The notes beneath the pieces were generated by a model, which saw only the letters and a list, made by a program, of their open reading frames with translations, was not told the origin of the DNA and searched no databases. Position numbers and translations under genes: made by a program. Of a DNA stretch of 36,448 bases, positions 1 to 36,448 are shown one piece after another (position 1 is the stretch's first letter; each line of letters begins with the position of its first letter). Source of the stretch: Candidatus Methanomethylophilaceae archaeon (GTDB lineage: Archaea; Thermoplasmatota; Thermoplasmata; Methanomassiliicoccales; Methanomethylophilaceae); NCBI GenBank assembly GCA_017508065.1, contig JAFVZR010000114.1:1-36448 (forward strand), written 5' to 3'.

Positions 1-354
1 AGCGGCCGCAGTATCCGAAACCACCTTCGTATCTGATTTGACATCTACTCCATACTTTTCCATCAGATCAGCAATCTGATTGAATGCATTGGCTAGAGCT
101 CTGACCTCCTCAAAAGTGGATCCGATAGAGAACGGTATCTTGTACCCCTTCTCGTTAAGGTACTTCGATGCGGTGCCTTCAAGGATGACGATAGGATCCT
201 GATGGGCTGTACGATTCTCGTTCGGCCATGCTATGGTTCCGAAAGTTACGCGAAAATCTCCGGATGCAATACTGACGAAGGTCTTACGCTCGACCTTAAC
301 GGTCTCTTTCGGTGTTCCCATTTCTGCAGATATAATACTCTTTACTCCTGCCAT
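1..354 (-). CDS. Unrecognised protein, 3' end beyond window
   Basis: An open frame of 118 codons reads from ATG at 354 leftwards through the window edge with no stop, so the C-terminus is missing. An AAGGAG ribosome binding site lies 12 bases before the ATG, which supports this start. The visible part begins MAGVKSIISAEMGTPKETVK; it has an N-terminal half likely to be beta-rich and then a probable helix (EEVRALANAFNQIADLMEKYG). There is no signal peptide or membrane segment. I do not recognise the family. It is divergent from the ribosomal operon, across about 375 bases of intergenic DNA. Confidence 0.72.
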   Translation of the reverse strand, partial: MAGVKSIISAEMGTPKETVKVERKTFVSIASGDFRVTFGTIAWPNENRTAHQDPIVILEGTASKYLNEKGYKIPFSIGSTFEEVRALANAFNQIADLMEKYGVDVKSDTKVVSDTAAA

Positions 355-592
355 TCTAGTTCACTACTCCTTGGTAGATTTCCCGGAAATTACCGGTCCG
401 GGTCCGGCTCAATTTTGTGAAGAAATGAGTGTGAATTGAAGAAAGAAGAAAGGAATCGACATCGGTCGAAGATCCTACGGATTGGATTCCGGAGAAGAAT
501 TGCTGGATGCGAAAGGTGTCGCCGTCGGTCTTCGGCACTTTTATCTCAATTCCCTATCGTTTTGGCTATCTGTGTTCTGACCTCTACATACC
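355..592. other. Intergenic stretch without a gene
   Basis: This stretch separates the partial gene at 1-354 from the promoter of the ribosomal operon. Short frames are present on both strands (for example 356-538 minus) but they have no ribosome binding site and no recognisable composition. I see no tRNA and no clear repeat. The promoter of the leftward partial gene should lie in its first 60 bases, but I cannot point to a convincing TATA box. Confidence 0.5.
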
Positions 593-600
593 TTTAATAA
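593..600 (+). promoter_or_regulatory. TATA box of the rps13 operon
   Basis: TTTAATAA at 593-600 matches an archaeal TATA box. With the usual spacing of about 25 bases, transcription should begin near 622-628, just before the first leader hairpin (630). That leaves a leader of roughly 105 bases before the rps13 ATG, long for this window, where several other genes look leaderless. Confidence 0.6.
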
Positions 601-629
601 GGATGAGGTGTTCCGACGACACACGTAAA

Positions 630-722
630 CTCAGGACCCGCTGTATAGCGAAAACTGAGAGTGTCGACAGCTATGTCGATACTTGAGCACTCCCTCCTGA
701 GGGAGGGAACATTTACGGAGGA
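630..722 (+). promoter_or_regulatory. Structured leader of the rps13 operon
   Basis: Three consecutive hairpins fill the leader. Hairpin 1: CTCAG 630-634 pairs with CTGAG 655-659 and CGCT 639-642 with AGCG 647-650, with a 4x4 internal loop. Hairpin 2: 661-669 pairs with 674-682 (9 pairs, one G-U, 4-base loop). Hairpin 3: TCCCTCC 691-697 pairs with GGAGGGA 702-708 (7 pairs, 4-base loop). The ribosome binding site GGAGGA at 717-722 follows. CCTCC 693-697 in the left arm of hairpin 3 could instead pair with GGAGG 717-721 and hide the ribosome binding site. A role in regulation is inference. Confidence 0.5.
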
Positions 723-729
723 ATAACAA

Positions 730-1206
730 ATGGCAAAGAAAGAAATGCAGCCTAAGAAGACCGAGGATGATGATTTCAACTTCATCGTCCGTATCGCAAG
801 CAGCGATATTGATGGTCAGAAGAGGACCGTTATCGGTCTTCAGAGCATCAAGGGTGTCGGAAAGAGGGTTGCCGAGATCGTCGCAAAGAGGGCCAACGTT
901 GACCCCTCTGTGAAGATCGGAGCACTTCCCGATGACAAGGTCGCAGAGCTCGAGCAGCTTGTCACCAAGTACGTCGAGTATGCACCTGAGTGGGCAATCA
1001 ACAGGCAGAACGACTACGAGTCCGGAAGCGATATGCACCTCCTCGGAAACGACCTCGACATCATCCAGAAGGATGACATCAACAGAATGAGAATGATCCG
1101 CTGTTACCGCGGAATCAGGCACGACACTCACCACAAGGTTAGGGGTCAGAGGACCAGGTCCAACGGACGCCACGGACTTACCATGGGTGTCAGCAAGAAG
1201 AAGTGA
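730..1206 (+). CDS. rps13: Small ribosomal subunit protein uS13
   Basis: This is archaeal S13, a component of the 30S head that contacts 5S/50S bridges and the P-site tRNA. The 158-residue protein has a charged N-terminal extension (about 15 residues), the helix-two-turn-helix part with IGLQSIKGVGKRVAEIVAK at about 37-55, and the conserved basic tail CYRGIRHDTHHKVRGQRTR at about 122-140. ATG at 730 is preceded by GGAGGA with 7-base spacing. It is the first gene of the S13-S4-S11-RpoD operon, the usual archaeal order, with a 10-base gap to rps4. Stop TGA. Confidence 0.97.
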   Translation: MAKKEMQPKKTEDDDFNFIVRIASSDIDGQKRTVIGLQSIKGVGKRVAEIVAKRANVDPSVKIGALPDDKVAELEQLVTKYVEYAPEWAINRQNDYESGSDMHLLGNDLDIIQKDDINRMRMIRCYRGIRHDTHHKVRGQRTRSNGRHGLTMGVSKKK

Positions 1207-1216
1207 GGTGTTTTGA

Positions 1217-1822
1217 ATGGGAGATCCTAAATTTTCACGCAGATCCTACGACACCCCGTCACACCCCTGGCAGGGCGAGAGAATCAAGGCAGAGGTCGTT
1301 CTCGTTAAGAGCTACGGTCTCAAGAACAAGACCGAGGTCTGGAAGGCACAGTCCGTCCTGAGGAACTACAGGAAGCAGGCAAGAGAGCTTCAGGCACTCC
1401 TCAGGGGAGGAGATGCACAGGCAAAGAAGGAGGCAGATGCACTGCTCAACAAGTGCGGACGCATCGGAGTCCTCCCCCTCGAGGGAGCAACCCTCAACGA
1501 TATCCTGGCCCTTACCGAGAAGAACATCCTCGGACGCAGGCTTCAGACCATCGTTTACGAGAAGGGACTTGCATCCACCATCACTCAGGCAAGGCAGATG
1601 ATCGTTCACGGACACATCTTCATGAACGGTCACAAGGTCACCGTCCCCGGTTACATCGTCACCAGGAACGAGGAGTCCACCATCGAGTTCAACCCCGCAT
1701 CCCCCTACACCGACGAGATGCACCCGATGAGAATCTCTGCAGAGCAGGCCGCCATCAACCAGGCCAACATGGCCGCACAGGTTGTTGACGAGAACGACAA
1801 CGCCGACGCACAGGAGGAGTAA
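1217..1822 (+). CDS. rps4: Small ribosomal subunit protein uS4
   Basis: Archaeal S4 is a primary 16S rRNA binder that nucleates assembly of the 30S body; in bacteria its homologue also represses its own operon. The 201-residue protein has the S4 RNA-binding domain at about 107-160, with the signature [20 protein letters not shown] followed by [10 protein letters not shown] and [10 protein letters not shown]. The tail after about 180 is acidic and rich in Asn, Gln and Asp. A GAGGTG ribosome binding site, overlapping the rps13 stop, precedes the ATG. Only 2 bases separate its TAA stop from rps11, which implies translational coupling. Confidence 0.97.
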
Positions 1823-1824
1823 GT

Positions 1825-2214
1825 ATGGCATCACCTAAGTGGGGAATCGCTAACATCTACGCCAGTTACAACAACATCATGATCACACTTACCGATATCA
1901 CCGGTGCCGAGACCATCACCAAGGCAACCGGAGGTATGGTCGTCAAGCAGGCAAAGGACGAGTCCTCGCCCTACGCCGCACAGAGGGCCGCAGAGCGTGT
2001 CGCAGATGTTGCAAAGGAGAAGGAGTTCGTTGGAATCCACGTCAGGGTCCGTGCACCCGGAGGAAACAGATCCACCTCTCCTGGACCTGGAGCTCAGGCA
2101 GCAATCCGTGCCCTTACCAGGGCAGGACTCAAGATCGGTCGCATCGAGGATGTGACCCCCGTACCTCACGACGGTACGAAGAAGAAGGGCGGACGCAGGG
2201 GACGCAGGGTCTGA
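1825..2214 (+). CDS. rps11: Small ribosomal subunit protein uS11
   Basis: Archaeal S11 sits on the 30S platform near the mRNA exit. The 129 residues match the family length. Visible hallmarks are the start [20 protein letters not shown], the middle [20 protein letters not shown], and the C-terminal [20 protein letters not shown]. It starts 2 bases after the rps4 stop and ends 12 bases before rpoD, which has a GGAGG site in that gap. Codon use is strongly biased, as in the other ribosomal genes here. Confidence 0.97.
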
Positions 2215-2226
2215 GGAGGTCTGGCT

Positions 2227-3060
2227 ATGGACATACAGATACTCGAGATGGCAGAGAGGAAGTGCAAATTCATCCTCAAGGACTCAACACCCTCCATGGC
2301 TAACGCCCTCAGGAGGACTATGCTTTCCGACATTCCTAAGATGGCTATCGACAAGGTGGAGTTCCACCTTGGTCCCATCGATGTTGACGGAAAGGAGTTC
2401 GAGAGTGTCACCCCCCTGTTTGACGAGATCATTGCCCACAGACTCGGTATGGTTCCCATACCTACAGACCTTTCACTCTTCAACTACCAGAAGGACTGTG
2501 TATGTGGCGGCGAGGGTTGTCCCAGCTGTTCCATCATGTATCTCCTGAAGAAGAGTGGACCGTGCACCGTATACTCCGGAGACATGGAGCCTCTCGGATC
2601 CCCTGACCTCAAGGTCAAGGACGAGAACATCCCGATCGTCGAACTGACAGACCGTCAGTCGGTCCTCATCTATGCCCACGCTGTGATGGGAACCGCCAGC
2701 ACCCACGTCAAGTGGCAGGTCGCGAACGGTGTAGGTTACAAGTACCTCCCCAAGGTCTCCATCGAGAACGACGTCTCCGACGAAGACTCCATCAAGGCAG
2801 TCATCAAAGGTTGCCCTAAGAAGGTCTTCGACGATGTCGGCGGAAAGCTTGTTGCAGCACGCCCCCTCGACTGTATCTTCTGTGGTGCCTGTAAGGCGAA
2901 CAGCAGGGGCGCAGTCGTTGTTGAGGCGGATGATAAGAACTTCGTGTTCAAGTTCGAGACGGATGGATCGCTCACTGCCCAGGAAGTCCTGGATAAGGCA
3001 GCAGAGATCCTCTCTGAGAACGCAAAGGCATTCGCTGTAGAGCTGCGCGGTCAGGCATAA
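2227..3060 (+). CDS. rpoD: RNA polymerase subunit D (Rpo3) with Fe-S domain
   Basis: Subunit D of archaeal RNA polymerase forms the D-L assembly platform, like the bacterial alpha dimer. The 277-residue protein begins with the dimerisation fold (STPSMANALRRTMLSDIPKM, about 20-39). A CxC-x4-CxxC knuckle lies at Cys91, 93, 98 and 101. A ferredoxin-like insert follows, with Cys196 (GCPKKVF) and Cys216, 219, 222 (CIFCGACKAN). Four ligands are enough for one [4Fe-4S] cluster; some methanogen homologues have two. A terminator hairpin follows at 3089, so the usual downstream partners (L18e, L13, S9) are not next to it here. Confidence 0.96.
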   Translation: MDIQILEMAERKCKFILKDSTPSMANALRRTMLSDIPKMAIDKVEFHLGPIDVDGKEFESVTPLFDEIIAHRLGMVPIPTDLSLFNYQKDCVCGGEGCPSCSIMYLLKKSGPCTVYSGDMEPLGSPDLKVKDENIPIVELTDRQSVLIYAHAVMGTASTHVKWQVANGVGYKYLPKVSIENDVSDEDSIKAVIKGCPKKVFDDVGGKLVAARPLDCIFCGACKANSRGAVVVEADDKNFVFKFETDGSLTAQEVLDKAAEILSENAKAFAVELRGQA

Positions 3061-3088
3061 TACGACCGTTCCAAACTCTTGAGAAAAC

Positions 3089-3107
3089 ACAGGGGGTCTC
3101 CCCCTGT
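3089..3107 (+). terminator. Terminator of the rps13-rpoD operon
   Basis: A perfect 8-pair stem (ACAGGGGG 3089-3096 with CCCCCTGT 3100-3107) with a 3-base loop starts 28 bases after the rpoD stop. The sequence ACTTTAACTT follows. Confidence 0.65.
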
Positions 3108-3195
3108 TACTTTAACTTCCGATCAGTTCTCACACAGGTTCAATTCCAATCGATGAGTGGGCGTCTATGCGCTTCGCTAGATGTGTCGATATGGT

Positions 3196-3217
3196 CCGAT
3201 ACTATCACATGTATCGG
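3196..3217 (-). terminator. Hairpin after polC
   Basis: CCGATAC 3196-3202 and GTATCGG 3211-3217 form a perfect 7-pair stem with an 8-base loop. It starts 7 bases beyond the polC stop on the minus strand. It is a plausible 3'-end signal for the nog1-polC transcript, though no strong T-run follows. Confidence 0.45.
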
Positions 3218-3224
3218 CAATCGA

Positions 3225-6200
3225 TTAGAAGAAGTCCGATAATGTGCACTTCTTGACCTTGTCACTGTTGAACAAGGAGTTCATACTCAATTCAAGAACC
3301 ATGATCCTTTCTTTGGTATATTCAGGAAGCCCATATTTCTCGCAGATGTTCTTGGATACTTCCAAGTACTTCCTTACGCTGGCTTCATGAACGGTAAGTG
3401 TCAGTTCATTACCACAAAGGCATTTTCCGGTAAGCGGGATGCGCCTGTATTTTGTACCGCATTTGGTACATCTGACTGCCTGAGCGGAATAGCTTCTAAG
3501 GTTTCCGATCATGTCCGGCATGAAGTGCTTATCGATGACCCTGATCGCGACATCCTTCTCGTCAACGGCACGAATCTTCTTACCGAGGGTGAGTTGACCA
3601 TCCATCTTATCCCTCATGGTCTCCAATGTCGTGTACGCAGAATGCTTTGGTCCCTCATTGATATCATGGGTGTTAAGTGTGAATCCAAGTCCCTCGTACT
3701 GATATATCGTGCCGATACGGCCCGCTATGAGGTCCATGATCTTCTCGACATCCTTGGCATCCCTCATCTCCATCGCAGCTTCGTAGAATGCCTTCGGGTA
3801 GCGCCTGAGGCAATCCACGTTCTGTGCTTCCTTATCGATCTCGTTGGGGTCCAATCTCGTCGTAAGAACGAGTGGTGCATCCATGAGTCCTCCTCTCCTG
3901 TCCGGGAGGTATGCTCTGGAGAAATTGAGCAATCCATCCAGGAGTAGCATGAGACAGTCCTCATCACCATCACAGTTCCTCCTCTTCGATGCATGGAAGA
4001 ATGGGTGCGCATAACATCCGCTGGCATCGGTGTATCCGATGATACGACACAGGATACCTCCAGATGTGTGCGGAGCAAGTCCGATTGTCAGGTGTCCGAT
4101 AAGGTCCTCCGGCTTCTCCACATTGTAGAATCTTGGAAGCCCATAGAATTTCTCAAGAAGATGATCTATGAACTTGGCAATCTGTACGAGGTACTTTCCA
4201 CATTCCCTGTTTGGAATGACATCCTGTACCTTCAATTCGCACATCTGTTCCGGGTCGGTGAGTGGGTCACCGTCCATATCGTGAACATACCCAAGTGCAT
4301 GGGCCTGTTCGATACTCATACTGACTTCCCTCGGTCTGAAGTGAGTCAGCGGAATATCGCTCATATCAAAACGTATTGTTCCATCCTTGTACACTCCAAG
4401 GTCATAGATCTGTCTGAGGATCGCTTTCTCGATGGGTTCCGGCACCTTGCCTTTGGATGTGAGTGCTTCCACGACCTTGACCTCTGGCGGTCTGCGAACA
4501 CCAAGGAGTTCCACAGCCGCATCCAGCTCCTTGCAGATGTCCACATCTATGGGGTCTCTCACGCCCTCCATCTTATCGGGTATGGTGTGTGCATCGCACG
4601 ATCTGCACCAGGTGCGGAATGTTGGCAGGCCACAGCTTGGGCACACTCTTTTACCCATGACTGGGGATATGCCCGTGACCTTCTTGCTATTGGACGACAT
4701 CCTTTTGATATCATCCACGGTAGCAACGATGTCCTTCTTGGTATTGTATTTATTAGTGGTACCGAAGATTCCATGTTGGATGGGTGCGCCTTTCCTGTCC
4801 TTGGCCTTTTCCGGCCTTCCCATCCTCATACCGATCCTCGTGATCGCTCTCGCACGTACCTCTATTCCAAGTGCGGAGGATACGGCTTCGAGTGATGTCT
4901 CGCCATCGAATTCGGATATCGATACGATGGAGTCGTCGGATATGGACAGTCCGAGGCATTCTAGGAACGGGAGCCCATATCTCTTGTCGATATTGATCGT
5001 TCCATCCCTCACGGTGTGAAGGGCACCGAGGGTCTCCAAGGTCCTCTTGTTCCCATTGCATGGGAATGTGACAAGCTTTCCCTTGATATGATAATACGAT
5101 TCATCGGATGAGATCAGAGAATCACGTATCCTGGATCTGTACTCATCGGACGTCTTTGACCAATCATATGTAGTGTCCGTGATTCCTACTTCGTTCACAA
5201 CGTCCGTATCGGGATCGTATGCGAGTCCAAGATCGGAAAGGAATGTCTTAGTGGTGGATAGATCCAGGCGTATGTTACCTGCATGGTATGAGAATTGGAC
5301 TCCTATGTTGGACAACGCGATCGTATCCTCATTGATCGGGATCACAGGAACGCCATCCTTCACAGTTCCGTGTTCGAGCACATAGGATCTCAGTGCCTTC
5401 AGAGACTCGATTGGTACGTCGGACCAGAATAGGTTGTAATCGGGATGTAGCGGGATACCGAGTTCTGCCGACATCTCCTTTGCCCTCTCGTATGTCGGGT
5501 GTTCCCAATCGTCCGGAAGGATCTGTTTGATCCATTTCTTGTAACGGTACAATCCGAGGTCCTTTAGGACCGTATCAGCGGATTCCAATACGATCTTTCC
5601 ATCCTCCACCTCGTATGGGATGTTCAGTGATATCAGCGCCCTTTCGGAATCGGATGGTACGATCATCCTGTTCTCATCGAATCCGATCTTTCCGGATAGG
5701 ATCCTGGAGCTCCAATCCTCTTTGGCTTTCTCGGCCTTCTTCCATTTGAGCATAGGTTCCGGGGCCTTATCCTCGTATTGTATCAGTCTGCCTTCGGAAT
5801 CATCGAACTTGATCTTCATATCGGATAGGAGTAGAACGGTGTTGTTCACACTGAGGCGAAGTCTACCTTCGATATCGATGTACTCCATGCCTATTAGATC
5901 CAATTGTGTGGCATATTCCTGCGGGAAGGACAAGGTCCCTCCGGAGAAGGAGATGTCCCTTCCATCGAGTGTCATTTCCGCCCATATATTGCGTGTTATG
6001 GCACCCATGCCGGACCAATTCAGCTCATCCGTACGTTCCGTATCGGATTCGGTTATGAGACTGTCCTCCATGCGGAGTCCGAGGTCCGAAAGTAATTTCT
6101 TGGCACTATCATCATCGATCGTGAGTTTATTCTCATCTTCCTTGAACGATACGCCTATCGTTTCCAATGTCCTCTTATCCTTCTTTATGGTGATGATCTT

Positions 6201-7919
6201 ACCATCGATGCATGCCATCGATCCGATGAGCAGACGTCCGCGAATATCGGATCTGTATATGTCCCCCAGAGCGTTCCAGTTGAGCACAGGTTCCGGAGGG
6301 GTCCATTTCAGTTGAATGAGCTCATCGCCATCACGGACAATCATCAGATCCAAGAGGATGGTGTTGGCAACATCTTCGGGGATCACGATGTCTCCGTCCT
6401 TCAGGGAGTAGTCCGCACCGATCTTCCTCAACGTATCCGTATCCTTACAGACGCTGATGGATACACTTCCATCCTTGCAAACCCCCTCGTTGAGTAGACG
6501 CAGTTTCAACCTATTCGCATAAGTGATGATCTCTTCCGTCATCTCTCCCGTGAATGTTGAACACTTCCAATCCTTAGGCAGTGGTTTCAAAGCATCCTCT
6601 ATCTCCTGTACGTGCCATTCGATAGGATATCCGCTCGGAACCAGGAAGTGATTGTTCTCACAGAATTCTCCGAACGGGACGAGCACTTCTCCGTTGTCTG
6701 TGATCTCGAACACATCGGACCTGGTCTCGCTGGCCACTTGTGAGGTCTGACACTGTACCAGGTCTCCATTGTTCAGGACTGCGATGGGTCCGTCCAACTC
6801 ATCACACGGTGTGACGACACATGCCTTTCCAGGTCTTTCGATCTTCAATTGGGTCCCCAATGCAGGGAACTCGTCCATGATGTACATGCTCGCAGGACAG
6901 AATGCTAGGGATGCCAACCCCGCGGTCCTCGCACGTCCGTATCTCAATCTGAAGCCCCCGACTCTGCTGGGGTGTCCGAAGATGGGCCTTCCTGCAACGA
7001 TGTCCTTCAGGTATTTCTCGGAAGGATGCACGGACCTTGGTCCTGAATCCGTAGCTACCGCAGCACCTTTCATGGAGAGGTATTCGTCCATGAATTCCCA
7101 TCCCTTGAGTCCGAGTTTCTTGACGTGTTTCTGTAACTTACTGGCTTTCTGACACATTCCCTCTGCCACGACAAGGCACGCTCCGCCCCTGACCTGGTTG
7201 GTCTTGATACGCGGGAGATCCCTGAATCCAGAGAGTTCCATCTTTTCCGTACCCTCTCCATCGATCATGATGGGGCACCTTCCTACGATGAGTTGGATCT
7301 CATCGGCAGATGGGGAATATTGGATGTGCTGACACATCTTATAAAGCGGGATCTCTTCGATGAACCTGTCGACCTCCGCCTGTGTGGGTTTGTATTCACC
7401 GATACCGATCTCCGTCCTCACGACATCTGCAAGGAGGACACTCATCGCCTGAGCAGTACCTCCTGCGGCACGGATGGGTCCTGCGAAAACCAGGTCCACG
7501 AATTCGGTACCGTCCTCGTTGATTCCGATCTTCGTGTCTGCAAGACCTTCGAGCGGTGCGACAAGGATTCCTTCGGTAAGCACGGCAAGTCCTGCACGGA
7601 TCGCGGTGTCCAAGGATTTCTCCTTGCTACCCATGTCCCTTTTGGCCATCTCCTTGGCCACATACAGGGAGACCAGCTCTCTGTTCTTGTACTTGTCAGT
7701 GAGTTCCCTGATGGTCTCCGCAATACCTTTGACGTCATAGTCCTTCAGAAGCTTCTCGACTCTGGATGCAAGGTCCTCCGCTTGCGGGACCTCCACCTTC
7801 GTTTCCGGGTCCCTGCCCAAGCGTCTTGCTTTACGAGCTATGTCGTAACATATCTCATTGTCCTCGGCGAGTTTCTTAAAATACTCGCCCATTTCGTCGC
7901 TGTAGACCAGTTCAGGCAT
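3225..7919 (-). CDS. polC: DNA polymerase D large subunit DP2, repeat-expanded
   Basis: DP2 is the catalytic subunit of the archaeal replicative polymerase PolD. The 1564-residue protein has the conserved N-terminal region (AGPIRAAGGTAQAMS about 146-160; FRLRYGRARTAG about 323-334) and MGRPEKA about 1033. Zinc fingers lie at Cys1093/1096/1105/1108 and about 1484-1502. The catalytic motif RRNCDGDED is at about 1313-1321 with both aspartates intact. The C-terminal KKCTLSDFF resembles a PCNA-binding peptide, with Lys where Gln is usual. Typical intein-free DP2 proteins have about 1100-1270 residues. The excess is not an intein but six related units between about 451 and 991, where one is expected. 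The start overlaps the upstream GTPase gene by 8 bases, so the two are cotranscribed. Confidence 0.96.
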   Translation of the reverse strand: MPELVYSDEMGEYFKKLAEDNEICYDIARKARRLGRDPETKVEVPQAEDLASRVEKLLKDYDVKGIAETIRELTDKYKNRELVSLYVAKEMAKRDMGSKEKSLDTAIRAGLAVLTEGILVAPLEGLADTKIGINEDGTEFVDLVFAGPIRAAGGTAQAMSVLLADVVRTEIGIGEYKPTQAEVDRFIEEIPLYKMCQHIQYSPSADEIQLIVGRCPIMIDGEGTEKMELSGFRDLPRIKTNQVRGGACLVVAEGMCQKASKLQKHVKKLGLKGWEFMDEYLSMKGAAVATDSGPRSVHPSEKYLKDIVAGRPIFGHPSRVGGFRLRYGRARTAGLASLAFCPASMYIMDEFPALGTQLKIERPGKACVVTPCDELDGPIAVLNNGDLVQCQTSQVASETRSDVFEITDNGEVLVPFGEFCENNHFLVPSGYPIEWHVQEIEDALKPLPKDWKCSTFTGEMTEEIITYANRLKLRLLNEGVCKDGSVSISVCKDTDTLRKIGADYSLKDGDIVIPEDVANTILLDLMIVRDGDELIQLKWTPPEPVLNWNALGDIYRSDIRGRLLIGSMACIDGKIITIKKDKRTLETIGVSFKEDENKLTIDDDSAKKLLSDLGLRMEDSLITESDTERTDELNWSGMGAITRNIWAEMTLDGRDISFSGGTLSFPQEYATQLDLIGMEYIDIEGRLRLSVNNTVLLLSDMKIKFDDSEGRLIQYEDKAPEPMLKWKKAEKAKEDWSSRILSGKIGFDENRMIVPSDSERALISLNIPYEVEDGKIVLESADTVLKDLGLYRYKKWIKQILPDDWEHPTYERAKEMSAELGIPLHPDYNLFWSDVPIESLKALRSYVLEHGTVKDGVPVIPINEDTIALSNIGVQFSYHAGNIRLDLSTTKTFLSDLGLAYDPDTDVVNEVGITDTTYDWSKTSDEYRSRIRDSLISSDESYYHIKGKLVTFPCNGNKRTLETLGALHTVRDGTINIDKRYGLPFLECLGLSISDDSIVSISEFDGETSLEAVSSALGIEVRARAITRIGMRMGRPEKAKDRKGAPIQHGIFGTTNKYNTKKDIVATVDDIKRMSSNSKKVTGISPVMGKRVCPSCGLPTFRTWCRSCDAHTIPDKMEGVRDPIDVDICKELDAAVELLGVRRPPEVKVVEALTSKGKVPEPIEKAILRQIYDLGVYKDGTIRFDMSDIPLTHFRPREVSMSIEQAHALGYVHDMDGDPLTDPEQMCELKVQDVIPNRECGKYLVQIAKFIDHLLEKFYGLPRFYNVEKPEDLIGHLTIGLAPHTSGGILCRIIGYTDASGCYAHPFFHASKRRNCDGDEDCLMLLLDGLLNFSRAYLPDRRGGLMDAPLVLTTRLDPNEIDKEAQNVDCLRRYPKAFYEAAMEMRDAKDVEKIMDLIAGRIGTIYQYEGLGFTLNTHDINEGPKHSAYTTLETMRDKMDGQLTLGKKIRAVDEKDVAIRVIDKHFMPDMIGNLRSYSAQAVRCTKCGTKYRRIPLTGKCLCGNELTLTVHEASVRKYLEVSKNICEKYGLPEYTKERIMVLELSMNSLFNSDKVKKCTLSDFF
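4947..6569 (-). repeat. Six diverged tandem units inside polC
   Basis: Residues about 451-991 of DP2 contain six copies of a module with the pattern DG-x-I ... TLexIGv ... I-x-I ... LLxDLGL. Core positions are about 473-527, 560-615, 646-703, 737-790, 845-899 and 932-991. Linkers end in a recurring tryptophan at 451 (LPKDW), 548 (LNW), 635 (LNW), 726 (LKW), 805 (LPDDW) and 920 (YDW). Most spacings are 79-97 residues; the last is 115 because it also holds the family-typical HPxYxxFW segment at about 825-832. Copies 2 and 6 share KRTLET(I/L)G. Copy 5 is in the canonical position. Confidence 0.8.
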
Positions 7920-8913
7920 CTACGTCCTCTTCCGGCTGCTGGAGTCTGATCTTCCTGAGCTCGGTGATGACAGCGGTACGGAGGGCCTCCATGTTCTCAC
8001 CGGATTGTGCGGAGAAGCATGGTCTGTCCGGGTTTCCGGTCTTCATGATATCGCATTTACTTTCGGCGACGATGATCGGGACACCTTCGAATCCTTTCTT
8101 GAGGGATTCCATGAGTGCGATCTGCTTCTCCATACTGTATCCGCAGGTCTCAGAAGGATCCATGACGATGAGCATCACATGGGTCAGATATTTGAGTGCA
8201 AGGATGGCCTGTTTCTCGATATCGTTACGTTCGGACAGTTCCCTGTCCAGGAGTCCGGGGGTATCGATGATCTGATACTTCCTCCATTCATCCTCGATGT
8301 GTCCGACGATGATTCCCTTGGTGGTGAACGGATATGGTGCGATCTCAGGTGCTGCCGTGGAGAGTTCCGTGACGAGGTTGCTCTTTCCTACGTTGGGGAA
8401 TCCTGCAACGACGACGGTCGCGATGTCGGACTCGATAGAAGGCAACTTCCTGAACTTGTTCTTGCAGTCCTGAAGGAACAGCAGATCCTTGGCGATCTGC
8501 TTAAGCAGAGAGGATATGCGTCCGTAGAAATGGGCTCTGACGCCCTTGATGATCTCCGGATCCTTGCTGCGTCTGATGTTCCTAAGTGACTCGTTCGTGA
8601 GCTTATCGGTACGGTTGGCCGCCCATTTGACCGTTCCGAGGGACTTCTTATAAGGGTCGAGACCGATGACGAGATCCACAAGTTCGGGAAGGAAATCCTC
8701 TTCCTTCTCGAATCTGGGGAACTTGTTCACGTATCCGTTGAGAGTGTCCTTGATGATGTCCCCGACTGCGGATACCTTCGCAAGAGTGGTCTTCTTCACA
8801 GAATCCAGGGCATTCGCTCCTGAGATCGTGATCTTTGATGCTCTGTGGAACGCTTTGTCCATCAATTCATCCGCTGATAGTACGGTTGGGACTCTGTATG
8901 TCTTCTCGGCCAT
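7912..8913 (-). CDS. NOG1-like ribosome-associated GTPase
   Basis: This is an archaeal GTPase of the NOG1/Obg group; eukaryotic Nog1 works in 60S ribosomal subunit assembly. The 333-residue protein has a long helical N-terminal region (about 1-160) typical of NOG1. The GTPase domain follows: P-loop GFPNVGKSN 171-179, switch I FTTKG about 196-200, DTPGLLD 217-223, base motif ESKCD 284-288 (a variant of NKxD), and SAQSG 301-305. It lacks the long C-terminal region of eukaryotic Nog1, as expected in archaea. A TATA box about 25 bases before the ATG suggests a leaderless message. The last 8 bases overlap polC. Confidence 0.9.
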   Translation of the reverse strand: MAEKTYRVPTVLSADELMDKAFHRASKITISGANALDSVKKTTLAKVSAVGDIIKDTLNGYVNKFPRFEKEEDFLPELVDLVIGLDPYKKSLGTVKWAANRTDKLTNESLRNIRRSKDPEIIKGVRAHFYGRISSLLKQIAKDLLFLQDCKNKFRKLPSIESDIATVVVAGFPNVGKSNLVTELSTAAPEIAPYPFTTKGIIVGHIEDEWRKYQIIDTPGLLDRELSERNDIEKQAILALKYLTHVMLIVMDPSETCGYSMEKQIALMESLKKGFEGVPIIVAESKCDIMKTGNPDRPCFSAQSGENMEALRTAVITELRKIRLQQPEEDVDA

Positions 8914-8934
8914 ACGTCTTAGAGCGCGCGCATA

Positions 8935-8942
8935 TAGATAAA
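8935..8942 (-). promoter_or_regulatory. TATA box of nog1-polC
   Basis: On the minus strand the sequence reads TTTATCTA, about 25 bases before the GTPase ATG at 8913. This spacing predicts transcription starting at or next to the start codon. Confidence 0.5.
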
Positions 8943-8957
8943 GCTGACCCTTGGTTA

Positions 8958-11900
8958 TCAGGCCCCCTCGTCATATGCCGCCTTGGAGAACGACATCCTT
9001 ATGAGCCAGAGGTCATGATCGTAGTATTCCTTGGCCTTGAACTGTGGCGGGATACCGCCGACTGGCACATCCTCTAGGACGAGTCCCGCCTCCGCTCTCC
9101 ATCCCTTTCCCTCGCCGTCCGGTCTGAACACGGACGATATCGCCGAGAGGTTGAACTTGAGTGACAGACCAGCATTGATCTCCGGTGTGTCCCCGGGGAG
9201 CTTCATGAACTTGGGTGCGGAGATTCCCATGTATGTGACGATGCGGAAATAGATGTCATCCATCATGATCCTCTCCATGGTCATGCCCATGGGGTTGTTG
9301 ATGTGCTCTCCGATCATGGGGATCATCGAAGCTATGTATCTCAGTGTGTCGCCAACTATCTCCGAATCAAGACCCAGCATGACCTTCATACCAAGACCCA
9401 ACGATCCGGTGTAATCCTTGAATGCCAGATCGATGAACAGGTATGCCTCCACGATACCATTCGCTATGGTGTCAATGATCCTCTCCAACATTTCTGCCAT
9501 AACCGTTTCGACGAATTCCATCATCTGTTCGGTGTCTGTGATCTTACCGCCCATCTTCGTCAGGACCTCTGGCACGATATCGATCATGTAATCGACCAAT
9601 GTTGCCGTGGAGAGCTTGGGCATCGCGAAGTTCTCACCGTTGGAACCTCCGGGCGATCTCTTGTTGAATCCCCAATCCACATATGCATCGGTGTTACGTT
9701 GATTTGTGAACTCGTTGTTCTCCGAGTCGGTGAGCCAGTCCGTATAATCCACTACCTCTCCGTATGTGTTGTAGAGTGTGACCCTCTCCCCCTTGAGCCC
9801 TTTTGACGGCCCGTTGTTGAGTGTCTGTTTGGGGAATTCGATGATCAGGTGCTCTTTGATACCGATGACCTCGTCCTCGATGGTGTAGGCTTTCTGCCCT
9901 CCAGATTCCGGACTGAGGACGTATCCGGTCAGATCGATCACCTTGTCGGAGTTGTTATACAGTTCCACCCATTCGTTACCCGCATCGTTGCCTGCGGGAT
10001 TGAGTTCCACTTCATTGATGACCAATCCGTCCTTAATCGGTAGATTGCATTTCAGATACGCTCCGGCATCGATGGAACAGCTGACCCCAGGAATCGGCGT
10101 GGGTATATTGGACAGCAGATCCCCTATTCCTGGGACATCAGAGATTGCAACCTCCAACTTCTTGTACTCCACGTGCTCGGGCAAGGTGCCACTGTACTCG
10201 ATCCCCCTGACATTGCCGCTTATGCTGACATAGTACGGCCTTGATGACAGGAGGGGATCCAGATCCACGGAGAACTTCCAATCGTCACCCTCTGCACTGC
10301 CTCCTGCGAGTACCTTGTACGAATCGTCGCCTTTCTTTCCGATCTGACAGAATGCGGTCGTGGATATGCCCATGACCTCCTTGGAGATCGTAACCTTAAC
10401 TATCTCCTTGGTGGATTTGAACGCAGTTCTGAGATCGGTCTCGATGGTAATCTCTGCATCGAAGACTCTGAAAGTGATCTTCTGACCATCCAGTGCCAAG
10501 CACATGGATTCAAGACCTATGTTCCTCAATAGGTCTTGCAGATAGGTCGCAACCATATTTTGGAGGATCTCCAGAGGTATGGTCACTATCTCGTACACCA
10601 TGGTCAGCATGTCATTGATCCTGTTGCCGAATTCCAACATGATGTTGCTGCATATGTTCTCCAGGTCCTTGATCGCCCTGAATATCCTCATGAGGTCATC
10701 CAGGATCGGTTGAATGATCTCGAATACCTTGGTCCATACATCGTTGAGCAGAGTGTTGCTCTTCTTGTAATGTACCCCTGCGAGTTCCCATCCGCTGATA
10801 CACGGGATCTCCAGGAAGAAGTCTATGTCCGATGAACCATAGTATATCGAGTCGTATGAGTCCACCGATCCAGTGATCTCATTCGAGGATGTGATGGTGT
10901 AATCTATCTTTCCTGAGACCTTAACATCATACGTTGCGGAGAACACGACCTTTCCCCAGTTCTTGAAACCGATGTAGTGAATGTTCTTCGAATCATTGTG
11001 CAGAGGGCTGACAAGGTCGATTCTCAGGTCCGTCTCGTCCACTATGGACAGTGATTCCACATATTTTCCTGACAATCCGTCGGTGAGTTCGAATGACTCT
11101 TCCTCGGGCAGTTCCATGACATCGAAAATCGGTTCCGATTCCACGGATTCTATTATCCTGTCAGCAAGGTCATCCATCTGATTCTTGACGATGTCCCCTA
11201 TGATCGTAGCTTCAAGGACCTTTCCGATCGCGAATGCAAGACATTCGATGATTATGTTGCTGTTGTCATGGATAGCCCTATTCATACTTTCGAGCTTCAT
11301 GACCTGGTCGTCAATGATTTTCATGTACGTCAGAAAGGCTGAGTTTATGTTCGATTTGAGGTACATCTCCTCGATGACCTTCGTACGGTATTCGCTTAGC
11401 TCCTTGTACTCTGATACCTTGTTGTTACATGAGGTCATGAACGCATATCTGATGTCATCCGTCACCTCTGGCAAATCGAATATGGCATACGCGTTCCTTT
11501 TGATGCAATCATATGCTGTTGACATGAACGGGTCTGTGAACTCACAGGAGCCAGATTCTTTCCTCACATTCTCTTCGAAGATGGCATTGCAATCCTGGAT
11601 TGCGGAGTGGAGCATGCTCTTGATGGTTTCGGCGTAGTTCTCATCATCATAGCAATCGATTGGTAATTCCACGATGCACGAGTCCTCGATGTTCATCGCG
11701 ATGGATTTCAGAACCCCTTTGAGGGACTCCAACAGGGCGTTCCTGTCATGACGATAGTTTTCGTAGAACTTTCCCCATCCTTCCCAATCCAATACGTTTT
11801 TCTCCGGTAACTGGTACTTTTCCGTCCATCCTTCTACGAACACGGTCACGGATTCCTCATCGACATCTACGGTGAATTCCAGGTCCGGTACTGTTATTTC

Positions 11901-13037
11901 GACTGTTCCGGGGGCGATTATTTTGAGGTCGTTGACCGCACCGACCTCCTGCATACATTTCGATATGAGGTCGATGGCCTTGTCCTTATCGATATCCTTG
12001 TTAAGGATGAATTTCACGACACCTTTGGCTATGTCACGTGAAAAATCGTTCAGACCGTCAATCGCTTCGAATACCAAATCCGTTCCGAGATATTCCATCC
12101 AGCTGAGCGCATACTCATCGATCTTGGAGTATATCGCCTGGCCATAGAACGCACCGAGGTCGAATTTTACCACACCGTCCTCTGCTACAAAATATTCCGC
12201 GATATCGATCTGGCTCATACCTAGGAATGATTCATTTCCGGATCCGTTGCACCTGAACTTCATCGTCTCTATGATGTCCAGTGCGTTACGTACGGCTTTT
12301 TGAACATCCCTGACCGTTATCAGTTCCTCTACGCTCTTCGAACCTCCGATGTTCATCGCCCCGTACCCGTTGAGGATCCTGGATTGTACCAGTGCAGACA
12401 GTTGGTAGTCCACCATCTGTGCGAGTGCGGAGTTCGCACCTTCGATGGACAGTTCGAACTCCGTAGCGGATTCGATGACAAGAGGGAGACATGAGGTCGC
12501 ATCTGCCGATACTTCGAACGTCTTCAGGGTCCCTGTCGATTCAGTGGAGAATTCTATGGTCACTGTTCCGATAGCACGGAGGAATGCGGATTTCGTGTCA
12601 TTGATCCCGGAACCTTCGGTCCCGAGTCTCATGGACTCAATCGTGAGCCAGATGTCATGGGAGATCACATCTGCGGTTACTCCGCGATTGAATGCTGGGT
12701 ATTTCGTATCGAACATCTCCCTGTACTCCTTGTCGAATGTTCTCGAGATATCAAGGAGGTTGTGCGATTCGGTCGTTGTATCGTCACTTACCGAACCCGG
12801 TACGTCGCTAAGGTTGGAAACGATGTTTCCAAGGTCTGCTTCGATCTGCATGATCGTACGGTCCATTTCTTCATCAAGAGCATCGATCTCGTTCGAAAGG
12901 GATTCAGAGTTCCTTGTGGATTCCTCGATGTTCTTTGTCACTATGCAGAAGAAAGAACCGGAGATCAGGAGTGCAACGGCGATCATGGCCATTGGCATCT
13001 GTCCTTTTCTGGACCTGTTTCTTCCATTATTGATCAT
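8958..13037 (-). CDS. Giant surface protein, pilin-like N-terminus and lamin-tail domain
   Basis: This 1359-residue protein is predicted to be exported and anchored at its N-terminus. Residues 1-12 are basic (RNRSRKG), followed by Gln-Met and a hydrophobic helix at about 14-34. A KG-Q junction directly before the helix is the layout of class III (pilin/archaellin) signal peptides, so prepilin peptidase processing is possible. Residues about 37-80 look like a coiled coil. Long helical and beta-rich stretches of no recognised family follow. A lamin-tail domain spans about 1003-1135 (LVINEVELNPAGNDAGNEW, LTGYVLS, VDYTDWL, NKRSPGGSN). The C-terminus is unrecognised. The gene stands alone, divergent from tes. 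Its cellular role is unknown. Confidence 0.85.
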   Translation of the reverse strand: MINNGRNRSRKGQMPMAMIAVALLISGSFFCIVTKNIEESTRNSESLSNEIDALDEEMDRTIMQIEADLGNIVSNLSDVPGSVSDDTTTESHNLLDISRTFDKEYREMFDTKYPAFNRGVTADVISHDIWLTIESMRLGTEGSGINDTKSAFLRAIGTVTIEFSTESTGTLKTFEVSADATSCLPLVIESATEFELSIEGANSALAQMVDYQLSALVQSRILNGYGAMNIGGSKSVEELITVRDVQKAVRNALDIIETMKFRCNGSGNESFLGMSQIDIAEYFVAEDGVVKFDLGAFYGQAIYSKIDEYALSWMEYLGTDLVFEAIDGLNDFSRDIAKGVVKFILNKDIDKDKAIDLISKCMQEVGAVNDLKIIAPGTVEITVPDLEFTVDVDEESVTVFVEGWTEKYQLPEKNVLDWEGWGKFYENYRHDRNALLESLKGVLKSIAMNIEDSCIVELPIDCYDDENYAETIKSMLHSAIQDCNAIFEENVRKESGSCEFTDPFMSTAYDCIKRNAYAIFDLPEVTDDIRYAFMTSCNNKVSEYKELSEYRTKVIEEMYLKSNINSAFLTYMKIIDDQVMKLESMNRAIHDNSNIIIECLAFAIGKVLEATIIGDIVKNQMDDLADRIIESVESEPIFDVMELPEEESFELTDGLSGKYVESLSIVDETDLRIDLVSPLHNDSKNIHYIGFKNWGKVVFSATYDVKVSGKIDYTITSSNEITGSVDSYDSIYYGSSDIDFFLEIPCISGWELAGVHYKKSNTLLNDVWTKVFEIIQPILDDLMRIFRAIKDLENICSNIMLEFGNRINDMLTMVYEIVTIPLEILQNMVATYLQDLLRNIGLESMCLALDGQKITFRVFDAEITIETDLRTAFKSTKEIVKVTISKEVMGISTTAFCQIGKKGDDSYKVLAGGSAEGDDWKFSVDLDPLLSSRPYYVSISGNVRGIEYSGTLPEHVEYKKLEVAISDVPGIGDLLSNIPTPIPGVSCSIDAGAYLKCNLPIKDGLVINEVELNPAGNDAGNEWVELYNNSDKVIDLTGYVLSPESGGQKAYTIEDEVIGIKEHLIIEFPKQTLNNGPSKGLKGERVTLYNTYGEVVDYTDWLTDSENNEFTNQRNTDAYVDWGFNKRSPGGSNGENFAMPKLSTATLVDYMIDIVPEVLTKMGGKITDTEQMMEFVETVMAEMLERIIDTIANGIVEAYLFIDLAFKDYTGSLGLGMKVMLGLDSEIVGDTLRYIASMIPMIGEHINNPMGMTMERIMMDDIYFRIVTYMGISAPKFMKLPGDTPEINAGLSLKFNLSAISSVFRPDGEGKGWRAEAGLVLEDVPVGGIPPQFKAKEYYDHDLWLIRMSFSKAAYDEGA

Positions 13038-13061
13038 AAAATGGAATCCGTTGTCAATGAG

Positions 13062-13070
13062 AATATAAAT
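13062..13070 (-). promoter_or_regulatory. TATA box of the giant surface protein gene
   Basis: The minus strand reads ATTTATATT here, 25-33 bases before the ATG at 13037. A leaderless or very short leader message is expected. Confidence 0.6.
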
Positions 13071-13077
13071 CGGAAGC

Positions 13078-13093
13078 TAACAGTAGCCTGTTA
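13078..13093. promoter_or_regulatory. Inverted repeat between divergent promoters
   Basis: TAACAG 13078-13083 and CTGTTA 13088-13093 form a perfect 6-4-6 inverted repeat. It lies directly upstream of the leftward TATA box and 27 bases upstream of the tes TATA box. It could be an operator for one or both genes; this is inference from position and symmetry only. Confidence 0.35.
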
Positions 13094-13119
13094 ACGGAAT
13101 TGTCGCATAAGTGCAACCC

Positions 13120-13128
13120 TTTATATTT
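13120..13128 (+). promoter_or_regulatory. TATA box of the tes operon
   Basis: TTTATATTT at 13120-13128 is a near-consensus archaeal TATA box. Transcription should start near 13150, downstream of an earlier in-frame ATG at 13111, which supports the tes start at 13171. Confidence 0.7.
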
Positions 13129-13170
13129 CTCGATAGGCTTTGTCAGGTATTACATAAAGGAAGGGACAAC

Positions 13171-14781
13171 ATGCCTGCAACAGCACAGAAGTACGGTCTC
13201 CCGACAGGTCTTCCAAGAAAGACCGAATCGATCTGCCCCGAATGTGGAAAGGTCCTCGAGACGGAGATCTACGATAAGGATGGGAAGGTCTTTGCTAAGA
13301 AGACGTGTTCTGAGCACGGCGAGTTTGACAGTCTCATTTGGTCCGACACCGAGTTCTATCTCCGTGCCGAGAAGTATGGTATGGATGGAATGGGGGTCTA
13401 CAATGAGGATGACACCACTTCCGATGATGATAATGTCAGGATCATGATCGGTGGGAATCATGTCGATCTCAAGACCACCACGATCCTCTGTAACATCGAT
13501 CTGACCAACAGGTGTAACATGACCTGCCCCATTTGTTTCGCAGAGGCGAATTCAGCAGGTTATGTGTATGAGCCCGATTTCGACACCATCGTAAGGATGA
13601 TGGAGATGTTGAGGAATCAGAAACCTGCCAGATGTCCTGCCATACAGTTCTCCGGAGGGGAGCCGACCATTCACCCTCGTTTCTTTGATATAGTCAAGAA
13701 GGCAAGGGAACTTGGATTCGCCCAGGTACAGGTGGCTACCAACGGTCTGGAGTTCAGGGACATCGAATTCTGTAAGAAAGCAGTCGAAGCAGGTGTTCAC
13801 ACATTGTACCTCTCGTTCGACGGAATCTCCGATGACGTATACATCCAAGCGAGGGCAAGGAAGATGCTCCATGTCAAGAAACAGGTATTGGAGAATCTAA
13901 GGTCCCTTCCCAAACATCCCTCCGTGGTACTTGTTCCAACCGTCGTCAAGGGTATGAATGACAAACAGTTGGGTGACATCGTCAAATTCGCTTTCGAGTA
14001 TTCGGACGTGGTCAGAGGGGTGAACTTCCAACCAGTTGCATTCACCGGTAGGGTTACTAACGAGGAACTCGAGAACGGCAGGTTCACCATCCCCGATCTG
14101 GTGAATAACTTCAATGAGCAGACTGGATGGACCGACAAGGATGATTGGTGGCCAGTACCGATCGTCGCACCGGTTTCCAACATGATCTCTCAGCTCATGG
14201 GTAAGAGCAAGGTGACGTTCACGGTGCATCCGCACTGTGGAATCGCCACTTACCTTTACAAGGGTGATGATGGAAGGATCACACCCATCCCCAAGTTCAT
14301 CGATGTGGACAAGTTCTATCATGGTATGGTCAAACTCGGCGACAAGGTGGATAAGGCACTTTTCAAGAAACTATACGCCATCAAGGTGTTGAGATTAGTG
14401 GACAAGTGCATCATCGAATCCGGACTTCCCGATGGGATGACCAAGGCTGATTTCAAGAAACTCATCAGGAGTCTTCTCAGCGATGATTCCAAGAAGACAT
14501 TGGCCAAGTTCTCATGGAGGACCATGTTCATTGGCGGTATGCATTTCCAGGATTCTTACAATTACGACATTCAGAGGGTGGAGCGTTGTGCGATCCACTA
14601 TGCTACGCCGGATCTGCGTGTCATCCCGTTCTGTGCATACAATTCCGGTCCTGAATATCGTCAGGAGATCGAAGCGAAGTATTCCATACCAATTGCAGAG
14701 TGGAAGGAGAAGCACAAGAAAGAGGCCAAGGAACTCGAGGATGCTCTTATCGTTCCGGAGGACCAGAGGCCCGATCTTTGA
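13171..14781 (+). CDS. tes: Tetraether lipid synthase, radical SAM (Tes)
   Basis: Tes couples two archaeol chains tail to tail, forming the C40 biphytanyl chains of tetraether lipids. The 536-residue protein has an N-terminal metal knuckle (Cys22, Cys25, Cys46) and Cys107. The radical SAM motif is Cys115-x3-Cys119-x2-Cys122 (RCNMTCPICF), followed by FSGGEPT at about 160-166. The family-typical tail has HPHCG about 353-357 and ERCAIHYATP...PFCAYN about 471-491, which can hold auxiliary clusters. ATG at 13171 follows AAAGGAAGGG and lies downstream of the predicted start site; an in-frame ATG at 13111 lies upstream of it and is rejected. A ferredoxin and GGR follow within 10 and 2 bases. Confidence 0.88.
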   Translation: MPATAQKYGLPTGLPRKTESICPECGKVLETEIYDKDGKVFAKKTCSEHGEFDSLIWSDTEFYLRAEKYGMDGMGVYNEDDTTSDDDNVRIMIGGNHVDLKTTTILCNIDLTNRCNMTCPICFAEANSAGYVYEPDFDTIVRMMEMLRNQKPARCPAIQFSGGEPTIHPRFFDIVKKARELGFAQVQVATNGLEFRDIEFCKKAVEAGVHTLYLSFDGISDDVYIQARARKMLHVKKQVLENLRSLPKHPSVVLVPTVVKGMNDKQLGDIVKFAFEYSDVVRGVNFQPVAFTGRVTNEELENGRFTIPDLVNNFNEQTGWTDKDDWWPVPIVAPVSNMISQLMGKSKVTFTVHPHCGIATYLYKGDDGRITPIPKFIDVDKFYHGMVKLGDKVDKALFKKLYAIKVLRLVDKCIIESGLPDGMTKADFKKLIRSLLSDDSKKTLAKFSWRTMFIGGMHFQDSYNYDIQRVERCAIHYATPDLRVIPFCAYNSGPEYRQEIEAKYSIPIAEWKEKHKKEAKELEDALIVPEDQRPDL

Positions 14782-14790
14782 GGTGATGTC

Positions 14791-14961
14791 ATGAAGGTAG
14801 ATTATCATAAGTGTCTTCATTGCGGAGGTTGCGTAGGTTCCTGTCCGCAGAATGCGATATATTTGAACGATTACGTCCTGGAATTCGATGCCGGGCTTTG
14901 CAACGGATGTGGAAGATGTGTCAAAATCTGTCCTGTCGCAGCACTTTCCAAGGAGGTCTGA
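14791..14961 (+). CDS. 56-residue 2[4Fe-4S] ferredoxin
   Basis: This very short gene reads MKVDYHKCLHCGGCVGSC onward and has two complete cluster motifs: Cys8, 11, 14, 18 (followed by Pro) and Cys37, 40, 43, 47 (followed by Pro). It is therefore a small dicluster ferredoxin. A GAGGTGAT site precedes the ATG, and it starts 9 bases after the tes stop and ends 2 bases before GGR. In Methanosarcina acetivorans a ferredoxin gene sits beside GGR and donates electrons for chain saturation; the same role here, and perhaps also for Tes, is an inference from position. Confidence 0.92.
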   Translation: MKVDYHKCLHCGGCVGSCPQNAIYLNDYVLEFDAGLCNGCGRCVKICPVAALSKEV

Positions 14962-14963
14962 AT

Positions 14964-16157
14964 ATGGTCAAGAGATATGACTGCGACATTGTCGTCGTCG
15001 GTGCAGGTCCGGGAGGAAGCATGGCCGCGAGATATGCCGCCGAAGGCGGTCTCGACGTCATCCTTCTTGAGAAGAAGGCAGAGATCGGTGCACCATTGAG
15101 ATGTGCCGAAGGTGTTGCTAAGAAATGGCTCGCAGAGGTCGGTATCGAACCGGATCCCAAGTGGATATGTGCTGACATGAAGGGAGCCATCATCAGATCC
15201 CCCAGCGGATTCAAGTTCCAGTTGGATGAGAGCAAAGCAGGTTCCGAGGTCGGATACGTTCTGGAGAGGCATCTTTTCGACAAGGCATTGGCAGAGAAGG
15301 CCGCGGAGGCCGGTGCTAAGATCATGATGCGTGCAGGTGTCACCGGCGTCATCAAGGACGGAGAGAGACTTGTGGGAGTCAAAGGTAACCAGTTCGGCGA
15401 AGATTTCGAGGTATATGCCAAATGTATCGTTGCAGCTGACGGATACGAGTCCCAGGTCGGCAGATGGGCGGGTATCGATACCAATTGTAAACTCACGGAC
15501 ATCGACTCCTGTATACAGTACAGGATGGTGAACATCGATATCGAAGAGGATTACTGTGACTTCATCATCGGAGGGGATGCGCCCGGAGGATACGTTTGGG
15601 TTTTCCCCAAGGGAAAGGGCGTGGCCAATGTCGGTATCGGGGTTATGGGATCCAAATGCACAGGTAATGCCGATGCAAAGTACTATCTCGACAAATACAT
15701 CGCTAAGACCCCTGGACTCGCCAAGGGTTCCATCGTCGAGGTCGTAGGAGGATTCGTATCCACCTGTCCCGGTCTTGATGACACGACCGCTGACAACATC
15801 GTCCTCGTAGGTGATGCGGCAAGGATCATCGATCCTCTTACCGGTGGCGGAATCTGTCATGCATGTAGGTCCGGTATGTATGCCGGTAAGGTCCTCGTGG
15901 AGTGTGCCAAGACCGGTGACTTCTCCAAGGCTGCATTGAAGCCATATGAGAAGATGTGGCGCGACAGGATGGAGGACAAGCTCTACAGGAACTGGATGGC
16001 TAAGGAAAGGCTTGCGGAGCTTGATGACGAGACCATCGACGAGGTCGTAAAGCTCATCTCCACCGCGAACATCGACGAGGTCAATGTCTATAACCTTCTC
16101 AAGGCCATCAAGGAGAAATTCCCCAAGGTCGTAGAGGGATTCGAGGACCTGATCTGA
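14964..16157 (+). CDS. Geranylgeranyl reductase (GGR) family protein
   Basis: GGR is an FAD enzyme that saturates the isoprenoid chains of archaeal lipids. The 397-residue protein starts with the Rossmann motif VVVGAGPGGSMAARYAAEGG (about 9-28). It has the family's PLRCAEGV with a conserved Cys, the YVLERHLFD substrate-side motif, and the FAD-binding LVGDAARIIDPLTGGGI near 280. ATG at 14964 is preceded by AAGGAGG inside the end of the ferredoxin gene, so translation is probably coupled. The longer in-frame extension upstream overlaps the ferredoxin and is rejected. Expected location is the inner membrane face. Stop TGA, followed by a terminator hairpin. Confidence 0.93.
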   Translation: MVKRYDCDIVVVGAGPGGSMAARYAAEGGLDVILLEKKAEIGAPLRCAEGVAKKWLAEVGIEPDPKWICADMKGAIIRSPSGFKFQLDESKAGSEVGYVLERHLFDKALAEKAAEAGAKIMMRAGVTGVIKDGERLVGVKGNQFGEDFEVYAKCIVAADGYESQVGRWAGIDTNCKLTDIDSCIQYRMVNIDIEEDYCDFIIGGDAPGGYVWVFPKGKGVANVGIGVMGSKCTGNADAKYYLDKYIAKTPGLAKGSIVEVVGGFVSTCPGLDDTTADNIVLVGDAARIIDPLTGGGICHACRSGMYAGKVLVECAKTGDFSKAALKPYEKMWRDRMEDKLYRNWMAKERLAELDDETIDEVVKLISTANIDEVNVYNLLKAIKEKFPKVVEGFEDLI

Positions 16158-16165
16158 AACACATT

Positions 16166-16182
16166 TGGGGGTTCATCCCCCA
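16166..16182. terminator. Bidirectional terminator between GGR and mvk
   Basis: TGGGGG 16166-16171 pairs with CCCCCA 16177-16182 across a 5-base loop. It lies in the 41-base gap between two convergent genes, so it probably serves both. Confidence 0.6.
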
Positions 16183-16198
16183 TAAAAGTATTTTGGAT

Positions 16199-17179
16199 TT
16201 AAAGTTCCAGAGGGAACGTTCCGTTGTTGGGCACGTTGTTCTCCACTCTTACGCCCTCCGTCTCTGTATGGACCACGATAGGTGTCCCGCCATGGAGACG
16301 AATCGCCTCACAAACTGCTTCTGGTTCATCGGTGAGGGCGATCATACTGCCCCCTCCGCCGGATCCGGTAAGTTTGGCACCGTAACTGTGAGGTAAGGAT
16401 GCATTGACCAATTTGTTGAGTTCCTTGCATGATACACCAAGGATCGAGAGCAGTTTGTGATTACGGGTCATAATCTCTCCAAGGTCCTCCTTATCTCCCC
16501 TTCTTATGGCATTCAATCCGAGGAGTGCGATCAGCCCCATCTCGTCGATGATGTCCTTTGCGAAACCGTTACGTTCCTTGAACTTGCGGACCTTCTCCAC
16601 GATCGGACCTGTGGGTGCATAGATTCCCGTGTATCCTACGACGAATGTCATGTCCGGAACATCGATATCTGTAACGTTCCATGTGTTGCCCCCTTTGGAG
16701 ATCTTCCATAGGGCCTTACCCATGTCAACGGGGTTGTTTATGGCGACACCTCTTCCGTGTGTACATGTTGACGTATCTATCGGACTAGCACGACCCTGTG
16801 CGAACCATTCTGCGTTGAACGCATCGTTGGCAATGGCCTCTTCCGTTACGTCCCTTTCGAAGAGTCTCCTCACGGCTAGCGCGATCGATGATGACAATGC
16901 GGCGGATGATCCGAGACCCGAGCTGGTAGGGATATCCGTCACAGCGGACACCGTTATGTTTCCAGCCCTATTGTCATGAAGAATGGAACGTATGTGAGGG
17001 TGGGATCCGGCCATAGCTCTGTAGCCATTGACCACGAAGTCTTGCGATCTTTGTACTTTGCAGTAGAATCTGCGATCTATGGCTAGAGCTACAGCTGGTT
17101 TCCCATACACGACGGAGTGTTCGCCCAGGATGATCATCTTGCCCGGGGCGGAGGTGATCACACAATCTTGTTCGTTCAT
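16199..17179 (-). CDS. mvk: Mevalonate kinase
   Basis: Mevalonate kinase phosphorylates mevalonate with ATP, the first kinase step of the archaeal mevalonate pathway to isoprenoids. The 326-residue GHMP kinase has motif 1 SAPGKMIILGEHSVVYGKPA (10-29), the ATP-binding PTSSGLGSSAALS (84-96), the ASPIDTSTCTHGRG region (about 131-144) that should carry the catalytic Asp, and the C-terminal GAKLTGSGGGG near 270. Its ATG overlaps the stop of the upstream gene in ATGA form, so the two are translationally coupled. It faces the tes-GGR operon tail to tail, placing chain-building and chain-modifying steps side by side. Confidence 0.95.
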   Translation of the reverse strand: MNEQDCVITSAPGKMIILGEHSVVYGKPAVALAIDRRFYCKVQRSQDFVVNGYRAMAGSHPHIRSILHDNRAGNITVSAVTDIPTSSGLGSSAALSSSIALAVRRLFERDVTEEAIANDAFNAEWFAQGRASPIDTSTCTHGRGVAINNPVDMGKALWKISKGGNTWNVTDIDVPDMTFVVGYTGIYAPTGPIVEKVRKFKERNGFAKDIIDEMGLIALLGLNAIRRGDKEDLGEIMTRNHKLLSILGVSCKELNKLVNASLPHSYGAKLTGSGGGGSMIALTDEPEAVCEAIRLHGGTPIVVHTETEGVRVENNVPNNGTFPLEL

Positions 17180-17709
17180 TCTTCGTTGAGTTTGTACTTG
17201 CCGAGCATCTCGTAGATTGCGTCATTGGGACTTCTCATGCCGAGTGCAGGCTGACCCATGTCCCACCAGCGCTCTTCGAATGCCTGGAGTCCTTCGAGGT
17301 ATGCCTCATCGGAGGGGAAGTCCTCGCGTTTTACGGATTCAACGGCCTTCTTGGCCTCTGCTATGATGTCGACTTCGAACTTCTTGTTAGCAAGTGCCAT
17401 TCCAAGCATCTCGTCGAAACAGTAGGACGATTCCATCGCAATGTCAGTTGTGGGTGCATCGAAGATAAGGTCCATCACGCTGTTGGCGATGAGGATGAAC
17501 ATCATCTCATCCCTCTTCTCTGCAGGTACGTTCATTCCATCGATGTGTGCCTGGAGGGAGTCGAACATGAGGTCCCTAAGTGCCTGAGCCCTTGCAGGGT
17601 TCTTTTTGAACAACTGCTTCTCTGCGATGACTTCGGGGCTCTCTTCGAGTTCTGTGATGATCTCTCCGGTTATTGGGTCGATCCTGGTCTTGAGTTTCTG
17701 TTCTTCCAT
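17176..17709 (-). CDS. Unrecognised helical protein
   Basis: The 177-residue soluble protein is mostly helical and acidic. It has a hydrophobic stretch (MMFILIANSVMDLIF, about 69-83) that looks like a buried helix rather than a membrane segment, and a WWDMG near 150. I chose ATG at 17709, preceded by AAGGAGTG that overlaps the aminotransferase stop; the open frame extends further upstream, but only by overlapping the aminotransferase gene in another frame. It lies between the aminotransferase and mvk in one operon. I do not recognise the family and assign no function. Confidence 0.8.
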   Translation of the reverse strand: MEEQKLKTRIDPITGEIITELEESPEVIAEKQLFKKNPARAQALRDLMFDSLQAHIDGMNVPAEKRDEMMFILIANSVMDLIFDAPTTDIAMESSYCFDEMLGMALANKKFEVDIIAEAKKAVESVKREDFPSDEAYLEGLQAFEERWWDMGQPALGMRSPNDAIYEMLGKYKLNEE

Positions 17710-17716
17710 GTGTGAT

Positions 17717-18850
17717 TCACTCCTTCTTGAGTTTAGCGTAAGTTTCTGCAAGGATGTCCATTCCTTTGGAGATCTTCGTTTCGTCGGCAGCGTATGAGAA
17801 CCTGAGGTGTCCTTCTCCGTATGAACCGAATGCCGATCCCGGGGTACAGATGAGGCCGTTCCTTGCAAGTTCCATTGCAAGATCCGCGGACTTCATGTCC
17901 AGGTCGTATGATGGGAATGCATAGAACGCACCCTTGGGTGTCTCGATATGCATACCGTCGATCTCATTGATCCTTTCCACGATGAGGTCCCTTCTTCTTT
18001 TGAAGATCGTGCGAGCATCCCTGAGGTAGTCCTCGATGTCAGGCATGGCTGCGAGGGCACCGTACATGGCAGGCATGTTGGGGCTGGCGCAAAGGTGATA
18101 CTGCATCTTGATGAGGTCCTCCATCATATCTTCGTTGGCCATCAGGAATCCCATCCTCCATCCGGTGACCGCCATCATTTTGGAGAATCCTCCTACCACG
18201 ATGGATCTGTCCAGATATGGAAGGAACGAGAGGTGTTTGCCCTCATAGATGAACGAATCGTATACTTCATCGGATACGATGGTGAGGTCATGGTCCTCCG
18301 CGATGTCCAGAAGTCCCTTGAATGTCTCCTCGTTCAGGATGGAACCTGTAGGATTAGAGGGATTGTTTACGACAATCACCTTGGTAGCAGGCGTTATCTT
18401 GGACTTGATGTCCTCCAGATCGGGTTGGAAGTCCGGACCGCTCATCTTGTAATCTGTGAAAGTGCCCCCTGCCAGTTTCGCATGGGGTCCGTAGATGACG
18501 AATCCCGGACTTGGGGTTAGGACGTGGTCTCCCGGATCGATGAGGGTCATTGCAATCTCCAGGAGTGCGGACGATCCGCTTGGGGTGATCATGACATTGT
18601 TCGCCTTGAGTCCACTCCAATACGCGGAATACTTGTTGGCGACGCTCTCCCTGAGCTCCATGATGCCCGCAGTCGGACCGTATTTGTTGAGCCCGTTTTC
18701 CGCAGCAAGCGTCATGCCGTCGATAGCCTTCTTCGGTGGCAAAAGATCCGGCTCACCAAGTCCGAGATTAATGCTGGTCGGACTTGCGATATCGAACATT
18801 TTTCTAATGCCAGACATCTCTATCGAATTGAGTCTTTGGGAGACCTTCAT
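17717..18850 (-). CDS. Class I/II PLP aminotransferase, aspartate aminotransferase-like
   Basis: The 377-residue protein belongs to fold type I aminotransferases. It starts with the family pattern RLNSIEMSGIRKMFDIA, then INLGLGEPDLLPP. Other hallmarks are NNPSNPTGS (cofactor Asn), SDEVYD, and the Schiff-base lysine in GGFSKMMAVTGWRMGF near 230; a C-terminal Arg in LRFSYA would bind the substrate carboxylate. Specificity is unresolved; aspartate, aromatic or branched-chain amino acids are possible. An in-frame ATG at 18880 would add 10 residues; I prefer 18850 because family alignments usually begin there, but a leaderless start at 18880 cannot be excluded. Lead gene of the operon ending in mvk. 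Confidence 0.88.
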   Translation of the reverse strand: MKVSQRLNSIEMSGIRKMFDIASPTSINLGLGEPDLLPPKKAIDGMTLAAENGLNKYGPTAGIMELRESVANKYSAYWSGLKANNVMITPSGSSALLEIAMTLIDPGDHVLTPSPGFVIYGPHAKLAGGTFTDYKMSGPDFQPDLEDIKSKITPATKVIVVNNPSNPTGSILNEETFKGLLDIAEDHDLTIVSDEVYDSFIYEGKHLSFLPYLDRSIVVGGFSKMMAVTGWRMGFLMANEDMMEDLIKMQYHLCASPNMPAMYGALAAMPDIEDYLRDARTIFKRRRDLIVERINEIDGMHIETPKGAFYAFPSYDLDMKSADLAMELARNGLICTPGSAFGSYGEGHLRFSYAADETKISKGMDILAETYAKLKKE

Positions 18851-19013
18851 AGTGGTGAATAGCTTTCCTACCTTAAACATTGGTGGTTCTGACCAGGTGT
18901 ATTTTTTTCATTTTTGATAGGTTTTTACGGAGTGTGATGGATGGTGATGGATACATTCATTGGGTGCATAACAGTGCTGGGTATGTTAACAAAAGAGGAG
19001 AATTTATAGATAC

Positions 19014-19023
19014 ATTTATATGT
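19014..19023 (+). promoter_or_regulatory. TATA box of the small Cys-bearing protein gene
   Basis: ATTTATATGT at 19014-19023 predicts transcription near 19045 and a leader of about 75 bases. A second AT-rich element (AATTTATAGA, 19001-19010) lies just upstream. Confidence 0.55.
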
Positions 19024-19049
19024 AAATCATAGCAATAAGGTAAGTATAC

Positions 19050-19110
19050 TGCTGGTACGGCGACGTATCTTCCAGCAATAGAAATCGAAGGCAGAACTCG
19101 AAAAACTGCC
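19050..19110 (+). promoter_or_regulatory. Two-hairpin leader before the small Cys-bearing protein gene
   Basis: TGCTGG 19050-19055 pairs with CCAGCA 19072-19077 (16-base loop), and GGCAG 19090-19094 pairs with CTGCC 19106-19110 (11-base loop). The ribosome binding site GAGGGGAT at 19111-19118 follows at once. The structures could stabilise the message or control translation; this is inference. Confidence 0.4.
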
Positions 19111-19121
19111 GAGGGGATATC

Positions 19122-19445
19122 ATGGGATTCATGGAGAAATTGAAATCAATCTTCAAAAAGAAGGATAAAGTTGTGGAGAAGAAAGAGTGCGGATGCGGAT
19201 GTGGCGGAAAGGCCAAGGCAGCAGAGCCTGCATCCTACGCATCTCAGTTCAGTGGAGACTCCGCAGTAGCAAAGGCACTGATCCACGCAGCAGAGGCACT
19301 CGACAAGAAGGTCGCAGCAGGACTTGCAGTGAACAAGGCAAACCTGTACCTTGCAAACCTTAAGGCTATCGAGGCTTCCGCAGACTCCGACGATGACAAA
19401 CTCATCGGAATCGGACAGGTCATCGGACAGATCTTCAGAAGCTAA
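19122..19445 (+). CDS. Small Cys-bearing protein, probably highly expressed, unknown function
   Basis: The 107-residue protein has three parts. Residues 1-16 (MGFMEKLKSIFKKKDK) form a basic amphipathic helix like those that bind membranes, for example in SepF. Residues 23-28 (CGCGCG) are a dense metal-ligand candidate with three Cys. The rest is Ala-rich and helical (AVAKALIHAAEALDKKVAAG). It has no secretion signal. Codon use is as biased as in the ribosomal genes (GCA, CTC, AAG, GAC). A good TATA box, a structured leader, a GAGGGGAT site and two terminators make it a strong single-gene unit. I do not recognise the family. Confidence 0.87.
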   Translation: MGFMEKLKSIFKKKDKVVEKKECGCGCGGKAKAAEPASYASQFSGDSAVAKALIHAAEALDKKVAAGLAVNKANLYLANLKAIEASADSDDDKLIGIGQVIGQIFRS

Positions 19446-19451
19446 AACCGA

Positions 19452-19466
19452 CCGGGGCCTCCCCGG
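19452..19466 (+). terminator. First terminator after the small Cys-bearing protein gene
   Basis: CCGGGG 19452-19457 pairs with CCCCGG 19461-19466 over a 3-base loop, 7 bases after the TAA stop, and a CTTTT run follows at 19476. Confidence 0.65.
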
Positions 19467-19489
19467 ATACAAACTCTTTTGCCTCTGTG

Positions 19490-19515
19490 CTCCCGCGTTA
19501 GCTGATTCGCGGGAG
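19490..19515 (+). terminator. Second hairpin after the small Cys-bearing protein gene
   Basis: CTCCCGCG 19490-19497 and CGCGGGAG 19508-19515 form a perfect 8-pair stem with a 10-base loop, followed by TATTCTTTC. It may be a backup terminator or a 3'-end stabiliser. Confidence 0.5.
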
Positions 19516-19631
19516 TATTCTTTCAATTAGATAGATATGTGGGCATTGTTCCGCCATATGTGTCAGATGTCAACATTTAAGAGTCGTACCTGCATTGTCC
19601 AATAGGTGATTCTATCTCGAAGACTCTGGAT

Positions 19632-20756
19632 ATGGACCTTCTCTACATGTTCTTCGATGCTACGAACATGCACAGGTGGAACGATCACATCCGCCCATTG
19701 GATTTGACCGAGCTGGATAAGCAGTCTCATAAGGCAGCCATCGCTTGGGTCCTTGGAAAGTCTTGGGAAGAAGGGTCTGGACAGGCCATCGACTGGAGGA
19801 GACTCATCGAGCATTCTGTGTTCTCATTGATCGAAAGGTGTGTCATGACCGATATCAAACCGCCTCTTTTCCATCGTATAAAGGCCGAGAAGGCATCCGA
19901 GATGGCCGATTTTGTCATATCCGAGGTCCGTAGAATCGTTCCTCGTTTGGACAACTCCTTCGCACAACGTTTGGAGAACTATCTTCATTCCAAGAACGAT
20001 ACTATTGAGGACGAACTCCTTCGCGCGGCACATTATCTCGCAACACATTGGGAATTCTCTTTGATATATGATCTGAACAAGCGTATGGTGGGTATTGATC
20101 AGACGCGTGACGACATCGAGGCGGAGATAGGGTATCACGACAATGTCATATCCCATATGAGGAAAGTTATGGGGAACGATGATTTCATCGACCTGATAGG
20201 GCAATTGAGGTTCCAACAGAGGTGGACCCGTACGCCTCGCATGCCGGTCACAACGGTCCTAGGTCATTCCCTATTGGTTGCCAATTCTGTGTTCCTCAAT
20301 GACCTGGATAAAGGTGTGGATGACAGGACACTGTATAATGACTATTACGCAGCATTGTTCCATGATCTGCCGGAGGTCCTTACAAAGGATGTGATCACGC
20401 CGGTGAAGATGAATGTGGGTGGTCTATCCGAACTCCTTGAGAGTTATGAGGAGGAGATGGTCGAGAGTAAACTTATGCCTATGATCCCGGAATCATGGAG
20501 AGATGAATTCAGGTTCATTCTTTACGATCCATTTGGTGATAAGGATGATCCTCGGTTCGGAAAGCTCATGGGTAGGGACATTAAGGCTGCGGACCTGATA
20601 GCTGCATATATGGAGGCTAGGTTGTCCCGTTACTATGGCATCACATCCCGCGTTTTGAAGGATGCGGAGGCCTCCTCCCTCAAGAGATTGAGCAGATACA
20701 TGACATTCATGGATGTCAACGGTCTGCTTCAGGATCTGGAAAGGATCTGCGAGTGA
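19632..20756 (+). CDS. HD-domain phosphohydrolase with a second degenerate HD domain
   Basis: The 374-residue protein has an intact C-terminal HD domain of the YfbR-like (HD_3) type: His212 (GHSLLVAN), His244-Asp245 in FHDLPEVLTKDVITP, and Asp321 (KAADLIAAYMEA). YfbR proteins are metal-dependent 5'-deoxynucleotidases; the substrate here is unknown. The N-terminal half lines up with the same pattern: His33 (SHKAAIA), His61 followed by Ser62 instead of Asp, TDIKPP 73-78, and His134 (RAAHYLA) where Asp is expected. It therefore looks like a duplicated domain that lost metal ligands. ATG 19632 is the first ATG after an in-frame stop; the ribosome binding site is weak (AGGTGAT, 22 bases upstream). 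Confidence 0.82.
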   Translation: MDLLYMFFDATNMHRWNDHIRPLDLTELDKQSHKAAIAWVLGKSWEEGSGQAIDWRRLIEHSVFSLIERCVMTDIKPPLFHRIKAEKASEMADFVISEVRRIVPRLDNSFAQRLENYLHSKNDTIEDELLRAAHYLATHWEFSLIYDLNKRMVGIDQTRDDIEAEIGYHDNVISHMRKVMGNDDFIDLIGQLRFQQRWTRTPRMPVTTVLGHSLLVANSVFLNDLDKGVDDRTLYNDYYAALFHDLPEVLTKDVITPVKMNVGGLSELLESYEEEMVESKLMPMIPESWRDEFRFILYDPFGDKDDPRFGKLMGRDIKAADLIAAYMEARLSRYYGITSRVLKDAEASSLKRLSRYMTFMDVNGLLQDLERICE

Positions 20757-20812
20757 TATCGGGCAATATGATAGATATCTCGTGGAATATGGTGTTGTAG
20801 AAACGAAAGAGC

Positions 20813-20863
20813 GGTCACCTCGGCCACCCTATGAAAAGGATCAGGGGGTGGTCCGAAGTGACC
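20813..20863. terminator. Long bidirectional terminator
   Basis: Arms 20813-20829 and 20846-20863 form about 16 pairs with one mismatch and one bulge (GGTCAC with GTGACC outside, CCACCC with GGGTGG inside). TTTT follows on the plus strand. It sits between the convergent HD gene and serS. Confidence 0.65.
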
Positions 20864-20872
20864 TTTTCACAC

Positions 20873-22183
20873 TCAGAGGGTGATCTTGTCCTTGTTACCC
20901 ATGTATGGCCTGAGGGCCTCGGGGATCAGGACCGTACCATCTGCCTGCAGGTTGTTCTCCAGGAATGCGATGAGCATCCTTGGAGGTGCGACAACGGTGT
21001 TGTTGAGGGTGTGAGGGAGGTACTTGGTTCCATCCTTCTTGGTGATGCGCATCTTGAGGCGTCTTGCCTGTGCGTCTCCAAGGTTGGAACAGCTTCCGAC
21101 CTCGAAGTACTTCTTCTGTCTGGGGGACCAGGCCTCGACATCGAGGGACTTCACCTTGAGGTCTGCAAGGTCACCGGAACAACATTCGAGGGTCCTTACA
21201 GGGATATCGAGTGTCCTGAAGAAGTCGACCGTGTTCTTCCAGAGCTTGTTGAACCATTCCATGCTCTCTTCGGGCTCACAGATCACGACCATCTCCTGTT
21301 TCTCGAACTGGTGGATACGGTAGACTCCGCGCTCCTCGATTCCGTGTGCCCCCTTCTCCTTACGGAAACAGGGGGAGTAACTGGTGAGTGCTATGGGGAG
21401 CTGTTCCTCGGGGATGATCTGGTCGATGTACTTTCCGACCATTGAGTGCTCGCTCGTACCGATGAGGTAGAGGTCCTCTCCCTCGATCTTGTACATCATC
21501 GCATCCATCTCTTCGAAGCTCATGACCCCTTCAACAACAGCTCTGTGGATCATGAACGGAGGGACGACGTATGTGAATCCCCTGTCGATCATGAAGTCCC
21601 TTGCATAGGATATGATTGAGGAGTGCAGACGTGCGATGTCACCCTGAAGGTAGTAGAATCCGTTACCGGACACACGGCGTGCACTGTCCAGGTCGAGTCC
21701 GTTGAAGGTGTTCATGATGTCCGCATGGTAAGGCACATCATAGTCGGGAATCACGGGTTCTCCGAACTTCTCGACCTCGACGTTGTGCGAATCATCGGGT
21801 CCGATGGGCACGGACGGGTCGATGATGTTGGGTATGATCATCATCTTGGAGTTGATGCTGTCCTCGATCTCCTTGAGCCTGTCATCGTTGGACTTGATGA
21901 GATCCGCGATATCGTTGACCCTCTTCTTCTGAGCCTCGACCTGTGCCATGATGGACTCGGTGTCCGCTCCGGGCTGTTTGGAGGCCTTCATGAGGTCGGA
22001 GACCTGTTTGGACGCGTCGTTCCTTTCCTTTTTCAGGTTGTTGGTCTTTCCGATGATGTCGCGCCTTTCGACATCCTCTTTTATGATCTCGTCGACGAGT
22101 GGCAACTTCTTATCCTGGAATTTCTTCCTGATGTTCTCCTTTACCACTTCGGGGTTCTCTCTAAGGAACTTAATGTCGATCAT
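20873..22183 (-). CDS. serS: Seryl-tRNA synthetase, bacterial-like type
   Basis: SerRS charges tRNA-Ser, and also tRNA-Sec where present. The 436-residue protein has the N-terminal start MIDIKFLRENPEVV and a long coiled-coil arm (about 25-112) that grips the tRNA variable arm. The class II core follows: TSEHS (about 243), motif 2 FRKEKGAHGIEERGVYRIHQ (about 273-292), and motif 3 region with NTVVAPPRMLIAFLEN (about 395-410), with the motif 3 Arg kept. It is the widespread type, not the divergent zinc-dependent SerRS of some methanogens. ATG 22183 has GGTGAG 5 bases upstream; an in-frame GTG at 22192 is less likely. It follows the CRM-protein gene by 16 bases. Confidence 0.95.
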   Translation of the reverse strand: MIDIKFLRENPEVVKENIRKKFQDKKLPLVDEIIKEDVERRDIIGKTNNLKKERNDASKQVSDLMKASKQPGADTESIMAQVEAQKKRVNDIADLIKSNDDRLKEIEDSINSKMMIIPNIIDPSVPIGPDDSHNVEVEKFGEPVIPDYDVPYHADIMNTFNGLDLDSARRVSGNGFYYLQGDIARLHSSIISYARDFMIDRGFTYVVPPFMIHRAVVEGVMSFEEMDAMMYKIEGEDLYLIGTSEHSMVGKYIDQIIPEEQLPIALTSYSPCFRKEKGAHGIEERGVYRIHQFEKQEMVVICEPEESMEWFNKLWKNTVDFFRTLDIPVRTLECCSGDLADLKVKSLDVEAWSPRQKKYFEVGSCSNLGDAQARRLKMRITKKDGTKYLPHTLNNTVVAPPRMLIAFLENNLQADGTVLIPEALRPYMGNKDKITL

Positions 22184-22199
22184 TGGTCTCACCCTGGAT

Positions 22200-22487
22200 T
22201 CAGAATTTTTTCTGGGACAGGGATGTCCATGTCCTCTTGTCTGTCAGAATCATCACGCTTCCGCGGACATCCACTATGACGGAGTTGGTGGCCTCCGCGA
22301 TGGTTTCCGCGATCTCGCTGGTGGAATCGTCGGTCAGGATCTTGACCTTGATGAGTCTGTTCTTCTTGAGCTGTGCGATAATCTCTTCGTACAGGGAGTC
22401 CTTGAGACCGTCCTTCCCTACGTGGACGGTAGGGCCGATCTCCAGCGCCCTGCGCATGAGTTCTTTCTTTGCTTCCTTCTCTGTCAT
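22200..22487 (-). CDS. CRM-domain (YhbY-type) RNA-binding protein
   Basis: The 95-residue protein is a stand-alone CRS1-YhbY (CRM) domain, which in bacteria associates with pre-50S ribosomes. The fold's GxxG-type loop is at VGKDGL (23-28), after KKELMRRALEIGPTVHVG, and LIKVKIL and IVDVRGSVMILT form the sheet strands. Its ATG overlaps the stop of rnp4 in ATGA form and serS follows, so the three genes probably form one RNA-processing and charging operon. Confidence 0.9.
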   Translation of the reverse strand: MTEKEAKKELMRRALEIGPTVHVGKDGLKDSLYEEIIAQLKKNRLIKVKILTDDSTSEIAETIAEATNSVIVDVRGSVMILTDKRTWTSLSQKKF

Positions 22488-22813
22488 GTACGCTTCTCCC
22501 TAATGTACGGAATGCGTTTGATGTTTCCACAGTTGTCACAGGTGCATATGACCCTCTCACGACACACCCTGACCCTTTCGTTGTATCCGGGGATGAGTGG
22601 TATGAGACATTCCTTGCAGAACGGGAAGTCCTTGGGCATCTTCACCTTGGTCTTCCTGCATATGCGAAGGGATATGTCGACGTATCTTACGGCCCTGTCC
22701 TTCTTTCCGGACCTGAGGGCCGTTACGGCCAACTCGGTCAGTATGCCGATGCGTTCCTCCGCGATCTTGGATACCTTCTCGGCCTTCCTTTTGTAAGAGG
22801 AGCGTTTGGACAT
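22484..22813 (-). CDS. rnp4: RNase P protein component 4 (Rpp21/Rpr2)
   Basis: Rnp4 is one of the protein subunits of archaeal RNase P, which removes tRNA 5' leaders; it binds the RNA subunit with Rnp1/Rpp29. The 109-residue protein has an N-terminal helical bundle with AEERIGILTELAVTALRSG (about 17-35) and a zinc ribbon with Cys66-x2-Cys69 and Cys92-x2-Cys95. The Lys- and Arg-rich ends fit RNA binding. It is the first gene of the rnp4-CRM-serS operon. Confidence 0.9.
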   Translation of the reverse strand: MSKRSSYKRKAEKVSKIAEERIGILTELAVTALRSGKKDRAVRYVDISLRICRKTKVKMPKDFPFCKECLIPLIPGYNERVRVCRERVICTCDNCGNIKRIPYIREKRT

Positions 22814-22883
22814 CTGTACTCACTAGCTCTCGCTATCAGGGTAGCCTTATTAAGTCTTTGCACGTGTGCGCGTATATCTATAG

Positions 22884-23885
22884 TCAAATCAGGGCCTTGA
22901 GTGCATCCCTGATCTCCGCGTCCTCCCCCTCCAACTCTTTGTCCTCCATCATGTACTCGGTCCAAAGGAACATGAAGAAGTCGTTGAATTCCTGGACGGC
23001 ATCGTCCCATGTGTCCTTGGTGACGGATATTCCGAGAGTGTCGTTGGATAGGGTCCACCTTCCATCGAAGGAGATGTTCGCAACGACCGGCTCCTTGACG
23101 GAGATGTCGGAAGTGGCGGCGATTAGTTTACGGAATCTGATTGTCTGTGCGGGGGTGACGTTGTACACATCCCTGATCTCCATCAGGTTCCCTTCCTCTG
23201 AGTACATCAATCTGCCAGCAACGTATACGGGCCCCTTTCCTGCCAAGGTACGTGCGACATTCTCAACGGATCTGTCCCTGAAATGGAGTTTCACCTTGTT
23301 CTTCCCACACTCGAATCCGATGATCTGACCTTTGGATTTGGATACGGTCGTGGTGATCAGTCCCAGTGCGGCACTGTTGGCACTCATGCCCTTCTCCTTC
23401 ATGAACGAGGCGAGTCTTGCGACATCGACCTGGCCGAAGGTCTTCATGTTGTCCGGTGAGCCATATGTGAGTACGCAGTCGGAGAATTCGTTTATGTGTT
23501 CGGAGAGTGCAACGATGTCGTAGATTATGTGGTTTCTGAAGAATGGGTCGATGTAGTTGTCCTCCATCCAGTATCCGCCTGCGCCGGAGCCCATGGCATC
23601 CATCGTGTCCTCCATGAGGTCGAGTGCACCCTCGGTGATGGAACCCACGATGTGTTCGTTGGTGGAGGTACCGATAGATATTCCTCCGTCGCCGTCCATG
23701 AACAATGTGAATTTGGAGAGGATCTCCGGACGGAGGGAGTTCTGGATTCCCAATTCGCTTCTGATGAGGTACTCTCCAATATCTGACAACATCTCCTGGA
23801 TGTCCATCATAATCTGACCTGCCAGAGCGACAGGTATCCTTCCTCCCTCTGTCTTGGGAGCCACGTTAATCATGAAGTTCCTCAT
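22884..23885 (-). CDS. Unrecognised 333-residue protein
   Basis: This soluble protein has no signal peptide. The N-terminal part (GGRIPVALAGQIMMDIQEML) looks like a helical hairpin module, followed by a Gly-rich loop (MGSGAGGYW, about 98-106). The second half is more beta-rich and ends in an acidic helix. ATG 23885 is preceded by GGAGATGAGGTG; an in-frame GTG at 23894 would add three residues and lies within that site. It is transcribed alone, divergent from L10e. I do not recognise the family and propose no function. Confidence 0.82.
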   Translation of the reverse strand: MRNFMINVAPKTEGGRIPVALAGQIMMDIQEMLSDIGEYLIRSELGIQNSLRPEILSKFTLFMDGDGGISIGTSTNEHIVGSITEGALDLMEDTMDAMGSGAGGYWMEDNYIDPFFRNHIIYDIVALSEHINEFSDCVLTYGSPDNMKTFGQVDVARLASFMKEKGMSANSAALGLITTTVSKSKGQIIGFECGKNKVKLHFRDRSVENVARTLAGKGPVYVAGRLMYSEEGNLMEIRDVYNVTPAQTIRFRKLIAATSDISVKEPVVANISFDGRWTLSNDTLGISVTKDTWDDAVQEFNDFFMFLWTEYMMEDKELEGEDAEIRDALKALI

Positions 23886-23925
23886 CTTGTGCACCTCATC
23901 TCCTTTCTTCGGGTGGGTATGTACG

Positions 23926-23936
23926 TTTAATAAAAA
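23926..23936 (-). promoter_or_regulatory. TATA box of the 333-residue protein gene
   Basis: The minus strand reads TTTTTATTAAA here, 41-51 bases before the ATG at 23885, which predicts a leader of about 20 bases carrying the GGAGATGAGG site. Confidence 0.5.
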
Positions 23937-24145
23937 GAACTATGCTATCCGCAATTATTTTCACCACTGAATCCGAAACTTGTGGGAACAACCGTATCCG
24001 TTGGTTTCCAACAATACTATATCAAACCATTAGTATCGAGTGCGCATACTGGGTTCGGAAGGTTGCCAAAACACTCCTTCCGAAATGGTTATATCTACGA
24101 TACGAATCGACCGACCCATACTGAAGTCGGCAATTCATGGTAATC
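23937..24145. other. Intergenic region with a perfect 9-pair hairpin
   Basis: This spacer between divergent genes holds no credible protein gene and no tRNA. TTCGGAAGG 24054-24062 pairs perfectly with CCTTCCGAA 24076-24084 over a 13-base loop. Smaller repeats nearby are TTGG-TTT-CCAA at 24001-24011 and AGTAT/ATACT at 24032-24050. A possible second TATA element (GGTTATATC, about 24087-24095) lies just after the hairpin. A small RNA or an extended regulatory region is possible. Confidence 0.35.
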
Positions 24146-24155
24146 TATTAATATA
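24146..24155 (+). promoter_or_regulatory. TATA box of rpl10e
   Basis: TATTAATATA at 24146-24155 predicts transcription near 24177 and a leader of about 28 bases before the ATG at 24205, carrying AAAGGTGGT as ribosome binding site. Confidence 0.55.
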
Positions 24156-24204
24156 GAATCGGGATTGTCAGACCTCGCAACTATTACCTATAAAGGTGGT
24201 ATCA

Positions 24205-24723
24205 ATGGCAAGAAAGCCCGCAGTAATGTACAGAGAGATCAAGGGAATGGCATTCACCCGCAGAAAGTTCATGGGTGGAGTTCCCAACAGCAGAATTCAG
24301 CAGTTCGACATGGGTAACCTCAGGGAGGAGTTCCCCGTCGTACTTTCACTTAAAGTCACCAACCGTGTCCAGATCAGGCACACTGCACTCGAGGCAGGAC
24401 GTATTGCAGCAAACAGGGTCCTCTCCAAGGAAGCTGGAGTTGCAAACTACCACATGAAGGTCAGGGTCTACCCCCACATCGTTCTCAGGGAGAACAAGCT
24501 CGCAACCGGAGCAGGAGCAGACCGTGTTTCCAGCGGAATGAGAAGTGCATTCGGAAAGAATGTCGGAACCGCAGCAAGGCTCGAGCGCAACCAGGTCGTC
24601 ATGACCGTCTCATGCACTCCCCAGGTTTTCAACACCGCAAAGCTTGCACTGTGGAAGGCTTCCATGAAGTACCCCACTCCCTGCTACATCGATGTTGAGA
24701 AGGGAAAAGAGCTCGTAATGTAA
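24205..24723 (+). CDS. rpl10e: Large ribosomal subunit protein uL16 (archaeal L10e)
   Basis: L10e lies near the A-site tRNA elbow of the large subunit. The 172-residue protein starts [20 protein letters not shown] and has the conserved IQQFDMGN segment, [13 protein letters not shown], and the basic loop [15 protein letters not shown] near 110. ATG 24205 is chosen over an in-frame GTG at 24196, since AAAGGTGG fits the ATG and the family begins at this point. Its TAA stop touches the dph2 ATG with no gap. Codon bias is strong, in sharp contrast to dph2. Confidence 0.96.
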
Positions 24724-25710
24724 ATGTTTGATCTCAAACTTCAATACATTGCTACATGGGTTCGCGACAGGGGTTACGCCTCTGTCGCACTTCAGTTGCC
24801 CGAGGGCTTAAAGCTCCGGGCAACTGAAATTGTCGATTTTTTAACTCAGGAAACTGAGGCTAATTACGTTATGTTAGGCGACCCGTGTTATGGCGCCTGT
24901 GATCTTTTCATCAATTATTCATCAGTAGCTGACGCTTTGGTGCATTTCGGACACTCTCCGATTCCGTCTCAGGGTGATGATCCAAACGTACTGTACATAG
25001 AGGCAGACATGCCTTTGGATATACAGGACAAGCTTGAGGCCGTACTTTCAGATCTTGGTATGAACGTCGGGCTACTCGCCACTGTGCAGTATCTCAACTG
25101 TATCCCTCAGGCGATGGAGATCCTTCATGAATCTGGACGTAATGCGTTCGTTGGAGATGGTGATGCAAGGATCATGTATCCGGGGCAGGTCCTCGGATGT
25201 AATTGTACCGCAGCGTATTCCATTGCAGATTCCGTGGATGAGTATCTGTACATCGGTGAAGGGGATTTCCATCCTTTAGCTGCAGCATTCGGTGCGGGAA
25301 AACCGATCAAGGTATTCAATCCAGTCACGGGCGAGTTGAGGTCTGTCGATGAGGTCCGTGACCGCATACTTCGCAGAAGGTTCGCTGCGATCGTCGGTGG
25401 GCAGGAGGCACAATCCTTCCTTGTGATCGTGTGCAGCAAGGTTGGACAGAATCGTAACGGACTCGCCGATGAATTGGTCGATCTCATCAGATCTAAGGGA
25501 CGTATCGCATACAAGGTGTTCATGAACGAACTTTCTCCGCAGAACCTGTTGCACTATCGTGTTGATGCGTATGTCTGTACCGCATGTCCGAGGATCGCGA
25601 TGGATGACGCACTCAGATACGATCGCCCCATGCTTACACCTCCGGAATTGGAGGTGGCACTAGGTGTCAGGGAGTGGGATGACTACGTCTTTGATCAGAT
25701 CACGTCCTAA
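24724..25710 (+). CDS. dph2: Diphthamide synthase Dph2 (radical ACP transfer)
   Basis: Dph2 makes the first step of diphthamide on elongation factor 2: a non-classical radical SAM reaction moves the 3-amino-3-carboxypropyl group to the target His. The 328-residue protein has the family motif VALQLPEGLK (21-30) and three separated cysteine sites that hold the [4Fe-4S] cluster: Cys55/Cys59 in GDPCYGAC, Cys159/Cys161 in VLGCNC, and Cys285/Cys288 in CTACPR. The gene directly abuts rpl10e. A terminator-like hairpin lies inside codons 23-35. Its pairing with a ribosomal gene makes sense, since its target is also translational. Confidence 0.95.
   Translation: MFDLKLQYIATWVRDRGYASVALQLPEGLKLRATEIVDFLTQETEANYVMLGDPCYGACDLFINYSSVADALVHFGHSPIPSQGDDPNVLYIEADMPLDIQDKLEAVLSDLGMNVGLLATVQYLNCIPQAMEILHESGRNAFVGDGDARIMYPGQVLGCNCTAAYSIADSVDEYLYIGEGDFHPLAAAFGAGKPIKVFNPVTGELRSVDEVRDRILRRRFAAIVGGQEAQSFLVIVCSKVGQNRNGLADELVDLIRSKGRIAYKVFMNELSPQNLLHYRVDAYVCTACPRIAMDDALRYDRPMLTPPELEVALGVREWDDYVFDQITS
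24791..24828 (+). terminator. Terminator-like hairpin inside dph2
   Basis: TTCAGTTGCCCG 24791-24802 pairs perfectly with CGGGCAACTGAA 24817-24828 (12 pairs, 14-base loop), and a T6 run follows at 24837-24842. It lies 67 bases into dph2, directly downstream of the strongly expressed rpl10e. It may lower read-through into dph2; function is inference, the structure is directly visible. Confidence 0.5.
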
Positions 25711-25733
25711 TGAGCATTCTTCTTTCACCAACC

Positions 25734-25742
25734 CTTATTAAG
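25734..25742 (+). promoter_or_regulatory. TATA box of the mtxX-queDCE operon
   Basis: CTTATTAAG at 25734-25742 is placed so that transcription would begin near 25763, at the second in-frame ATG of mtxX. The first ATG, 25748, lies too close to the box. Confidence 0.45.
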
Positions 25743-25762
25743 GAACTATGTATCGTAGGGGT

Positions 25763-26509
25763 ATGGCCAGTTCAGAAGACATACTCTGTTCGGAATTGCC
25801 TGATGTCGTAGTCGGTATCGGTACCAATAAGAACAGGGCATCGGTCGAATACAGTGCATCATGTTATCCTGGAAAGGTAGTGATCTATGATGATCCAGAG
25901 GCACTGGTGGATGATCTGGTCAGTGGAAGGATCGATGCAGCTGTAAGGGGAAACATGTCCTCTTCGGTAGTTCTACCCATCCTGAAGGAGAAGTTGGGTC
26001 TTGAAGAGGTGGAGCGTGTCGTCATACTGGAGCCAGATGGCGGAAGGATGTTCTGTATGGCACCTGTAGGTATTGATGAAGGTTGGACCAAGGAACAGAA
26101 GATGGATCTTGTCAGGAAGAGTATGCCTCTCTTGAAGGCACTGGGTCTTGGCAACAGGGTGGCCATCATGTCCGGTGGAAGGGAGGACGACCTTGGAAGG
26201 AACGACCGTGTCGATAGGACGATCCTCGATGCACGTGAGATTGTGCCAGCATTGATGGATGAAGGATATGATGCGTATGACGCTGAGATCCTTCTGGAGG
26301 ATATAGTCAGGGAGGCTGATCTGGTGATCGCACCGGACGGAATCTCTGGAAACATAATATTTAGGGCATTGCATTTCATCGGTGGCGCCAAGGCCCTTGG
26401 CGCACCTGTGATAAATACAGACAAGATATTCGTCGATACATCGAGAGCTAAGACGGATTATGTGGATTGCATCGCTCTCGCTATGAAACTAACGGAGAAG
26501 ATCATATGA
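25763..26509 (+). CDS. mtxX: Methanogenesis marker protein 4 (MtxX family)
   Basis: The MtxX family is found in methanogens and is related to phosphate acetyl/butyryl transferases; its reaction is not established. The 248-residue protein has VVVGIGTNKNRAS near the start, VRGNMSSSVVLPIL, VAIMSGGREDDLGRNDRVD in the middle, and APDGISGNIIFRALHFIGG, the nucleotide/phosphate-site type of segment seen in that superfamily. I chose ATG 25763 from the TATA spacing; ATG 25748 would add five residues (MYRRG). The stop overlaps the queD start (ATGA), which ties it to preQ0 genes in one transcript. Confidence 0.85.
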   Translation: MASSEDILCSELPDVVVGIGTNKNRASVEYSASCYPGKVVIYDDPEALVDDLVSGRIDAAVRGNMSSSVVLPILKEKLGLEEVERVVILEPDGGRMFCMAPVGIDEGWTKEQKMDLVRKSMPLLKALGLGNRVAIMSGGREDDLGRNDRVDRTILDAREIVPALMDEGYDAYDAEILLEDIVREADLVIAPDGISGNIIFRALHFIGGAKALGAPVINTDKIFVDTSRAKTDYVDCIALAMKLTEKII

Positions 26510-26979
26510 TACTCGAGATAGATGGCGGACATTCTGGAATAAGATTCTCCGCTTGTCACTTCATACCCAGGCATGAGAAATGTTCCAGGCTTCACGGCCA
26601 TTCCTATATTCTTCGTCTCAGACTAGAAGGAGATATCGGAGAGGATGGAATGGTAATGGATTTCGTCGTACTCAAGAAGAAGCTCAAGGCATTCGTGGAT
26701 GAGTTCGATCACAGGACCATCCTTCCCGGAGATTCACCGGATGTGGACCTAAAAATTGAGGGCGATTCCGTTGAGGCGATCTCCTGCGGAAAGAGGTATG
26801 TGTTCCCTCTGATGGACGTCGTCATCCTCGATGTCACCAACACCACTGCAGAGGAGATGACACGTCACATGGTCAACAGGCTCGTCAGTGAGGTCGAGTT
26901 CCCCGCCAACATCAGGTCCGTGTCCGTAGGTCTGGATGAGGAGCGCGGTCAGACCGCATGGTATGAGGTGAAGCTCTGA
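26506..26979 (+). CDS. queD: 6-carboxytetrahydropterin synthase (QueD)
   Basis: QueD converts dihydroneopterin triphosphate to 6-carboxytetrahydropterin, the second step to preQ0 and archaeosine. The 157-residue T-fold protein has the zinc ligands His18, His30 and His32 (ACHF and LHGHSY), the catalytic Cys26 in EKCSRLHGH, the FDHR motif with Asp68-His69, and EERGQTAWYE near the C-terminus. A pyruvoyl-tetrahydropterin synthase role is possible from sequence alone, but queC and queE directly downstream settle the pathway. ATG 26506 overlaps the mtxX stop. Confidence 0.93.
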   Translation: MILEIDGGHSGIRFSACHFIPRHEKCSRLHGHSYILRLRLEGDIGEDGMVMDFVVLKKKLKAFVDEFDHRTILPGDSPDVDLKIEGDSVEAISCGKRYVFPLMDVVILDVTNTTAEEMTRHMVNRLVSEVEFPANIRSVSVGLDEERGQTAWYEVKL

Positions 26980-27650
26980 TGCCCGGTGCCGTCGTACTTC
27001 TTTCCGGAGGATTGGATTCCACCACGACTCTGGCACAGGCTCTTGCGGATGGATGTACGGTCACTGCACTCAGTTTCAGATATGGGCAGAGGCACACGAA
27101 GGAACTGGTATCTGCCGCTAATGTTGCAAAGTTCTTCGGCGTAAAACATGTGATCGTGGATATGGACCTCAGTATGTTCAGGTCCGCACTCACCAGGCCC
27201 GAGTTGGAAGTGCCAGAGAACCGTGATGAGTCCCAGATGGGACAGGATATCCCGATCACCTACGTCCCTGCAAGGAACATCATCATGATGTCGGTCGCTG
27301 CAGGACTTTGTGAATCCGTTGATGCGGACCGCATCTACATCGGTGCGAACAATGTCGATTATTCCGGATACCCAGATTGTCGTCCTGAGTTCTTCGAGGC
27401 ATTCCAGAAGATGATCGCTGTCGGAACCAAGTGTGGTGTGGAGGGCAATCCCATTCAGATCATGACTCCCATCCTAAGGCTCAGCAAGGCCGACATCGTA
27501 CGTCTGGGTAAGAAGCTCGGTGCACCCCTGCACCTGACCTGGTCCTGTTATGAGGGCGGTGAGAAGGCCTGTGGTAAATGTGATTCCTGTCAGCTCAGGT
27601 TGAACGGATTCAAGGAAGCAGGTTACGAGGACGAGATCGAGTACGAGTGA
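26979..27650 (+). CDS. queC: 7-cyano-7-deazaguanine (preQ0) synthase
   Basis: QueC turns 7-carboxy-7-deazaguanine into preQ0 using ATP and ammonia; in archaea preQ0 is inserted into tRNA G15 and becomes archaeosine. The 223-residue protein has the PP-loop SGGLDS (9-14), a second ATP-side stretch YVPARNIIMMSVAAGL (95-110), and the C-terminal zinc site Cys190, Cys198, Cys201, Cys204 (ACGKCDSCQLR). Its ATG overlaps the queD stop by one base, and queE follows after 4 bases. Confidence 0.97.
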   Translation: MPGAVVLLSGGLDSTTTLAQALADGCTVTALSFRYGQRHTKELVSAANVAKFFGVKHVIVDMDLSMFRSALTRPELEVPENRDESQMGQDIPITYVPARNIIMMSVAAGLCESVDADRIYIGANNVDYSGYPDCRPEFFEAFQKMIAVGTKCGVEGNPIQIMTPILRLSKADIVRLGKKLGAPLHLTWSCYEGGEKACGKCDSCQLRLNGFKEAGYEDEIEYE

Positions 27651-27654
27651 TCCT

Positions 27655-28278
27655 ATGAAGATCTGTGAGATGTTCCGTTCGATCCAGGGTGAGGGTAAAC
27701 TCATCGGTGTGCCCACATACTTCATCCGTTCAATCGGTTGCAATCTCGATTGTGCGTGGTGCGATACGAAATACTCCTTCGATGGTGGCACGGAGATGTC
27801 CATCGATGAGATCGTAGACAGTGCCAGAGATGAAACGCACATCTGCCTTACCGGAGGGGAGCCAATGATCCAGAGGGAGTTCCCCGAACTTCTTGACAGG
27901 CTTCTCGAGGCAGGCAAGCACGTCACCATCGAGACCAACGGTTCGATCTCGATAAAGGATCTTCCCGATTCGGAGAATATTTTGGTCAGCATGGATATCA
28001 AATGCCCATCATCCAAGATGACCGAGAGGATGGACTGGAACAATCTGGCACTTTTGAAACCGAAGGATCAGTTGAAGTTCGTTCTTGCAAATGAGGGGGA
28101 TTACGACTTCGCGATCGATATTGTGAGGAGGTACAAACCTGACACCGAGATAATCTTCTCTCCTGTCGGTGGAATGGATGCACGTCCTATCGCAGAACGT
28201 GTCGTGGAATCCGGATTGAACATCCGTGTGCTCCTTCAGTTGCACAAGATAATTTGGGGAGATAAGAAAGGGGTTTAA
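27655..28278 (+). CDS. queE: 7-carboxy-7-deazaguanine synthase, radical SAM
   Basis: QueE contracts 6-carboxytetrahydropterin to 7-carboxy-7-deazaguanine with SAM and a [4Fe-4S] cluster. The 207-residue protein has the substrate strand MFRSIQGEGKLIGVPTYFIR, the cluster ligands Cys29, Cys33, Cys36 (GCNLDCAWCDT), TGGEPM near 65, and ETNGSI. It ends the mtxX-queDCE operon. Its TAA stop overlaps the stop of the convergent NifX-like gene by 4 bases, so the two messages must overlap at their 3' ends. Confidence 0.95.
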   Translation: MKICEMFRSIQGEGKLIGVPTYFIRSIGCNLDCAWCDTKYSFDGGTEMSIDEIVDSARDETHICLTGGEPMIQREFPELLDRLLEAGKHVTIETNGSISIKDLPDSENILVSMDIKCPSSKMTERMDWNNLALLKPKDQLKFVLANEGDYDFAIDIVRRYKPDTEIIFSPVGGMDARPIAERVVESGLNIRVLLQLHKIIWGDKKGV

Positions 28279-28631
28279 GCCTCTTCGAGGTCCTTGAACC
28301 TTTTCATGCGTTCACGCCTACGGATGTAGTCCGTGACGCACTCCTCAACAGTACCTTCTTCATCGTACGATACGTCGATCCCGGCCTTATTGAGTATGTT
28401 GAATCCATGGGTTCCGATACCGCCGACGACGACCGCATCCACGCCGATCTCCACAATGGATTGGGCGACCTTCATTCCAGCGCCCTCGGCATCCATGAAC
28501 TCGTTCTCCACCACCGTGAAGTCCAATGACTCGGACTCCACGATGAGGAAGAAGGGTGCGTGACCGAAGTCCTCGCTGACCTCTGAACTTAATTCCGGAC
28601 CATCTGCAAGGACTCCGATCCTCATTTTCAT
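28275..28631 (-). CDS. NifX/NifB-like Fe-S cofactor-binding domain protein
   Basis: The 118-residue protein belongs to the dinitrogenase iron-molybdenum cofactor binding family (NifX/NafY/NifB C-terminal fold). It shows MRIGVLADG at the start, VSEDFGHAPFFLIVE, and the typical VDAVVVGGIGTHGFNILNKAGI. Many methanogens without nitrogenase have such proteins, so a role in Fe-S cluster carriage is more likely than nitrogen fixation. There is no Cys in it, so a bound cluster would need other ligands. Its ATG overlaps the Mrp stop (ATGA), which suggests the two work together. It ends convergent with queE. Confidence 0.88.
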   Translation of the reverse strand: MKMRIGVLADGPELSSEVSEDFGHAPFFLIVESESLDFTVVENEFMDAEGAGMKVAQSIVEIGVDAVVVGGIGTHGFNILNKAGIDVSYDEEGTVEECVTDYIRRRERMKRFKDLEEA

Positions 28632-29443
28632 CCCACCGTCTTAAGGACCTTCTCGGTGATCTCTTCGAAAGCCTTTGCGGATGCACTCTCGGGGTGACTG
28701 ATGACCACAGGCATTCCGCTGTCACCGGATAGGACGATTGCGGGCTCGATGGGTACGCGACCGAGGAACTGGATGTCGAATTCGGTAGCAGTCTCCTTTC
28801 CTCCTCCGGACTTGAAGATATCAGTGACCTCTCCACAGTGGGGGCAGACGAATCCGCTCATGTTCTCGACGATACCGATGATGGGTACACCGGTCTCTGC
28901 TGCGAAGGTGATGGATTTCCTGGAGTCGAGGAGCGAGACGTCCTGAGGTGTGGTGACGATGACGACACCGTCTGCCTTGGGGATGAGCTGCATGATGGAG
29001 ATAGCCTCATCTCCGGTTCCTGGAGGCATATCGATGACCAGGTAGTCGAGGTCTCCCCAGTTGACGTCCTCGAGGAACTGCCTGATGGCTCCCATCTTGA
29101 CGGGGCCTCTCCAGATGACGGGTGCGTCCTTGCTGGGCAAGAGGAATGCCATGGACATGACCTTCATGGATGGAGGGACGATGACGGGGATGAGCTTCCT
29201 GTTGTCGTCGACCATGATCTGTTCATCCTCGATTCCGAACATCTTGGGGATGTTGGGTCCGGTGATGTCGATATCCATGAGTCCGACCTGGAGTCCCTTC
29301 TGTGCCATGGTGATAGCGAGGTTGGAGGATACGGTACTCTTTCCGACTCCTCCCTTTCCGCTGAGGACGATGACTACGTGCTTGATCTTTCCAAGACTCT
29401 CCTGGAGCTTGAAGTCTCCTTCATTGATCATTGGTTTGGCCAT
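28628..29443 (-). CDS. apbC: Mrp/NBP35-type P-loop ATPase, Fe-S carrier
   Basis: Proteins of this family bind and transfer [4Fe-4S] clusters. The 271-residue protein has the deviant Walker A SGKGGVGKST (28-37), GLMDIDITGPN, the Walker B LDYLVIDMPPGTGD, and a C-terminal CPHC motif in VENMSGFVCPHCGEV that would bridge a cluster between two subunits. The family normally starts shortly before the P-loop, so I take ATG 29443. The frame stays open for 128 codons upstream, but that part is low in family likeness and crosses the predicted promoter. Cotranscribed with the NifX-like gene. Confidence 0.93.
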   Translation of the reverse strand: MAKPMINEGDFKLQESLGKIKHVVIVLSGKGGVGKSTVSSNLAITMAQKGLQVGLMDIDITGPNIPKMFGIEDEQIMVDDNRKLIPVIVPPSMKVMSMAFLLPSKDAPVIWRGPVKMGAIRQFLEDVNWGDLDYLVIDMPPGTGDEAISIMQLIPKADGVVIVTTPQDVSLLDSRKSITFAAETGVPIIGIVENMSGFVCPHCGEVTDIFKSGGGKETATEFDIQFLGRVPIEPAIVLSGDSGMPVVISHPESASAKAFEEITEKVLKTVG

Positions 29444-29464
29444 GGTGGGGTCATCAGTAATCGG

Positions 29465-29472
29465 TGTTATAA
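29465..29472 (-). promoter_or_regulatory. TATA box of mrp
   Basis: GTTATAAC at 29465-29472 lies 22-29 bases before the ATG at 29443, predicting a leaderless message; this agrees with the lack of a good ribosome binding site. Confidence 0.5.
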
Positions 29473-29664
29473 CTATTATTGTGTGCATGGTTTTTGATGG
29501 TGATGTCACCTTTTCATTTCTCAAACTCATTGGCTGTGGTTGTACGTGTTGATTAGGGTACGTTTGAGGTTTTGACAAGCAATAATGCTCTTTCAATTGT
29601 TGTGGATTAGCGGATGCATGTCTATTCCGTAAACAACCTATACTCTTTCTCTTATTCTCATAAT

Positions 29665-30066
29665 ATGCCTTTAGGAGATCCATGCGGAGGTCACTTCGAA
29701 TACACCGTCGAAGGCCTTCCCCAATGTCTATCTGCATCGACCGTACCGGTCTCGTCATTCGAAAGAGCCAGATCGTTCTATTGCGATCTCCTTGGATTCG
29801 AGGTCTTCGATTCGGATGAAAAATCACTCTATGTGAGGAGAGGCAACTGTGTTCTTATCCTGAAGATAAGTGCCAGTATTGGAATCGATACGGGGATCTA
29901 CATCGGAGTGGAGAATCCTTTCGACCTTCACAGACGTCTCATCGATGAGAACGTCATCTTCGTCAGGGATCCGATGAACAGTCCTATCGGGGTGTACACT
30001 TCATTCAGGGATGATGATGGCAATACGATCCACGCAGTGGACATGTTGGGAAAAGTAGTAAGGTGA
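29665..30066 (+). CDS. VOC (glyoxalase/dioxygenase-like) family protein
   Basis: The 133-residue protein is a single vicinal-oxygen-chelate domain pair with SSFERARSFYCDLLGFEVFD at about 31-50, then RRGNCVLILKI, and SFRDDDGNTIHAVDM near the end. The substrate cannot be told; the family includes glyoxalase I, epimerases and resistance proteins. The N-terminal 20 residues (MPLGDPCGGHFEYTVEG) are unusual for the family and carry a Cys. I take ATG 29665; an upstream in-frame ATG at 29614 precedes the likely promoter (about 29638-29646). No ribosome binding site is visible, so it may be leaderless. Confidence 0.8.
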   Translation: MPLGDPCGGHFEYTVEGLPQCLSASTVPVSSFERARSFYCDLLGFEVFDSDEKSLYVRRGNCVLILKISASIGIDTGIYIGVENPFDLHRRLIDENVIFVRDPMNSPIGVYTSFRDDDGNTIHAVDMLGKVVR

Positions 30067-30090
30067 TGCCGGGTCAATGACCCAGCATCA
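30064..30090. terminator. Bidirectional terminator overlapping the VOC stop
   Basis: TGATGC-C-GGGTC (30064-30075) pairs with GACCC-A-GCATCA (30079-30090): 11 pairs, one C-A mismatch, 3-base loop. The stop codon of the VOC gene is part of the stem. It lies between convergent genes and probably serves both. Confidence 0.6.
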
Positions 30091-30099
30091 ATCATTGTA

Positions 30100-31317
30100 T
30101 CAGTTTCCGAGGTTTGCCTTCTCTACAGCCTCATCGATCTCTTTCATGAGGTGTGGGGGAAGTCCCTTGATTCCGCCTACGAGGAATCCACGGACGATCA
30201 TACTGACAGCCTCATCCTCCGTGAGTCCTCTGGACATCAGATACTCGATCTGGTCCTGGTCGATCTTACCGACAGCTGCTTCGTGGGTCATCTCGACATC
30301 CGCTACTGTGGATTCAAGTTCGGGGATGGCAAGAGTGAGTCCACCATCCTCGAGGACGATGCTCCTGCACTCGAGGTGTGCCTTGACCTTCTCCGCATTA
30401 CCAGAAAGTTTTCCGCGAGCGATCATGTTTCCGCCGTTCGTGATGCTTCTGGACATGATCTCCGCGTTCGTGTTGGGTGCATTCAGGAAGACGACTCCAC
30501 CGGAATCGATGTTGGATCCCTTGGGTGCCAGACATATGGTGTTGTATGTACAGGATGCCCCTTCACCGTTGAGGTAGGTGACAGGGTTGCTCTGCAAGGT
30601 TCCGACAGGGTTCAGGATGACGTAGTTGTTCACGTACTTGGCATCCTTCTCCAGGATACATCCTGTCCTGGGCCTTACGGTGGTGTCCTCTCCCCAGTTG
30701 TGGATCATAGAGAATGCGAGTGAACCTCCCTCCTTCACGTAGATCTCCGACACTCCGATGTGCAGTGCGTTGTTGGCATGTCTGTCGGTGGTGCATCCGG
30801 TGATGATCTCCAACGACGCTCCCTCCTCGATGATGATGATGTTGTGGAGGTTCTGCATGGTGTTCTTGTTCTTGATGAGCATACAGGTCTGAACGGGATT
30901 CTTCGCGTGGTATCCTTTCTTGACGCGGATGAAGTAACCGTCGGACTCCTCGATGTAGGTCTTCGCGGTGAACTTGTCCTTCTCAGGGTCAACGGCCTTC
31001 CAGAAATAGTCCTTAAGCCAGTCGTATTTGGCAACGGCATCCCTGGTGGAAAGGAGCTCCACACCGTCCTCGGTCTTGTTGGAACAGTGGCTCATACTGT
31101 TGTTGATGAATACGATGGAACCGTCACGGCCGTTCTCATCGGATACGACTCCGACGTTGACCATAAGGTCCTTGGTGTCAGCATCCACCTTCTGGAGATC
31201 TTCGATCTGTTCGAGGTCCGATTCTCCCACATTGAACTGTGAGAGGTCGACATCAGGGCCGTACGCACCGGCCCTGTCGAGGGCCTCCTTCACTCCTCTA
31301 TGTTCACCATTCTGCAT
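30100..31317 (-). CDS. sufB: SufB-type Fe-S assembly scaffold (SufB/SmsB)
   Basis: SufB, with the ATPase SufC, builds Fe-S clusters. The 405-residue protein ends in the SufB/SufD beta-helix core: HNIIIIEEGASLEIITGCTT, SNPVTYLNGEGA, then HLECRSIVLEDG with the conserved Cys, and THEAAVGKIDQDQIEYLMSR, followed by RGLTEDEAVSMIVRGF. The short N-terminal part matches the minimal two-gene systems of archaea. ATG 31317 has AAGGAG at 8-base spacing inside sufC; an in-frame GTG at 31326 is weaker. The gene overlaps sufC by 28 bases. No sufD, sufS or sufU is nearby, so the sulfur source is not shown. Confidence 0.93.
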   Translation of the reverse strand: MQNGEHRGVKEALDRAGAYGPDVDLSQFNVGESDLEQIEDLQKVDADTKDLMVNVGVVSDENGRDGSIVFINNSMSHCSNKTEDGVELLSTRDAVAKYDWLKDYFWKAVDPEKDKFTAKTYIEESDGYFIRVKKGYHAKNPVQTCMLIKNKNTMQNLHNIIIIEEGASLEIITGCTTDRHANNALHIGVSEIYVKEGGSLAFSMIHNWGEDTTVRPRTGCILEKDAKYVNNYVILNPVGTLQSNPVTYLNGEGASCTYNTICLAPKGSNIDSGGVVFLNAPNTNAEIMSRSITNGGNMIARGKLSGNAEKVKAHLECRSIVLEDGGLTLAIPELESTVADVEMTHEAAVGKIDQDQIEYLMSRGLTEDEAVSMIVRGFLVGGIKGLPPHLMKEIDEAVEKANLGN

Positions 31318-32051
31318 GATATACACTCCTTGTATCCTCTTTCCCTGATGTCCTTCAGGAGGTCGGTGGGGCGTCCCGAACAGCGGATGACACCGTTCTG
31401 TAGGATGTACGCCTTGTCAGCACCGATGTAGTCCAGGATCTGTCCGGTATGTGTGATCACTAATGCAGACACGTGGCGTGCACACCTGCTACCGTCACAT
31501 GCCTTGTTACCGTCCTTGGTGTACAGGAGGTCGTGGACCTTCCTTCCGATAAGGTCGATGCTCTCGAGGTCGACACCGGATTCAGGCTCATCGAGGAGAA
31601 CGAAGTCCGGTTTCTGTGCGGTGAGCTGGAGGAGTTCGGATCTCTTGATCTCTCCTCCGGAGAATCCAACATTGACGTCCCTTCCAAGGAAATTATCCAT
31701 CTTGAAGCTCTCCGCCTTATCGAGTACGCTGGCGTCCCCTTTGGCAGTGGCCTTGACGAGGTCGCCGAGTTTGACACCCGAGACATTTGGGGGTCTTTGC
31801 ATCATCATGCCTATTCCAAGTCTTGCACGTTCGTCGACACCCATCTCCGTGATGTCCTGGCCTTTGAACATAATCTTTCCGCTCGTGACCTTACAGTGTC
31901 TGTAGCCCATGATGGCTGCGAGCAGAGTGGATTTGCCTGATCCGTTGGGGCCGAACAGTACGCAGGTCTCTCCTTCGTTGATCTTGAGCGATACGCCCTT
32001 GAGGATCTCTCTGCCACCGGCCTCCACATGCAGGTCTATGATTTCTAGCAT
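31290..32051 (-). CDS. sufC: SufC-type ABC ATPase with extra cysteines
   Basis: SufC is the ATPase that drives SufB. The 253-residue protein has Walker A GPNGSGKST (34-42), the signature FSGGE (130-134), Walker B FVLLDEPESGVD (150-161) and the switch His201. Unusually, it has Cys185 and Cys190 in a short insert (GNKACDGSRCARH) just before the ITH switch strand, Cys224, and a C-terminal CISC (243-246) in a tail whose codons overlap the start of sufB. The start is ATG 32051, with AGGTG upstream; an in-frame ATG at 32072 lies too close to the promoter. It leads the two-gene sufCB operon. Confidence 0.93.
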   Translation of the reverse strand: MLEIIDLHVEAGGREILKGVSLKINEGETCVLFGPNGSGKSTLLAAIMGYRHCKVTSGKIMFKGQDITEMGVDERARLGIGMMMQRPPNVSGVKLGDLVKATAKGDASVLDKAESFKMDNFLGRDVNVGFSGGEIKRSELLQLTAQKPDFVLLDEPESGVDLESIDLIGRKVHDLLYTKDGNKACDGSRCARHVSALVITHTGQILDYIGADKAYILQNGVIRCSGRPTDLLKDIRERGYKECISCRMVNIEE

Positions 32052-32081
32052 GATTGCACCTATATGTGTCATTAGGCGCGC

Positions 32082-32091
32082 ATTATTAAAC
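32082..32091 (-). promoter_or_regulatory. TATA box of sufCB
   Basis: The minus strand reads GTTTAATAAT at 32082-32091, predicting transcription near 32060, just before ATG 32051. A GC-rich GCGCGC follows the box. Confidence 0.55.
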
Positions 32092-32163
32092 CTGTGGGTA
32101 TGACCATTGTCAACTCTTCCAAAAAATCATAGAAAAGTTATAGGAAAATGTTTGGAAAGGTGT

Positions 32164-32886
32164 TCAGAAGAAGTAGAATCCACAACCTTCCTTGATGGAG
32201 ATCTCTGCCACAGCTTTCATGCGTTCGACAGGTCCGGCATATCTTCTGACAGCCATCTTTCCCTCTTCGGGTAGTGCCGTCTCAAGGATCTCGCATTCCT
32301 TCAGGAGCTTCTCGGCATCTGCAGGGGCGAGGATCTTACAATCCTTGGCGATCTCCGGGACGGACGCCACGAGATCACATCCGCGTCTGGATGCGATGTC
32401 CGGCAACTGGCTGCTGTCCGGTCCGAATGGGCCTATGCATCCCCTTCCCTTGTCCCAGGAGAGCGGACATTCCGCACAGGCCTTGTTGGCCTCATCGAAG
32501 TCGAGACAGTCCCATGCATTCACCCTGTTCTCGGGCTTTGAGAGTTCCATGGCCTTGTCGAGGAGCTCCGGTGAGAGGCCTTCCGTCAGGACCCAACCGG
32601 TGTACTTCTTCTCTGCAAGGGGTTCGAGTATGGCGCGGTCGTCATCCTTCTTGACCTTGTCCATATAGATTGCATCGGTGGATTCGTTGATCCTGTTCCT
32701 CTTGATGAACGCATCGAAATCCGGGAATGCCTTCTTGGCATCGTCAAGGCTGACGACCATGTCGAAGAGTGCAGCGTCACCGAACGGGGTGATATCGCTC
32801 ACCAAGGCCTTCTTGATGTCCTTCTTCATCTGAGCACAGGCTGCACGGGGAGCCTCCTTCTCACAAATAGCGATACTGATCCCCAT
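32164..32886 (-). CDS. Unrecognised Cys-rich protein
   Basis: The 240-residue soluble protein has ten cysteines. The densest group is Cys127, Cys137, Cys140, Cys150 (CAECPLSWDKGRGC), with a ferredoxin-like CxxCP start, then Cys170, Cys183 and Cys198. Metal or Fe-S binding is plausible but not shown. The N-terminal half has mixed helices and strands, and the end is GCGFYFF. Its ATG overlaps the stop of the upstream membrane-protein gene by one base. I do not recognise the family. Confidence 0.82.
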   Translation of the reverse strand: MGISIAICEKEAPRAACAQMKKDIKKALVSDITPFGDAALFDMVVSLDDAKKAFPDFDAFIKRNRINESTDAIYMDKVKKDDDRAILEPLAEKKYTGWVLTEGLSPELLDKAMELSKPENRVNAWDCLDFDEANKACAECPLSWDKGRGCIGPFGPDSSQLPDIASRRGCDLVASVPEIAKDCKILAPADAEKLLKECEILETALPEEGKMAVRRYAGPVERMKAVAEISIKEGCGFYFF

Positions 32887-33530
32887 TATTCGTCATCCCC
32901 TCTCTTCTTCTTTTTCTTCTTCCCTTTGGAATCGTCGTCCAATGAATCCTCGTACACGGTCCATTTGGCCTTCTTCCTATCCTTCTTGTTGAACTTCTTC
33001 GCAGAGTTCTCGAGGTATTTCTTACGGTTGTCGGAGAATTCCGCGAATGCGAGGAATCCCTTCAGTGCGGAGATTATTGCAAGGATGTAGATGACCGCCT
33101 TGATCTCCAGAACGATCTCTATGCTGTGGATTCCCTCTCCGATGGTGGAACCATCGATGAACATGTCCATCTCTCCGCCCTTGGTGAACAACAGCATGAC
33201 CGCTGCGAGGTATAGGCAGTATGCGAACTTGAACGGAATCCTGGCATAGCTACCTTTCTCATACAATCCAACGAATACGGAGAGTATGATCAGCGGGATC
33301 GAATAGATCATCAGGCTTCTGAGGTATACAGCGAACTGGTCGAGGATGGTGTTGAAATCGACCGACCCTTCCATCGCCTCCGTCAGGGACGAACCCACAC
33401 CTGCGATGAACGCGATACCTGCCAACGGGAGGAGGATATAGATCGTCACCGTGATGGCCACGGAGAGGAACGCTCCTCCGAAGGACATGCACTTGGGGGA
33501 GAACTCGGAAAAGTAGTCCTTATCACTCAT
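32886..33530 (-). CDS. Unrecognised four-helix membrane protein
   Basis: The 214-residue protein has membrane segments at about 17-45, 69-90, 100-117 and 137-164. Its tail (about 167-214) is very polar, with runs of Lys and Asp, and is presumably cytoplasmic. No catalytic motif is seen. It overlaps both neighbours by a few bases (ATGA at its start), so the three genes from 34384 to 32164 are translated together. The family is not recognised. Confidence 0.83.
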   Translation of the reverse strand: MSDKDYFSEFSPKCMSFGGAFLSVAITVTIYILLPLAGIAFIAGVGSSLTEAMEGSVDFNTILDQFAVYLRSLMIYSIPLIILSVFVGLYEKGSYARIPFKFAYCLYLAAVMLLFTKGGEMDMFIDGSTIGEGIHSIEIVLEIKAVIYILAIISALKGFLAFAEFSDNRKKYLENSAKKFNKKDRKKAKWTVYEDSLDDDSKGKKKKKKRGDDE

Positions 33531-34384
33531 GCTATGCCCTCCAGGTATGCAGCGAGACAGACCTTGATATCGCCTACCTGGGTATCAGGGAGTGACATCG
33601 AGAAGTCGAATGCCGCACTTCCGATCATGACGACCTTGTCTTCAGCTATCATCTTCTCTGCGAGTTCGATCAATCCGGATTCATTAGTCGTACTGATGTT
33701 GACGGACAGGTCGTTTCCGGTTTTCTCAATCTTGATGGTAATCTTCTCGGCAAGGCCTTCCACGTAAAGTTCCGCTTCGATGGTATCCTCAGGAACGAGG
33801 TCCACGATCATATCTCCCTCTTTTCCGTAGAACTTTGCAGTAGCGGAACATACCTCTCCATCGGAGTTCCTATCCACATCGCTTTCCAGGACTCCGCTGT
33901 CGGACAGCTTCACGACCATGTTGAGTTCGAGGTCAAGTCCTGCGATCGCCCCATAGTCAGCACAAACCGTGATCCTGAGTGGCAGATACATTCCAGGCTC
34001 TCCGTTGTTGTTGTCAGCCAGCAGGAATACGATGACCTCTGCGATGTTGACACTCTCATCGATCTTGATCACTGTGGACGAATTGCTCTTGATCGTCCTA
34101 TCAGGCATTTCTACGATTCTCACTCCTTTCAGGGTCTCGTCATCTGCAGAGATGGCGTCAATGCAGAATGTAAGGCCGGTGATGTCTCTGGGCAGACTGG
34201 ACTTCACAGTGAATTCTCCGGAAATGGCAAGGTTGCTCGATTCCTGTACCACTGCAAGTTCTTCTGTGTTCTCGACCTCGATGCCACCTGTAACCAGCGG
34301 TACCACTGACATTACGAGCATGACCGTCAGAGCCAAAGACACAATCGTGATGAGCGCTTTCATCAGCGAAGTGAAGACTTTCAT
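33527..34384 (-). CDS. Unrecognised membrane-anchored exported protein
   Basis: The 285-residue protein has one N-terminal membrane helix at about 8-34 (ALITIVSLALTVMLVMSVVP), which is a signal anchor rather than a cleaved lipoprotein signal (no lipobox Cys). The rest is beta-rich with many Asp and Glu residues (DADNNNGE and DVDRNSDGEV-like stretches) and should lie outside the cell. It leads the three-gene operon. The family is not recognised. Confidence 0.82.
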   Translation of the reverse strand: MKVFTSLMKALITIVSLALTVMLVMSVVPLVTGGIEVENTEELAVVQESSNLAISGEFTVKSSLPRDITGLTFCIDAISADDETLKGVRIVEMPDRTIKSNSSTVIKIDESVNIAEVIVFLLADNNNGEPGMYLPLRITVCADYGAIAGLDLELNMVVKLSDSGVLESDVDRNSDGEVCSATAKFYGKEGDMIVDLVPEDTIEAELYVEGLAEKITIKIEKTGNDLSVNISTTNESGLIELAEKMIAEDKVVMIGSAAFDFSMSLPDTQVGDIKVCLAAYLEGIA

Positions 34385-34399
34385 ACTTCCAAATCTGCA

Positions 34400-34413
34400 T
34401 TTAATATTTTAAT
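34400..34413 (-). promoter_or_regulatory. TATA region of the three-gene membrane operon
   Basis: The minus strand reads ATTAAAATATTAAA here, 16-30 bases upstream of the ATG at 34384. The AT-rich block continues toward the divergent PUA gene. Confidence 0.45.
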
Positions 34414-34478
34414 AGCGATGTATAGAAAATATTGATTTTTGGACAAAACTAATAACGTACACGTCATACCTGGTGATA

Positions 34479-34970
34479 ATGGCAGACATCAGGATCCGCA
34501 AAAGGAAGAGGATGAGAGAGAAGGAGATCAAGTCCGTTGCAGAGGAACTCAACACACTCTTCTGCACTCAGACTTTCACGGAGGACGATCCTTTGGACAT
34601 AGCCGAGGGTCCGGATTTCAACCTCCTTTTCTGTGGGAACGACATCTTGGGAATGGTCTATGAAGGCAAACCATTCCTCACGGTCAGAGGTTTGCACAAA
34701 TTCAAGCCCGAGAAGCGTTTCATAACCGTTGATATGGGTGCGGTCAAGTTCGTCACCAATGGTGCGGATGTTATGGGCCCCGGAATCATCGAAGCCGATG
34801 ATGACATCAACGAAGGCGATCTCGTATGGATCCGCGACGAGAGGAACCGTATGCCTCTCGCGGTAGGTATGGCCCTCCGTGATTCCGAGGGCATACGTGC
34901 CAAGGAGAAGGGAAAGGCCGTCATGATGCTCCATTACGTTGGAGATAAGCTTTGGAAGGCAGGGGAGTGA
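34479..34970 (+). CDS. PUA-domain RNA-binding protein
   Basis: The 163-residue protein has a basic N-terminus (RIRKRKRMREKE), a small N-terminal domain (about 18-75), and a C-terminal PUA domain (about 79-155) with VDMGAVKFVTNGADVMGPGI and EGDLVWIRDERNRMPLAVGMA. The layout matches archaeal relatives of MCT-1/Tma20, which act in translation initiation or recycling in eukaryotes; the archaeal role is not established. ATG 34479 has GGTGAT just upstream. It ends one base before the SepF-like gene, so the two are tightly coupled. Confidence 0.87.
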   Translation: MADIRIRKRKRMREKEIKSVAEELNTLFCTQTFTEDDPLDIAEGPDFNLLFCGNDILGMVYEGKPFLTVRGLHKFKPEKRFITVDMGAVKFVTNGADVMGPGIIEADDDINEGDLVWIRDERNRMPLAVGMALRDSEGIRAKEKGKAVMMLHYVGDKLWKAGE

Positions 34971-34971
34971 G

Positions 34972-35310
34972 ATGTCCCCCTTCAGGAAAGGTTCGGAACT
35001 GAGGTCAGTTGCAGACAGTAAGGTGTTCATCGACCTCGGTGTCATGGACCTTCCTGAGGATACCTGTGCCTCCACTATCCATATCATGAGACCGAACGGT
35101 GAGAAGGACCTTCGTCATATCAGGAAACACGTCCTATCCGGTTCATCCCTGATACTCGATATGTCCGACTATTCGGGCGATGCGGATCTGGCGGAGAAGG
35201 TCATCCTGGATGCCACGAGGTCCGTCGGTATCGCCCCCATAAGGGTGGGTGTCGACTCCTGGCTCTTGGCATCCAAGGGCCTTATTGTGGAACATCACGG
35301 CAAGGTGTGA
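34972..35310 (+). CDS. sepF: SepF-like cell division protein
   Basis: SepF anchors FtsZ to the membrane in many archaea. The 112-residue protein has the SepF core: KVFIDLGVMDLPED (17-30), IRKHVLSGSSLILDMSDYSG (50-69), then a helix and SWLLASKGLIVEHHG at the end. The N-terminal stretch is short (MSPFRKGSELRS) and is less clearly a membrane-binding helix than in known archaeal SepF. ATG 34972 is one base after the PUA stop and the HD gene follows after 2 bases. No ftsZ is in the window. Confidence 0.72.
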   Translation: MSPFRKGSELRSVADSKVFIDLGVMDLPEDTCASTIHIMRPNGEKDLRHIRKHVLSGSSLILDMSDYSGDADLAEKVILDATRSVGIAPIRVGVDSWLLASKGLIVEHHGKV

Positions 35311-35312
35311 CA

Positions 35313-36448
35313 ATGACGTCCAAGATAGTTCACGATCCGATCCACGGGAGCATCATTCTGGACGGCGTGTTCTTCGATATGATGGACCGTCATGAGATTC
35401 AGAGATTGAGGTCAATCAGGCAGCTGGGTCTTAGCAATGTGGTGTTTCCCGGTGCAAATCACACTCGTTTCGAGCACAGTTTGGGTGTCTACCATCTTGC
35501 AGGACGGATGGCCGAATCCATAGGTCTGGCAAAGGATGAGGCCGACACCATCCGTGCGGCCGCTATGTTGCACGATGTGTGTCATCCGCCATTCTCGCAC
35601 ACCCTGGAGAAATTGATGGAGAGTGCCAGCGGTATGGATCACATGGAGATGTCCCGCGCTTTGATCATGGGCGACGTGCCATCCTTCATGGAACGTGATA
35701 GGGCATTCTTCGATGGCTGTGAACCGTTGGCAGTGATGTTGGAGGATGCTGGCATATCACCCGGTGCTGTATGTGACCTCATCATCAATCCCAGTTCGGA
35801 TCTGGGTGGATTGGACGTGTATTCCTCGAACGGGAACGTACAGTCATTCTTCGCATCCAGGGACTATGCCCATCAGATCATCCATGGGCCTGTGGATGCA
35901 GATCAGATGGACTATCTGTTGAGGGATGCCCATTATACGGGTGTCATCCATGGTGCGGTCGATAAGGACAGGATACTGAGCCAGATGGCGGTACACAATG
36001 GCAAAGTGGTCCTTCACAAAGGTGGTATCACGTCCGCTGAGGGCCTGATGGTGGCACGTACTCTGATGTATTCCTCCATCTATTATCATAAGACCGTGAA
36101 GATAGTCGAAGCCATGTTGAGGCGTGCTATCGAAATTTCAGATCTGGATCCTTCCAATCTGTATCTGATGACCGATGCGGATCTGACATCCATGTTGTTG
36201 GAGGGAGGAGGAAGGTCCGCAGACCTCATGCGTTCCGTGCTGAATCGTAGGTTGTACAAGAAAGCGAAGACGATCTATTATGTCGATGCGTCCGAATCCT
36301 TCAGGATCAATCTGGTCAGGTATGTACAGAAGGAGAAACGTTCCGAATTGGAAGCGGAGATCGCCAACTATGCCAGGATAGATCCAGCAGAGGTCATAGT
36401 GGATATCCCGTCCGAATCGTCCCTGTTATCGAAGGTAAGGGTCGGTAA
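35313..36448 (+). CDS. SAMHD1-type HD phosphohydrolase, 3' end beyond window
   Basis: The frame is open for 378 codons from ATG 35313 to the window edge; the final TAA is out of frame, so the C-terminus is missing. It starts with KIVHDPIHGSI, the signature of SAMHD1/dGTPase-like proteins, then ANHTRFEHSLGVYHLAGRMA with the first metal His, MLHDVCHPPFSHTLE with the HD pair, and GPVDADQMDYLLRDAHYTG with the last Asp. These enzymes cleave dNTPs or related nucleotides; the true substrate here is unknown. It ends the visible PUA-SepF-HD operon. Confidence 0.9.
   Translation, partial: MTSKIVHDPIHGSIILDGVFFDMMDRHEIQRLRSIRQLGLSNVVFPGANHTRFEHSLGVYHLAGRMAESIGLAKDEADTIRAAAMLHDVCHPPFSHTLEKLMESASGMDHMEMSRALIMGDVPSFMERDRAFFDGCEPLAVMLEDAGISPGAVCDLIINPSSDLGGLDVYSSNGNVQSFFASRDYAHQIIHGPVDADQMDYLLRDAHYTGVIHGAVDKDRILSQMAVHNGKVVLHKGGITSAEGLMVARTLMYSSIYYHKTVKIVEAMLRRAIEISDLDPSNLYLMTDADLTSMLLEGGGRSADLMRSVLNRRLYKKAKTIYYVDASESFRINLVRYVQKEKRSELEAEIANYARIDPAEVIVDIPSESSLLSKVRVG

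Follow-up and report, generated by a model that had tools for sequence, protein, structure and literature searches.

The large subunit of DNA polymerase D (DP2) encoded in the window, by which we mean the whole stretch of 36,448 nucleotides analysed here, carries at residues 451-1008 six diverged copies of one module of ~85 residues. Ordinary DP2 carries one such module of ~80 residues, which starts at the W of NLFWSDV and extends through CLGL into the next stretch. The sequences show that there are six copies in an order shared with a sister species, that a single copy is present elsewhere and that the rest of the enzyme is intact; the protein is very probably a DP2 with a tandemly duplicated Accessory-1 module. 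In the mechanism that we propose, the ancestor shared by two sister species would have multiplied the helix-hairpin module of Accessory-1 by in-frame tandem duplication, raising its number from one to six. The resulting chain would lie outside DPBB-1 and away from the DNA path, would leave catalysis unchanged and would form an enlarged protein-docking arm, comparable to the single-copy Accessory-1 that serves the RPA winged helix in Pyrococcus. For this statement as a whole, amplification together with a docking arm, we estimate a probability of about 0.5.

The polD large subunit gene lies at 3225..7919 on the reverse strand and encodes 1564 residues, as given already in the earlier note; its identity is supported by Pfam and NCBIfam matches above their cut-offs. 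The Pfam domains are PolC_DP2_N (12-281), the central domain (from 296) and the catalytic domain (1142-1438), with PF03833, PF24844 and PF24846 following in order, each over its cut-off, and the NCBIfam equivalog NF003103 scores 1407 bits (cut-off 1269). When solved structures were searched by sequence, PolD DP2 gave the only matches. The two invariant aspartates, which had been described as kept, are indeed present in RRNCDGDED, inside the PF24846 match and aligned to those of P. abyssi. The initial portion of the central domain (DPBB-1; residues 296-446, 6582..7034, reverse strand, PolC_DP2_central 7-159) is ordinary and 95% identical to that of the sister species SIG6. A single DP2 was detected in the window's genome (G000), and both this genome and that of SIG6 (G113) have a DP1 gene of the usual length. 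The DP2 start shares 8 bases (7912-7919) with the ORF of a NOG1-like GTPase (7912-8913), an overlap that suggests coupled translation; upstream of the latter lies the gene of a 1359-aa protein (8958-13037, reverse strand) in which a Lamin Tail Domain (residues 1003-1101) is the sole Pfam family.

DP2s of the same genus have 1115 (G114), 1119 (G116) and 1125 (G117) residues, so that the excess in the window amounts to ~445 residues, or five units of ~89, and DP2 has grown by about 40% in the two sister species. The excess had first been placed at residues 451-991; the location of the block stood, yet the excess is ~445 residues and not the whole 540-aa block, and the sixth unit extends to ~1008. 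Similarly, the tryptophans proposed as unit starts required one correction, as W805 is part of a conserved LPxDW connecting segment and the fifth unit begins at W832, the tryptophan of the ordinary NLFWSDV. Growth took place at two points: four units were added ahead of LPDDW805, and the length of one further unit lies within the ordinary module (~863 to ~951). A fourth relative in the genus (G115) has a DP2 of 1187 residues, with a charged insert at the same site that is unrelated to the array.

All units are read on the reverse strand. M1 with its linker (residues 451-547, 6279..6569) starts at the W of LPKDW and is followed by M2 with its linker (548-634, 6018..6278), M3 with its linker, the most diverged of the six (635-725, 5745..6017), and M4 (726-804, 5508..5744), which continues into the LPDDW segment. 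These four are supported by profile comparisons and the predicted model, M4 being matched in addition by Pfam PolC_DP2_central. The connecting segment (residues 805-831, WEHPTYERAKEMSAELGIPLHPDYNLF, 5427..5507), identified by alignment with DP2s of the same genus and with P. abyssi 503-550, is conserved and present in one copy, as in ordinary DP2. It is followed by M5 with its linker (832-919, 5163..5426) and M6 (920-1008, 4896..5162), both placed by profiles and alignment. The linkers PPEPVLNW and APEPMLKW are similar to each other. The ordinary module is divided between two units in the alignment, its first half matching the first half of M5 and its second half the second half of M6, a split that is expected if duplication began inside a unit.

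Searching the block with a profile HMM of the ordinary module gave 10.0 bits for M1, 17.5 for M2, 4.7 for M4, 31.8 for M5 and 59.3 for M6, and missed M3; since shuffling the block 2000 times gave scores of up to 5.4 bits, M4 falls inside the shuffle range and is not significant by HMM search alone. In profile-profile comparison with the ordinary module (hhalign, using two-sequence profiles of the modules), M1 to M6 scored 33.8, 38.7, 22.0, 36.1, 81 and 120, all above the highest score (15.7) among 19 control windows taken from this protein, with M3 the weakest. Compared with one another, most pairs of modules scored 27-43, M3 scoring 29-33 with M1, M2, M4 and M5, while the pairs of M6 with M1, M3 and M4 were lower (12-20); the highest score among 60 control comparisons was 17.8. 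In addition, the M1-M2 region aligns with M5-M6 of the same protein at E 9e-14, with 32% identity over 168 residues. The internal repeat scores above the shuffle and window controls, and the view that the block consists of six diverged copies of one module is borne out by these scores and by the common order of predicted elements described below. As for a duplication unit of two modules, in-phase comparisons were not clearly above off-phase ones.

Restriction of the array to two species could also be expected of a foreign element, such as an intact or decayed intein, or a domain acquired from a different gene instead of by duplication. Indeed, the fold search showed a weak and non-significant likeness to LAGLIDADG nucleases (2dch, E 0.054). 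However, no Hint, intein or homing-endonuclease (LAGLIDADG) family of Pfam was found in the insert at E up to 10, and viral contigs held no relative of it. When the insert alone was compared with 24,736 Pfam models, PolC_DP2_central ranked first at E 2.8e-5, a match just under the curated cut-off. Across the genomes of the order the insert search matched DP2 as the sole protein, and within its own genome the insert matched itself and M5-M6 only; a sequence search of the PDB with the insert profile returned no match. The homology to DP2's own module, together with a third-position GC equal to that of the rest of the gene, leaves scarcely any chance for a foreign origin.

Structure prediction points in the same direction. 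In an AlphaFold2 model of the block in context (residues 285-1062, mean pLDDT 72.8, pTM 0.59), the succession helix, hairpin, helix, hairpin, helix, hairpin is predicted six times, the last hairpin being absent from M4. Local confidence was mostly 65-85 for M1-M4 and about 94 for M5-M6; as the pTM is modest, the model does not fix how the modules are arranged. Modelled alone, from two sequences, the insert reached a low mean pLDDT of 43.7, although its elements followed almost the same order. Judged by this order of helices and strands, the six copies are predicted to fold alike. The in-context model had eight significant matches in the PDB, all of them DP2, and M5, M6 and DPBB-1 may account for these matches.

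Among 147 genomes of the order, in which open frames longer than 1290 aa were retrieved and aligned, the array occurs only in the window's genome and in that of isolate SIG6 (contig SUSY01000014), where the same six copies stand in the same order. Both genomes are fragmented drafts, which would favour an artefact of assembly or binning. Against this, SUSY01000014 is an independent assembly carrying the same array at 61% identity, and the copies are too diverged for assembly repeats, so that we consider an artefact extremely unlikely. Other long DP2 frames were met in relatives (1200-3090 aa), and those above 1290 aa in the order are frame extensions past the gene. A profile of all modules, applied to 400 genomes of the class, gave six matches in each of the two genomes, by construction, as copies of both species were included in it; the informative part of this survey is the single match elsewhere. 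Nearly all of the other matched genomes had one module match, and among those listed three had two, namely G110, where DP2 is in several broken pieces, and G584 and G651, with a listed contamination of 4-5%. No module match was found in 49 of the 400 genomes; some of these are nearly complete, which indicates that diverged modules escape the profile. The expansion of DP2 thus appears confined to two sister species within Methanomassiliicoccales. The earlier note had supposed that DP2 grew by duplicating a module present singly in the ordinary enzyme; the profiles, the first-ranking Pfam match, the predicted fold and this restricted occurrence all agree with that view.

In other families, the same region of DP2 varies in other ways. 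In two families of the phylum, f35 and f43 (L072, L078, L079, L081, L082, L084, L085), Accessory-1 is likewise the part that has grown, yet by stretching of a single module through long loops and other inserts, with no repeats detected, whereas growth in the window is by repeats. In families f29 and f45 (L071, L073, L074, L075, L077), DP2 has a charged and apparently helical insert of ~65-80 residues at the site of the array. Split matches to the central domain in these four families were considered as further candidates, and the examples checked had no repeated module. In family f34 (G303, G306, G388, G228 and others), DP2 frames reach about 1630-1690 aa, compared with about 1150 aa in relatives, with the central domain intact, and possibly contain inteins.

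In a tree of the modules, every module pairs with its SIG6 counterpart and M6 falls among the ordinary modules. This module-by-module pairing indicates that all duplications are older than the split of the two species; the array either arose once these two species had separated from the other members of the genus, or was lost in those members. Identity between the window and SIG6 is 61% in the insert and 94-97% in the flanks. Substitutions at synonymous sites have reached or nearly reached saturation, and dN/dS could thus be computed for some parts only, giving rough values of 0.17-0.21 in M4 and M5 and 0.01-0.02 in the flanks. The ordinary module likewise evolves faster than its own flanks.

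The fast evolution of the insert is also compatible with loose constraint. The array may have accreted without adaptive value, by slippage or unequal recombination at a tolerant surface site, yielding a chain that folds and is harmless but has no new function. The insert changes ~10x faster than the flanks at non-synonymous sites, unrelated inserts occupy the same site (charged in G115, helical and charged in f29 and f45), and f35 and f43 have single modules of enlarged size, all of which would fit such accretion. Nonetheless, recombination could easily have removed copies, and six of them persist with their fold signature intact over near-saturating synonymous divergence. As frame, order and number of modules have been kept over the same divergence, maintenance under purifying selection is the best reading. 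We would consider accretion about as likely as a docking arm.

Accessory-1 of P. abyssi is an insertion in DPBB-1 (PMC6355029). Its function was unassigned until docking of RPA was reported in 2024, with the winged-helix domain of RPA bound through I474, Y475, E476, E492, Y496, V527 and R567 (PMC11686378). In a pairwise alignment, the array starts at the RPA-touching I474-E476 and R567 falls inside the module, from which we infer a putative mapping of the array onto the RPA-contact residues. The earlier note had proposed changed DNA binding or partner contacts. The array belongs to a DNA polymerase and M4 is slightly basic (pI 8.2), as could be wanted of a chain that binds template or duplex DNA and alters processivity. 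Yet the other modules have pI values of 4.2-5.3 and the array is acidic overall, while Accessory-1 is without known DNA-binding domains and its RPA site in Pyrococcus lies 55 Å from the active site (PMC11686378). Altered DNA handling is consequently improbable, and because of this acidity and the location of the RPA site on Accessory-1, protein docking is favoured over DNA binding. Of the two earlier proposals, partner contacts fit better, and a protein-docking arm remains a tentative reading to which we would give somewhat less than even odds.

The RPA winged helix was considered as the partner of the array and set aside. In Thermococcales, the RPA-docking Accessory-1 pairs with a winged-helix RPA, whereas a search of six genomes of the window's genus for the winged-helix family PF08784 gave no match, although a diverged winged helix may have escaped it. 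In a comparison covering G000, G113, G114 and G115, the RPA-like protein of G000 and G113 has no long C-terminal extension. That of G115 (L110, reverse strand) has a 675-aa frame with seemingly extra OB-fold copies relative to the other three, and is perhaps another replication protein grown by repeats in this genus. SIG6 has two DP1 genes, 57% identical (L119, G113:C38:3432-4865, and L125, G113:C30); the C30 gene is 94% identical to DP1 of the window's genome, which leaves the C38 gene as a possible paralogue or contaminant.

The domains outside the block are common to the window DP2 and that of P. abyssi PolD (6hms, 6t8h, 9f29). The latter is without the 445-aa expansion and has, instead of six modules, one that starts near W540 and whose halves have their homologues in M5 and M6. 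Closer to the window, the DP2s of G114, G116 and G117 are the same gene, with flanks about 65-70% identical, and like the other Methanomassiliicoccales DP2s they have one module as opposed to six. In the searched literature, which included few subscription journals, four papers mention Accessory-1 along with PolD, and no description of an expanded Accessory-1 was found; the genome survey covered one archaeal phylum, so that an earlier example may exist elsewhere.

The architecture of replicative polymerases is generally thought to change slowly. Here, in two sister species that are relatives of gut methanogens, an essential replication enzyme has been enlarged by repeated duplication of an outer domain. 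Perhaps several modules each bind one copy of a replication or repair partner, which would make the array a multivalent docking arm; we regard this as unlikely, and if it were true, PolD would gather at the fork a factor that ordinary PolD meets singly or never. The sole DP2 found in each of the two genomes is longer by ~445 residues and that of relatives in the same genus is not, which provides a natural before-and-after pair, and the amplified Accessory-1 offers a way to ask what this domain binds outside Thermococcales.
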